From NCBI GenBank assembly GCA_026770025.1, contig JAMXDE010000025.1:620001-684000 (forward strand): DNA of 64,000 nt, given 5' to 3'. The notes beneath the pieces are model-generated. The model ran no database searches. It was given only the letters and a program-made list of their open reading frames with translations, and was not told where the DNA came from. The first letter of the stretch is position 1. Every line of letters starts with the position of its first letter. Both the position numbers and the translations under genes were made by a program. This document shows, piece by piece, positions 1 through 64,000 of the stretch. This DNA is from Craspedostauros australis. Lineage: Eukaryota; Bacillariophyta; Bacillariophyceae; Mastogloiales; Achnanthaceae.

Positions 1-493
1 AACGGCCGAAGCGTGCGAGTGTGATTTGGTGGAGGCTCTTCTCCCATGAACTGTTCTCCGTAGGCTGATGTGCACGACATCGCAACAAAACATGAAAACG
101 CATCTCTCACAACATTTTGTGAAGGGCTCTGCTCAGTGACACAAAAAGAAGTGGGCGAAGCACGTGATTGGCGTGTGTTGGCACGCGAATGACAAGGCGC
201 ATCATCCATTCGTGGACTGTTCGTGACTAACTTCGAAGTTCGACCAGAATGACTAAACTCAACTTCGCGCCAAAACGACAGCATCGCCAAACTTGACACC
301 ACAACCGAAACAACGAAAACAACACAGCACAAGAAGCAACAACAACAAAGACCATAAATCGCAATCCAAACCCAAACCATTCTTCATTGCGCTTCCATTT
401 CACAAACAGCAACGTTGATCAACCAAGCAGACAACCAGCAACTGTCCACCCATCAAATCAAATCAAACCAAATCAATTCAAAGAACGACGACA
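1..493. other. Intergenic / upstream region, no gene seen
   Basis: I see no supportable coding region before the RPA3-like start codon. The last 150 bases are A/C-rich with many CAA and AAC runs, a composition that recurs just upstream of most start codons in this window, so this part is probably 5' UTR and promoter. No clear TATA box was identified. Confidence 0.5.
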
Positions 494-1011
494 ATGGCTG
501 ACGGAGTATACCCGCGCGTCGACAAGGCAATGCTGGAAACGGGACAGTACACCGAGAGTCTGGTGTCGCTCGTGGGCACCGTCGCTGCAGGCGGCACCAA
601 GGAGCAGGTTCAGCTCAACGCGTCGGATGGTGCAGCAGTCTTTCTCGATACCACGCAGGTGGAGACGCCGTTGTGCGAAGTCGCACCAGAGATGGTGCTC
701 GAGATCATTGGGCACGTGCAGGCAGATGGTTCCGTTATGGTGAGTGCGCTTGTTCGTTGCCTGACCAGTGCGTTGTGTTGTGTTGTGTTGTGTTGTGTTC
801 ACACATATCCTCCTCCACTCACACGCTAATGCAATATTCTATTATGCACAATATCGTCCGCTTTCTCCAAAACTATAACATTTCCTTCCGCTCAATTCAG
901 GCTTTCGTCTCGCGGGAACTCGGCACGGACATGGATCTCGTGGTGTACAACAAGATGATCAAGTTGCAGATGGATCCTGCCTATGCCGCATGCTTTGTCG
1001 CCTCCACGTGA
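494..1011 (+). CDS. RPA3: Replication protein A 14-kDa subunit (RPA3/Rfa3-like)
   Basis: Predicted small OB-fold subunit of the RPA heterotrimer, which coats single-stranded DNA in replication and repair in the nucleus. I infer two exons, 494-739 and 901-1011, giving 118 residues, the usual RPA14 size of about 110-120. Family-like features are a short N-terminal stretch (YPRVDKAML), the VSLVGTV strand, an alternation of strands through VLEIIGHVQADGSVM, and a C-terminal helix (DLVVYNKMIKLQ) that in this family packs into the trimer bundle. The intron starts GTGAGT, ends TTCAG, is phase 0, and carries a GTGTT microsatellite. The gene converges with the glutathionyl-hydroquinone reductase gene, with about 180 bp between stop codons. 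The assignment rests on overall pattern because the family is weakly conserved. Confidence 0.75.
772..799. repeat. GTGTT microsatellite in RPA3-like intron
   Basis: About five tandem copies of a GTGTT unit lie inside the single intron of the RPA3-like gene. No function is apparent. Confidence 0.85.
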
Positions 1012-1190
1012 GGCAATTCAGTGAATCGAATCAAACGGAATGGAACGGAATCAAGCGACATCCAGGGAAGAACGAAGACTGCTTGTAACACTACTTTAGA
1101 CACACAAAGACACTGAAATGAATACATCAACGACTCTATCGTGTATGATTATAAAAGGATGATTGCGCTCGAAGACAGTTGGTCGTTACA

Positions 1191-2365
1191 TTACATGTCG
1201 TCGCGATCATGCTCCATCTCCAGCAACTCCAGAAAGTCCGCACCTCTTGGAATGATGGCATAATGATTCAACAATGGATGCGAGGTGTAGTAATGCGTCT
1301 TGATGTGGTCCATTTTCACCGTCTCCTTCACACCCGGCATCTGGTAAATCTCGCGACAGTAGTTCAGCATGGACGGCGTCTGCGCCACGCTGCGCGTGTT
1401 CGTCTTGAAGTACACGGCGTACACTTCATCGAACCGCACCAACGTCGTGAACAACCGGATGTCCGCCTCCGTGAAGACGTCGCCCGCGATGTAGCGCTGC
1501 TTTTGCAGGATACCATCGACACGATCGAACGCCTGCGTCAGTTCTTCAATGGCCGTGTCGTACGCTTCCTGCGACTTGGCGAATCCGCAACGGTAAACGC
1601 CGTTGTTGAGACTTGGATAGATCCACGCGTTGACGGCATCGATCGCGTCCTGCAGATGCGGCGGATAGAGGTCGGGGCAATCAGTCTTGGCGTCGAATTC
1701 CGAATTCAGCATGCGCACGATATCGGCCGACTCGTTGCTGACGATGGTCTCGCGGTGCGTGTCCCACAAGATGGGGACCGTGTACTTGCCTTCCGTGTCG
1801 CCGGCGCGTTCGTAGATCTCGCGCACCGATTTGGCGTCAGCGGAATCATCGAACATCCAGCCGCGATGGTCATCGGATCCAGTCTGTTGCCAGGTGGGGA
1901 GCACGGCCGTGACGCTGATGTCGTCTTGCAATCCCTTCAGAGCGCGCACGATCATCGTGCGATGCGCCCAAGGGCAGGCGTGCGAGATGTACAAGTGGTA
2001 TCGTCCCGATTCGGGTGGCAAATCGGAGTCTGCGGCGGCGGTGTGAGAGAGACGTTGCACAAAGCAGTACTTGCAAACATATGAATGTCAAACACATTGC
2101 AATAGGCAGCAACCATGTATTGCATGCATTCTCTGCACGTACCTTTGCGGATCCAGTTGCGCCACACCGCATCACGACGTTGGAATTCACCCTTTTCGCC
2201 CGACTCGTCCAACGCGGTGCGTGCCATGCCGGTCGAAAGCAGCTGCTTGGCATCACGCACCGATGCCAGCGGTTGCACAGAGGCGGCGACTCGCGTCCAT
2301 GAAGACGCCACGCGCATCGTGGAGACGGAGACGAACAGTCGAAGGGCTGTAGTGATCATGGTCAA
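1191..2365 (-). CDS. Glutathionyl-hydroquinone reductase (Xi-class GST, ECM4/YqjG family)
   Basis: This family reduces glutathionyl-hydroquinones with glutathione. Two exons on the minus strand, 2365-2143 and 2029-1191, give 353 residues. The join restores the family sequence RNWIRK-DSDLPPESGRYHLY across the splice site (donor GTACGT, acceptor GCAG, phase 1). The thioredoxin-like domain has the catalytic cysteine in ACPWAHR (Cys93). The all-helical GST C-terminal domain follows, with WIYPSLNNGVYRCGFA and the late motif ADIRLFTTLVRFDEVY, both typical of Xi-class enzymes. The first 45 residues are rich in Arg, Ser, Thr and Val with no acidic residue until later, so mitochondrial targeting is plausible. 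The open frame continues into the intron at both exon edges, so single-exon calls would lose the N-terminal third. Confidence 0.9.
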
Positions 2366-2760
2366 TGAATTAGTTGGTTACTTGGTTGGTTTGTGATTGC
2401 TATTGTTATTGTGGTGATTGCGGATTGTGAGATCTTTGAGTCGACACTTTTTCGATCGCAGACGAGAAGCGACATGAGGACGCCGCGAACTTCGCCGACC
2501 TCTAGGAACGCCGAAGAAACTTCCGCGCGAAGTTCGCCGAACCAAGGACAAAGGAACAACACAGATGCGACGACTCGTCAAAGTGACACCAACCACAACA
2601 TCTCCGCTCGTAGTCGTACTCACATCAATAGTGAGGGGTAGTACGTAACTGTGATCGAATCTCACATTGGAGGCCTGAATCTATTTGTTCGGGATTCAAC
2701 AAGCTATTCTGGAGAGACCAGACTGGTGTATTAGTTCTGTGAAAGTGACTTTGGTGCCGA
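2366..2760. other. Intergenic spacer, no gene seen
   Basis: This stretch separates the reductase start from the 3' end of the lipase-like gene; both lie on the minus strand. Open frames crossing it have no recognisable protein features. It probably holds the reductase promoter and the hydrolase 3' UTR. Confidence 0.5.
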
Positions 2761-3837
2761 TTACCGATACTGCGCTCCATCCTCTCCCGACATGATCACC
2801 GTCCCTGACTTCAGCCGCTTGCCTGCCTCCACAATCCCAACTTCCAACTGCTGCGCATAGTACACCACGGGCCAATCATGACCAAAGATCTCCGGCGGCC
2901 GCAATCCCGTGATATCGTAACACACCGCATTGGCAACGGGATCATTCGTCGACGGCACGGGATCGTCCGTGTTCAAGAACTGCTGCGTGTAATCGGCGGC
3001 CGCACCAAATGCGCGCTTGCCGTATTCCAGATCCAGGATGCCCTTCTGCTGAAACGGATCCAGCAACGTGAGCTGCACAAAGGCCGATCCTTGCAGCTGC
3101 CGCGTCATGGCATCGGCCGCGAAGGCTCCGACCGAAATGCCGATGATGTGAATCGATTTCAAGTTCGCGTCGCGCAGTTTGTCGGCCGTCTCACGTCCCA
3201 GTCGATCGCCGTTGAAGCTGGCCTGCAGGATGTTGGAGGACAGATTCTCCCATTCCATCATGACGGCGATCGAATTGAGGTCCTTCGTTTGCAGCTTTTG
3301 CAGGAGTTGATCCGTGTAGGCATCCTGTCCGCCGGCGCCGTGGAAGACGAAGGTGGCATGCTCGATGGTGCTCCAATCGGTGGTGTTGCTGTTCGGCAAT
3401 GGTTGATCGGTGCCGAAATCTTCAAGCAGCAGACCGATTCGCGAGTAGGCCTCGAGCAGAATCGGGATGCCCAGCACCGTGCCCAGAAGGTATCTGAGGA
3501 AGGTGCCACGGCTGAGATTGAATTTGGGATTGCTGGGAGGCCTGCCATCCGACGATGCTCGCAATAATGAATGCCGTTGCAGTGAATGATGGCCGCCTCT
3601 TCCTTGCAAGAATGGATTGCGGCGCCTGACATCAAAACCAACTTTGGTTGCTATCCGAAATGCTCGCGAGTTCTGATATCGGTTCGGTACGGGCAACGCC
3701 GAAACCAACGGTAGGAGTGATCGTCGTGGGCTCTCACTGGACCAACTGGATGGATTGGTGACAACAGCAGCGATCCAAAGAGCTGCAATGCTGGCCAACC
3801 TGCATCGTTGCAATCGCGCCTGCGAGAGTGTCATCAT
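2761..3837 (-). CDS. Lipase-like alpha/beta hydrolase with N-terminal leader
   Basis: A 358-residue intronless protein with the motif order of a lipase-type alpha/beta hydrolase: the strand and oxyanion segment FVFHGAGG (163-170), the nucleophile elbow GISVG with Ser235, an aspartate in LTLLDPF (Asp260), and a histidine in FGHDWPVVYY (His320). The LDP...GHxxxxY spacing recalls the pancreatic-lipase-like family, in which Asp follows the elbow by about 25 residues and His closes the triad. An N-terminal hydrophobic stretch (about 14-27) followed by a basic Ser/Arg-rich segment with SRAF near residue 60 could direct the protein to the ER or plastid. A second hydrophobic stretch (about 113-130) may anchor it. 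The substrate cannot be told; a plastid lipid is a guess. Confidence 0.7.
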   Translation of the reverse strand: MMTLSQARLQRCRLASIAALWIAAVVTNPSSWSSESPRRSLLPLVSALPVPNRYQNSRAFRIATKVGFDVRRRNPFLQGRGGHHSLQRHSLLRASSDGRPPSNPKFNLSRGTFLRYLLGTVLGIPILLEAYSRIGLLLEDFGTDQPLPNSNTTDWSTIEHATFVFHGAGGQDAYTDQLLQKLQTKDLNSIAVMMEWENLSSNILQASFNGDRLGRETADKLRDANLKSIHIIGISVGAFAADAMTRQLQGSAFVQLTLLDPFQQKGILDLEYGKRAFGAAADYTQQFLNTDDPVPSTNDPVANAVCYDITGLRPPEIFGHDWPVVYYAQQLEVGIVEAGKRLKSGTVIMSGEDGAQYR

Positions 3838-4607
3838 CGTCGTTCCTCCTGTTGAAGTGTGCGAGTACTTGTGCTGTAATTGTGCTGTGCTTGTGATCGT
3901 ATTATATGTCGTATGCTGCAGTTTCCGTTGCGGTTGCTATTATTCTCTTGAAGAGATGCATTTTGTGTTGTTGGGAGGATTGCGCAGATTGACTTTCATG
4001 GGCTTGTTGCGTCATCTTTTTGTTGATCGGTGAGTTTCATTTGGTGAGGTGTTTTGTGATGCGTGTTGGTTGGTGTTTGTTCGTTCGTCATCAATTGTTC
4101 TGGTTCGGAGTTTCTATTAGCTCTTTGTAAAACTAGGTTTTCCGAAATGAGTGGTACATGAGAACTCGCTGGTGAAAAATAAGGCTCCTGTTCGAAATGG
4201 TGATGTTACCGAGAACGGTTCCGATACCGATGCCCATTCAACCACGCACACGAGAAGATGACAGAAAGCCGACGAGCAACCATCCGCAGACGAGCTACTC
4301 ACAATGGACGATCAGAGATGCAACAGAGAGACAGAATCGCAATCCTCGATGTCTCCTCTCCATGCATGACAAGCCTGCAACCCGTACGAGTACAACGCAA
4401 GGCGTCTCTTGAGAGCCAATTGGTGATTGAATCCAACAGGTTCATCCACGTTTGAGCACCTTCCGTTCCACTCGTACTTGTGCCGGTTCACCCTTCCAGT
4501 TCCTGCTCATCCACATTCACAACGTTCACAACATTCACAACACTCGCAGACAAAAGACAAGCGCGATTTACCACCACCACCGCCAACGCTGAAAGCAAAA
4601 CGGCGCC
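3838..4607. other. Divergent promoter region, no gene seen
   Basis: This 770-bp region lies between the divergent lipase-like and PQ-loop genes. Its right end carries short CACAACATT-like direct repeats near 4510-4550. These may belong to the PQ-loop 5' UTR. Open frames here are short and unlike proteins. Confidence 0.5.
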
Positions 4608-5405
4608 ATGCAATTCGCGCAAGCCTTGGGATACCTGATCGGGATGGGATCCTTCCTGCTGTACACTCCCATCGCCATACGGTTGCTGAAACAAGGCTCG
4701 GCAGATGGTCTGACGTTATCCACGTGGTGGCTCAAGCTCGCCAGCTACGTCTGCCAGGACATCTACTTCCTCACGCACGCCTACGACATCTCAACGTACG
4801 TCGAGACCATCGTGATTACGGTACAAGCCGCCGTAATCCTGCTGCTGGCGGCCTATTACCAAGGCGACATGCGCACTGCCACATTCTGGATGGCCTGCGC
4901 ATGCTTCGTCCTCACCAGCTACTGGATGCTGGCATTGGCACCTGCCGATGTCGTCGCCGTCGCGCAGCTGCTGTCGACAGGCCTCAATACGGGCGCGTTG
5001 CTGCCACAGTGCGCCTTGAATCATCGCTTGCAGTCGTCCGGCGATTACTCGCCCGTTACGGCCACGTTGGCGACGGTGGGAAGCGCCATCCGCGCCTACA
5101 CCATCATCGTACTGGCCGACGCCGACGTGCTGCTCGTCTTTTCCAACAGCTTGGCCTGCATCTTCAATGCATGTCTGTTGGCGCAGATCGTGTACATGGG
5201 CACGCGCGTCGAAGGCAAATCGTTGCTGCAAGTCTTCACGGCCGATGTCGTGCCCACTACGCAGGTCATCGAAATGCCGACGCTGGAAGTTTTGGAACCA
5301 ATTGCGGATGCTGCAGAAGGTGGCACGATGGCGTGGCGCAAGTCGCATGCCCAAACGCAGGGGGATTCGTCGGATCAAGCATCGTCGATTCCGATCTTGG
5401 CATGA
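4608..5405 (+). CDS. PQ-loop repeat membrane protein (MPDU1/Lec35-like)
   Basis: A 265-residue intronless protein with about seven hydrophobic segments arranged as two PQ-loop-type halves. The first half contains LYTPIAIRLLKQ followed by GLTLSTWWLKLASY. The second has GALLPQCALNHR with the diagnostic Pro-Gln pair, followed by SPVTATLATVGSAIRAYTI. This order, with the polar SxGLS/T-like turn after each first helix, fits MPDU1-type proteins, which are needed for use of dolichol-linked mannose and glucose in the ER. Other PQ-loop carriers (SWEET, cystinosin, KDEL receptor) share the fold, so the precise role is uncertain. The cytosolic C-terminal tail is polar. The start codon is preceded by an A/C-rich leader and gives a hydrophobic first helix immediately. 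Confidence 0.75.
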   Translation: MQFAQALGYLIGMGSFLLYTPIAIRLLKQGSADGLTLSTWWLKLASYVCQDIYFLTHAYDISTYVETIVITVQAAVILLLAAYYQGDMRTATFWMACACFVLTSYWMLALAPADVVAVAQLLSTGLNTGALLPQCALNHRLQSSGDYSPVTATLATVGSAIRAYTIIVLADADVLLVFSNSLACIFNACLLAQIVYMGTRVEGKSLLQVFTADVVPTTQVIEMPTLEVLEPIADAAEGGTMAWRKSHAQTQGDSSDQASSIPILA

Positions 5406-5856
5406 TGAGCTTGTGGAATCGCGTGCGTGTGTGCATATGTGGCGATGACAGGGTTGAATAACAACACGCAACGATATGCAACGACATGCAAGTGTTGAGG
5501 CATTGCAGAGCATCATCTGCATGATGTGCATACTACGCTGCAGCACCATGGCAACCATCGCCGGTTGTCGCCATTTGATTGGTCGAAATAGAGAGTCTAT
5601 ACACACGGCGTAGACTGAAGATTCGCCACAACACGACACACCACACAATCCAACCAACATCAACAACAACGTCATTCGCCAACACAGACAAGAAACAATC
5701 ATCCATGAACGCCACACAACAACACCCAACAACGCTATTGCTGTGCCACTTCGGGCATTCACCAAAGATCGTATTCTACAACACAATACTTACTCCACCA
5801 CACAGATACGAACCTTCTCCCTGGTCATCGTACGACTAGGAATACGAGGAATCACG
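5406..5856. other. Intergenic spacer, no gene seen
   Basis: Spacer between two plus-strand genes. The last 200 bases are A/C-rich with several CACACAA runs, like other presumed 5' leaders in the window. An upstream in-frame extension of the MsrB frame back to 5743 exists, but it uses a non-ATG codon and would hide the signal peptide. Confidence 0.45.
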
Positions 5857-6609
5857 ATGAAGCACGCAACAAAGGCACCAGTATTCTCCGCCAGCCCACT
5901 TGTCCTTGTGGTTGCGACAGTCTGCGCAGTTCTGTTCATCGCACCAGCCTGCGACGCGTTCGTCATCCGCCATGGACTGCCGCGCACAACCGCACTATCC
6001 GCCCGCGACAAGATCACGAAATCGGACGATGAATGGAGATCCATTCTGACGCAGGATCAGTTCTACGTCTTGCGCGAGGAAGGCACGGAGCCACCCAATT
6101 CGTCGCAGCTCAATCTCATTGACGACGCAGAAGGCACCTTCATCTGCGCCGCGTGCAAATCGCCGCTGTTTCCAGCCGAGGCCAAGTTCGATTCCGGCAC
6201 GGGTTGGCCATCGTTCTACGCGCCCGTCGACAACGACGCCGTCGCCTTCCATACCGATTTCAAGCTGCTTCTGCCGCGCACGGAGTGCCGCTGTGCCACG
6301 TGCGATGGACATTTGGGTCACATGTTCGACGATGGTCCCGATCCGACGGGACAGCGATTCTGTATGAACGGTGTCGCCATGGAGTTTAGTCCCACCACCA
6401 TTGATGAGGATGTCGGTGAGCCGTACAAACCATCGGCGCAGCAGGTATTGCCCACTGCCATCTTCAATGCATTTGCCGGTGCTTTGGCATTCAATTCGTT
6501 GTTGACGAATGTGGAGCAGGGCATCACGTCTCCTTTGGCGATTGGACTTCCGTCGATTTTGGCAACATACTGCGGACTGCAGGCGGCCAGGGCATTGTCG
6601 CGGTTGTGA
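5857..6609 (+). CDS. MSRB: Plastid-targeted methionine-R-sulfoxide reductase B with hydrophobic C-terminal extension
   Basis: Reduces methionine-R-sulfoxide in proteins as an oxidative-damage repair enzyme. From the ATG chosen here the protein has 250 residues. Residues 13-34 form a signal peptide, and cleavage before FVIRHG leaves phenylalanine at +1, the classic plastid leader of this algal group. The MsrB domain (about 54-185) has the zinc ligands Cys97/Cys100 (CAAC) and Cys146/Cys149 (CATC), the GTGWPSF motif, HLGHMFDDGP, and the catalytic cysteine in RFCMNG (Cys169). After the domain, where most MsrBs stop, come about 60 extra mostly hydrophobic residues (about 195-250) with two possible membrane-spanning segments. 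Stroma attached to a membrane is the likely site; that is inference. Confidence 0.92.
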   Translation: MKHATKAPVFSASPLVLVVATVCAVLFIAPACDAFVIRHGLPRTTALSARDKITKSDDEWRSILTQDQFYVLREEGTEPPNSSQLNLIDDAEGTFICAACKSPLFPAEAKFDSGTGWPSFYAPVDNDAVAFHTDFKLLLPRTECRCATCDGHLGHMFDDGPDPTGQRFCMNGVAMEFSPTTIDEDVGEPYKPSAQQVLPTAIFNAFAGALAFNSLLTNVEQGITSPLAIGLPSILATYCGLQAARALSRL

Positions 6610-8681
6610 TCCAGTCTGTGGAAGCGAACCAACAGAGACAACACAACATCGTGGGCACTCGCGCGTTGGACCACGTCATGGGTGCTCCACGAGTACGAGG
6701 GAAGTTGTAAAAGCCAGCTCGATCCGGTTCTGCTTCATTTGACAAAGGCGGAATGCATCGTCCGACGCAACAACCCAGAAAGTGGAATTCATCACCGGGA
6801 TCGAGCTCACTCTCTACCTGTAGCCTGGTAGACGATGAGTGGAAGCGTGCAAGAGACGACACTGATGGTGATGGCAACCACCACCACAATGATAAACCTC
6901 TCTTGTATCGTGCCTCTTGTTGTCCAGAAGTTATAATGCCCCGTTGTGCGTCAGTTTTCTTGCAGCTTTGCGGTGTCAACCATGGTGGACCATAATCATA
7001 GGCCACACCTTTGCGCACTACATTGTCATACAATATGAACGACCTATTATACGAGCCACCACCACGATCTATTATTGTTTGGTGCACAGCATCAACGACA
7101 TGCACATCCCATTCCAAACTAGCCAGTCTACAAACTTGGGCCTATGAAAAGGTCAGGAGGAATGGACAACAACACGGCCAGACAGGGAAGGTCATGGCCC
7201 AACGCACCAACAGGCATCAATTGATAAGAAGATCTGGCAGTTGATGTTCAGGCACCACGATTGGGGATCTTGCCACAGATGTCAATGTTGATTATCGTTG
7301 GCTTGCCTTCTTGGCCCGTCTTCTTGGCCTCTCTGTGGAAGTGCTGTGATGATACTCTCTCTTCATGCAGCGTTGTGCTGAAGCACGATCCATTGTGCTC
7401 TATTTTGCAAGAAAGCCTCTTCGCGATGTTGGCATGTTGGCATGCTGGCATGTGCTCCACTGAGAAGAGCTCCGCCACCACACTTCAACTCCCAAATGCA
7501 TGCGACAAGAAAGCGATCGAGTTTGTGAGCTTTGGTATTTTTGTCGGTCATGGCCTTCATAATTGTTGATCGTGTTGTCCAACCAACTATCCTTCGCATG
7601 TGTCATTGCGATCCAACCGCAAAGAACGCAAACAATTAACGCAATAGCAACATGCGTCCATGAATGAAACGGGACTCCCGCTAGCTTTGTTTGTCCTTCC
7701 GTCCCAACAATGGTTCTCGTTATGTTCGAGAGTCATGGACATCAGTGTTCCGGAGGAATCAACAGCCTTGTGGTGGCTTCTCGTGACACAATAAGACGAC
7801 GGCGATAACCCCAACGCATTGGTTGGCCAGCTGCTTTGATCATGATGTTCGCCAGTGGCGCCTGTACACTTATGCTCGTCTGCGTCAAGTCGATCCGTGG
7901 CAAATTGGCAGGGGCCTATCTCATTGATGGTTCCTCTGTCCACTACTCTACGCCGACAACTCCAACCCCTTTCTCATGGTTTGCGGTCATCGAATGGAGT
8001 ACCTCGGTAAGCTGTCAGCGGACTCATCCTCTCTTGTTGTTGGAGGCTGCCTCCATGCCACTTTGAACATCATGACAGAACTGACCAGGAACCATCTTTC
8101 TGCACCGGTTTGATGATGGCAGTGGTCGCGACAGTGCGCTCCGCTCTCTTGGGCAGAATAGCCCGTACTATTTCAGTTCCGTCGCAACTCCGGCACAAGG
8201 CACCAAAAGAAGAGACAAGACAACACGATTGCTGCGTCTCTGTCTGCCTCACGATAAATCTGAAGTCGATCAAGAAGAGCGCAGCACACGCTGACACGCG
8301 CCAAGGGTCTGTCTCCATGTCGAGGGTCGCACGGCCCTTCGATGCTTGCATTTGCAACCACTCTCCCACAATCCCGCATTTGGCAAAGTAGCCAAGAGAG
8401 CACAAGCAGAAACATCGACAATCTCAACGCAAAGGTGCAAGGTGACGGCCGAGTCAGAAGGAGAGGGATCATCACACCCACAAAGACAAACCAAACGAGC
8501 CTCTTCCTGGATTGCTCATCACACGAGGAGCCAAAGCAACCAAAGCTCACAACACTCACGCACCCTCTGAATAGTGGCAGAGCGTGCTCCAGAAGCGTAC
8601 GATACCATACATACATCGCAACTTCCATCCATCCATCCACACTCCGGCAACACACGAACAACCACAACGGCAACCACAACC
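6610..8681. other. 2-kb region without a convincing gene
   Basis: Open frames on both strands are short, overlapping and compositionally unlike proteins. Near 7426-7455 there are imperfect GTTGGCATG direct repeats. The last 150 bases, rich in CAAC and ACAAC, look like the 5' leader of the cyclase-PDE gene. A non-coding RNA or weak small gene cannot be excluded by eye. Confidence 0.5.
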
Positions 8682-11195
8682 ATGGCCTTGCGACGATCTT
8701 CCATCAGCGAAAAGCTCAGCATGCTGATAAGGCATGTGGACGACAACGACGACGACGGCTACAACTCCAGTGATCAAAGCCTCGACGATGATGACATGAG
8801 CATGTCAGACTCTGGCAACACAAGTGACGAACCCAGCAGAGGAGGCTCGACCGATCGCAACAATCCAGCTCGGTTGGTCGAGAAGGAGACGCAGATCATC
8901 ACGTGCTCCAAGCTCGTGGTTGCCTTCGTCCTGCTAGTTGCCACGGGGACGGCAGCAAGCATCACATACTGGTACACATCAGGTCAAGAGGAGGACACGT
9001 TCCAGAGCAGGGTGAGTGATGGATTGCATTCGGCACAGCCTTCACACGGGCTCCCTGCCATAGGCTCCGCATCTTGCGCTGCCCTCGTTTGCCAAACAAG
9101 TTGATGAAATAGTGCCCCCCTTGTCTTCCTCTCCATCCGTGTTCCTTCCCTCTCTTTGGCGCTGATGAAAATGTCAATGTCAATGACAATACCAGTGTTC
9201 CAACTAACAACACCAATGCCCCAATGTTCTTCATGTTCCACTGCCTCGGCTGTTCTCTCCCTTGCCTCCCTCTTTCCCTCTCATTTTGGATTCTGTCATC
9301 TCTTGGGTTTCGTGTATCATCGTCGCCGCAACCCAACAACAACGACTATGCCATCACACCATACTGTACCGTGCCATACCGTCCTTGTGCTACAGTTCAA
9401 AGACATCGCATCACAGATCATCAGCGTGTACGAGATCAACGCAAAGAAAATCTTCGACGTGTATGACACCTTCAGTCTCCAAATCACGACATACGCAATG
9501 TAAGTGCCAGTACCGCTGCAGCCGCGAATACGGATGCGAATGCGAATGCGAACGCGAAGACCACCGAGTGCGACTATGGCGGTCTACCTGTCCCAGTGTA
9601 AGAGTCCATGACGTTGCGCCTCTCCCATCGTGGTTCACATCATCGAACTAATGTATCCAACCACCCTCTCTCTCTCTCTCTCTCTCTCTACTTCCCTGGA
9701 TCTCTATACACTACCACTGCCATCACCATCACAATACCAACCTTGTCCCCCTGCAATCTGCGCACCATACTCAACCATACATTGGCTGGTCTGCTCGTAC
9801 ATACTCTCACGATGTACCAATTCGCAGTGGTAGCAACAGCACATGGCCGTACGTGACATTGCCCAAGTTCGAAGCTCAGGCCACCAAGCTTATTGAGCAG
9901 ACTGGCGCTCGAACAATGGCAATCGCTCCTATTGTGACGCCAGAGGACAGATCCAAGTGGGAATCGTATTCATCGAGCAACGACTGGTGGATCCAGGAAG
10001 GCTATGACTATCAGCAAAGCACCGAACCGGCGCCATCGGTCATCCCATTCATCTGGAACGAATTTCGAAGACCATCGCCTGCCGTTGATGTGCAACCCAA
10101 CACTGAGTATTTCATGCCGCTGTGGCAAGCATCTCCCATCCTGGAGTCCAGCAGACAGCAGAATTTTGACATGCTCGCGTTCCGATCGTTTGGACCCACC
10201 TTCCCGCTGGTTGTGGAGCAGCGAGCGCCGATCCTATCCCTCGTGCGCAACTTGGACAAGGAAGACACTGTCCCAGAGAGCTTCATCGTCGCGCCGGTTT
10301 TCGAGGATGTCGGGTCCGGCAAGATTGTTGCGGCGGTCACGTCCACGCTGCCGTGGATGAACTACTTCAGCAATCTCGTGCCGGAGGATGTCGGTACAGT
10401 CATGCTCGTCATCCAGAACACCTGCAACCAAACGCAGTCCTATCTCATCACGGGTCCCGACGTCGAATACCTGGGCCCCAAGGACTTCCACGACTCCAGA
10501 TGGAACTCCAACGTTATCCAAACTGCGTTCAACCCCTTCCTGAACGATCAGGACTGCGTCCACGAGCTGCTATTCTACCCAACAGAGGACTTCCGTGACC
10601 AGTACATTTCGAATCAACCAATCATATTCACTGTTGCGGTCGTCCTCATCTTCGTCGCCACCGCATTCGTCTTTGTCATTTACGACTGCCTGGTGGAGAA
10701 GCGGCAGGATAAGGTGCTCACGAACGCCCAGCAGTCCACGGCGATCATCAGCTCTCTGTTCCCCGCCACCGTCCGAGATCGACTGATGTCGAACAGCACC
10801 CGCAAATCGAAGACCAAGTCGACGAAGTATGAGCAAACCCGGTCCATGAAATTGAGGGACAACGTGAAGCCATTCTCCATTGAACAGCTGGGCGGAAGCT
10901 ACCACAAACGAAGCGCCGCGGCCAACTCGAGTGAACAAACTTCCGCGCAACCCATCGCCGATCTCTTCCCAGAAGCGTCCGTGCTTTTTGCGGACATCTG
11001 CGGCTTCACAGCCTGGAGTTCCAGCCGCGAACCAGCGCAGGTGTTTACGCTGCTGGAGACCATCTACAATTCGTTTGACAAGATCGCGCGACGCAGACAC
11101 GTCTTCAAGGTCGAGGTACGTCACATCTTCATCGTGCTGTGATACTGATTGCGACAGTGGTCCCGTTGGTTGCGCAGATGCGACTGCAGTGTGTT

Positions 11196-11235
<40 letters not shown>

Positions 11236-13851
11236 TTTTGTGTATTATATAAGTACATGCGCCCTTCCGGCTCACATACCTGTTGCGTTCATCCTCGTAT
11301 CCTCCGGATTTTTCTTTGTCAATGTCGGACTTCTACGCTCGCGACGCTTGCACAACCGCAACAACAACTGCAACCGCAACCATACGCACGCACGCACCTA
11401 TTCGCAGACCATTGGCGACTGCTACGTCGCTGCAACCGGACTTCCTGTGCCAATGGAGGATCACGCCGTCACGCTGGCCCGTTTCGCGTGCAGCTGCCTT
11501 TCCAAGATGTCAGCCGTCGTGAAAAGGTTGGAGGTGACGCTTGGCCCGGATACAGCAGACCTCTCCATGCGAATCGGCATCCATTCAGGTCCGGTGACTG
11601 CAGGAGTGCTGAGGGGGGAGAAGTCGCGCTTCCAGCTATTTGGCGACACCGTCAATACTGCATCCAGGATGGAGAGCACAGGAACGCAAAACCGCATCCA
11701 CCTGTCAAAGGAAAGCGCAGATCTGATCGCAACTGCGAACATCACGGATCTGTGGGTCGAGCCACGGCGCAAGATGATCGAGGCGAAGGGCAAGGGAGAA
11801 TTGCAAACCTTCTGGTTGTGCTACGGATCCAGCGCCACGCTTTCTCATGCGTCTGCCCCATTCGTGTCTCGATCAGGTCATGGCGATGAATCCAAGCATC
11901 TGGACCAGCAAGAATCGGAAAGCACGGACTCGGTCATCGCGGCCATCCCGGACCAGCCTCTCGACACCGCCCAGGAGAAACGCGACCGCATGGTCGACTG
12001 GAATGTCGACATCCTCCAGCGGCTCCTGAAACGAGTCATCGCGATGAGAGGCGGAGTCAGCTGCGCTCACAAGAACAAGAAGTTGCTGGTCACACAGCAA
12101 CAAATGGGTGCCGAGTGCGCGGATTGCACGGTCTTGGACGAAGTGAGGGAGATCATCAGCCTTCCCAACCAACCGTGCAGCTACAAGATGGATCCAAGCA
12201 CGGTCATCCTCCCCAAGAAAGCCCATGATCAGTTGGATGACTTCGTCCAAAGGATAGAGCAGATGTACCACAAGAACAGCTTCCATTCCTTCGCGCATGC
12301 AAGGTACGAACATTCTGAAGAAGATGGTGTTGGCATGCGCGTACGAGGAGGAAGCAAATCGAGGGGCCATACTGTTGGTTTGTCTTCGCGCTGCCTACTA
12401 TGACTCCATCGTGACAAACTACAATCGCCATCGCCGTGAGACTGGCTCGCTCGCCTTGCTACGTTCGCTCTGCATCACACACTCACACGAGCATCACGCT
12501 GAACTTCTTGCTTTGCCCCGATCTTTTGCACTTTACGACAACTAAACCATCTCCCCGCACACCGTCGTATTCGCAGCCACGTAACCCAATCAGTCGTCAA
12601 GCTGCTTTCGCGGGTGGTATCACTGGACAGCGTCGCTGTGGAAGGCAGAAGAATATCTGGTGGGTCAAGCTCTGTGCGACCAGCAGCGATGAATGCGAAC
12701 GCCGCCAGCACCTCATGGCACAACTACACGTACGGCATCACTTCTGACCCACTGACACAATTCGCGGTCGTCCTTTCGGCATTGATCCACGACGTTGATC
12801 ATCCTGGCGTGCCAAACGCAACACTTGTGCAGGAGCAGACCGACTACGCCCGTCTCTACAAGAACAAGAGCGTTGCAGAACAGACCTCGTTGGATCTAGC
12901 ATGGAATTTGCTGATGGAGCCATGCTACGAAGATCTTCGCAGCTGCATCTACAGCACTCAATCAGAATTGGACCGATTCCGACAGTTGCTGGTGAACTCT
13001 GTCATGGCCACAGACATCGTGGACAAGGAACTTGGTGCCCTGCGCAAGAAGCGATGGAACGAGGCCTTCGCGCCAACGTTTGAATCCTTCCGCAACGACT
13101 GCCATTCCGAAAATAGCAGCAAGACTACATCGACAATGGCCAGCTCCAACCTGAGCAGCCATCACAGCGATACCACGTCGACGCACTCGGCATCGGCGGC
13201 GGGAGCCGATCCATCGTCTACAGAGCACATGAATCGCATGGCGACGATTGTGATTGAGCATCTGATCCAAGCATCGGACGTGGCGCATACCATGCAACAT
13301 TGGCATGTGTACCTGGTACGTATTCGTATTTATGTTTGTGTTCTGGATGTTGTATGCTCTGCCACTTGTACGAGTAATTGACAGTTGAGAGAGGACTGGG
13401 AGAGGTGCGCAGAGTTGGCACCTCGAAAATGCACGAGAACTATGGCACTCTGCATGCTGCATGTTCGTACCAACATCTCATACCTTTCCTCCCACTTGCC
13501 ATATCCTCGACTTCATACGCATTGTATTGTACATCTTTGATCCAACAGAAATGGAACGAGAAGTTCTTCGCGGAGAGCTACGAGGCGTTCCTCAATGGAC
13601 GCTCCGACACGGATCCATCGATCGGTTGGTACGAGGGTGAAATGGGTTTCTTCGACTACTACATCATCCCATTGGCCAAAAAGCTGAAGGACTGCGAAGT
13701 GTTTGGTGTGGGAGCAGATGAATACTTGAATTACGCGAAGGCAAACCGCGCTGAGTGGGAAACAAAGGGTCGAGACATTGTAACAGGTTACCTCAATCGA
13801 GCAAAGCGAAAGATCACAGCAGCGGCGGCGGCCGACCCAGGGGTTGTGTAA
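8682..13851 (+). CDS. Receptor-type guanylate cyclase-phosphodiesterase fusion no. 1
   Basis: Bifunctional cyclic-nucleotide signalling protein, predicted in the plasma membrane. Six exons: 8682-9011, 9396-9499, 9828-11115, 11408-12303, 12577-13315, 13549-13851; total 1,219 residues. All joins keep frame and match the paralogue at 46.8 kb. Domains: acidic cytosolic N-terminus; TM1 (73-97); an extracytoplasmic sensor-like region (about 100-408); TM2 (409-432); class III cyclase (about 525-710) with metal aspartates Asp534 (FADICGF) and Asp578 (IGDCY), purine-selecting Glu574 (the guanylate type), Asn657 and Arg661; then class I phosphodiesterase with FHSFAHA, HDVDHPG and a downstream ASDVAHT aspartate. 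The residue usually Cys in guanylate cyclases is Gln650, so GTP preference is probable, not certain. Similar fusions are known in diatoms. The ligand is unknown. Confidence 0.9.
9666..9689. repeat. TC dinucleotide tract in intron 2 of cyclase no. 1
   Basis: About twelve TC units lie inside the second intron of the cyclase-PDE gene, far upstream of the acceptor. A similar tract occurs in the third intron. Confidence 0.85.
11200..11233. repeat. TC dinucleotide tract in intron 3 of cyclase no. 1
   Basis: About sixteen TC units lie inside the third intron, which like intron 2 ends in ATTCGCAG. The tract may act as an extended polypyrimidine signal or be plain slippage. Confidence 0.85.
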
Positions 13852-14488
13852 TTGCGGGGCTAACGATAGTCATGATGATACCCGGGAGAGGTGCATGCAG
13901 GAGGGGTAGAAGCAACATAAAATACTGGATGTTGCTTGAAAAATACACTCCGGTTGATTGCCAATTTGATAGCTCGCCATGACGCATCGAGAACTCGCAC
14001 GCACGGAAACGCAATTTCGTTCAAGGCATGGCACAAGGAATTGCGTCACCGGTGTCAGGACGATGCCATTCCTTGCCAGAGAAACAAGGTCGGAGTCACA
14101 TGCTCTCCAGCGTCGTACTTTCGACGCGCTGCGTTTTGTCCCTTTACGCAGAATCTTGCCGTTCAAACTTGTACCAGCATGAAGCATCAGGAAGGAATCA
14201 ACAGAACAACCCTGCAAGCTTGTTTGCGTGTTGGGAGTGGTTGATCGCACTCCAACAAACACCCAGAAACACCACGCAAAACAGCAACAACAGGACAACA
14301 GTGTGAACGGCATAAATCCACTCGAAAGGTCACAATCATAATAACAGCAACATTAGCAACAGCAATAGCAACAGCAATAGCAACAGCAATAGCAACAGCA
14401 ATAGCAACAGCAATAGCAACAGCAATAGCAACACCACAACACCACAACACCACAACACCCTGATTCAACTCACAACCAACGTGCAAAG
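13852..14488. other. Intergenic region with minisatellite at its right end
   Basis: No coding region is supportable. The right-hand third carries a 12-bp minisatellite and CACAA repeats directly before the CRAL-TRIO/DUF6824 start codon, so the repeats probably lie in the 5' leader or promoter of that gene. Confidence 0.5.
14354..14460. repeat. 12-bp AGCAACAGCAAT minisatellite plus CACAA repeats
   Basis: About six tandem AGCAACAGCAAT units are followed by four CACAACAC units, ending 28 bp before the next start codon. The tract is purely tandem with no spacers, so it is not a CRISPR array. The minus strand shows an artefactual Ala-Val-Ala-Ile frame across it. Confidence 0.9.
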
Positions 14489-17400
14489 ATGCAATCCAAC
14501 AACGTCGGAGCCGCTCGGTTGCCTCGCGCATTGCGAGACAACAGAGCGGCGCCGCCAGCAGCACCCAACAACGCGGCGAGGGTCCCGTCCTTCGCCGAAC
14601 CCTACACCAATCCTCCTGCTGAAGATGACACCCCTTTGGCTGACGATACGCTGGCGACAGCCATGGGACTGCTGTCTGTGCAACAGAAACTGATGGTCGA
14701 GCAGGAGATCATGGGCAAACTTGGGGTTCCTCCCGAATTTCCACAACACATGAACCTCCTGTTGCAGCAACTGCGTGCACGGTTGCAGCCCATCAGGCAC
14801 AAGCCGGCCTTTGACCTTGCTATGCGACAGAATCCTACCTTAGTGAATAGTCCGCAATTCCTTCGCATGTTTTTGCGCGCAGAAAGGAACGATGTCAACC
14901 ACGCAGCAGACCGACTTGTGCAGCACTTCGAAGCCAAGCGAGAGATCTGGAGTGATGCCAAGCTCACCAAGAGGATCACCATGGACGACTTCACCGAAGA
15001 AGAGAAACAGTTCTTCACCAAGAATGGCAGCAGCATCCAAATGTTGCCAATACGTGATTATGCGGGAAGAGCCGTGTTCTTCTCCCACGAGGAAGAACTC
15101 GCTGAAAGCCTCATGGATCAGAACCCTGAGATACACAACGTAAGTTCCGCACTTCTGCATCAGGCAATGTCTCCGATGTCCATCGATGGACGATGTCTGT
15201 GAAGCTCATGTGCTTAGCTCATAACAGGTGTTGCAATAGGACCACGTGCATCCGCCAACGCGAAGTGCAGTTGGCATATGTTCTGATATATGCAAGTCAA
15301 TCCGCTGCTCACCCCATCTTTCCATCACTTCCTCCGACTCTGCTCCAACCCTGCTCCAACCCTGCTACATTCGTGTGTGCTCTCCTCTCTCCCCTTTCCA
15401 CAGGCTCGCTTTTTGTGGTACCTTGTCATGGCACACCTGGAAGACGACGATGAAACACAGATCAATGGAATTGTGTACGTGGGATATGGAGTGGACTCCA
15501 AACCCAAAGGAACCAAAGCCGAGCGCGATGTGTGGTGGGCGGGTTGCAAGGCTCTCAACTCTATGCCTGTCCGACTCGCAGCCTTCCACTGCTGCTACCA
15601 GGGGCTCCTGATGAAACCATTGGCCAACCTCATGGCGTGGGGATTGAGTCCGATCACTCGTTGCCGGATCCAAACAATCTGTGGTAAGTCAATCTACCCA
15701 TGCATGCATGTATTCATGTATGTCTGTTTTAGCGTTCAACCATTCACGTACAGTTCGAACACGCATCCGTTCGATTGAAGCGCAACCATGTTCTCACCTT
15801 TCCGCTCATTTCAAGCACACCTTCACTCACTGATCGTTCTTTGTTCGTGCTGTCCCTGCTGTTTGCTTTCAAATCGACATCACATCGCAGGAAACCATGC
15901 CAAATGCGTCAAACACTTGAAGACGTTTGGCATCCCCGTGCACGTCCTTCCTCTCGACGAGGAATCCACCGCACCATTCAAGCAGGGAGGCCAAAGCAAG
16001 AAGGAGCACCTTCCCATGCGGCTCAATCGCGGGGAATTCGACAAGTTCCTGAAGCGCCGCCATCTGGTTGAAGGGCGTCCGATGGAGTACGCTCACCGAA
16101 TTGAGCTACTGAGACTTACCGACATCATTGTTGACAAGGAACAAAACTATCACAAGCGTCACGGAAACCTCGAATTCGCCAAGCTTGTGAGTGAGCGCGT
16201 GGAAGAAATGGGCGCGGGACGAAGCAACGAGGAGACGGGTAAAATTGGCATTATGGCGGCCATTCAGATGATACAGGACGGCATCCGATTCGTCCAACAG
16301 GTGGAAAAGTGTGGGATCTGGCGGCTTGCCGACTGGAAGGAAGTCAAAGACCTAGTTCCGCAGCTGACGAATCGCATCACCAAGGCCAACAAGAACAAGG
16401 ACAAGGTCGATGCTGTTTCAACCAGCGTTGCTTCCAAGAGAGCGAGAAGTATGTCACCACACTCTGGTTCACCACTAAATGCAGACAATCCTGAGATTGC
16501 CGGCATGCCTGTTGCCAACGAAGATGAAGATGAGGGTGAGGGTGAAGGCGACGAAGGCCGCGTCGCCACCACGAGCAGCCACCAAACCAGTGCGGGCAGC
16601 GACCAAGATGCCAAACCAGCCGCCAAACGAAGAGCAAGGCCGGCAAGCGCACTCGCAACAGTTCCGGCTCCCGCTGTATCGTCGCCAGCGATGCAAGCAG
16701 GAGCCGTTGACGATGACGAAGTGCAAGTTGTCCAAGTCACCCGGGCCCCCACTTCCATGCAGCTCACTACTTCTGCTGCCGGTGCCATTGTCCCACAAGC
16801 ACAGACTCCAACGCCATACGGAGCTGTGTCTTCTCCCAATTTCCCCCAATATCCGGCTCATCCGCGAGCTCCGACCTTTGCCGCCTACCAACAAGCGGCA
16901 ATCCAAGGAAGAGGCGTGCAGATGGGTCAGGCTGGAATGCCAACAGGCATCATCCCTAACGCTGCGCAGTTGCCACAGAACCTGCAAGCGCAACAGGCGA
17001 GACCCAACCTACAGGCGTTTGGCCAGCCGCAGCAGCTCCTGGCAGGTCCAGCCAGTGGCATCCCGAACTTCGGCATGCCTCAGAACGTTGGCTTTCGGGG
17101 CACTGGTGCCGTCCCGTTCCAGACTAGTATCGCGGGAGGGAACGTGGTCGGTGGAATGACGGTGCCAACCAATCTATATGCAGCTTCGGCCGCGCAACCG
17201 AATCTGGCCGCAGCCGTTGCTCCCAATACCGTCATGATGCCAACAAATGCTGGGACTTTTCCCAACCTCATGACAGGTGTTGGTGGAGCGACAGCATTCA
17301 ACCAAGGCACACCAAACATGCAGCTCCCACGGAATCTCACACCAAATCCCACCCAAAACTTCACGCAGAACATGCAAGTGCCCATCACATCCGCACAGGC

Positions 17401-18256
17401 GCAAACGCCGACAATGGTTGCCGAACAGATGGGCATGCGAATGGGGAGGCAGCTGGCCTTGGAGATGGCTATGGAAAGGGGAGTGCGGTTGGGATTCAAC
17501 CAAGCGATGGCGCAAGGAACCATGCCGAACGCAAACATGGCAAACGCGAGCACTATGCATACTCCGACCATGCCTCCACAAGGAATGATGCCAGCTCCAA
17601 ATGCAAATACGAATGCTACTCCCAACTCGCAGTTGCCGAAGCAACAGCCACCAATAACTGGCAGTGGTGGAGCATCGAGCGATTCTTCAACCACCCACGC
17701 ACTTCAGCCGGCGTCCACTGCACCGGGCCAATCGCAAGCACCGACGCCAGCAGCGGCAGCCAAACAGCCAAAGACGGCGGCTCAGACCGCGCCAGACCCT
17801 CCCGCTGTCGCGCCACCCGAAGACACCCCGGAGAAGATCACGGAGCGAGACACAGACATTTTGTTCGGTAGGAGCAGAGCCTTTCACAAGCATTCGGGTA
17901 ACATACGCATGCACTCTCTTGTGACTGATCGCAAGCACCTTTTCGATGCCGCAGCGAGAACCGAACGAAGACAATTCATCGCGGACGTGGTGGATGAATT
18001 GGTGGCCGAGGGGAGACGATTCCTGACTAGACGGACGAAGGACGCCGACGGGACTTGGATCTGGGTCGAGGTTTCCAAGGAGAGGGCGGCCGAGAAGCTG
18101 GGGCATGCCTTCCGCGATAGACGGAAGAAGGAGAAGGGCGGAAAGGCTGTGAAAGCCGGCGAGGAAGATTCGCAGGCTGGAGCATCATCCAGCGGCAAGC
18201 AGATCTCAGAAGAAGCCGCTGCTGCCGAAGGCCTGGTCAACCTTAGAATGAAGTGA
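14489..18256 (+). CDS. CRAL-TRIO-like N-terminus fused to DUF6824-type C-terminal domain
   Basis: Three exons, 14489-15139, 15404-15683 and 15891-18256, encode 1,098 residues. Residues about 90-340 read like the diatom version of a CRAL-TRIO lipid-binding protein: a helical start (FLRMFLRAERNDVNHAADRL), then ITMDDFTEEEKQ, LPIRDYAGRAVFF and, in exon 2, RFLWYLVMAHLEDDDETQ. A long Gln/Asn/Pro/Met-rich low-complexity middle (about 480-930) follows. Near the C-terminus is a charged domain beginning TDILFGRSRAFHKHSGN and ending before RDRRKKEKGG, which matches the DUF6824 pattern that is greatly expanded in diatoms. Both splice donors are GTAAGT. Its role is unknown; the low-complexity and basic C-terminal parts would suit a regulatory or condensate-forming protein, but that is speculation. 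Confidence 0.75.
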
Positions 18257-19070
18257 TTGCGTCGAAGCCTTGGTCGGCCTTAGCGCGGAGTAATTGAAAA
18301 GCCACAGCATAATTGCATTCGTTATATGATTCTTGAGCTATCCAGCAGTGTGCTCTTGCGAAGGCAACCCATGACTTCAGTATGTGATGTTATTCGTATC
18401 AGCGTTGATGCTCTCGCTTGGGTTCTTCCGCGCAACAGTGCTGTTGCTGCAGACGTATTCTCTCGGTCGGGTGGAGCACCTTCCCTCCATCACATTCATG
18501 TTCCACTCGTTTGACCCTCCCAGTTGGTGGAGTCCGGTGTCTGGCACAAATGGATAGAGTACACGTAGATAGATGCATAGATAGTTGTCGCGGAGATGGT
18601 AGTAGTTGTCCTCTGAGTGGCGCTCTGGGTCCCACATGAGGGGTCTTGGTGGTTTTGGAATGTGTTCGTACTAGTCGAAGATACAGGCCTCCACTCAAAA
18701 ACTCCAGACCCATGCGACCAAGAGCGTCGATCTCGGCAGCGGGCACAATCACCCCTCGCGCCTGCTGAAAGTTGCACATTCAAAAGAGCAACAGACTCTG
18801 CAGCGTCCCCCAAGTCAGATCGAATGGTATCGTCGTGTCGATTGATGATTCAAAACAGCTCCTTGCATGGATCGGAGTATCCGAATTGCATGTACGTATG
18901 ATTAATCCAATTCGCAGCATACCCTCACCAGAGGCTGTCGTCACAATGTGAGGGTACTCTACTCCTGCCTACTCCCGTTTGCTTGTGCGTCCTTTGCTCG
19001 TCTGCCCAAAGGGTTCGCAGTCACGGGACCGCATACCAATTCCAACAATGCCACTCCTCCACACTCACAC
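18257..19070. other. Intergenic region, no gene seen
   Basis: No supportable coding region on either strand. The ankyrin frame stays open to 18948, but that codon is GTG and the extension lacks ankyrin character. The last 100 bases look like an A/C-rich leader. Confidence 0.5.
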
Positions 19071-22000
19071 ATGCACATACGTACACAGCAACAAACTGAA
19101 TCCAACATGAACCTCGAGCTCCACGATGCTTGCCGTTATGGCAACGTATCCAAAGTGCAGGAACTCATCGCAGCCGATGGTTCCATCGAGCAGATCAGCG
19201 CTCAAGACGAAAGGGGCAACACTCCACTGCATGTGGCTTGCGAATTTCGGCACAGAGACATCATCTGGCGTTTGCTGGGGCTGGACGCAGGCAATGTGTG
19301 CGTCAACATCCAAAACATCGACGGCAGCACACCCCTCCACCTGGCCTGCCGCAAGGGCTACAGGGACGTGGTCAATACGTTGATTCAATCCATCCACAAC
19401 GACAGCACAACCAACGCAGCCACCAGTATCGACATCAATATGCAGAACAACAACGGTTGGACGCCGCTGCATTACGCGTGTCGAAAGCGACACAAGGATG
19501 TGGTTGAGTACTTTCTGCACCTCAATCGCAGCGACAGCCATATCCATGCCGATTTCGACACCAAGGACCACCTTGGCAAGACACCGCTTGGTCACGTTTC
19601 AGCAGAAGGTGACGAGGAGTGGATCCGTTCTTTGGTCGCATCCTACCTGGTCAACCAGGAAGGACACACGTCGTTCGCTGGCAACGATGAGAAGAACACC
19701 GCGCTCCACCTTGCCTGTCTATCGGGGCTTCTGGACGTGGTGCGTGCGCTCGTCAAATCCACCAAGATCTTAGTTCATGTCAACGCCAAGAATAACAAGG
19801 GATTCACCGCGTTTCACTACGCATGCCAGAAGGGGCACACAGATGTGATCAACTACATGCTGCAATCCAACCGTGTGCGCAACAAGATGGATCTTTCCAT
19901 CAAGAACACGGATGGAGATACGCCCCTCCATCTAGCCTGCAGGCACGGGGACGAAGACAACATCGAACTCCTGTTGGGGAGGAAGCGACAACGAACTGAC
20001 GTCGATGTCAACGTCGCCAACAACAGAGGCAATACGCCTTTGCATGACGCTTGTTGGCGTGGGCAAACGGGTGTGCTGAAGCGACTGGTCGAATCAGGAC
20101 CAACCAAGATCAAAGCAAATGTCCAAAACTACGATCTGGACACGCCGCTTCACCTCGCTTGCCGGCGCGGACACAAGGACGCGGTGGAATACATGGCAAA
20201 CTCACAGCTAGCCAAAGTGAACCTCGAGGTCCGCAACAAATATGGAAACACACCATTCCATGTCGCCTGCATATCCGGACATGAAGATCTCGCCAGGTAT
20301 TTGGTGAATTCGCAACACCTCAACGTTAACACCAAAGCGAAGAACAAGAACAAGAATACGCCGCTTCACAGTGCCAGTCGTCGTGGGCACGATGGCGTTG
20401 CCAACTTCTTGCTTGAGCTCGATCAAGGCAACGGCGATGGTGGTGGCAACGCATTCAATAGCAACGGAAATACGCTGTTGCATATCGCTTGTCGTCACGG
20501 CAAGAGACATGTGATCGATCGCATGCTGAAGAACCATCAAGAGAAGGTGGACGTCAACGCCGCAAACAACAACAGGAACACGCCGCTGCACGTCGCCTGT
20601 CGTCACGGACAGATGAATGTGGTCCAGGACTTGATCCAATACATGTTCGAATGCAACGATAGACAACCTGTTGATGTCAATACCCAAAACAACAAGGGAT
20701 ATACGCCACTTCATTACGCCTGTCGATACGGTCACATCGACATTGTCAAACACCTCATCGAATCAGATCAAGCCGATGTTGACGTTATCATCCGAGACGA
20801 AAACGGCGACACGCCATTTCACCTTGCTTGCCGCAAGCGAAAAAGGGACATTGTGGAATACATGGTGGAATCCGATCAAGCCCATGTTAATCTCAACATA
20901 CGAAACTATCAGGGTTACATGCCGCTCGAGACTGCTTGCAAGAACGGGGACGCAGATCTTGCCGAGTATCTCGTCACATCAGATAGGGCTGGGATTGATT
21001 TCGAGCAAAACAAACCGTTGCATGTGGCCTGCCGACATGGGCAGACGAACATCGTCTATCGTTTCATACCATCCAAGCAGATTCACATCGACATCAACAA
21101 GCAAGACGAAGCTGGCTGCGCACCGCTCCATTATGCGTGCCAGTATGGGCACAAGGAGGTCGTCGAATATATGTTTGGGTTTGGTGAGGGCGTCATCAAG
21201 TTCAACGTCAGAAACGCGAAGGGTGATTCGCCACCGCATCTGGCATGCCGATACGGACAACTCGGTGTCGTTGAATGCATGATCAAGTCGGATCTGGACG
21301 GCAGAATCAATTTCAGCATCCTCAACAACAGCGGATGCACACCAATCCATCTTGCCTGTGGCAATGGTCGTCAAGCTGTGCTGAAGTGCCTCATGGAATC
21401 GGATCGCAACGACGTAGATCCAAACTTGCAAGACCACGATGGAGACTCTCCACTTCATCTAGCGTGCCGCTTTGGCCAGGAGGGAGTGGTAGAGTACTTG
21501 GTGAAGTCTAATCGGATCAACATTGATGCCACCGCTCGTAACTCAGATGGCGACACAGCACTCCATGTTGCTTGCCAACACCAACACGCCAAAGTGGTTC
21601 AATGTTTTGTACAATCAAAGCAAGCAAACGTCCACGCCAGTGTCAACGTCAGAAACGCAAACAATGGAAACACACCATTCCATGATGCGTGCAGTTCTAC
21701 ACAAGGCAATGTCGTTCAATGCTTGGTGGAATCAGAGAACACCAACATCGATGTCAACGCCCGCAACAATAAAGGCGAGACAGGACTGTACCGCGCCTGT
21801 TGGTTTGGAAATATCGAGGCGATTCGATATTTGATGGGATTGGGCACGAAGGTTGACATGACCATCGCCAACGATGATGGACGCACGCCATTGCACATTG
21901 TATGTCAGCAAGGTCACATGTTTGTGGTCAAACTCCTCGTGGAATCCAACCTGGAGGCTGTCAACACCCTCATCAACATCAAATCTGAGCTTGGTCATGC

Positions 22001-23819
22001 CCCCCTTGACCTCGCTTGCCAACACAGACACAAGGACGTGGTTGAGTACTTGACAGGTCCGCTTGGTGACGGCATCAATATACAATATGAGAACACGCCG
22101 CTGCACCATGCGTGCCAACTTGAAAATACAGAGACCGTTCAGCATCTCATCGAGTCTGTTGGCTTCAATCCTGGTCTCACGACCAAGGATGGCAGAACTG
22201 GACTCCATTGCGCCGCGCAATTTGGACGAGGCGAGATCGTACAGTACTTGATCGGCATCACCAACACCAACATCAATATCAACATCAACGCTCAAGACAA
22301 TGATGGGAATACCCCCTTGTATCTTGCCTGCCGAGAGCATGATCCGGGATTCGTCGACGGCCATTGGGGGGTATTCAACATGCTCTTCCGACATCCACAA
22401 ATCGATGTCAACATCCCCAATCACCATCATCAAACGCCGCTGATGGAAGTATGCAAGCAGTACACACCCGAGAGTGGGTACGCCATCTTCATCAGAGGAC
22501 TCGTGGAAGCATACGCGGATGTCAATGTCGCGGACAATGACGGTAACACTCCATTGCACATCATCGTCAAGGACGGACACTTCGAGATGTTCAAGTACCT
22601 GGCTGATAGGGAGGGCATCCGAATGGATGTTCGGAATAATGCTGGCCAAACGCTGTTGCACGTTGCCTGCAGCAAACAAAGATTCTCGGATGATGGAGAT
22701 GCGCAGCATCATGCCATCATCCAGCATCTTCTGGCGGAAGAGAAACTCGATGTCAATCAGCAGGACAACGAGGGCAATACGCCACTGCATCTCATGTGCG
22801 CTGCAGATTGCACGCATGCTGATGGCATTCGGTATCTGGTGGACGTGTGGAGAGCGCGTACCGACACTCCCAACAGCGCTGGCCAAACCCCATTGCATTT
22901 TGCGAGCATGAAAGGGCATCTTGAGGTGGTGCAATACTTGAGTGGACAGACCAATACCGGCGTCAACATCCTCAACACCGCTGGCCAAACTCCGCTGCAC
23001 TTTGCGTGCGCAGGTGGACGCTTTGAAGTGGTGAAACATCTGGTTGAAGAGGCACAGGCTGATATCAACATCCAAGACCAACAAGGCTGCACACCGCTGC
23101 TCCTTGCCTACACCTACGGACATCTTTTTGTGATCGAATATCTCATCGCACAACCCAACCTCCAAATTGATGCTCGGTACAGTAACGCAAGCACGCTTAT
23201 ACACGCTGCCGCCGCTGGTGGGCACGTTGAAGTGGTGAACGGCCTGCTCACGCTGCCAAATGCCAACGTCAACTTGCAAGATGCTCTCGGACACACCCCG
23301 CTGCACTTTGCGTGCGCTGGCGGACACGATGATGTGGCGGGTCATTTGACCGAGATCGCAGGCGTGGACGTGAATGTCCAAAACAGTGAAGGAAACTCCC
23401 CATTGCATCTTACAGTCCAAAACTACGGCGATGGCCAGAGCGGGCACTGGGATATTCTCGACATCTTGTTCGAGATGGAACAGACCAATCCCAACCTGAC
23501 CAACATGAAACGCGAAACTCCGCTGTTCATCGCGTGCACAATGTTCGTGACCGGCAATGGCGCTTACGAATTCGTCATCGACGAATTGTTGGAAAGAGCT
23601 CACGCAGATGTGAACATTGCCGATGTGGATGGCAATACGCCTTTGCACGTTTTGTGCTGGTACGGGCGTCTAAAGACGGTACGTGATTGGCTTGACACGC
23701 CTGATGTCGAAGTGGACACGAGCGTCCGCAATCGGTTTGGTTTGAGACCGCAGGATGTTGCTGCAATGCAAGGACACACCGAGTTGGCAGAGTACCTGGC
23801 ATCGTTGCAACAGTCGTGA
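19071..23819 (+). CDS. Giant intronless ankyrin-repeat protein
   Basis: One uninterrupted frame of 1,582 codons from this ATG, or 1,570 from the ATG at 19107; the latter opens directly into the first repeat (MNLELHDACRYGN) and may be the true start. Essentially the whole protein is some 40 tandem ankyrin repeats of about 33-37 residues, each with a G-x-TPLHxAC-like helix start and a following VV-x-LxxS/D segment. Repeat-to-repeat linkers are unusually rich in Asn and Asp (for example VNVQNNDGNTPLH-like stretches). No membrane segment, catalytic domain or zinc finger is visible, so it is most likely a cytosolic or nuclear protein-binding scaffold. The regular repeats generate long open frames on the opposite strand (to 638 codons), which are shadows. 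Confidence 0.88.
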   Translation: MHIRTQQQTESNMNLELHDACRYGNVSKVQELIAADGSIEQISAQDERGNTPLHVACEFRHRDIIWRLLGLDAGNVCVNIQNIDGSTPLHLACRKGYRDVVNTLIQSIHNDSTTNAATSIDINMQNNNGWTPLHYACRKRHKDVVEYFLHLNRSDSHIHADFDTKDHLGKTPLGHVSAEGDEEWIRSLVASYLVNQEGHTSFAGNDEKNTALHLACLSGLLDVVRALVKSTKILVHVNAKNNKGFTAFHYACQKGHTDVINYMLQSNRVRNKMDLSIKNTDGDTPLHLACRHGDEDNIELLLGRKRQRTDVDVNVANNRGNTPLHDACWRGQTGVLKRLVESGPTKIKANVQNYDLDTPLHLACRRGHKDAVEYMANSQLAKVNLEVRNKYGNTPFHVACISGHEDLARYLVNSQHLNVNTKAKNKNKNTPLHSASRRGHDGVANFLLELDQGNGDGGGNAFNSNGNTLLHIACRHGKRHVIDRMLKNHQEKVDVNAANNNRNTPLHVACRHGQMNVVQDLIQYMFECNDRQPVDVNTQNNKGYTPLHYACRYGHIDIVKHLIESDQADVDVIIRDENGDTPFHLACRKRKRDIVEYMVESDQAHVNLNIRNYQGYMPLETACKNGDADLAEYLVTSDRAGIDFEQNKPLHVACRHGQTNIVYRFIPSKQIHIDINKQDEAGCAPLHYACQYGHKEVVEYMFGFGEGVIKFNVRNAKGDSPPHLACRYGQLGVVECMIKSDLDGRINFSILNNSGCTPIHLACGNGRQAVLKCLMESDRNDVDPNLQDHDGDSPLHLACRFGQEGVVEYLVKSNRINIDATARNSDGDTALHVACQHQHAKVVQCFVQSKQANVHASVNVRNANNGNTPFHDACSSTQGNVVQCLVESENTNIDVNARNNKGETGLYRACWFGNIEAIRYLMGLGTKVDMTIANDDGRTPLHIVCQQGHMFVVKLLVESNLEAVNTLINIKSELGHAPLDLACQHRHKDVVEYLTGPLGDGINIQYENTPLHHACQLENTETVQHLIESVGFNPGLTTKDGRTGLHCAAQFGRGEIVQYLIGITNTNINININAQDNDGNTPLYLACREHDPGFVDGHWGVFNMLFRHPQIDVNIPNHHHQTPLMEVCKQYTPESGYAIFIRGLVEAYADVNVADNDGNTPLHIIVKDGHFEMFKYLADREGIRMDVRNNAGQTLLHVACSKQRFSDDGDAQHHAIIQHLLAEEKLDVNQQDNEGNTPLHLMCAADCTHADGIRYLVDVWRARTDTPNSAGQTPLHFASMKGHLEVVQYLSGQTNTGVNILNTAGQTPLHFACAGGRFEVVKHLVEEAQADINIQDQQGCTPLLLAYTYGHLFVIEYLIAQPNLQIDARYSNASTLIHAAAAGGHVEVVNGLLTLPNANVNLQDALGHTPLHFACAGGHDDVAGHLTEIAGVDVNVQNSEGNSPLHLTVQNYGDGQSGHWDILDILFEMEQTNPNLTNMKRETPLFIACTMFVTGNGAYEFVIDELLERAHADVNIADVDGNTPLHVLCWYGRLKTVRDWLDTPDVEVDTSVRNRFGLRPQDVAAMQGHTELAEYLASLQQS

Positions 23820-24746
23820 GACGAGCGACTGCTGTTGGTACCATGACGCAGATGATGGCACACAGGAGGACGAAGTAGAGATAGGGCGCGCGTACGTGCA
23901 GCGTTGCTCAGCAATCACGATCAGCACGGATTTTGGAATTTTCTGGTTGCACACGAGCAACGCATTAGAGAATAGAGTTGAATACATTGTAAAAATGTAA
24001 TACATAATAATAGATCATAGAATCATAAGTAGGGATGCAAGCTGAAGATTCCGGATGGCTGTCGGCAGTCGTGAAGTTCACCCTCAGCAATCTATTGTAC
24101 GAGTATGTTATGATCTCTGAGAGAGTACCACCTCGTCGACGTTGGTGCTTGCTTGTCCGCCTGCTAACCAAGCACTGGCTATTGCATGCCACTATTGGTA
24201 TCCAGTAGAGCCTTTTGTGGGATGTCTATCCCCGCCTTCTACAACGTATTCAAGTACGTGTATGCATAGTGTGGTGCCATGCTAGTACTTCCGGACGACA
24301 AGTCGTCGATGGCGGTCATGTGTTGATGTTGGCGCAGCATTTTGTGAAGCGCTCAGCGGAAAAAGAAAAGCGATGCAAACTATGCACGACTGTTGTGGAC
24401 TCATGTGTTCGACTGGTTTGATCAACTATTGACGTCACGAGTGGAACACAACGATGGAGATCGCCACCACCAACACACACCTCCGTGTTGACTGGATCCT
24501 CCAACCGCAACTCCCGCCACACGACAACAACTTCAACCACAACTTCCAACAACACCAATCTGAGGAGAGCACATGCTTGTCATCCTCCTTCGTCCAATAC
24601 CCTTGGCTCGTTGATTCATCTCGACCAAACCTGAACTCAGCTCGGCTCGCCTTTATCCAATCCAATCCAATCCAATCCAACTCAGTTTAGTTCAGCTCAG
24701 CTGACAGAGCAGATCAATCGCAGGCGCGCTGAAAGGGAGCCTCCGC
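23820..24746. other. Intergenic region, no gene seen
   Basis: No coding region recognised. Near the right end (about 24656-24681) five tandem ATCCA units precede the PPR start codon by about 65 bp, and GCTCAG repeats follow. Both probably lie in the PPR promoter or 5' leader. Confidence 0.5.
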
Positions 24747-26966
24747 ATGAGCACAATGACCAGCAAAACGAGCATCGCGTGCGTCGTTCCGTTGCTGTTC
24801 GCAGCATCGGCATTTGGATTCCTCAATGATGCTGGTTCCAAGATCTCATCGCGCAGCTCTCTCGTGGCGCTCTCCGTGCAACCCGAGGCAACCGCCGAGG
24901 CTTCTGTGGCATCGTCGCAGGAGGACGAATCCTCGTGCTGGAGCGAACTGTTCCAGGCCAGCCAAAATGGCGATCCGCAGCAAGCTGAGTCCATTCTGAA
25001 TGCAATGCGCGCATCGCCCGATCAGCGACCCAACCTCAAGGCCTACACCATGACGTTCCAGGCCTACGCGAAGTCGGCGAGTCCCGACATTGTCAAGCGC
25101 TCCGAATCCTTGCTGCGGCGCATGTGGTTGGATTACAAGGCTGGCATCTTGATGGACGGACCGCCGACGGAGTTTGCCTACAATTCCGTCATCAATGCGC
25201 ATGCCAAGCAGCTGCTCTTCTTGCGGCGCAACCATCAATTTGGCGACGCCGAAGCGCTGCAGCAGCGCGAGACGTATGAATACCAGAGAGCGGGTGGGCG
25301 GATTGCGCGTGGCGATGACGATGCGCAGAATAACGAGGCTGTGGACAATGCCAACGATGAAGCGTTGGCAACGGCACAGGCGACTCCGCTCTCCAACAGT
25401 GGTGCCATGATGATACCGACGTTCTACAAAGATGGCAAGCCGTCCATCAAGCGCGTCATGGAACTGCTGCATGAGATGCAATTCTTCTCGGCGACGTCGA
25501 CCGCAACGCACATGAAGCCCAGCGTCGTCACGTACAACTCCGTCATTCACTGTTTGGCGCAGATTGGGGACTATGATACGGCAGAGGCCATTCTGGACGA
25601 CATGATTCAGGAATCCAAACCGCTGGGCGATAGTGCTGGCACTCGCAACGGCGATGGCGACGAAGCCACCGTCCAACCGGATCCGATCACGTACAACGCC
25701 GTTATCAGCGCATTCTCCAACAGCCCGCAAGCCGAAAGCTCTTCACCGTCGTCTAGAATACCGGAACGAGCACAGGCGTTGCTGACGCTGATGGAAAATC
25801 ATCCCAGCCCCGAGGTGAAACCCGATATCGTCACCTATAACAGTGTGCTGAGCTGTTGGGCCAAGTCGGGACGGTTGGATGCCGGCGAACGTGCCGATGC
25901 CCTGCTGCAGCGCATGAAGACCGAAGAGTGCGGCGTGCAGCCATGTCTCATCAGCTACAACACCGTCCTCTCAGCCTGGTCACGATCCATGGTGAAGCCG
26001 TCGGCGCGTCGTGGCACAGATCACGCGCCCAGCAAGGACGCTCCCAGACGTGCCGAGCTCATCCTCAAAGAGCTGCAGGAATTGTACCGCAGCAAGAAGC
26101 AAAAGAACGCGCTGCACCATTCCATGAAACCCGACATCTACACCTACACCACAGTCATCGACTTTTGTGCGCAATCGCGACAGAAGGTGGCGGCGGATCG
26201 AGCTGCCACCATCCTGTTTGAGATGAAGGATCTGCTGGAGCCCAATACCATCACGTACAACGCGGTCCTCAAAGCTTACGCCAAAGTGGGCGAGGCCGAG
26301 AAGGCGGAATCCTTGCTGCAGGATATGATTGAAGGCACGATGCAAAGCGCGCTGCAGGATGACCAGGCAGATACCACAACCGTCGCGGTCCTGCCCGATC
26401 GCATATCCTTCAACACGGTGTTGGACGCCTGGTCCAAGTCGCGTTCCCCCGATGCGCCGGAGCGCGCCGAGTTGCTGTTCGAACAGATGGATAGGTACCA
26501 CGAAGAGGGCATCATCGCGTGCCGTCCCGACACGGTCAGCTTCAACACCCTCATCAATTGCTGGGCCAAGGCCAGCTCGGCCCGACCGCACGGCGCCCAA
26601 CGTGCCGATGACCTCTTGACCACCCTGCAGCAGCGGTACCGCCAATCCGACAAGAGCCACGATCTGCGTCCCACCACCATCACGTACAGCTCCGTCATCG
26701 CGGCCTGGGCGCGCAGCCGCAAGACGCAGGCGGCCGATCGGGCGCTCGAGCTGCTAGGAGCCATGAACGCCAACCGGCATCTCAGACCTACCGTTCTGAC
26801 CTACAATGCCGTGCTGCGGGCTGTCGTGGCGTCACCCATATTGTCGGACAAGGAGACGATTGATCATGTGGGCGGTGTCTTGCGCAAGATGAAGAAGGCC
26901 AGAATTGCCACCGATGGGTTTACCAAAAAAGCCATCGCACCTTTTGCCGATCAATTTGACTTGTGA
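24747..26966 (+). CDS. Plastid-targeted pentatricopeptide repeat (PPR) protein
   Basis: A 739-residue intronless protein expected to bind organellar RNA in a sequence-specific way. Residues about 8-24 form a signal peptide ending ASA-FGFL, an almost perfect plastid ASAFAP-type junction, so the plastid is the likely site. More than ten PPR motifs follow, recognisable by repeated VTYNSVI/ITYNAVI-type helix starts spaced about 35 residues or more apart (for example PDIVTYNSVLSCWAKSG and PDRISFNTVLDAWSKSR), with DAGERADALLQRM-type second helices. Several repeats are stretched by acidic or Ala/Gln inserts. I see no DYW, SMR or other C-terminal editing or nuclease domain, so it is a P-class PPR. 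The target RNA is unknown. Confidence 0.92.
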   Translation: MSTMTSKTSIACVVPLLFAASAFGFLNDAGSKISSRSSLVALSVQPEATAEASVASSQEDESSCWSELFQASQNGDPQQAESILNAMRASPDQRPNLKAYTMTFQAYAKSASPDIVKRSESLLRRMWLDYKAGILMDGPPTEFAYNSVINAHAKQLLFLRRNHQFGDAEALQQRETYEYQRAGGRIARGDDDAQNNEAVDNANDEALATAQATPLSNSGAMMIPTFYKDGKPSIKRVMELLHEMQFFSATSTATHMKPSVVTYNSVIHCLAQIGDYDTAEAILDDMIQESKPLGDSAGTRNGDGDEATVQPDPITYNAVISAFSNSPQAESSSPSSRIPERAQALLTLMENHPSPEVKPDIVTYNSVLSCWAKSGRLDAGERADALLQRMKTEECGVQPCLISYNTVLSAWSRSMVKPSARRGTDHAPSKDAPRRAELILKELQELYRSKKQKNALHHSMKPDIYTYTTVIDFCAQSRQKVAADRAATILFEMKDLLEPNTITYNAVLKAYAKVGEAEKAESLLQDMIEGTMQSALQDDQADTTTVAVLPDRISFNTVLDAWSKSRSPDAPERAELLFEQMDRYHEEGIIACRPDTVSFNTLINCWAKASSARPHGAQRADDLLTTLQQRYRQSDKSHDLRPTTITYSSVIAAWARSRKTQAADRALELLGAMNANRHLRPTVLTYNAVLRAVVASPILSDKETIDHVGGVLRKMKKARIATDGFTKKAIAPFADQFDL

Positions 26967-27818
26967 TGGAAAATAGCAAAGCAGCTAAGCACCGACATCG
27001 CACGTACCATCATGTACACTGGTAGAGAGTACCAGTATACCTTCGACAACAACTGTGAATGTTCCGGTACTACCTGCGTGGTCTGATTGATTTGTTCTTG
27101 GTTTGGGAATGCTTTTGTCAGCAGGAAGTATTCGGATTCCGATCCATCGCTGTCATGGGAACCGTTTTTGCGAATGACATACGAGAAATACGAAGTTGAG
27201 TTGCTGTGCTCTATGTGCTGCTGCGTTCGTCATTGCTGTCGCACAGCTTCGCCATTCTCATGACGCACTTGCACCAATTAGTAGGCACGAATGGATGCAA
27301 CCAATCAGGTTTCTTCCACAATGATGTAGATGTGTTCACAAAACAACGTCCACACAAAAAGACTTCTCAAACTGTCGTTTGATTAGATGTTCCTACCCTG
27401 CTCATGCGGTGCAGCTTTGTGTGAGAACTAGTATCGGGACGAGCGTGTGCGGTACTGGCGTGTGTTGTGTACTTGCACAAGGATCGGCCCAGCACAGTGC
27501 GAGGAAAGGATCTCGTTGATGTCGCCAGAACCTTGCTGCAGCCATCAAGCGATGTGGTGTGATGTGCCGCGATGCGATTCGGCATAGGAGGCAACGCATC
27601 AACGACACCAATACGAAGGAATGCTGGCATCATCACATCAGCCGGATCAAGTGGGCATGTCAGCTCGCGCTCGGCTATTTGTGCTCAAACCGTGGATGGA
27701 ACTCGACTCGATTAGAGTCATGTCAAGTCGAAAAGAGTCAAGCCAAGTCAAGTCAAGCACTCCACGAGTAGAGTGAAATAGAGCCAAGCCAAGTGCGAGC
27801 AGAGTAGAGCAGAACAGA
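26967..27818. other. Intergenic region, no gene seen
   Basis: Short frames only. The right end (about 27715-27800) contains repeated AGTCAAGTCAAG-type units immediately before the PAP-domain gene. The same TCAAGTCAAGTCAA string recurs at about 34178-34200 downstream of the ArfGAP gene. Confidence 0.5.
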
Positions 27819-28976
27819 ATGAAGATTGTTATACAGGGAAGAGCATCTCCAGATCTATGCAGGATAGAACGGGATTGGTTGACTGCAGGTGAGGCTACTA
27901 CATCGCAGCAACTTTGCTCAACGGGTGACTGCATCGCATCGCAACATCTTCATGACCCACAACTATCGATACTTCAGACATCCAGTCGTTGTTCAGTATC
28001 ATCATCGTCGTCGTCGTCACTATCATCATTGTCGTCGTCGTCGTGCAAATCACCCCCACGCCCACGACAACTACTAGTAGAACCCGACGCAGATAGCAAT
28101 CCAATGAACCGACTGCAAGCTGCCAAGCAGCACTTGCACGACATGCTGAAGCAGCACAATGGCTCGCCGAGCCACCCGGAAGTATTGGATGCCATTGATC
28201 AGTTGCAACGTGCCAACACAACTCCTGTGACTGCCAATCTTGTCAATAACCTTTTGGTTGGTAGGTACCATACCTTGACCGCGCCCCAATTTCCCGGCCA
28301 AGTGAATGACTCGGCGACCATGTCTGACAACGAGCATCCTCAGTACACGTTGGGACGCTTGTCTTTTCATATCTTCCAACCAGCGAGTCTACTATGTTCT
28401 GTGGTACGTATTCGCAACGAAATCGTCGCACACGATGCGGACAATGACAACATTGGTGACAATCAAAACAATGATGACAATGATGACAATCAAAACAATG
28501 ACAACGAGAGCAATGAAACTGAACATAGCGGTGACAATGGCAAGAAACGATATTCCTTCGACATCATCTGCGACATCATAATTCACACCGATGACAACGT
28601 CGATTTGCCAGCCACATTGACGAATCATGCTACCTGCTGGTGGTCGAAGAATCGACTGAACGTGAAATTCCGCGGTGGCACGCTATCATCATCGTCATAT
28701 GGCGAGGATGAGGAGGTTTGGCGCCGCACTTTTGCGTCCGCGTATGAAACTGCCGCGTCACAACAGTCGGTCGTGTCTTCCATCGTGTGGTTCGTGATGA
28801 AGTTGGTGTTGGGATTGCGATTGCCAACCGATGCCAATCCCGGTGCATCGTTCCAGTTTGAGATGAAACGGTCGCCGATCGGATGGATGGAGTTCTTGTA
28901 TCTCGATGACGATCTGCGCGTCTCGAAAGGCAATCGTGGCACCATCGTGATCGTCGAGCGCATGGAGGAGTGCTGA
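27819..28976 (+). CDS. PAP/fibrillin (plastid-lipid-associated) domain protein
   Basis: One frame of 385 residues from the upstream ATG; an ATG at 28104 would give 290 residues beginning MNRLQAAKQHLHDML and is perhaps more natural, because the first 95 residues are a Ser-rich tract without a convincing leader. Family features in order: the helical start with LVNNLLVGRYHTL, TLGRLSFHIFQP, LNVKFRGGTL, FEMKRSPIGWMEFLYLDDD and the closing motif DLRVSKGNRGTIVIVER. Such proteins associate with plastid lipid bodies or thylakoid surfaces. An Asn/Asp-rich insert (about residues 205-245, many DDNQNND units) splits the domain. No plastid targeting signal is visible, so the location is uncertain; the true first exon might lie upstream. 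Confidence 0.78.
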   Translation: MKIVIQGRASPDLCRIERDWLTAGEATTSQQLCSTGDCIASQHLHDPQLSILQTSSRCSVSSSSSSSLSSLSSSSCKSPPRPRQLLVEPDADSNPMNRLQAAKQHLHDMLKQHNGSPSHPEVLDAIDQLQRANTTPVTANLVNNLLVGRYHTLTAPQFPGQVNDSATMSDNEHPQYTLGRLSFHIFQPASLLCSVVRIRNEIVAHDADNDNIGDNQNNDDNDDNQNNDNESNETEHSGDNGKKRYSFDIICDIIIHTDDNVDLPATLTNHATCWWSKNRLNVKFRGGTLSSSSYGEDEEVWRRTFASAYETAASQQSVVSSIVWFVMKLVLGLRLPTDANPGASFQFEMKRSPIGWMEFLYLDDDLRVSKGNRGTIVIVERMEEC

Positions 28977-29684
28977 TTCATGACAACGACAGCAACAACG
29001 ACGACAACAACGACGACGACAACTGCGACTACGAATGAGAATAACAATACGATAATAGAGTAAAGTGTCATCACAACAGCACATTGAGAGTGTGTCCGAG
29101 TCGAACAGAGCAGGGTGGAGTATGGCATGCCATCATATACTACTACGATGCTCTACTCGTGCGCTATTGACATCAAGTAGAGTGCAAACAGCTTGCGATG
29201 CGCCATACGCAGGTACTTCCTTTGCTATTGCCCACCAGGCTGTCACACTCACTGCTTGTACTTCGTGTCAGGTGGAGACAATGTTGATGACCCACACGAA
29301 TTTGGCACACTCTCCAATTCCCGAAAACCTGCAAAATTTCAGTTGTCGGTTTTCATCATTAGTCTACGGTCAAAACTAGAGTCGAATCTTGGGAGATTCC
29401 GATCGTGAAGCCGGACGACGCCCAGACTGCAACCAACCAAACATCGATGAGAAAACCACGTCGGCTCTCGCTTCCGCAATCGTCATTTGTGTTTTGGCGT
29501 GACCACGAATTTCATCAATTCCATCATTGTTGCGTGGCGACCACGATTACCTCGCCATAAAATCGAAGAGAGAGCGGGAGTATTGGTGTTCCAACTCTTC
29601 TTCCTGCGGTGCAAGTTCATAAAGACCGCAAAACCACTCACAAAAAAAAACAAGACGACCGCATACAAATACTACCATACAGCG
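28977..29684. other. Intergenic region, no gene seen
   Basis: No supportable gene. An ACGACGACAAC-type simple repeat sits at 28979-29035, just after the PAP-domain stop codon. The open frame of the ABC-F first exon extends upstream to 29487 but without ABC-F character. Confidence 0.5.
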
Positions 29685-32276
29685 ATGTCGAAGCGATACA
29701 ACGAAAAGCGCGCGAAGAAGGAGGCCTTTGCCGTTGACAAGGCCTTGGACTCGGGGTACGGTGCCGTCGACACCGATGCTCTGATTGCTTCCGATGTGCG
29801 CGATGCCGCATTGGGCAAGGGCGAAGATGAACTGTTCGAGAAGAAGTTGACGAAGGAAGAAAAGAAGGCCCGCGCCAAGGCAGCACGCGAAGCCAAGCGC
29901 AAGGCCAAGGGCAAGCCCGTCAAGGCCAAGAAGGACGAAGAAAAGAAGGAGGAGCCGGCGATCGAACTGCTCAGCATGGAAGATCACGATGCTGCGAAGA
30001 AGGAAGCCGCACTGGAAAAGCTGTCGCAGGACAACATCATTGTGACCTACGAAAGCAAGAAGGGCGCCTTGCACGCCAATACGAGAGATATCAACGTCTC
30101 CGGCGTCACGGTCACCTTCCACGGCAAGCCGCTGGTGGAGGATACCGATATTGTCATCAACTACGGCAATCGTTATGGCTTCATTGGTGAGTACTGCATC
30201 AAATCAACACGATTTTGTTGCTGGGGTAGCAGTGTGCGGTGCCGATTCTCTCTGCGCACAGAGCAGGGTGCCCATTTGATGGAATGACTTCGAGATTCGT
30301 TTTTGTTCTCTTGATTCCGATGGGATGATGAGACGATGAAACGCAGGCAAGCAAAGAATCACTCGTTCCTTTCGTCTGTCCAATCGTTCGCGTCCAATTG
30401 CTCGTGCCCAACCATATTCATTTTCTCACCATCGCATCTATTACACCTTTCATTTCATCATCCACGATGGATATCCAATGACATACTCTCTCTGCTCACA
30501 CCAATCCTGTCAATAAATCATGCCAACAAACCATGCCGTACCGTACAGGCCCCAACGGAAGTGGTAAGTCCACGGTGATGAAGGCCATCGCCGCCCGCGC
30601 CATCCCCATCCCGGACGCGCTCGACATTTACTTCCTCGACAGCGAATACCCGGCGCGTGACGACATCACGGCCCTCGGCGCCGTCATGGAATCCAACGAC
30701 GAGGTCGCCCTCCTCGAGGGGCAGGCCGAAAAGCTCAACGCCATGATGGCCGACGCCGACGAGGATGCCCAGATGGAGATCCAGGGTCAGCTGGAGGCCG
30801 TCTACGCCCGTCTCGATCATCTGGATGCCAGTTCGGCCGAGGCGCGCGCCACCACCATCCTGCACGGTCTGGGATTCACCAAGACCATGCAGAACATGAA
30901 GACGCGTGAATTCAGCGGAGGATGGCGCATGCGCGTGGCGCTGGCCAGGGCGCTCTTTTTGCAGCCGGAATTCCTGTGCCTCGATGAGCCCACGAACCAT
31001 CTCGACATGGACGCCGTGCTCTGGTTGGAGGAGTACCTGTGCAACTGGGACAAGATCCTCTTCTTCGTGTGTCACTCCCAGGATTTCATGAACAACGTCT
31101 GCACCCACATCGTGCGTCTCGACATGACCTACAAGAAGCTGCGGTACTACTCCGGCAACTACGACACCTACGTGCAGACGCGCCGCGACCAGGACACCGT
31201 GCAGATGCGCCAGTACGATGCCGAGCAGCGCGACATTTCCGAGATCAAGGACTTCATCTCCCGTTTCGGTCACGGTACCGTGAAGATGGTGCGACAGGCG
31301 CAGGCACGCGAGAAGCTGCTGCAGAAGAAGCTGGAGGCCGGATTGACGGAGTTGCCAGAGCAGGATCCGGAATGGGATTGGACCTTCCCGGATGCTGGAG
31401 AGCTGCCGGTGCCTGTATGTGCGATTGAGAACCTCAGTTTCGCGTACCCCAACGGTCCCGAGCTGTACAGCAGGGTCGATTTCGGAATCGACTTGCAGAC
31501 GCGTGTGGCGTTGGTGGGTCCTAACGGAGCAGGAAAGGTACGTTGCGACAGCGTGATACAAAATACATGGATGGATGGATGGATGGATGGATGGATGGAT
31601 GGATGGATGGATGATCCTGTTCAACAATTGTGTTTCAGCCAATCGATGCAACAGCTGTGCTCACTTCACCTCCCAACTTGTCATGCTTCACACACACACA
31701 CACCGCCCACCACCACCACAACAGACCACCCTCGTGAAATTGATCGAGGGCGACCTGCTCCCCACCAAGGGCGCCGTGAAGCGCAACATGCACTTGCGCA
31801 CATCAAAGTTCTCGCAGCACTTCGAGGACCGCCTGGATCTGAGCATGACCCCGCTCGACTTCTTCAAGCTGAAGGTGATGCCGGAGGCATCGATCGAGAG
31901 CATACGGCCATTGCTGGGCCGTTACGGTTGCACCGGCGCACAGCAGACCCAGGTGATGTCCCAGCTTTCTGCCGGACAGAAGGCCCGCATCGTGTTCGCC
32001 ATGATCGCGCACGAGAAGCCCCACCTGCTGCTGCTGGACGAACCCACGAATCCTTTGGACATGGAGTCCATCGACGCTCTGGCCCGGTGCCTGCGGACCT
32101 TCAAGGGTGGCGTGCTGATGATTAGTCACGACATGCGGTTGATCTCGCAATGCGCCGAGAAGATCATGATCTGCGACAATAAGTGCATCACGGAGTACAA
32201 GGGCGATATTCTGGATTTCAAGATGGCCACGCGCAAGGCGAATCAGAAGAAGTTGGCGCAGCACATGAACGGATAA
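29685..32276 (+). CDS. ABC-F family ATPase (translation-type, ABCF2-like)
   Basis: Soluble twin-cassette ATPase expected to act on ribosomes. Three exons, 29685-30186, 30549-31537 and 31725-32276, encode 680 residues. The N-terminus is highly charged (KKARAKAAREAKRKAKGK). Cassette 1 has Walker A GPNGSGKS (168-175), signature FSGGW and Walker B FLCLDEPTNHLD; cassette 2 has GPNGAGKTT (from about 491), signature LSAGQ and LLLDEPTNPLD. There are no membrane segments. Both introns fall at Walker A motifs: the first within the glycine codon that opens motif 1, the second directly after the motif 2 lysine. The second cassette has NPLD where NHLD is usual, which is tolerated in several ABC-F proteins. 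Confidence 0.93.
31567..31612. repeat. ATGG microsatellite in ABC-F intron 2
   Basis: About eleven tandem ATGG units lie near the 5' end of the second ABC-F intron. In two frames they read as Met-Asp-Gly-Trp repeats, which produces spurious long frames. Confidence 0.9.
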
Positions 32277-33129
32277 ACGACGATGCTCTGTTGCTGCTGT
32301 GCAATTCGATTACTGGATTGCGGCATGCGGACACGAGTCGTCGGACAGGAGAGGTCAGTATTGAAGAAATAATAGTAAACCATCCTGTCAATCAAACAAA
32401 CGACAGTCTGCTTGTGCTCAACCGTTTGTTCGCCTGTTTACTGCACCATCAAATTGAATCTCGAGAGAACAAAAAGTACTTCGTCTTTGGAGCGTTGTCA
32501 TACAGATATACCCCAATCGTGATATCTGAGTACCAAATAGAATTCTAGGCCAGCGACACGACTGATTTCCGTTGTCACATTCGGAACGGGTTTCGTCATG
32601 ATGCAACACGTTGCCTGTTGACACGCAGCAACTGACATCCAAACAGAGAAAGAAGGAAAGCGCGGGAAGGGGCCACAGGAGCGCAACAACAAGAGCGCTG
32701 CCCACGACGACGACGGCAACAAGGAGCAAGGAGACGTCCATTGTTCGGAGGTGTATTAAGGTGTGTTGGTGATGGTGGCGAAAGCAGGATGTTGCGTGTG
32801 TTTCCACGACCAGGCCTCCGAATTTCACGATCATCGTGGAAGGTGTTGTTTCATTAGCGCACACGCATTCTCGGGAAAGCCCAATTCATCGCAAGGCCAA
32901 GAGAGAAACCTCGCATCAAGACTCAGCCGGAGGTCGTAATACTCCGACTTCACAGCTCGTACCCGTATTAGTGTGGCACCATACTCTCCTTTGTGTGTAG
33001 TCGTACTGTGACCATCAACACCCAGAGCCATTGTAAGTCCACCAACGACGTGCAACAACGGCAACCTCACATTCCGCTCGCTTTCTCATTTCGCGCGCTG
33101 CTCCATTGCATTGAACTACACCGCACATC
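32277..33129. other. Intergenic region, no gene seen
   Basis: No convincing gene on either strand. It should contain the ABC-F 3' UTR and the ArfGAP promoter. Minus-strand frames are short and valine-rich, of the kind produced by antisense AAC repeats. Confidence 0.5.
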
Positions 33130-34155
33130 ATGTCCACCACATCCGTCGTGACAACCGCAACAGCCAAGTTCTTCGCAGCAACCCCAGCAACAGACAACCA
33201 ACGCTACTACTCGCACTCCGCTACTCTGACTCCAATGACTGTGTCTGCCGCTTCGCCGATGCAGACGTCGCTTCACAACTCGCCAACGAACGCCATTGAT
33301 GAATCGCAGAGCGTGGTGCGCACCAACGCCTCGATCATCAGCGACGACGACGAAGATGAAGACATGGACATCACCAACGCCAACGCTGCCAACAGAAAGA
33401 CTACGCCTATGAATGCAGCAACGTCAACCAAAGCAGGAGCACCAGCTAAACACAGCAGCAGCAGCAACTCTCGCAAGGTCAGACGCACTCTGCCAGCCGC
33501 ACCCCGATCGGCCAACTCCCTCCTGTCCTACACTGACTTGGCAACTGCCGAATTGGAGGAATTCAGGAAACTGCAGCAACAGCCAGCATCCGCTCAGCCA
33601 ATCACGCGCCCATTCCCGACGGCGTGCTGCCGACTCGTCACGCAGCTGCCCGGCAACTCCAACTGCATGGACTGCGGGAAGCTCAATCCGCAGTGGGCCA
33701 CGGCCAGCTTCGGCGCCCTCCTCTGCCTCGACTGCGCAGGCCATCACCGATCCATGGGCGTCTCCATCTCCACGGTGCGATCCCTCACCATGGACCATTG
33801 GAAGCTCAGCGAGATCCTGCAGATGCTGGAGGGTGGCAACGCCCAGCTCTCCACCTTCTTCCGCCGCCACGGTCTGCATCCTGGTGCCACCAACTTCTCG
33901 CCCTCCTCCACCCTCACGCAGCACAACGTGGTGCAGGTCAGGTACAAGACCAAGGCGGGACGTTTCTATCGTCATCAGCTGTCGCAGCATGTCCAGTCCG
34001 TTCCGTTTCCGTACGTTGGCAGGCGGCAGCAGCAGCCAAACAAGCGTCCTGTAGCGAGGAGCCTGTCACCGAAGAAATCGCGGTCCGATGTGCCGCAGCA
34101 GAACAGCGCGAGGAGTCGCACCCTGTTGACGCAAACGTCCAATGTCGGGTTTTGA
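33130..34155 (+). CDS. ArfGAP zinc-finger protein
   Basis: GTPase-activating protein for Arf-type small GTPases in vesicle traffic. The 341-residue intronless protein has a Ser/Thr/Asn-rich N-terminal region (1-165) with a DDDEDED acidic patch (72-80), then the ArfGAP domain: Cys179-x2-Cys182, NPQWATASFGALLCLDC with Cys199 and Cys202, and HHRSMGV containing the catalytic arginine finger (Arg207). Next come the usual ISTVRSLTMDHW and the GGNAQLSTFF helix. The C-terminal half ends in a basic Ser/Arg tail with SLSPKKSRSD. Placing the GAP domain in the middle behind a long low-complexity N-terminus is less common than the N-terminal placement of ArfGAP1. No PH or BAR domain is visible. Confidence 0.93.
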   Translation: MSTTSVVTTATAKFFAATPATDNQRYYSHSATLTPMTVSAASPMQTSLHNSPTNAIDESQSVVRTNASIISDDDEDEDMDITNANAANRKTTPMNAATSTKAGAPAKHSSSSNSRKVRRTLPAAPRSANSLLSYTDLATAELEEFRKLQQQPASAQPITRPFPTACCRLVTQLPGNSNCMDCGKLNPQWATASFGALLCLDCAGHHRSMGVSISTVRSLTMDHWKLSEILQMLEGGNAQLSTFFRRHGLHPGATNFSPSSTLTQHNVVQVRYKTKAGRFYRHQLSQHVQSVPFPYVGRRQQQPNKRPVARSLSPKKSRSDVPQQNSARSRTLLTQTSNVGF

Positions 34156-34266
34156 TGAGCATGCAAGAACATATCATCACGTCAAGTCAAGTCAAGTCAA
34201 TGATAATCCTATCTGCCAGGAACAACTCTAGAATAGACACTCATTGTAAGAAAAGAAACGCCAGTG

Positions 34267-35196
34267 TCATGAGGAAGAAGCGCTGTCTGCCTTTGCGCTT
34301 GATTCCATTTCCTTCTTGTGCGCACCGTACGGCACCAACTGTCCCACCATCCTGCCACCCTTGGCAACCTGCAAGCCCCATTTCTGCCGCACGCCATCTT
34401 CCAAGTGTTCACGCACCCCATCCGCAATCGGACGGCTCAGCGGCGCCTTCTTGCCCACCATCAGAACATGCAGCACGTACACGTTCAGGGAACAATTCTT
34501 CAAGGTCGATGCCTCCACCAACGTCGGTGCCTTGTATTCCATCACCTCCAGATCCTCGTTGACGACCAGCTCGTTATCTTGCAACAGCTCCGCCAAATGT
34601 CTATCCACCACCGTCGCCGACACTTTCATGGCCAACTGATGACGACAGCACAGTTGCAGATCGCCGTTGCTGGGCGCCGTGCGACTCAACAGATACCGGC
34701 ATGCATCATCGCCGACGCGAAACCCGCGATCGCGTCCACGATGCGACGACAGATGATGCGTGGGTCGGTACCGCGTCTCCAATTCCGTCACGAACAGACC
34801 GTACAAGGCCGCCGACTGCGCGATCTGCCATGTCGTCGATTGTTCTTGCGTCACGGCGATGTAAATATGCTGCGCCCCACTAGCGTTACACAAAAAGTCG
34901 CGCACCAACTTGCGATTGCGTTTCAAATTGTTCTTGCCGACGACGTGCGGGAACAAGAAATCGACGCGTTCGCAAGGATGCGGTTGACGACAATCGATGC
35001 CGAACAAGACGGTGTGGCCGGCATCGCGGATGATTTGCGTGTTGGTATCGGAATTGTGATAGACGCGGCGGTGATGTGCTTCCGTTTCCAGCACGGTGGC
35101 GTGGATATGCATCGTCGTCTCGGAACGTGCGCATTGGGCGCTGTACGATAAATCGCCGTCACCGACGATCCACCAAATGGGGGGTGTTGTCGTCAT
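34267..35196 (-). CDS. BMT5-like (DUF2431) rRNA uridine-N3-methyltransferase-like protein
   Basis: Predicted SAM-dependent Rossmann-fold methyltransferase related to yeast Bmt5, which methylates a uridine in large-subunit rRNA. From the ATG chosen the protein has 309 residues. The N-terminal motif WWIVGDGDLSYS (SAM site) is followed by ATVLETE, YHNSDTNTQIIRDAGHTVLFGIDC and DFLFPHVVGKNNLKRNRKLV, all hallmarks of the domain. The longer frame to 35343 adds a hydrophobic stretch but starts far from the family N-terminus, so the internal ATG is preferred. The C-terminal 100 residues (KAPTLVEASTLKN onward) are not recognised. The gene converges with ArfGAP, about 110 bp between stop codons. Confidence 0.82.
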   Translation of the reverse strand: MTTTPPIWWIVGDGDLSYSAQCARSETTMHIHATVLETEAHHRRVYHNSDTNTQIIRDAGHTVLFGIDCRQPHPCERVDFLFPHVVGKNNLKRNRKLVRDFLCNASGAQHIYIAVTQEQSTTWQIAQSAALYGLFVTELETRYRPTHHLSSHRGRDRGFRVGDDACRYLLSRTAPSNGDLQLCCRHQLAMKVSATVVDRHLAELLQDNELVVNEDLEVMEYKAPTLVEASTLKNCSLNVYVLHVLMVGKKAPLSRPIADGVREHLEDGVRQKWGLQVAKGGRMVGQLVPYGAHKKEMESSAKADSASSS

Positions 35197-35457
35197 TGTT
35201 TGGGTGGGATGAGTAGTTGAGTATGTGATGATGATGACAATGATGATGAAGGTCCAAGAATGCAGCTTGATTTGCGCACATCTCTGTTGGCGCCAAATTT
35301 TCTGTCTTTCTTGGTGGTTGTCCGTACACGCTGAATACATCAATCACAATAGTTGTACACATAGTTACCGCAGCTTCCGGTGCATATCGACGATGTATCT
35401 AGGTTTATCTTCTTGTCTATCATTCCCGATTTCATTCCTGATTTTGGATTTAATCGA

Positions 35458-37092
35458 ATGCGTCGATTTCACATCCTTCTCGAAGTCTCCAGACGTTCGA
35501 CACGGCAAAACAACGCGACCATCACCACTGCCATCACCACCGCCATCACCACCAACGCAGCCATCATCAAGTTCACCCATGGCATCAACGCTCATGCAAT
35601 GGTGCTTACGGTCATTCCATCACAGCATCATCAAGTAGTCTTATTGGTGCGCAGAGTAATGAGACAACGCGCGCCTCAAGCTGAAAGAGTATCGTTGTCT
35701 TCACTGAACAACGTCACGAGCACGAGCACGAGCACTTCGAACCGCCCATCACCAGTAGAAAAGCAGCGGAAAGAAGCAACGTGGTCTCCACCTCCAATGG
35801 CATCGGCATCATCGACTTTCGGCACAAGGCAGCGCCCTGCAGTCCATGGCCCAGATGGACCGACCGCCGCAAACGATCTCCTCACTGCCAGCGCAGGCGG
35901 TCATTCAAGTGCCAACGATCGTGGAGGGTCGACATCTACGTCGCAGGTGATGCTGCCTTTGTCGCAGTCGTACCAGCCCAGCACTTCACCATCATTGGCG
36001 CTGCCGTCTCCATCCTCGAAAGCAGGCGATGAATCGACAAAGGACTTATCGCAACGGTTCCAACGATACCTCCGAACCTTCTGTGGGAGCATGAGCCAGA
36101 TTCGTTGCAGCAGCGGCTGCGATGGGCAGAACACGGCAAAGCGAAAGAGGAGGCAATGCCTTTGGACGATACTTGTCATCCTGCTGGTAATCAACGTTGC
36201 TTCGCCGCCGACGCGCCGCATGTTCCTACGGCAATTCACAAGACCATGGGCAAGACGGTACGAGCTCATGTGCCAATCGTACGTCTATCCACCGCTGCGA
36301 CACTGCGGTGCGACGCCGGTGCATGCAAGACCCGAACAGCTGCCGGTGCAAGGATCATCCATCCATTACATTTCTGCCAAATTCGGTTGGCCGCCAACTC
36401 GATTTCAATCGCAGGTGGAGCAAACCAAGGAGGCCATCGCAGCGACGCGTCTCATTCCGGATTCCAATTTGCATTTCTATCATCAGTTTCCTGCGTTCAT
36501 TCAAAACGATCCACGATGGCGCATGCACTTGCAATTTCAGGATCCGACCACACCGGTGCCCTCGCGTGGTGGCGGGTATTGGTTCTGGAAGGCGCCTTTG
36601 CTGTTGCATCATGCAGACGCCGCGCAGCAGGACGGCTTTCTGATCTTCAGCGACATCGACACGGTCTACCACATGACATGGATCGACGAATTGATGCGGC
36701 ACATGATACGGCACGATCACAATCTGGCCCTCTACGAGCTGGAGTTCGTGGAACGCGAGTGGGTGAAGCGCGATGTCTATTTGGAGATCTGCGGCGATAC
36801 GGACGATGGCGTGCTGTCGTCGAATCAATACAATGGAGCATTCCTGATGCTGCGCCTCAAGGATGGAATCATTGCGTTTCTGCGGACGTGGCAAGATTGG
36901 TGCGCTCGGTATCATTGGATCAACGACGAAGCATCGACCGTGCCCAATCTGCCGACGTTTCAGGAACATCGGCATGATCAAGCCTTGCTGAGCTTGCTCA
37001 TCAAATGCCGATACGCGGGCTCGATGGCGCAGCGCGAGTTGTTTTACAAACCAGCCATGGGGGATTGGAAGATGTATTCCATGAAGATATGA
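35458..37092 (+). CDS. Type II membrane glycosyltransferase-like protein
   Basis: The first in-frame ATG gives 544 residues. A single membrane segment (CLWTILVILLVINVA, about 233-250) has basic residues before it (KRKRRQ), typical of a Golgi type II enzyme. The lumenal domain has GYWFWKAPLLL, the metal-binding DxD-like SDIDTVYH (Asp399 and Asp401) and the late EHRHDQALLSLLIK, a pattern seen in GT-A-fold transferases that use nucleotide sugars. A later ATG at 36091 would place the membrane segment about 22 residues from the N-terminus, the usual topology, and the Ser/Thr-rich upstream 210 residues might then be leader. The donor and acceptor sugars are unknown. Confidence 0.7.
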   Translation: MRRFHILLEVSRRSTRQNNATITTAITTAITTNAAIIKFTHGINAHAMVLTVIPSQHHQVVLLVRRVMRQRAPQAERVSLSSLNNVTSTSTSTSNRPSPVEKQRKEATWSPPPMASASSTFGTRQRPAVHGPDGPTAANDLLTASAGGHSSANDRGGSTSTSQVMLPLSQSYQPSTSPSLALPSPSSKAGDESTKDLSQRFQRYLRTFCGSMSQIRCSSGCDGQNTAKRKRRQCLWTILVILLVINVASPPTRRMFLRQFTRPWARRYELMCQSYVYPPLRHCGATPVHARPEQLPVQGSSIHYISAKFGWPPTRFQSQVEQTKEAIAATRLIPDSNLHFYHQFPAFIQNDPRWRMHLQFQDPTTPVPSRGGGYWFWKAPLLLHHADAAQQDGFLIFSDIDTVYHMTWIDELMRHMIRHDHNLALYELEFVEREWVKRDVYLEICGDTDDGVLSSNQYNGAFLMLRLKDGIIAFLRTWQDWCARYHWINDEASTVPNLPTFQEHRHDQALLSLLIKCRYAGSMAQRELFYKPAMGDWKMYSMKI

Positions 37093-38053
37093 TGGGCTGG
37101 CATTGCCGGAGGGAACATGGAGTGACAGGTGGTGTAGTAGAGAGCAGATGATTGGTGGAATGGCACCATGGCGTAGCCGTCAATGCAATGCAACACGATG
37201 CGATGCAATCCATCGGCGGGCACGAACTGAGGCATGAGAGCAGTGAAGATGGCATGGCGCAGCGTGGCACAGTATGGCATGAAGACGACTGCGCTCTCTG
37301 CATCATACAGGTACAGTTGGGGTAACTTGCAACGAGACGAGTGAACAGCCTCATGATAGCTGCCAAATTCAACGGCAACTATCGTTCGCTTTATTTTTAT
37401 CATTTGTTCTCGTTTGCTTCGTGACGTTGGCGAGACCGCACAAAGGAAAGACAAGAACAGAGCAGAGATGCCATTTGACATCTCACATGTTTCAACCTTC
37501 TACGCGATTGTTCCTCAGTAAGTTCGGCAATTGCGATGTATCCGATCATGCACGTGTGGAGTTGTGTTTAGTGCGTACAGTGCACGTGTGATACAACTAC
37601 GCACTGTGTGGTAGTAGAGTACCGCATGGGTCAAGCAACCTTTTGTTGCATGGCATTCGTTGTGCACGCGTTGTTCATCGCAAATGTGCATTGCCGAACA
37701 GAATTCGGAGAAAAGTTCGCGTGGTTGCGCGACAAATTCAAAGAGAAGTATCGTTGCGACTACGACACAACACACCGTTATTCCGTGTCCGCGTGCCTGA
37801 CGTGTTGCCGAGCAAGAAACGACGGCAAAAAAAACGGCGGCAACTTTGGTGCTCCTCGCAACGCCCTCAGCAGCAACACCAACAGCAGAGGAACCCAAAA
37901 GGAGTGCTGACATCAGACAACCCAAGTTGCCACATTGCATTATATCACATCATATCACATTGTATTCACATCTCAGTCACTTTTCAACAACCATTCCGAC
38001 GTTGCGGCATTCCCCAAGCCACACCAGACTATTATACGATATATAGCAGGACC
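37093..38053. other. Intergenic region, no gene seen
   Basis: Contains the 3' end of the glycosyltransferase-like gene and the monooxygenase promoter. A 100-codon frame at 37608-37910 with a hydrophobic start and scattered cysteines was considered but lacks support. The monooxygenase frame is open back to 37643, but that part is Arg/Gln-rich and not protein-like. Confidence 0.45.
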
Positions 38054-39934
38054 ATGGCTCCCAACAGCGCCCTCCCAGCAGCGTTTGCGACATCGCCAGA
38101 CACCATGGCGGCCGCATCGACCGAGCGACCCTTGCGCTCCGGTGCGGCAGCCAACCAGGCAAAGTCCGTCTGCGTGATCGGAGCTGGACCCGGAGGCATG
38201 TTCTTCTGCTACCACATGGATCAGAAGCTGCGGAAGGCCAACAGCAACAACGCTAACAGCAGCATCCGCATCCAATGCTTCGAACGAGCCTCCAGCCCGG
38301 GAGGCGTGTGGCGCAAGGCGGATGAGACAGACACGTCCGACTGCGTCGAGATGTACGACAACCTCTGGACCAACGGCGCATCGCACAACATGGAGTTCGA
38401 CGACTACACCTTCGACGACCACTTCCAGCAGCCCGTGCACGTCTACCTGCAGCGCAAGCACGTCCTGGACTACATGATGAAGCGCGTCACGCGCAACACG
38501 CCGGACCTCTTCGAGCGCTACATGCAGTTCAACACGGAGGTCCAGAACGTCACGTTCGATCGGGCCACGCGCAAGTTCCGGGTCCGCACCAACGACCTCG
38601 TCCGCAACCTGAACCACACGCAGGACTTCGATTACTGCATCTGGGCGGCCGGCGAGAACGGACAGCAGAAGATGCCCAAGCAGACCGTGCACAAGCTCAG
38701 GGCCGGCGGCTTCAAGGGACAGATCCTGCATTCCGCCGACTCGGCCGACCTCGAGGCCACCGTCAAAGGCAAGCGCATCGTCCTCATCGGTGGTTCCTAT
38801 TCGGCCGAAGATCTCGCCATCCAGGCCGTCAAGCTAGGCGTCGAGCACGTCGACATTGTCTGTCGCAGTTCCGAGGCGCACGTCTTCTGGACCGAGACGT
38901 GGCCCGGCAACAAGGTAGACGTGCACACGCAGACGCAGATCTTGGACGCAAAAGGGGACAACACGCTGCGGTTGGAGTACCTGCACTGGGACTGGAAGGC
39001 GGGATACGTCGGTTACGGCGAGTCCGAGCACGTTGTTTTGGAAAATATCGACGCGGTCCTCTTTTGCACGGGCTACGGAGCCGCCCATCAGATGCTCGAT
39101 CCCAACCTGCTCTACAAGCAGGGCAAGATTCCCATTCCGGATCTGCCCAAGGATTGGAAGATGTCGCCCAATCAGTTCGACCAGTATCTGGGGCATGTCG
39201 AGCCCACGGTTCCGACGCATTACGGGTGGTCGCATTCGCCCGATCTGTATCATGGTGTTGTGGTACGTACGCAGTCAAGTGTGGGTTGTGTCTGCTGTGA
39301 GTTGGAAAACCGTCCTTTACTACACTGCCTCGTCATCTCACAACTTCCCTCTTTCCTTTCGAATGCACAGATCGAGAACCCGCAGATGATGTTCTTCCAG
39401 GACTTGACCAGCAGCCCCATGATGGACCACGATGCCTTCGCATACCTCTTCGCTCAGCTCATCTCCGGTGACTTGCCCTGCCCCACCAAGGACGAAATGA
39501 AGGCGCACAACCTCAAACGCGCCATCGCAGAAATGAACATGCCGCATCGACGCATCTACATGGACCTCAACTACTACAACGCCATCGGCAAGGTCCCCGG
39601 CGTTTGGGCCTCGGAAGGCGTCTCCGACATTTGGTGCGCCGAGCTCAGCAGGGAGACGTCCTACTCCATCAAGCTCCTGGCTGACATCATGCAAGCCGCC
39701 AACTACCCCGTCTCCCTCGGGACCTTCGAACACCTCAACGAAGCCGGCAAGCGCATCGCGCAACATGATATCCTGTCCGACCACCACCGCTACGTCAAAG
39801 CCCGACAGCAGAATGGATCAAAACATCGCAAGGATTGGACCACGTTCCGGGATTATTCCAACGGCGATGCCTTCGAGTCCATCCACACTGGTACCAAGGC
39901 CATCAACATTGACATGAAGTGGCTTGATATGTAA
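38054..39934 (+). CDS. Flavin-containing monooxygenase-like protein
   Basis: Predicted FAD- and NADPH-dependent oxygenase. Two exons, 38054-39262 and 39371-39934, give 590 residues. The FAD Rossmann motif is VIGAGPGGMF (41-50), followed by FERASSPGGVWRK, the FMO-like YDNLWTNGASHNMEF and a second dinucleotide motif VLIGGSYSAEDLA (about 243-255). The FMO fingerprint FxGxxxHS is met by FKGQILHSADS just before it, and VLFCTGY marks the later strand. The intron (GTACGT...CACAG, 108 nt) contains no stop in frame, so an unspliced message would encode 36 extra residues; the inserted part is Cys/Leu-rich and unlike the family, so splicing is favoured. The substrate is unknown. Confidence 0.88.
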   Translation: MAPNSALPAAFATSPDTMAAASTERPLRSGAAANQAKSVCVIGAGPGGMFFCYHMDQKLRKANSNNANSSIRIQCFERASSPGGVWRKADETDTSDCVEMYDNLWTNGASHNMEFDDYTFDDHFQQPVHVYLQRKHVLDYMMKRVTRNTPDLFERYMQFNTEVQNVTFDRATRKFRVRTNDLVRNLNHTQDFDYCIWAAGENGQQKMPKQTVHKLRAGGFKGQILHSADSADLEATVKGKRIVLIGGSYSAEDLAIQAVKLGVEHVDIVCRSSEAHVFWTETWPGNKVDVHTQTQILDAKGDNTLRLEYLHWDWKAGYVGYGESEHVVLENIDAVLFCTGYGAAHQMLDPNLLYKQGKIPIPDLPKDWKMSPNQFDQYLGHVEPTVPTHYGWSHSPDLYHGVVVRTQSSVGCVCCELENRPLLHCLVISQLPSFLSNAQIENPQMMFFQDLTSSPMMDHDAFAYLFAQLISGDLPCPTKDEMKAHNLKRAIAEMNMPHRRIYMDLNYYNAIGKVPGVWASEGVSDIWCAELSRETSYSIKLLADIMQAANYPVSLGTFEHLNEAGKRIAQHDILSDHHRYVKARQQNGSKHRKDWTTFRDYSNGDAFESIHTGTKAINIDMKWLDM

Positions 39935-40020
39935 ACAAATGAATAATTGTAACTAGATGTGCTTTTAATCTTCCCACGATTGTCGTCGAGCAAAAAAGTG
40001 ATTGCAGAGCAAAAAAGGTA

Positions 40021-40131
40021 GATCAGGCCTGGTTGGAAACAATCGCGATTTTGAGTTTGATGATGAGTTTGGTGCTGTTGCTTGACAACGGGTTGCACAA
40101 GAGTGCAACCCGAAATCCAACCAGGCCCGAT
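40021..40131. repeat. Hairpin within a 17-bp inverted repeat (left-arm copy)
   Basis: Outer arms GATCAGGCCTGGTTGGA and TCCAACCAGGCCCGATC pair at 16 of 17 positions. Nested inside, at 40089-40112, is a perfect 10-bp hairpin, CGGGTTGCAC with loop AAGA. It lies 155 bp after the monooxygenase stop. It could be a 3'-end RNA structure or the remains of a small terminal-inverted-repeat element. Confidence 0.75.
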
Positions 40132-40799
40132 CTGTCACTCCAACCACATTTCTTATTCATATACTCTCAACCTCACTCAGGTTTAGTGGAGAAGTCAAGT
40201 TCGTAGAGTGTTCGATGAAATTAGATTGGTGAATGGCATTTGGTTGTTGAGTCAAGAGTTCTGAGTCGTGGCGCGAGTACATCTCTCTAGATAGTATACA
40301 CGAATGTAGGCATTCTCATCGTCCAAATCATCATCACAGTGAACACACACACATGTGTCTTTCCAGAGATCACACGATAGATGTGATCGTATGGATAAGA
40401 GAGATATTGCACACAATGAAGGATAAGGAACACGTCTCACTTGCATTGTTCTTGCGTTGCAGGATGTTCAAGTCCACTCTCTATCCGCACTCGTTGACCG
40501 CCATCTGTGAGAGCTCACAGTACGAGTGAAACACGGTCGTGTGTGGAAATGGTTGTCGAACAAGAGTGACGTTTGTTTGGACATCAACAATGTGATTTTC
40601 CACGTTCTTCTGGATCTTCCGAACAAACACAACACACACTTTGTTCTATCTTCTGTCTCTTCATTCGTTCTTCTGCTTCTGACACATCAACAACTCCAAC
40701 CACGAACATTCTCAATCATACACACTGCACCATAGATCGTACGAACGAGTACAAGACATCACCAACCAAGGCATCATCGTGCTTCCACATCATCGCACC

Positions 40800-43265
40800 A
40801 TGACTTCGCACACACTGGTGCGAACCAACCTGATCCTGGTGCCTGTACTTGTACTTGTGCTCCTGCCGATCGCATTGGTGACATCATTCCACACCCCATC
40901 ACCAATCATCAACAACAACTACCAACAATCACAATCACAGTTGCAGTTGCAGCCACAACCACACTCACAGTACTCTCAACGGAATCAACCATCATGGAGA
41001 CAGCGCAGAACGAACCCACGATCTCTGCGACTGCGTGATTCTCCACCAGGAATGACCGCTGCTGTCAACGGCGATTCCACATCAGCCACCTTGGAACCAT
41101 CACGTGATGACAACAACAACAACAACAACAAGGACAACAACAAGGACACTGTTGATGGTGACAAGTCAATCAAATCCTCCGCATCCACAGACCAAACCAC
41201 ATCAACCATCGATGTCAACATGTTCGAGCTCCTCGCTGGCCGTGCCGCAACTTGCCTCGCGGAAAGTGACCTTCAACTTGAGGCCACGGGCAAGGACAAC
41301 ACAAGAATACCCAACTCATCAACAACATGGATCGATGAAAAGAACCTATTTGCATTCCAAAGGGTCATGGAGAAGATCAAACTCAAGCTGCCAGATGAAC
41401 AGAAGACACCCATGGATCGTGATGACGCATTCTCGTGGATCCGATGGATGAAGTCATCACCCACACCCATGATCGTGGACGTGTCGAAGACCTTCCAGTC
41501 CATCATCAACGCCACCGTCATCACCGATCAGTCCATGGAACGCATCGATCAAACACGAGAGCAGTTCCTGGCACGATTGCGATGTCGGTTGGTGCTGTTG
41601 CCATCGGGTGCATCGCTGAAGGGACCGCTGTTGGAACCATCATCGTCGTTGATCTGCGGCAAGCTGCTGTATGGTGGCATCACGCGGTACCGTCTCATCG
41701 GATCTCACAATTCCAACCGTTCACCTCGCAAGGCTGGTGAACGCACGGATATCATGGTGTCATCCAAGGACAACCTGCCAACATGGATCCAGTACGGCGG
41801 TCCTGAAAGGATGTACGAGGCGGTCGACATGGGACCATGTGCCGCATTGGAGGTCCTGCTGATGGCACCTGGACAAGGAATTGTCCCTGAAAAGAGTCCG
41901 CAGATGCAAGAAATGATGATTGAGAACTTGGCATGGAGACCAGAACGGATGTTTGGTCAGTACATGAGTGAGAATGGTGATGGTGATGGTGGTGGCAACG
42001 AGGATGGAGGGAGTTCGATCAACGATCAGCTGGCAATCCCCATCTCGCTATCTGGCAGTGAACGCAATGACGCATTCCAATCCGACTTCGAATCCTCCGT
42101 CGGTGGTCTGCAGAAAGAGATCAGCTCGATCGTCCGACGTGTGCTCGATGGTCGTGTCATCCGTCCAGCCGATGAGGATGACAACACTGCCATCACGGAC
42201 AAGGACAGCATGAAGGACAAGATCAAGGATGGGGCCAAGGACGAGGTCACGACGCAGCTCAGCCGGACTGCCATGGAAGCCGAAGAGCTGTTGGCGTTGG
42301 GATTGACACCCGTCCGCGGGCTGTTGCTGTATGGACCTCCTGGATGTGGCAAGACAGCACTCGCAAGAGAGATCGCGCGTGCTCTGCGTGCTCGCAAGCC
42401 CAAGATCGCATCAGCACCAGAGCTGCTGGATCGATGGGTCGGTGGATCAGAGAAGCTGGTGCGATCTCTGTTTGCTGATGCTGAGGCAGAGCTGGCTGCA
42501 TGCAACGGCGATGTCACGAAGAGTGCTTTGCATGTGATCGTGATCGATGAGGTCGATGCCGTGTTCCGGCGTCGCAGTGCTGGAGAAGACTCCGGTGAGG
42601 CCACACGTGCCAGCGTCGTCAATCAGATCCTGGCGAAGATGGATGGTGTCAACTCGATTGACAACGTGCTGCTGATCGGCATGACCAATCGTCGTGAGCT
42701 TCTGGATGAGGCGTTGCTGCGTCCGGGACGGCTGGAGGTCCAGATCGAGATCCCGCTTCCTGACCGGGAAGGCCGTCGTGAGATCCTGAAGATCCACTTT
42801 GATGCGTTGCGGAAGCGCGGTCGTTTGAGCAAGCCTCTTTGCTCTGCAATCGATGGTATGCCCAGCGATGGCATGTCCATGGATGGTTTCTGGGGTAGTG
42901 GAAGTGTAGGTGTAGGTGTAGGTGCAAGTGGAGATGTAGGTACAGCTGGAGATGGCAGCAACAGCCAGACTCAATCAGTATCGCCGCCAGCACCATCGCC
43001 TTCGGTGTCTCCGGGTCGCAAAAGAGCAGCAGTGCGTCATTTTGTGGGGCGGGTACTGACGGGTGCATCTTCGGCGGTGCGTCCAACCTATGACCTGGCC
43101 GCCAGCTATGCCACAGGAGGTTTTTCGGGTGCCGATATCGCAGGTCTTGTGCGTTGCGCTGGATCCATCGCGTTGGCGAGATCGAGAGAGGATGGCAATG
43201 GAGTGGATGGGTTGGTGGTGACGTTGGAAGATGTGAAGCAGGCGTTGGGGGAGCTGAAGAAGTGA
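40800..43265 (+). CDS. Single-domain NSF-D1-like AAA ATPase with plastid-type leader, intact copy
   Basis: An 821-residue intronless protein. The leader (about 9-30, very rich in Leu and Val) ends VTS-FHTPSP, with phenylalanine at the expected cleavage site, suggesting plastid import. A low-complexity Gln/Asn stretch follows, then an unassigned region (about 150-480) and one AAA+ module: Walker A GPPGCGKT (512-519), Walker B VIVIDEVDAVF (Asp583/Glu584), IGMTNRRELLDEALLRPGRLE with sensor-1 and arginine fingers, and the lid GGFSGADIAGLVRCA. The core is closest to the D1 domain of NSF (GPPGCGKT, VVNQILAKMDGV, LRPGRLEVQIEIPLPD), but NSF has two AAA domains and is cytosolic. A Gly/Ser/Pro insert interrupts the lid. 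The partner and substrate are unknown. Confidence 0.85.
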   Translation: MTSHTLVRTNLILVPVLVLVLLPIALVTSFHTPSPIINNNYQQSQSQLQLQPQPHSQYSQRNQPSWRQRRTNPRSLRLRDSPPGMTAAVNGDSTSATLEPSRDDNNNNNNKDNNKDTVDGDKSIKSSASTDQTTSTIDVNMFELLAGRAATCLAESDLQLEATGKDNTRIPNSSTTWIDEKNLFAFQRVMEKIKLKLPDEQKTPMDRDDAFSWIRWMKSSPTPMIVDVSKTFQSIINATVITDQSMERIDQTREQFLARLRCRLVLLPSGASLKGPLLEPSSSLICGKLLYGGITRYRLIGSHNSNRSPRKAGERTDIMVSSKDNLPTWIQYGGPERMYEAVDMGPCAALEVLLMAPGQGIVPEKSPQMQEMMIENLAWRPERMFGQYMSENGDGDGGGNEDGGSSINDQLAIPISLSGSERNDAFQSDFESSVGGLQKEISSIVRRVLDGRVIRPADEDDNTAITDKDSMKDKIKDGAKDEVTTQLSRTAMEAEELLALGLTPVRGLLLYGPPGCGKTALAREIARALRARKPKIASAPELLDRWVGGSEKLVRSLFADAEAELAACNGDVTKSALHVIVIDEVDAVFRRRSAGEDSGEATRASVVNQILAKMDGVNSIDNVLLIGMTNRRELLDEALLRPGRLEVQIEIPLPDREGRREILKIHFDALRKRGRLSKPLCSAIDGMPSDGMSMDGFWGSGSVGVGVGASGDVGTAGDGSNSQTQSVSPPAPSPSVSPGRKRAAVRHFVGRVLTGASSAVRPTYDLAASYATGGFSGADIAGLVRCAGSIALARSREDGNGVDGLVVTLEDVKQALGELKK

Positions 43266-43347
43266 GCAGGTGGTGGAGAGTAGAGCAGAAGTACACGTTG
43301 TGAACAGCTGGATGCACTTTGCCTCTTTCGTCTGTTCCACTGTGTTG

Positions 43348-46300
43348 CATTGTGCGTTCTAGTATTCAAAGTGCACTTGCACCATGTGCAACATAGAAGA
43401 TGCTACGACTGCTCCATGCCATCTGTGTACATAATACGAGACCATCTCAATTGTCAACATGTGTCCGTCGATACATTTACATGGTGAAGACCTCGGTGTA
43501 ACGACGTCGCCGTTCGAACCGGACGATCCTTGTTTGGCTTCCCGATGCATTTCATCAATCAGTTCGTTTGGCCTACAGCAGAAGGTACCGGCGCAGGTGC
43601 GTCGAATCCTCCAGGCAGGCCGACAGTCGATGGATCGCCGGTCGTCCACCTCGTCTTTCGGTTGTGGTGGTGCCCACGGGTACTGTCGACGAAAGTCAGC
43701 TTTATTTTGTGGCGGGAGATGACGCGAAGTTCGTCAACGTTTTCATTGGCCGTTATACACGGTTGAAGCATTCAGCAGATGTCAAGACGTGTCACGTCAG
43801 CGCTGCGTTCAACATGACGTCATCGCATGGTCCAGTCACGGCAAGTGACAAGTCATGTGTACGGTCACGAGTCAAGTTGGGTTTTAGTGGGAATGGCAAA
43901 CGACGAACATTTTGCTCACATTTCTCTAACAACACGTTCGTGCGGCACCATACCCCGCTACAACTACCTGCAACATGCAACCGTCTCCAGGTCGATGCCG
44001 GAGTTGGGAAGGACGCCGACAGGATCCATGATGGGCGAGATACAGGCACCATCGTATCCTCCTTGCAGCAATGGATCCACTTACCCGCGGGAACATCACA
44101 CACACAATTCGTTTGCTCTTGGTTCTATGTCAGAGATTGTCGCATTGCTTCTTGTGGATGATGAGACCCTCCCCGGACGTGCATTGGATGCTGGGACTCG
44201 CAGCTTTGGAAACGAATACTCTGAATCGAAACGAAGAAGCAGCCGAAGTCTCTTTGCGCGATCACTTATTCGAGGTATCGGTATGACGACTCATGGGAGG
44301 TACTGTGGGTATGTGAGTCGGTGAGCATGGAATAATAATTACTCGGATCTACGAGTATGATGCTTGCCTGAACGTATCGGTGGCGTGGAGTTGCGAGTAT
44401 GCAGGAGACGCACACCATCTTGGCGCTCATGCGAGCTCCTGTCTGCACGAAGGACTCTCCAGCAGTTGCTTTGTTGAAGCGACCAAAGGACAAGTACGTG
44501 GTTGGGACGAAACGTGAATCGTAGCATCAACTTCAGAACGCAGAACTCCTGTGCACCACCATGGATTGTTTCGTGTTTCACGATCATAGATGCAACATCA
44601 GTTACCCTATGGCGGCGCCTTGGAGGCACCAACGAGGTGCCGCGAATAGTCTCTCTCTCTCTCTCTTGTTTGCTCTTGCTCTTTTCCTGTCTTCGTATCT
44701 CGTCAGAATCCTCTCCAAGACTCCAACCACGAGCATGCGCACGAGGAGTGGCAATAGACGCCAAGTTTTCGAAGCTGCCGCGACCAAAGTTCCTCCCCTT
44801 GCCAAGAAGCTCATCGGCGTGATGGGCTTTTGGCAGAGTCGTCATGCCCACATACTCACGGCTCGTACTCCGACAACGTGGGTTGATGTCTCGAGAGCAA
44901 AATGATGCCGCCCTTCGGCGGAAACGAATGGTGATGTTGGTTGGTGGACGGAGGTGCGTCATGCGGTAATACTTGGAGGAGCTGTGTGCGGCGTAAGGAG
45001 ACGACAGATCATCACTTTGCTATGCTGTATTCTGCACACGTGAGGGTGCGACAGGAATGTCCGAATGCAAATGTGAATGTGATTCTGGCTATCCTCGCTT
45101 GGCACGACGCAAACCAGCGTGAGCTGAGGAGTTGAGACATATACTGTGCCATTGTCGTACGTCATCTCGTTCTCCCATCTCTCCATGGTCGTTCCCCCAA
45201 CATGTCCGCCCGCGTCTCGAAGAGGTTGCGATGACTCCATTCCTTGCTCAACGTCTACTGACGTTTAAGAATTGAAGTTTCTGTGCACACAATGATCCAA
45301 CGATTAAGACATGTGCCCAAGCGGATGCGACCGTGCGCATGTGAAAACACGACAACCATCGGAATCAACTTTTGATTTGAAGTTGTGGGAGCTGTTCATG
45401 CAAGCTCATGCCTCCAGCTGCGAAGTGCGCTCTCGTTCGTTCTTGGGCTGACCGAGCGTTAATCGTGTTCGATGCGGATGTGTCTACGGTTAGTGTTGGG
45501 GGAGCGAACGTGATGTGATCACGTACTTCTGTGATCTACCATCAATTTGTAGTTCCATACCGTATGCAGCGAGTACACTCACCCGCACAACTTTCCTGGG
45601 TGGCGGTCGACGCTCGCCCTTGGCCTTTTGTTTGCGTGGTTGTGCAAGGGCGAGAAGAGACAGCAACTCGCATCAGCAACGGTGGCAATTCAATGTCTGT
45701 CTGTTTGTTTGTGCGTGTGTGTTTTCTGTCTCTGTCGCTTCCTCCCTCTCATTCCATGTGACGTTTCTCGAAGGACCTTGACAAAGGCTATCCAGTACCT
45801 CTCGCACATTCGATCCACATTCGGCGAAGTGCGCGATTCCCGAAACGAAGCCTGCGCTGGATGGATGGCGTGATGGTTGGAACGACGCAGGGCCTTTCGG
45901 GATCGTGTCGGGCGTCCCAGGAGATACTGGGCCATCCCATGTGCGCATGATACAGTGAATGGCCTTTCTCTGTGTCGAGGATGGCGCTTTCCTCGTCTGC
46001 GCTTTCCATGGGCTGCGCGCATCCCTGTTTGTGCTTGTTCATTTCTTCCTTTGGGAACGTAAGCCGAAGCAACCAAGAAGTTGTGTGGGATCGCATCACG
46101 CCCAGAAGATTTGCGAGGTTCATGAAGAATAAATAGTCAGTCAGCGAGAACGTCGTTGAAGGGAACGAATACATGCATCAAAACGGTAAGTTCAAGAAGG
46201 GCCCAATTAGTGAAGCTTCGGATTTGTGCAGACTTGCAAGACGCAAAACGACGCGTTTGTTCAGAAATCGTTCCCAATTACGAGGATCTCGTGATGAGGA

Positions 46301-46839
46301 ACACAAGCAACTGGCGCCGAAACGGCACCAAGAGAACATCGCGATAAACTTTGGCGGTCCCAATCAGATAGCATCACTGGGTGTCGCGGCATCGCTGGAC
46401 GTCGTGACATCGCTGATAGGCGCAACCGCAGTGGCGGAGTTCGGACCATACTCTTCTTTGTTTCACACATCACAGCTCAGCACACACCCCCGATAGAAAG
46501 ACACAAACGGAGCGCACCAACAATGCAGGTAACATCCCAAGGACACACAACTTTCGCATGCGGCTACCTCGCCAAACCGCAACCAGTTTCAGCCCTGGCC
46601 TCTGCCACCGCACTCCATCCTGTCATAATCTGCCGACATCAGCAACAATCGCTCTCTTTTGACCATCACAACGCAACAAGGACAACCGCGAACTGCGTCA
46701 ACTTGGCTGTGCGCTCGCATCAGCCCATCGAACTAAACACAACACCACAATCTCCAAGACAAGCATCAAGAACAGCAAGTGAAGCTGACATTCACGCTCC
46801 AGTACCAACGCATCAACGCATCAACGCATCAAGGCAACG
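43348..46839. other. 3.5-kb gene-poor region
   Basis: I found no frame with family motifs on either strand. Candidate frames at 43568-44161 (+) and 44339-44962 (-) overlap others, have Arg/Ser-rich random-like composition and no start context. TC repeats occur at about 44651-44666. The last 350 bases, A/C-rich with CATCAACG direct repeats at about 46808-46835, look like the leader of cyclase no. 2. Confidence 0.5.
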
Positions 46840-49800
46840 ATGATAAACCGCTTCCTCGCAAGCGAAACTGACGATGTGCTGGACATCGTGCAGGGCTCAG
46901 AAAGGGAAGACGATGAAATCGACCATTCAAGCTCGGGTGGCGGCAGCAGCACCGACAACAATAGCAAGAACACAAACGGCAGCGGCCGAGCTCGCAATGC
47001 ACAGCAACAGGACATGTACTCATCGAAGATCACAGGTGCTGAGACGAAACGGGTGTTTTGGTCTCGGGCGGCCTTCCTCTCCGTGCTCTGCGTGGCAGCG
47101 GGCGCCACAACTGCAGCCGTGTACATCCTATCCCACAACGACGAGCGCAAGAGCTTCGAAACCAGGGTACGTGCACATCATGAATGGTGACTGACCATTC
47201 CGGGACGCATCTTTGCCATGCGAAGAAACGCTGACTTTCAACCCTGCATATCATACGAATACATTTGTACGAGTGCTCACCTCCTTCTCTTCGTTCTTCC
47301 CTGCCCTACTATGCCATGCCCTACTCTGCCATGCTCTACTCTGCCATGCCCTACTCTGGCCTGCCCTCTTCTGCCCTGCCTGAATGGTCAACGAATCACC
47401 TATGAAACATCACATCATACTTTACGAACAGTTCGACGACTTTGCCCACCAGATCGTGGAGGTATCACAGATCAACGCACGTGATATCTTCGGAGTCTTC
47501 GAGAGCATGAGTCTGCAAGTCACCACCTACACCGACGCCGCCAACCAAACATGGCCATTCGTCACCATCCCTGGCTTCGAGGCCCAAAGCCGGGACGTCA
47601 TCGAGACGACCGGTGCAACCAGGATGGGCGTGGTCCCAATCGTGAAACACGCCGACAAAGAAGCCTACGAGAAGTACCAACTCGAACATCAACAGTGGAT
47701 CCAAGACGACTTGGACTTTGCCGGGTCCAACGCCACCATCAACACAATCCCGAAGCTGTTTACGTTTGATGCCAACGGCACTCTCATCTTCCCGAACGAT
47801 AGTGAGCTGTATGCGCCGGCTCTCGCGGTTGCGCCCATTGCCACGAGCGTCGGCCTGATCAACTTCGAGTCTTTCAGCTTGCCGTACTTCGCCAGAGTCT
47901 ACGAGCAAATGGAGCGCACCGAGACAGCCGTGCTGTCCGAAGTCATCAACCTGGGGCGGGACGCAACCTACGAGTACAACTGGCCCCAGAGCTTCATGAC
48001 TGCCCCCATCTTCGACAAGGCCATCGGTCCAGGTACCCCCAACAAGCACCATGAAATCGTCGGCATCGTGTCGGCGCAGGTCCCATGGCACTATTACTTC
48101 CTCAACCTCGTTCCGGAGGGTATTGACGACATCTACTTGGTAATCCGCAACACGTGCGACCAATCGTTCACATTCCGCATCGAAGGCCCGGACGTGATCT
48201 ACCTCGGGGTTGGCGAACTGCACGAAACATTCTTGGATCACCTAGAAGTTTCGTCTGGATTCACATCCTTCACAAGCATTGATGCGTGCACGTACTCCTT
48301 CCATCTGTACCCCTCGCGCCAATTTCGAAAGACGTACAAAACCTCCGGACCCATCATCAACGCCGCCGTCGTGTTCTGCATCTTCTTGCTCACGGCTGTG
48401 TTCTTCATCATCTACGATCAGCTCGTGGAAAGACGTCAGAGCAAGGTGCTGACCTCCGCCACGAAGTCGCATGCCATCGTCAGCTCCCTGTTCCCCGACA
48501 ACGTCCGCGATCGCATCATGGACAACAACGAGGCGGAGAAGGGCGAGGTCGAAAAGCCGGGCAAGCGTCTAGATGCATTCCGCATCGTCGGTGGTGGTCA
48601 CGGCACGGGCCGCAAGTCACAGACCTACGGACCCGCTGGACAAGCGACCACAAAGCAGCATCTCGAACAAGCCAAGAGGTCCAGCCCTATCGCCGACTTC
48701 TTCCCCAGTGCCTCCGTGCTCTTCGCGGACATTGTGGGATTCACCGCATGGTCCAGCACGCGTGAACCAACCGAGGTGTTCATGCTGCTGGAGACCGTGT
48801 ACAACGCCTTCGACCGCATCGCCGTGCGTCTGAAGGTCTTCAAGGTGGAGACCATCGGCGACTGCTACGTCGCCGCCTGCGGTCTTCCAGAGTCCCGCGA
48901 CGACCACGCAGTCGTCATCTTCCGCTTCGCTCGCCAGTGCCTGACGAAGATGGGCGACCTCGTTCACAAGCTGGCCACCGTACTGGGCCCGGACACGGCC
49001 GACCTCTCCATGAGATTTGGCATCCATTCGGGTCCTGTCACCGCCGGCGTCCTTCGTGGCGAGAAGTCCAGATTCCAGCTGTTCGGTGACACGGTCAACA
49101 CGGCAGCGAGGATGGAGAGCAACGGTGCACCGAACCGCGTCCATCTCTCCCAGGAGACGGCAAATGAGCTCTCTCGCCACGGCAAGCACCATTGGTACCG
49201 CCCTCGTGAGGACACCATCGTGGCAAAAGGCAAGGGCGAGCTCCAGACCTTCTGGGGTGTCCTGAAGGGCGAGGCGTCCACGGACTCCCCGTTGATGGCG
49301 CGAGGATCGGATTCAGTCTCCGAACTTCTGGAACCAGCCCCACTGAACCGAGCGGGCAAGAAGAAGCAAGACCTGGAGAACCACATCAAGTGGACGGTCA
49401 AGGCGATGGAGCAAGGCCTAAAGAAGGTGCTGGCGACAAGATCGACTGAGCAAAATCCGTCCTCCACCTCCTCGACTGTCTCGGCATCGTCAGAAGAGAT
49501 GCAAGGATGGGAACAACAGCACATGTTCGATGGACCGATCGCCCAAGAAGCCAAAGACATCATCAGCTTTCCAACCGAGCCACGCGTCTACCGCAGCGAC
49601 CCGCGGTCCATGAAGCTCGATTCGACAACACGAAGAGAGCTGGACAAGTTCGTCCGCACGATCGCCTGCATGTACCGCGACGTCGCGTACCATTCCTTCG
49701 CACATGCCAGCCACGTCGTGCAGTCAGTCCAGACGAAGTTTGCTCGCATGTCGGAACAACAACAGATGTCGTCTTGGGATTCGAAGTCCAGGCCACCGAC

Positions 49801-50662
49801 GCCAACAAGGACGACCGCATCGGCTGGACTCACGTCGGACCCGCTGATCCAGTTCGCATGCCTCTTCGCTGCGTTGATCCACGACGTCGATCATCTGGGA
49901 GTGCCGAACGCCACACTCATCGAACAAAAGCACGTCATCGCCGCAACATACAACAACAAGAGCGTCGCGGAGCAAAATTCACTCGATGTTGCGTGGAACC
50001 TGCTCATGGAATCGACGTTCACCAATCTCAGAGCCTGCATTTACGCATCACGCGGAGAGTTCTTCTACTTCCGCCAGATGGTGGTGAACGCCGTGCTGGC
50101 GACCGACATCATCGACAAGGAGTCCAACCAACGACGTATCAAACGATGGAACATCGCTTTCCAGGCACTTCCACCGACTCCGCCTCCGCAGCCACCATCG
50201 ACGCCATCATCCACGTCCTCGGAATCATCGTTGCAACTGCAAGTGCCATTGGGAGGTGACATGTCTGCGACCGACCACAACAACTTGCGCACGACGGTTG
50301 CCATGGAGTACCTGGTTCAGACGTGCGACGTCGTCCATACCATGCAGCATTGGCAGACGTACATCAAATGGAACGAACGGTTGTTCCAGGAATCCTACAA
50401 ATCATACCAGGACGGCAACACCACCGAGGATCCCTGCAGAGGGTGGTTCCAGGGGGAGATGAAGTTCTTCGACAACTTCGTCATCCCGCTGGCGGAACGG
50501 CTGAGGGATAGCTGCATGCTCGGAGCATCGTCATCGGATGAATACTTGCACTACGCTTTGGCCAATCGCAAGGAATGGGAGCTGCGCGGGCGGGAGGTGT
50601 TGCAGGGGTACCTCATGATGTACATCGCTGCAAGATCCGATGGGGGGCCTGCTGAGTACTAG
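46840..50662 (+). CDS. Receptor-type guanylate cyclase-phosphodiesterase fusion no. 2
   Basis: Paralogue of the fusion at 8.7 kb, with the same domain order and 1,185 residues, but only two exons: 46840-47166 and 47432-50662. The single intron (GTACGT donor) sits at the same codon position as intron 1 of the paralogue. TM1 is about 75-97, TM2 about 415-437, with a sensor-like region between them. The cyclase has Asp542 (FADIVGF), Asp586 (IGDCY), Glu582 as guanine-selecting residue and Gln658 in RFQLFGD where guanylate cyclases usually have Cys. The phosphodiesterase has YHSFAHASHV, HDVDHLGVPN and QTCDVVHTMQHW. Both activities on one chain suggest locally shaped cyclic-nucleotide pulses. Likely surface receptor; ligand unknown. 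Confidence 0.93.
47310..47375. repeat. CCTACTCTGCCATG tandem repeats in cyclase no. 2 intron
   Basis: About four imperfect 15-bp units of the type CCCTACTCTGCCATG lie near the 3' end of the only intron, in the place of a polypyrimidine tract. Confidence 0.75.
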
Positions 50663-50984
50663 CTGCACCATCCCAGAATGGTACTGGGTCGTTACACAAG
50701 GGTGCATACCCGGACGTGCACAGCTTCGGCACACTACATGCATGACAGCGGTGGAATCATTCATAAAATAATAATATCGTTTTCTCTAGTTCGTCGTTGT
50801 ACATTGACAGAATTGACACGTAGAGGCTCATTGCATACAGGTGTCGCTCCTACTCTGTCCGTTGTCGTCGCTCTTCCTCTCTGTTGAAAGGTGAATGTCG
50901 ATAGAAGTCGCGACGTCGCCAACCAAAATGAAAGTGTGGTCTTGTGGGAAGCTTCATTGGCGCTGATCGAATTGTCCAAAAAGC
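50663..50984. other. Spacer between cyclase no. 2 and tRNA-Asp
   Basis: No coding region seen. It should include the cyclase 3' UTR and the 3' flank of the tRNA gene. Confidence 0.5.
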
Positions 50985-51055
50985 TCCGACACGGGGAATC
51001 GAACCCCGGTCTCCCGCGTGACAGGCGGGGATACTAGCCACTATACTATGTCGGA
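50985..51055 (-). tRNA. trnD-GUC: tRNA-Asp (GTC)
   Basis: Read on the minus strand, this 71-nt stretch folds as a complete cloverleaf. The acceptor arm is TCCGACA...TGTCGGA (seven pairs). The anticodon stem CCCGC/GCGGG holds the loop CTGTCAC with anticodon GTC, and the T-arm is CCGGGGTTCGATTCCCCG. The D-arm contains TAGTGGCTAGTA, including the A-box. No intron and no encoded CCA, as expected for a nuclear gene. It lies between the cyclase gene and the right arm of the inverted duplication. Confidence 0.97.
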
Positions 51056-51460
51056 AACAAGGTGTTGCAGCCTTTGCTGTTAACGACGCTAGAGGACTGT
51101 CAATTTAACTACCTATTTTCCAATAGTTCACGCGTAACGTTTGATGATTTTATTGAATCTATCTCGGTATTAGTATTGGTATTGAGGTATAATACACTCA
51201 TGGCTTTGCGTCCCATACCTTGCACATGATCTTTCGTAGTTGCCTTTTGATCCTGGATGCCGTTGACGTCGTCTTCTGATCTATCACACCACAAACTCTG
51301 ATGTGAGGCGACCTGTTGCCTTCACTTTGGTGCGCCTCCTGTGCAAGCACAACTGCCACTCTCCCTTCTCTGCTCACCCAATGCACGTATAAGAGTTCTC
51401 TCATCATGTATTCCGCTTCACCCCACGAACAGAACAGATGCCATGTCAATCGCAGGTCAA
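51056..51460. other. Spacer between tRNA-Asp and duplication arm
   Basis: No gene seen. The part next to the tRNA on its 5' side is A/T-rich. Confidence 0.5.
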
Positions 51461-53793
51461 CAAGTGGAACAGACGAAAGAGGCAAAGCGCATCCAGCTGT
51501 TCACAACGTGTACTTCTGCTCTACTCTCCATCACCTGCTCACTTCTTCAGCTCCCCCAACGCCTGCTTCACATCTTCCAACGTCACCACCAACCCATCCA
51601 CTCCATTGCCATCTTCTCTCGATCTCGCCAATGCGATGGATCCAGCGCAACGCACAAGACCTGCGATATCGGCACCCGAAAAACCTCCTGTGGCATAGCT
51701 GGCGGCCAGGTCATAGGTTGGACGCACCGCCGAAGATGCACCCGTCAGTACCCGCCCCACAAAATAACGCACTGCTGCTCTTTTGCGACCCGGAGACACC
51801 GAAGGCGATGGTGTTGGCGGCGATACTGGTTGATTCTGGCTGTTGCTGCCATCTCCAGCTGTACCTGCATCTCCACTTGCACCTACACCTGCACTTCCAC
51901 TACCCCAAAAACCATCCATGGACATGCCATCGATCGCAGAGCAAAGAGGCTTGCTCAAACGACCGCGCTTCCGCAACGCATCAAAGTGGATCTTCAGGAT
52001 CTCACGACGGCCTTCCCGGTCAGGAAGCGGGATCTCGATCTGGACCTCCAGCCGTCCCGGACGCAGCAACGCCTCATCCAGAAGCTCACGACGATTGGTC
52101 ATGCCGATCAGCAGCACGTTGTCGATCGAGTTGACACCATCCATCTTCGCCAGGATCTGATTGACGACGCTGGCACGTGTGGCCTCACCGGAGTCTTCTC
52201 CAGCACTGCGACGTCGGAACACGGCATCGATCTCATCGATCACGATCACATGCAAAGCACTCTTCGTGACATCGCCGTTGCATGCAGCCAGCTCTGCCTC
52301 AGCATCAGCAAACAGAGATCGCACCAGCTTCTCCGATCCACCGACCCATCGATCCAGCAGCTCTGGTGCTGATGCGATCTTGGGCTTGCGAGCACGCAGA
52401 GCACGCGCGATCTCTCTTGCGAGTGCTGTCTTGCCACATCCAGGAGGTCCATACAGCAACAGCCCGCGGACGGGTGTCAAGCCCAACGCCAACAGCTCTT
52501 CGGCTTCCATGGCAGTCCGGCTGAGCTGCGTCGTGACCTCGTCCTTGGCCCCATCCTTGATCTTGTCCTTCATGCTGTCCTTGTCCGTGATGGCAGTGTT
52601 GTCATCCTCATCGGCTGGACGGATGACACGACCATCGAGCACACGTCGGACGATCGAGCTGATCTCTTTCTGCAGACCGCCGACGGAGGATTCGAAGTCG
52701 GATTGGAATGCGTCATTGCGTTCACTGCCAGATAGCGAGATGGGGATTGCCAGCTGATCGTTGATCGAGCTCCCTCCATCCCCGTTGCTACCACCATCAC
52801 CATTCTCACTCATGTACTGACCAAACATCCGTTCTGGTCTCCATGCCAAGTTCTCAATCATCATTTCCTGCATCTGTGGACTCTTTTCAGGAACGATTCC
52901 TTGTCCAGGTGCCATCAGCAGGACCTCCAATGCGGCGCATGGTCCCATGTCGACCGCCTCGTACATCCTTTCAGGACCGCCGTACTGGATCCATGTTGGC
53001 AGGTTGTCCTTGGATGACACCATGATATCTGTGCGTTCACCAGCCTTGCGAGGTGAACGGTTGGAATTGTGAGATCCGATGAGACGGTACCGCGTGATGC
53101 CACCATACAGCAGCTTGCCGCAGATCAACGACGATGATGGTTCCAGCAGCGGTCCCTTCAGCGATGCACCCGATGGCAACAGCACCAACCGACATCGCAA
53201 TCGTGCCAGGAACTGCTCTCGTGTTTGATCGATGCGTTCCATGGACTGATCGGTGATGACGGTGGCGTTGATGATGGACTGGAAGGTCTTCGACACGTCC
53301 ACGATCATGGGTGTGGGTGATGACTTCATCCATCGGATCCACGAGAATGCGTCATCACGATCCATGGGTGTCTTCTGTTCATCTGGAAGCTTGAGCTTGA
53401 TCTTCTCCATGACCCTTTGGAATGCGAATAGGTTCTTTTCATCGATCCATGTTGTTGATGAGTTGGGCATTCTTGTGTTGTCCTTGCCCGTGGCCTCAAG
53501 TTGAAGGTCACTTTCCGCAAGGCAAGTTGCGGCACGGCCAGCGAGGAGCTCGAACATGTTGACATCGATGGTCGATGTGGTTTGTTCTGTGGATGCGGAG
53601 GACTTGATTGACTTGTCACCATCAACAGTGTCCTTGTTGTTGTTGTTGTTGTTGTTGTTGTCATCACGTGGTGGTTCCAAGGTGGCTGATGTGGAATCGC
53701 CGTTGACAGGAGCGATCATTCCTGGTGGAGAATCATGGAGTCGCAGTGATCGTGGGTTCGTTCTGCGCTGTCTCCATGATGGTTGATTCCGTT

Positions 53794-53798
53794 GAGAG
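53794..53798. repeat. Target-site duplication GAGAG (left)
   Basis: The five bases directly outside the element at its left end match the five directly outside its right end. The intact AAA copy has a single GAGAG-type sequence at the matching place. Confidence 0.93.
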
Positions 53799-54088
53799 TG
53801 TTGTAACAACAGCGCTCTCGCCGGTCTCTACCCGGCTTTGAGCCGAAGGACAGTTCCAGACGATGTTACTGTGTGATTGTATGGGTGGTAAATCAGATAG
53901 TTACAATTGATTTTTATGGTGTTTGTTTGCTCTCTCTCTCTTTGTTGTTGTTTGCTGTTGCTGTGATCTTATCGCTGACTTGGCGCAGCGATTGTGTGGT
54001 CTCGGTTGGTTTTCCTTGCCTGGTCTGGTCTTCGTCGGGATGTTCCGAAACCACAGGTAGACCGGGAATGTAGGTGTCTTCCCCAACA
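53799..54088 (-). repeat. 3' LTR of the Copia element (element orientation)
   Basis: 290 bp, identical to the other LTR as read. The last 58 codons (stop included) of gag-pol are encoded within it. A purine-rich stretch, ATCAAAGGAGTG, directly before its start in element orientation is the probable polypurine tract and is also coding. Confidence 0.94.
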
Positions 54089-57000
54089 CACTCCTTTGAT
54101 CCCACCAAGGCTTCCTTGTATGACTTGACCTTGGTGGTATCACCAGCATGGTGGTTGAGGATGATATCCCGGAACATTCTGAATTTGGTCCCTTGCAATG
54201 GCTTTGTGAAGAAATCTCCGAGCATGTCATCAGTGGGACAGTACTCGACGGTGATGTCTCCTTTTTCAATTCGGTCTGTGGCAAAGAAAAACCGCATGCT
54301 GATGTGACGAGTTCGTTTGCTGCTTGAACCCCGACCATTTTGTTCCAGGAGCATTGCGCTCTGGTTGTCCTGATAGATGGTCGTGGGACCAAGGTCGACA
54401 CCTTGCTCCTGTAGGAAATAGCGTGCCCATAACACCTGCGGCATGACGTCGTCGACTGCCACAAGTTCGGCTTCTGTGGAGCTCCTGGTGTTCAGTTTTT
54501 GTTTGGATGATGTGGCGTATATCACACCTCCTCCTGCGGACAGACATGCTCCTGTGTGGCTGCGCATGTTGTCATGGACACCGAATGATCCGTCAACCCA
54601 CCATCTGATGTCCTTGAGCGCCGACCCACCGAGCGCAAGTGTTAGGTTGCGTGTTCCGCGTAGGTATTTGACAACACGGGCGAGTTTCTTGTAGTCGTCA
54701 GTGTCAGGGGATTTGACCCTAGTACATAGAAAAGACACTGCGGTTTGGATGTCTGGTCTCGCTCGCTTGCAGAGGAATAGCAGTTTTGCGACGTTGTGAT
54801 GAAACATGTCGGCAGTGTCACTGTCTAGCTTGGTCGGATTGTCCTCATTGATGTTGAATAAGTGATTCGCAGCTGGAGTTGCTGCTATGCCCGACATGTC
54901 CCCAGGCACTCCTTCAATGATGCCATCGATGTATTCGGCCATGTCGATGATGATTTTGTTTGGCGTAGAGTAGTCGAGTCGCATCCCCAAGTATTCGTGT
55001 ACCTTGCCTCGAGTGACTGTTAGCGGTGTTCTCTGTCCATATGCTTTGTTCAACATACCGATGACATCACTCACGACATGCTCATCCACATGTGATATTT
55101 TCAGATCGTCCACATGCCATACCACTGTGCACTGTTTACCGTTCACAACCTTGTTCGCGATGCACCAGTCATATGGGTTAATAGTGAACCCGTCCTCCTC
55201 CAGCGTTGTGGTGAGGTGTTTCCACCAGCATAGAGCTGCCTTGAGTGTACCATAGAGTGCCCTTGTGAGCTTGACGTATATAGCCGATTGTCCACGTTTC
55301 TTGTGGATGTACTCATCATACACGTCTGGGGCGATTTTCCCCAGGATTTCAGCCATTCTTCCCTCGATGAGAACGTGCACAACATCGTCATCGTCGAATT
55401 TTGCGTGCAGAAATGCGCCTGGCACATCAACGGTTGCGACATCACGATTTTCTTGTGCATCAATAACACAAGTGAACATGAGTCCCAACAGTGATACTGT
55501 GGGCGAGCTCGTCTCATCTTTTGTCATGTATAGACGCTGCTTGCGCCCATCAGCACATCCACGACCCTTGATAATCCCACTCCTTTTCTCTTTCAAATAC
55601 ATGAGATATCGCAGTGCCTTCCTTCGCTCGTCATGAGTGAGCTGATGCCAGTGCTTGGGCTCGAAGCCCTCCATATCATGGACCTGTTGGAGTTCTCTGC
55701 TGATTGCTTCTTCGCCTCGCTCATGGAATTGTTTCAGTCCTTGTTTCCAGTTCATCTGCTCTGTAACAAAAGTGCATGCCGATGTCTCATTTTCCGGTAT
55801 TCCGTTGTTCGGTGCACCCAACTGTATCATCGTGGCGTGTGCTCCATCCCGTCCTGTATGGTGTAGCTTGTAGTAGTCCACTCGTGGACCGCGTCTTGTA
55901 CGCATGCGATTGTTGTCTGTGTTGGAGTGTTGTTCTTCTGTTGGAGTGTTGTCTCGGTTCCCGCGTTCATTTCCGACGATTGGGGTTGGGGTGATGAGTG
56001 TGTTGTTATCGCGTGAGTCGGCGGCGATATCGATATCGTCATCTTCTTCGTCGGCGATCACATCGCAATTATGATCGGTTGTTTCGCTGGAGACACTGTC
56101 ATCTGTCTTGCTTCCACCATCGTCATAGTCGTCGCCGTCATGGTTGCTGCAGTCGTCATGGTTGTTGTCATCATCATCATCATCGTCAGCACCATCATCG
56201 CGATCATCTTCATCATTGCCATCATCGCTGGTATCATCCATCTCGTCATCCAGTGATTCGTCGCTTGCACTTGATGCATTGTCTTCGTCTTCATTGTGGC
56301 CTGCATCGTTGTTGCCGGTGTCGGGGTATAGTTCGATACCATGACTGGTGATAAAATGGAGGTTCTTCTCGGATTTGGATGCCTTGGCCAGTGCATGTAC
56401 GTGGTCTATCACTGATTGTGGCATGGGGATCTCTGTCCAGCTGCGGCGATGAATGCAGCGTCCGGTAGTCAGGCTGTAGAAGACGTAGCCACCTTGGATG
56501 TTGCCGGATGGTCGCAGAGCGATTGCTCCAACGGTGCGTGGTTGCATGGAGTTATCGTGCTGTTCATGTGTTTGCGCGTAGCTGCCGAATTCGATTCTGC
56601 AGTGCGCGTTGTAATCGAGCTTTCTCCCGACCACAATTTCTGCTGGGCTCATGCGCTTTGATACGCCATCAGGATGTGGGAACATATTCATCCAGTAGAC
56701 TGAATGATACACCATTTCAATGATGAGCGATGGTGGGTACGCCTTGAATGGTAGAGCATGGTATGTAGATCGAGTGCGCTCCTTGATTGTTCGAATATAG
56801 CGCTCGACTTCCGGCACGTGTTCATCACGAGAGGTCACGTTGATGCTCACACCAACCTCAGACATGTCACCACGGAGCGAGCTGAACTGGTTGTCAGTCA
56901 GCATGATACCAACCCTGAACCCTCGTTGCTTGTACAGCTGGATGATGTTCCTGAACTGCTTCACGAGCGTTGCATTCGACTCGGAGTTGAGCTTGACGAC

Positions 57001-58896
57001 GGTTCCGAACTTGAGGTGTTTGGATACGGACACCAGAAATGGAATACCGTTCACCTTCATGATATCCGCAGAGAGCACGACGTCACGATATTGCTGCATG
57101 ATACTGGCTGGCAAATGTGCGATCTTTGCTCGGACGGCCGGGGGTACCTGCCTTGTTGTCTTTCCTTTGAGTGATGGTACATCCGGACCGAAGATGAGCT
57201 CGGCAGTGCGAATGTCCTTGGTTGTGATGGGACAGTTCGGTATCATCCCATTCTTCACGTACTTGATGTAGTTGCGCGTGGTTGGATGTCCAATGCGCTT
57301 CTGAATAGATCTAGCAAGTTGGGCCTGCGAGTAGTCGTAAGTGGAGAAGCTATTTTTGTTATCTTCCACTGTAGTCACGAGAGCTACTTCGCTGGGGCTT
57401 GCCATGTTCAGGTAGTACAGTCCGCGTTGGGACTCGACGAAGGTCCGGGTTGATCCATCCGGCTTGTGTACCACAAAGCTGTTGGTACCACTGCTGTCAT
57501 ATGTGACGCGGAACATGGATTTCACGCGGCTGAGTGAGAGGATGTTGGCCACGCCGGATGGGTGGTACCACACTGCGCCATATCCAGGGAGTGTACCCTT
57601 CTTGTTGGTGGTGGTGGTGCCAGCGTTGCAATGGATGGTCAGGGCGGTGTCAACATCATGGATGTCGCGGATGAGTTGTGCGTTGGAGAAGACGTCGACC
57701 GTGGATTGATTGTCCAGCAGAATCCAAGTGTTGGGAATAGGGCTGTGCTTGTTGTGATTGTGGTGGTTGGTGAGGAAAACGAACTCATCTTCATCATCCC
57801 CCACAGTCGTCGCATGGACGAGGACAGTTCCATTTGCATGGTATTTGGCATGACACTGGTCGGTTGTGTGGTTGCTGCGACCGCATCGCTCACACTTGGT
57901 GTCGTTTTCGTGTGTGTTCACGAATGCCATGCCTGAATCCTTTGGAGTGTTGTGACTTGGAAGATTCCTTGGATCCTTCGACCAGTGGTTCAGCATTGTG
58001 AACGCCTCCGCCATGGTCTTGGGGTATCGATCATCACCTTTGAGGTAGTCGTTCTGTAGTTCTTCGATGAGGGATCCGTACCGGTGGCGATCTGCGCCGA
58101 GGATGAAAGCAACGGCAAGGAAGCGCTGCTTGGCATCCTTCCTGATCTCCTTTCGCTCTTCCTCGCTTGGGTCTTTGAGGTTACGCTCCTTGAGGACATG
58201 AAGGGCTGCGCTGGTCACCTCTGTGACATTGGTCATGAGTGTGTCGTTCACATCGACAAGATTGATGAAGGATTCGTAGTATTCTTGTGTGGTTTGTTTT
58301 CTCTTTTGTTGGAAGGTGAGAAGGTCCTTCATGATCATGTGTGCGGCGACCAAGTGGTGTTGGTGTGTTTGGAAATTGAAAACAACACTCTTTATCATCT
58401 TGATGAGGGTGATTGTGTCCATGCTGCTGTTGGCTGCAGAGTATTCTGTCATCTCTTGTAGGCGGCTTCGCATGATCTCTGAGCACTGGCCCCAGATCAG
58501 GGCGTACACCTTTTGGAGGTCCACCTCGGCGTTGGCAAGCCGGGTGGTGTAGAGGGCATACTTGCGCTTCCACTTTTCCTTCTGAATCTCGGTGGCGTTG
58601 CTCGGGTAGTCGGCTGGCTCGGGGATGGACGGCGGCTGGAGGTTTTCAATGGCGAGTGCGACGGCTGGTCCGTATTCCGATCCGACGTACACCTTGACTG
58701 CATCGAGTGTGCGAGTGAATTCATCGACCTGCTTGGATCGGTTCGCTACACAGTCGAAAACGAATCCCTTCAGGCCAGAGCATGCTCCTTCGAACTTGGC
58801 TGGACGCACGAACGGTGGTCGATGTGGCTTGTTTGTTTTGTTGTTGCTGTCCGGCGCTGACTTTCTCGGCACAGCCGGCTTACTCTCGGTGCTCAT
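53914..58896 (-). CDS. Copia gag-pol polyprotein
   Basis: One frame of 1,660 residues from the first ATG, 34 bases after the 5' LTR. Gag occupies about 1-330. A CCHC zinc knuckle follows (Cys335, Cys338, His343, Cys348). The aspartic protease has the unusual active-site string LLDNQSTVDVF (Asp near 395), where DSGA or DTGA is common. The integrase has a zinc-binding start (KRIGHPTTRNYI) and DDE residues near 605 (SADIMKV), 665 (LTDNQF) and 700 (EVERYIRTIKE). An extremely Asp-rich linker (about 855-950) precedes reverse transcriptase (VDVPGAFLHAKF; active site HVDD near 1262) and RNase H (WWVDGSFG near 1432, SSTEAELVAV). The C-terminal 57 residues lie in the LTR. No frameshift or stop interrupts it. 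Confidence 0.94.
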   Translation of the reverse strand: MSTESKPAVPRKSAPDSNNKTNKPHRPPFVRPAKFEGACSGLKGFVFDCVANRSKQVDEFTRTLDAVKVYVGSEYGPAVALAIENLQPPSIPEPADYPSNATEIQKEKWKRKYALYTTRLANAEVDLQKVYALIWGQCSEIMRSRLQEMTEYSAANSSMDTITLIKMIKSVVFNFQTHQHHLVAAHMIMKDLLTFQQKRKQTTQEYYESFINLVDVNDTLMTNVTEVTSAALHVLKERNLKDPSEEERKEIRKDAKQRFLAVAFILGADRHRYGSLIEELQNDYLKGDDRYPKTMAEAFTMLNHWSKDPRNLPSHNTPKDSGMAFVNTHENDTKCERCGRSNHTTDQCHAKYHANGTVLVHATTVGDDEDEFVFLTNHHNHNKHSPIPNTWILLDNQSTVDVFSNAQLIRDIHDVDTALTIHCNAGTTTTNKKGTLPGYGAVWYHPSGVANILSLSRVKSMFRVTYDSSGTNSFVVHKPDGSTRTFVESQRGLYYLNMASPSEVALVTTVEDNKNSFSTYDYSQAQLARSIQKRIGHPTTRNYIKYVKNGMIPNCPITTKDIRTAELIFGPDVPSLKGKTTRQVPPAVRAKIAHLPASIMQQYRDVVLSADIMKVNGIPFLVSVSKHLKFGTVVKLNSESNATLVKQFRNIIQLYKQRGFRVGIMLTDNQFSSLRGDMSEVGVSINVTSRDEHVPEVERYIRTIKERTRSTYHALPFKAYPPSLIIEMVYHSVYWMNMFPHPDGVSKRMSPAEIVVGRKLDYNAHCRIEFGSYAQTHEQHDNSMQPRTVGAIALRPSGNIQGGYVFYSLTTGRCIHRRSWTEIPMPQSVIDHVHALAKASKSEKNLHFITSHGIELYPDTGNNDAGHNEDEDNASSASDESLDDEMDDTSDDGNDEDDRDDGADDDDDDDNNHDDCSNHDGDDYDDGGSKTDDSVSSETTDHNCDVIADEEDDDIDIAADSRDNNTLITPTPIVGNERGNRDNTPTEEQHSNTDNNRMRTRRGPRVDYYKLHHTGRDGAHATMIQLGAPNNGIPENETSACTFVTEQMNWKQGLKQFHERGEEAISRELQQVHDMEGFEPKHWHQLTHDERRKALRYLMYLKEKRSGIIKGRGCADGRKQRLYMTKDETSSPTVSLLGLMFTCVIDAQENRDVATVDVPGAFLHAKFDDDDVVHVLIEGRMAEILGKIAPDVYDEYIHKKRGQSAIYVKLTRALYGTLKAALCWWKHLTTTLEEDGFTINPYDWCIANKVVNGKQCTVVWHVDDLKISHVDEHVVSDVIGMLNKAYGQRTPLTVTRGKVHEYLGMRLDYSTPNKIIIDMAEYIDGIIEGVPGDMSGIAATPAANHLFNINEDNPTKLDSDTADMFHHNVAKLLFLCKRARPDIQTAVSFLCTRVKSPDTDDYKKLARVVKYLRGTRNLTLALGGSALKDIRWWVDGSFGVHDNMRSHTGACLSAGGGVIYATSSKQKLNTRSSTEAELVAVDDVMPQVLWARYFLQEQGVDLGPTTIYQDNQSAMLLEQNGRGSSSKRTRHISMRFFFATDRIEKGDITVEYCPTDDMLGDFFTKPLQGTKFRMFRDIILNHHAGDTTKVKSYKEALVGSKECVGEDTYIPGLPVVSEHPDEDQTRQGKPTETTQSLRQVSDKITATANNNKERESKQTP

Positions 58897-58911
58897 CTTT
58901 GCTGATAGAGC

Positions 58912-58929
58912 AAAAATCAATTGTAACTA
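58912..58929 (-). promoter_or_regulatory. Putative primer-binding site, complementary to the element's own LTR
   Basis: In element orientation the first 18 internal bases after the 5' LTR are TAGTTACAATTGATTTTT. This is where a tRNA 3' end should pair (normally starting TGG). Instead they are perfectly complementary to an 18-base segment within the LTR at 59029-59046. The 18-nt length and zero spacing from the LTR match a primer-binding site rather than a chance repeat. Confidence 0.75.
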
Positions 58930-59219
58930 TGTTGTAACAACAGCGCTCTCGCCGGTCTCTACCCGGCTTTGAGCCGAAGGACAGTTCCAGACGATGTTAC
59001 TGTGTGATTGTATGGGTGGTAAATCAGATAGTTACAATTGATTTTTATGGTGTTTGTTTGCTCTCTCTCTCTTTGTTGTTGTTTGCTGTTGCTGTGATCT
59101 TATCGCTGACTTGGCGCAGCGATTGTGTGGTCTCGGTTGGTTTTCCTTGCCTGGTCTGGTCTTCGTCGGGATGTTCCGAAACCACAGGTAGACCGGGAAT
59201 GTAGGTGTCTTCCCCAACA
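58930..59219 (-). repeat. 5' LTR of the Copia element (element orientation)
   Basis: 290 bp; should hold promoter, R and U5. In element orientation its last 99 bases, between the self-complementary arm and the internal region, contain further small stems such as CGGCTCAAAGCCG. No clear TATA box at a standard distance was found. Confidence 0.94.
59029..59046 (-). promoter_or_regulatory. LTR segment that could act as self-primer
   Basis: In element orientation it reads AAAAATCAATTGTAACTA, the exact reverse complement of the primer-binding site, 99 nt upstream of it. Its counterpart in the other LTR is 53898-53915, where it overlaps the gag-pol stop codon. If element RNA starts at or near this segment, its 5' end could fold back and prime reverse transcription after a cut at the segment's end. 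Confidence 0.65.
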
Positions 59220-59224
59220 GAGAG
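59220..59224. repeat. Target-site duplication GAGAG (right)
   Basis: Partner of the left target duplication; five bases is the usual length for Copia integrases. Confidence 0.93.
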
Positions 59225-59391
59225 TACTGTGATTGTGATTGTGGCTGCAACTGCAACTGTGATTGTTGGTAGTTGTTGTTGATGATTGGTGATGGGGTGT
59301 GGAATGATGTCACCAATGCGATCGGCAGGAGCACAAGTACAAGTACGGACACCAGGATCAGGTTGGTTCGCACCAGTGTGTGCGAAGTCAT

Positions 59392-60646
59392 GGTGCGATG
59401 ATGTGGAAGCAAGATGATGCCTTGTTTGGTGTTGTCTTGCACTCGTAGAATACGATCTATGGTGCTTTGTGTACCTATGTTTGGGAATGTTCGTGGTTGG
59501 AACAGTTGATGTGTCAGAAACAGAAGAACGAATGAAGAGACAGAAGAGAGAACAAAGTGTGTGTTGTGTTTGTTCGGAAGATCCAAAGAACGTGGAAAAT
59601 CACATTGTTGATGTCCAAACAAACGTCACTCTTGTTCAACAACCATTTCCACACACGACCGTGTCTCAGATAACAGTCAACGAGTACGGATAGAGAGTGA
59701 ACTTGAACATCCTGCAACGCAAGAACAATGCAAGTGAGACGTGCTCTTGATCCTTCATTGCGAGAAATCTCTCTCTTATTCTTACGATCACATCTATTGC
59801 ATGTATGATCTCTGGAAACACATGTGTGTGTGTTCACTGTGATGATGATTTGGTTGACAATGGGAATGCCTACATTCATGTATACTATCTAGAGAGGCGT
59901 ACTCGCGCCACGACTCAGAACTCTTGACTCAACAACCATTTCATTCGCCAATCTAATTTCATCGAGCACTCTACGAGCAAGTCAACTTGACTCCTCCACT
60001 AAACCTGAGCGGGGTCGAACGCAACAGATCCGAGCAGAGTATATGAATTAGAAATGTAGTGGAACTGACAGGTCGGGCCTGGTTGGAGTTCGGGTTGCGC
60101 TCTTGCGCAACCCGTCGTCAGACAGCAGCAAACTCATCATCAAAACCGCGATTGTTTGCCAGCCAGGTCTGATCTACCCCTTTTTGCTCTGTGACCACTT
60201 TTTGCGTCGACAGCACATGCGTCCAATACTCTACGTGGACTCTCTGCTAGAGCAAATAGAGTACTCCTTTTTTGCATTTCAAGCCGCCTCATTCATTGTG
60301 TGCCGTTCTGCGACCAATGTTTGGCTCCCTCTCCTCTGTCAATAACCAATATCTTCATTGTTTTTCCTGTGCCATTAGACCATGTGAGGCTTCACGACAG
60401 ATCGTTTCGTTGCGTAGCACCAATCTACACTAAACGTGTAGACACGAGCCGACGGAACGTTGAGGTGTCCAAGAGGTCTGACGCACCTCCGCAAAAAGGA
60501 TTCGGATCTTCGGCATTTGACGACAACACACAGACTACAACCATCGAGCACACAATGATGTTGCACAACCTCCTCCCCTTTTCAAAAGAATCGACAACAG
60601 GATCACAACTTCTCTTCGAGTACATACCATCGCATCCCGTATCACC
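59392..60646. other. Upstream region of the split AAA copy and spacer, no gene seen
   Basis: Up to 60211 this is the diverged duplicate of the promoter region at 39983-40799. From 60212 to 60646 it is unique sequence, presumably the promoter of the small plastid protein. Several short frames exist without support. Confidence 0.5.
60071..60175. repeat. Hairpin within an inverted repeat (right-arm copy)
   Basis: Counterpart of the structure at 40021-40131. The central hairpin (60091-60114) is again a perfect 10-bp stem, CGGGTTGCGC with loop TCTT, with one base pair changed on both sides relative to the left arm. The outer arms have decayed to 12 of 17 matches. Confidence 0.7.
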
Positions 60647-61595
60647 ATGCAACTGACAACCATCTTCCTCACGTTGGCAGCGGCGTTGACTGCCAATGTC
60701 GCTGACGCATTCGCAATTCCATCTGTTGGCACGCAACGACAGTCCTTCGCGCTGAAGGCATCCTCCACGGAGGACAATGCGGATACCCTCTTCAAGGCAG
60801 GATTGCTGGCCAACTGCGAAGACGATGCAGCGCAATTGGCCGCCAAGAAGATCCGTTCCATCAAGGATTTGGGATGGAACAAGCCGGCCAAGCGTCGTGG
60901 CAACACGCGTCCACGGCATTGGGCGTTTGGAGGGTGAGTGGTGTTGTATTATATTAAGCAGTGCTGAGCTGCTGTTGTTGTTGTTGCTGATGTTGTTGTT
61001 GGTGGTGTTGGTGGTAGAGGTCATTCGTTTGTGCTCCATTGGCCTTGGACTCCACACTGATGCAACATGCTCATGTATTCTGCTGTCCATTTCAATCCTC
61101 TACTCTATCCACTCCATTCACACATACGCACACACACGCACACAATCAAACCGCACGTCCAGCGCCAATGAAAAGCCAGTCCAACTGAAGCCCAACTACG
61201 ATGAGTCGGCATCCAACTGCGTCGAGAAATGGCTGTCGCTCAAAGATTTCTACAGCATCGTCAAGGACGACACGCCCGTGGCCGATACCATCTTCGTCGC
61301 CTTGGCCGGCGGCGGCGCCTTCATTGAGCGCGAAGTGGCCGAGACCACCATTGCAAAATGGAGAGACGGGCGCCAGTTCGATACGGCGGCATTCCGAACA
61401 TCTGTGACGCAGGGACGCAGCAAATTTTTGCAGGGTTGGGCCTTGTTCGTGGGCGCCACCGGTCTCGCCGTCAGTGGCATTGTGTTTCCGACGAATCCGT
61501 TTCAGCTCTTTCTCGTGGATTTGTTGGAGCAGGCATTTCATAGCGACGCGACGCTTGCGGAGTTGGCCGAATTGAAAGAATTGTCCATGCAATAA
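60647..61595 (+). CDS. Plastid-targeted protein of unknown function
   Basis: Two exons, 60647-60933 and 61163-61595, encode 239 residues. The leader is a clear signal peptide (about 4-20) ending VADA-FAIPSV, with phenylalanine at +1, so plastid import is likely. The mature part has a charged region (NKPAKRRGNTRPRHWAFGG), then KWLSLKDFYSIVKDDTP and one or two hydrophobic segments (about 180-215, GWALFVGATGLAVSGIVF), so it may sit in the thylakoid or envelope membrane. I do not recognise the family. The splice donor is GTGAGT and the acceptor GTCCAG; the join falls inside a glycine codon. Its start lies about 435 bp from the duplication boundary. Confidence 0.8.
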
Positions 61596-61787
61596 ATGCG
61601 ATGGCGGCGATTGCATCTTTCGGATGGTGTTGATGCACATGTGGGTATCAGCGCAGATCCACACAGAGTTGCAGCAATGCTGGAGACTCAATTCCAATGA
61701 ATGCGATTGTGCCACAAACTGCTTCTCTTAGCTTAACAGTAGTCCACAACAAAATATGACGATTCCATTCCAGAACAGCATTCCGCT

Positions 61788-63587
61788 CTATACCATGTGA
61801 TGCGCTCCGAATGGACCAGACTCGTTATCAGGTGCATTTCTGTTTGGATTCACGGCACCGTACGTCGATACGTCCGCTGCCGCACGTCGCACACTCTGTC
61901 CCGCAGGCCGCCGCTTCAACAACGACGTGCGGTTCGTGTCGGCCGAACTGGGTGGACTGATATCTTGAATCATCGGCTGCGGTCGTTGCGGCGTCACGTT
62001 GAGTATTTCGGATCGCTGCGTCATCAACTTGCGCACGAGCTCCGGATTGCGCGCCGCGATGGCCTGGATGTTGCTGGGCATTTGCTGCAGCATATCGGGC
62101 GGCACACCGGGGATATGCGGCAGCGGGGTTGTGGTGAGCGGGTGTTCGGCGTACGATGCTTCTTTGGCCAATTCCGAATCGGCGTTGGGTGGTTTCTGCG
62201 TGATGACTTGTTGCAGATCCTGAGGCCGCAGTCTGGGCAATTCGGGATCCGAGAGCGTGTACGTTTTGGGTGTCGTGTCTGCATCCGAAAGGGGGTGGTC
62301 GCTCATGGAGCTGCTGCTGCGAATCGGTGGCAGCTCGATGCCAAACTTGTTCTTCATGATTGATTGCACGCGTTGCTGTTGCTCTTTCGACATCTCAGAT
62401 TCCGTCAAAGGCAGCGGTTGGCCATCACCTGTGCGAGTATGATAGCGCGGATCTTGTTGCATCATGTAAGATGAATAGTTGGCATCGTTGCCTGCGCCAT
62501 TCGACGGCGTAGTTGCTTGTGGCATGCCTTGTTCGTTTGCAGGATCCATACTGTCGTGGAAGGACTGGGTAACTTCAATGCCTGTGCTGGTAGCCTGGCC
62601 CTCGACATCGCCATGAGGCGACGGATGCTTCAGCATCAGTTCGCGAACCTTCTTGGACAACGACACGGCAGGTCCGTGCGGAATGCCCAGATACTGCATG
62701 GACATCTGCCAGCTGCGCAGATGATGCAACGTGGATCCCGTGATGGAATGGTACGACAACTTCTCCAGGACGATATTCATGGCGAGCTGCTCCGACTCGT
62801 CGCTCTCGTCCTTGGTATCCCTGGGATTCGTCGGCGCCGTATCGACCGGCTTCTGCGTTGCTTTGGTGGCGATCCATTGCAGCACGTCCTTGTTGCTCCA
62901 ATCGTACCAACGACCTTCATCGATCTGTGCGGCCACCGCATCAAACGCGGCGGCGTACCGCGGACTCTCGACGGGCATCCACCAGCTCGTCGACACGATG
63001 CGCGCGGAACCGTGCGTGTCGCCGGACGCGGCGCGTGGCGTGGCCAACGTGCGTTCCAAGTAGATGAGATGCAACCAGATGAGGAGGAAGACGACGATGG
63101 ACATGAGGCCGCGATGGCCAAAGAGACCCGCATTGCCAAAGACGGCATGCTCGATGCACAATCCCAGCAATGCCACCCATGCCGACGGCGCCAGAAAGCG
63201 GATCCACGAGAGGCGCAGATGGTTGTTCAGCGTCCACGACAGCATCGGGTGGGCCTGTTCCATGGCGGCGTTCATCGTCTGCTTGATGTGCCGCAGCAGG
63301 ATGTGGAGGATGTTGCAGGTGAGGATGAGATGGATCCAGATGGTCGCGAGCAGAGCGAACTGCGATGACGTTGCTGCGTTGGCGTTGGAGGCATCCTGGT
63401 CAGCAGCAGCTTCAGCTTCAGCAGCGGCTTGTGTCATCTGCTGATCCAGAGCGGCCACCAGCCAGAAGAGGAGCTGGAAGCAGAGCCGATCACGGTGCTT
63501 CTCGTTGGAAAAGACGACGTCCACGGCAATCGCGATGCCAGACACCAGGATCAGCGGGAATTCATCCTCCAGCAATGAACCTGCCAT
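61788..63587 (-). CDS. Multi-pass membrane protein with SAM-like segment
   Basis: 599 residues from the ATG chosen; a GTG four codons upstream was rejected. The N-terminal 190 residues contain about five hydrophobic segments (such as FPLILVSGIAIAVDVVF, ALLATIWIHLILTCNILHIL and LMSIVVFLLIWLHLIYLE), with an Ala/Glu-rich loop between the second and third. Next comes WYDWSNKDVLQWIATK and, after an acidic insert, LSYHSITGSTLHHLRSWQMS-type sequence, which together resemble a sterile-alpha-motif domain split by an insertion. The C-terminal 250 residues are Pro/Gln/Ser-rich and disordered. No enzyme motif is visible. It might scaffold signalling at a membrane, but that is speculation. Converges with the plastid protein gene, about 190 bp apart. 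Confidence 0.72.
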   Translation of the reverse strand: MAGSLLEDEFPLILVSGIAIAVDVVFSNEKHRDRLCFQLLFWLVAALDQQMTQAAAEAEAAADQDASNANAATSSQFALLATIWIHLILTCNILHILLRHIKQTMNAAMEQAHPMLSWTLNNHLRLSWIRFLAPSAWVALLGLCIEHAVFGNAGLFGHRGLMSIVVFLLIWLHLIYLERTLATPRAASGDTHGSARIVSTSWWMPVESPRYAAAFDAVAAQIDEGRWYDWSNKDVLQWIATKATQKPVDTAPTNPRDTKDESDESEQLAMNIVLEKLSYHSITGSTLHHLRSWQMSMQYLGIPHGPAVSLSKKVRELMLKHPSPHGDVEGQATSTGIEVTQSFHDSMDPANEQGMPQATTPSNGAGNDANYSSYMMQQDPRYHTRTGDGQPLPLTESEMSKEQQQRVQSIMKNKFGIELPPIRSSSSMSDHPLSDADTTPKTYTLSDPELPRLRPQDLQQVITQKPPNADSELAKEASYAEHPLTTTPLPHIPGVPPDMLQQMPSNIQAIAARNPELVRKLMTQRSEILNVTPQRPQPMIQDISPPSSADTNRTSLLKRRPAGQSVRRAAADVSTYGAVNPNRNAPDNESGPFGAHHMV

Positions 63588-64000
63588 GGTTGTCAACACT
63601 TGCGGAGTATGGTGCTCTCTCTACCAATGGAAAGAGAGAGAGAGAGAGAGAGAATGCTCGCAATTGCTGTCCAGCCAGAGGGCAATGCAGTGGATGCTAC
63701 TGCGGGCTCGTGTAGTATAATAGTCGACCTCCCTTCTTTCGATTCCCTTCGTTTCGCTCCACTTCGATGGAATTGAATGTGAGTCTCCACTGTTGTGCAT
63801 AGCAACTGCTATGGAGAGCGCCTCTTGTTGCAGCGAGGCCGCAGCTCCAACGCGATCTGGATGCTGATTCACATGTGGGCGTTGGCAACAAAGCAACGCC
63901 TCCTTGACGCCGTTGTTGAAGTTTGCGTACTGACAAGCAGATACGGACGTTATTACCGGTTATTTGAGCGTTAGACTGGGCACTTGCAGCTGAATCGTAC
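63588..64000. other. Upstream region to window edge, no gene seen
   Basis: Contains a GA dinucleotide run at about 63633-63653, some 45 bp upstream of the membrane-protein start. No supportable gene in the remaining sequence; one could begin beyond the edge. Confidence 0.5.

What the first reader, a model, noticed from the sequence alone, without database searches (positions are those of the whole stretch)
58912..59046. Copia element whose primer-binding site matches its own LTR: candidate self-primed retrotransposon
The 18 bases abutting the 5' LTR with no gap are a perfect reverse complement of an 18-base LTR segment ending 99 nt upstream. A tRNA-type site beginning TGG is absent. In Tf1/sushi elements (Ty3/gypsy type) the RNA 5' end folds back onto such a site, is cut, and primes reverse transcription. 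I do not know of this mechanism described for the Copia superfamily in diatoms. In retroviral logic the LTR segment would sit at or near the RNA start, leaving about 99 nt as U5. The element looks recently active, so whatever primes it works.
Basis: partly seen in the sequence, partly recalled or inferred. Interest (0 to 1): 0.9.

Follow-up and report, generated by a model that had tools for sequence, protein, structure and literature searches.

The report
Self-primed Copia retrotransposon clade in diatom
This jumping gene most likely primes its own copying with a piece of its own RNA instead of a borrowed transfer RNA, because in its relatives the two matching pieces have changed together while staying complementary.

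Summary
On the minus strand, 18 nt abutting the 290-bp 5' LTR (58912-58929) are a perfect complement of an LTR segment (59029-59046); a 19th pair uses the last LTR base.

The proposed covariation test gives a strong yes. I read 20 5' ends of this element and its kin in the same genome. In 18 of 20, all 16 core pairs are Watson-Crick (288 of 288 cells, no G-U), although the arms come in six different sequences. Eleven of the 16 core positions show changes on both sides, and sliding the partner by one column destroys the signal. The two exceptions have 2 and 5 core positions that are mismatched or G-U.

Within one arm type the surrounding LTR has diverged by 27-36% with no change in either arm. 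No tRNA gene was found at the 28 of 44 arm matches examined. Four other Copia families here carry a site matching tRNA-Met, a positive control.

Best reading: Tf1-like self-priming in a Copia lineage, with a primer of about 15-18 nt that rewrites the PBS at each cycle. Self-priming in Copia was already predicted for the plant TAR lineage (PMC6317226); my searches found no report in diatoms. RNA start, cleavage and cDNA are untested.

The parts
58930..59219 (-). 5' LTR, 290 bp (TGTTGG...CAACA on the sense strand)
   Evidence: identical to 3' LTR
53799..54088 (-). 3' LTR, 290 bp
58912..58929 (-). PBS arm, flush with the 5' LTR; a further pair uses LTR base 58930
   Evidence: covariation
59029..59046 (-). 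LTR arm in the 5' LTR, proposed self-primer
   Evidence: covariation
53898..53915 (-). the same LTR arm in the 3' LTR
58930..59027 (-). LTR stretch between the arm and the LTR end (about U5 plus the rest of R, boundaries inferred), with a small conserved hairpin
53914..58896 (-). single gag-pol reading frame, ATG to TAA, 1660 aa; its stop overlaps the 3' LTR arm
54910..55614 (-). Copia-type reverse transcriptase RVT_2 (PF07727), E 6.3e-15
57820..57897 (-). gag-like zinc knuckle (PF14787, 23.6 bits, under the curated cut-off of 27)
53794..53798 (.). target site duplication GAGAG, one side
59220..59224 (.). target site duplication GAGAG, other side
54089..54097 (-). purine-rich stretch AAAGGAGTG next to the 3' LTR, candidate polypurine tract (inferred)
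   Evidence: read from the sequence

Best explanation
The element and its clade prime their own reverse transcription. The genomic RNA starts at or near the LTR arm (inferred). The leader folds so that the arm pairs with the PBS (pairing supported by covariation). The RNA is cut just 3' of the arm, probably by the element's RNase H as in Tf1 (inferred). The freed oligomer of about 15-18 nt, ending ...A-3', primes minus-strand DNA, whose first base is the T opposite the last LTR base (inferred from the geometry). Plus-strand synthesis then copies the primer into the PBS of the new element (inferred from the strict Watson-Crick match), so a change in the LTR arm is carried to the PBS in the next cycle.
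For: Flush 18+1 nt complement. Of 20 5' ends, 18 have all 16 core pairs Watson-Crick, 288 of 288 cells, with six arm sequences. 11 of 16 core positions have changes on both sides; covariation score 0.537 against 0.149 for shuffles (0 of 500 as high) and at most 0.085 when slid by 1-3 columns. Arms unchanged within a type while the LTR around them differs by 27-36% in 8 of 10 pairs of copies. The match ends at the last LTR base on one side and near a CATA/CACA edge on the other. No tRNA at the arm matches examined, while the same approach finds tRNA-Met genes for other Copia families of this genome. Three insertions with identical LTR pairs show that the scheme works.
Against: No RNA or cDNA data: start, cleavage and primer are not seen. 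Two of 20 5' ends have imperfect arms (L095: one G-U and one mismatch in the core; L020: one G-U and four mismatches), both perhaps decayed. The arm types are only six and the rows are related, so independent joint changes number about five. In one search the number of pairs with double changes (29 of 500 shuffles as high) and the number of pair types (394 of 500) do not stand out from shuffles. All rows come from one genome.
Confidence: 0.88

Rival explanations
1. A tRNA or tRNA fragment (nuclear or organellar) primes, and the LTR match is incidental or a captured copy of the primer.
For: Four other Copia families of this genome have a PBS that matches tRNA-Met(CAT) genes, so fragment priming exists here. 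The tRNA survey is incomplete: 63 of 1610 candidates scored, and 16 of 44 pattern places were not fetched.
Against: Six different PBS sequences in one clade, each matched by its own LTR. No tRNA at the 28 of 44 places examined; the 16 others share one sequence with two places that were read. No arm match on the tRNA-dense contigs C83, C89, C90.
Confidence: 0.02
2. The LTR-PBS stem is real but serves another role (packaging, dimerisation, translation or silencing), and priming uses something unknown.
For: Covariation alone shows pairing, not its use.
Against: One arm sits exactly at the PBS position with its end at the LTR boundary in all rows; 0 G-U in 288 cells fits copying from a primer better than selection for a stem; no other PBS candidate is seen.
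Confidence: 0.03
3. The arm lies upstream of the RNA start (in U3), so only the 3' LTR copy is in the RNA, and priming is by the 3' end of the RNA or in trans from another transcript.
For: The arm is in both LTRs. An A-rich CATAAAA at the arm's 5' edge could be read as a TATA-like box, which would put the start downstream (my reading).
Against: The distance from arm to LTR end hardly varies (97-102 nt in the 14 rows), fitting a cis fold as in Tf1; CATAAAA is replaced by CACACAAA in three copies (L032, L033, L035).
Confidence: 0.07

Closest known systems
Tf1/sushi self-primed elements (Ty3/gypsy; Tf1, Tj1)
   Same: PBS complementary to the element's own LTR/RNA segment, no tRNA match found (Tf1 and Tj1 from passages of PMC7175516 and PMC4600332).
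   Different: Those are Ty3/gypsy; this has a Copia-type RT. [quoted passage not shown] here the match is 16-19 nt and RNA start and cleavage are not tested.
Plant TAR lineage of Ty1/copia (Houba, Osr-1)
   Same: Ty1/copia with predicted self-priming (PMC6317226, section 13 and passages).
   Different: Land plants; I have not seen their PBS or arm sequences, and kinship to the present clade was not tested.
Fungal GalEa Copia elements with a Conserved Hairpin Site
   Same: Copia without a tRNA PBS (PMC5445492, section 10 and passages).
   Different: Their site is a short palindrome with a nearby partner; the authors found no LTR complement. Here the partner is in the LTR and the site is not a palindrome. 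Other families of this genome look more like that case.
CoDi elements of diatoms
   Same: Diatom Ty1/copia-like elements with a similar size and LTR range (PMC2806351, passages and section 18).
   Different: In that main text 'tRNA' and 'self' have 0 occurrences and PBS occurs once, as a buffer; the CoDi group of the present clade was not determined.

Membership tests
Ty1/copia superfamily | Copia-type reverse transcriptase (RVT_2) | tested here: met
   PF07727, 55.9 bits over the cut-off 31.6
Ty1/copia superfamily | integrase upstream of the RT | tested here: inconclusive
   No integrase family at E <= 0.1 in Pfam; invariant D610, D667, E697 upstream of the RT in a 23-row alignment could be an integrase core (my reading)
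Ty1/copia superfamily | 5-bp target duplication and TG...CA LTRs | tested here: met
   for three copies
Self-primed LTR retrotransposons (mechanism class) | PBS complementary to the element's own LTR segment, conserved by covariation | tested here: met
Self-primed LTR retrotransposons (mechanism class) | LTR segment at the 5' end of the RNA | not testable with these tools
   no transcript data
Self-primed LTR retrotransposons (mechanism class) | RNase H cleavage that frees the primer | not testable with these tools
   needs biochemistry
Tf1/sushi (Ty3/gypsy) | Ty3/gypsy-type pol | tested here: not met
   the only RT family found in Pfam is RVT_2
Plant TAR lineage | RT kinship to TAR elements | not tested
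   no TAR sequence at hand
Fungal GalEa with CHS | palindromic site after the LTR, no LTR complement | tested here: not met
   LTR complement present; the sequence after the LTR end is no palindrome
tRNA-primed Copia | PBS matches a tRNA of the host | tested here: not met
   (28 of 44 places examined); positive control

The most novel reading that the evidence does not exclude
A Copia lineage of diatoms, separate from Tf1/sushi and from plant TAR, has become independent of host tRNA. Its LTR encodes a 15-18 nt primer that rewrites the PBS at every cycle, so both arms evolve by copying rather than by slow compensation. It shares one genome with two other priming arrangements, a tRNA-Met-fragment site and a palindromic site.
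Probability: 0.6. Interest if true: 0.72.

Novelty: new variant of a known kind. Interest (0 to 1): 0.64.

Why it matters
Self-priming is established for Tf1-type gypsy elements (as reviewed in PMC7175516, passages) and was predicted for one plant Copia lineage (PMC6317226). Here several diverged subfamilies provide covariation, which is hard to explain without pairing of LTR and PBS, and the lack of G-U pairs points to the PBS being copied from the primer. The clade looks large: 1557 protein relatives at E <= 0.001 among 7993 scored candidates in a public set (it includes relatives more distant than this clade). One genome with three kinds of priming site would let the origin of tRNA independence be compared directly.

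Tried and rejected
The pattern AAAGCAATTGTCACTA (18 of 44 places) looked like another family with the same PBS. The two places read (L027, L028) are one repeat whose coding sequence looks to me like a DNA transposase; rejected as chance. Viral contig scans for relatives with DNA found none. A 5' end for the degenerate C19 relatives gave no arms (L067). L030 and L036 first looked like misses: next to L030's gag the 5' end is missing, and a 5' end with perfect arms was found at C29:207472, which I take to be the same element split by an insertion (inferred); L036's 5' end was not found, only a 3' LTR (L097). I considered that CATAAAA is a TATA box (third rival).

Full report
What is there. The window holds a complete LTR retrotransposon on the minus strand, 53799-59219: two identical 290-bp LTRs, a 5-bp target duplication GAGAG, and one intact 1660-aa gag-pol frame with a Copia-type RT (RVT_2, E 6.3e-15). 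Eighteen bases flush with the 5' LTR are a perfect complement of an LTR segment 98-99 nt from the LTR end, and a 19th pair uses the last LTR base. Shuffled LTRs reach at most 11 nt of complement (1 of 5000). The leader RNA folds around this helix, z -4.49.

Copies. The same genome holds two more full copies, on C36 and C30, with other target duplications (AACAC, GCGAC); in each of the three the two LTRs have 0 differences. So the element moved recently. Exact copies of the core 16-mer occur at 14 places, all in this family: nine in the three copies, five in other LTR pieces.

Relatives. A protein search of the genome gave a clade of copies whose longer matches are at 71-78% identity in RT, some fragments at 48-75%, and then other Copia families near 27%. 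I fetched 15 5'-end pieces. Thirteen hold a perfect inverted repeat of 16-17 nt at the same place and spacing; the other two pieces do not hold the 5' end. Pattern scans with the other arm sequences led to three more 5' ends, read. One (L096) is probably the true 5' end of an element that had looked like a miss. One (L094) has a sixth arm type in which one base is changed on both sides relative to its nearest type. One (L095) has two changed positions.

Covariation. All 20 5' ends in which I had read both arms, including L095 and the decayed L020 (found, read), went into one alignment. Over the inner 16 pairs, 18 of 20 rows are entirely Watson-Crick: 288 of 288 cells, no G-U, six arm sequences. 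L095 has one G-U and one mismatch there, L020 one G-U and four mismatches. Eleven of these 16 positions have changes on both sides; the tool's tally over 19 columns is 12, the extra one being a chance G-U in one row at an edge column. The covariation score is 0.537 against a shuffled mean of 0.149 (0 of 500 as high) and at most 0.085 when slid by 1-3 columns (17 distinct rows). One search gives the same picture on the first 13 rows. The number of pairs with double changes alone does not stand out from shuffles (29 of 500 as high, 45 of 500), nor does the number of pair types (394 and 369 of 500); the score, the paired fraction and the number of doubly changed cells do. The rows are related and the arm types are only six.

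Constraint. Among the five copies that share the arm AATCAAACAAACAGTAT, eight of ten pairs differ by 27-36% in the LTR between arm and LTR end and by 44-48% upstream, with 0 changes in either arm; the other two pairs are close copies. Between the five arm types compared there, the arms differ by 25-56%. The arms are therefore frozen within a type and exchanged together between types.

Why copying, not only pairing. A stem kept by selection alone should show some G-U pairs; 0 of 288 cells in the 18 matched rows are G-U. By the established scheme of LTR reverse transcription (recalled), the PBS of the new DNA is copied from the primer. If the primer is LTR-encoded, any LTR arm change that still primes is written into the PBS. 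This explains both strictness and joint change. It is inference.

tRNA test. The core 16-mer at up to 2 mismatches has 44 places. 28 were fetched or lie in the window. ARAGORN found no tRNA at any of them; the one tRNA in the fetched loci lies 4.7 kb from the hit, and the window's only tRNA, at 50983-51055, is elsewhere. The 16 not fetched carry one identical 16-mer shared with two places that were read. Scans for four other arm types (up to 1 mismatch) give no hit on the tRNA-dense contigs C83, C89 and C90; those hits were not tested one by one for tRNA. Positive control: families d and e carry PBS CGCTTCCTCTGCGC; its complement has 40 places, of which nine in eight small stretches were read; three of these nine lie in tRNA-Met(CAT) genes, and others lie at the expected place of families f and h. 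The tRNA list scored 63 of 1610 candidates, so it is not complete.

Other Copia families. Of nine families sampled by 5' and 3' pieces, LTRs were delimited in six. Four (a, b, c, g) have right after the LTR CGTTTCGAAACG, CGTTTATAAACG or CGTTTTAAAACG, and no LTR complement of 8 nt or more. Two (d, e) have the tRNA-Met-type site; f and h have it by pattern without a delimited LTR. Family i was not resolved. An RT tree of 13 rows puts the five self-type rows in one clade (100/100), with long branches between the groups, so deeper relations are unsure.

Known work. Tf1: the first 11 RNA bases pair with the PBS and RNase H cuts between bases 11 and 12 (PMC7175516, passages). Tj1 is likewise proposed (PMC4600332, passages). 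In Copia, self-priming was predicted for the plant TAR lineage including Houba and Osr-1 (PMC6317226, section 13 and passages). Fungal GalEa lack a tRNA PBS and have a palindromic hairpin site; the authors found no LTR complement (PMC5445492, section 10 and passages). The main diatom Copia paper does not treat priming in the passages and section that I saw (PMC2806351). Seven text searches on self-priming, Copia and diatoms (open-licence papers only, mostly listings seen) gave no report of self-priming in diatoms.

Verdict. Self-priming is the best explanation at 0.88. Shown: complementarity, covariation, constraint, recent insertion, no tRNA at the matches examined. Inferred: RNA start at the arm, cleavage, priming, copying of the primer into the PBS.

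Noticed in passing
G000 Copia families a, b, c, g (L044, L046, L048, L056); e.g. C4:1567630, C3:1707457: Right after the LTR end (...CAACA) stands a palindrome CGTTTNNAAACG with centre CG, AT or TA, in three of four families extended by the last LTR base. The pattern CAACACGTNNNNNNACG has 683 places against 129 for the reversed control; of the 100 listed, 86 carry one of these three centres. It recalls the palindromic site of fungal GalEa (PMC5445492) and might prime by pairing of two RNAs (speculation).
   Followed up: partly
L050/L069, L070/L052, C4:2688203, C62:219017; tRNA genes in L072, L073: Four other Copia families (d, e, f, h) carry CGCTTCCTCTGCGC at the PBS position, the complement of the D-arm region of tRNA-Met(CAT) genes: apparently priming by an internal tRNA fragment.
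   Followed up: partly
53914-54088; L033; L015: The gag-pol frame runs through the 3' LTR's first part and stops at (window, L015) or inside (L033) the LTR arm.
   Followed up: partly
G000:C1:1833687-1844211 (L032, L033): Two elements in tandem that seem to share the middle LTR: arms at 1833687, 1838942 and 1844197, spacing 5255.
   Followed up: no
G000:C83 and C89: Two contigs with the same series of tRNA genes, probably two copies of one organelle genome.
   Followed up: no
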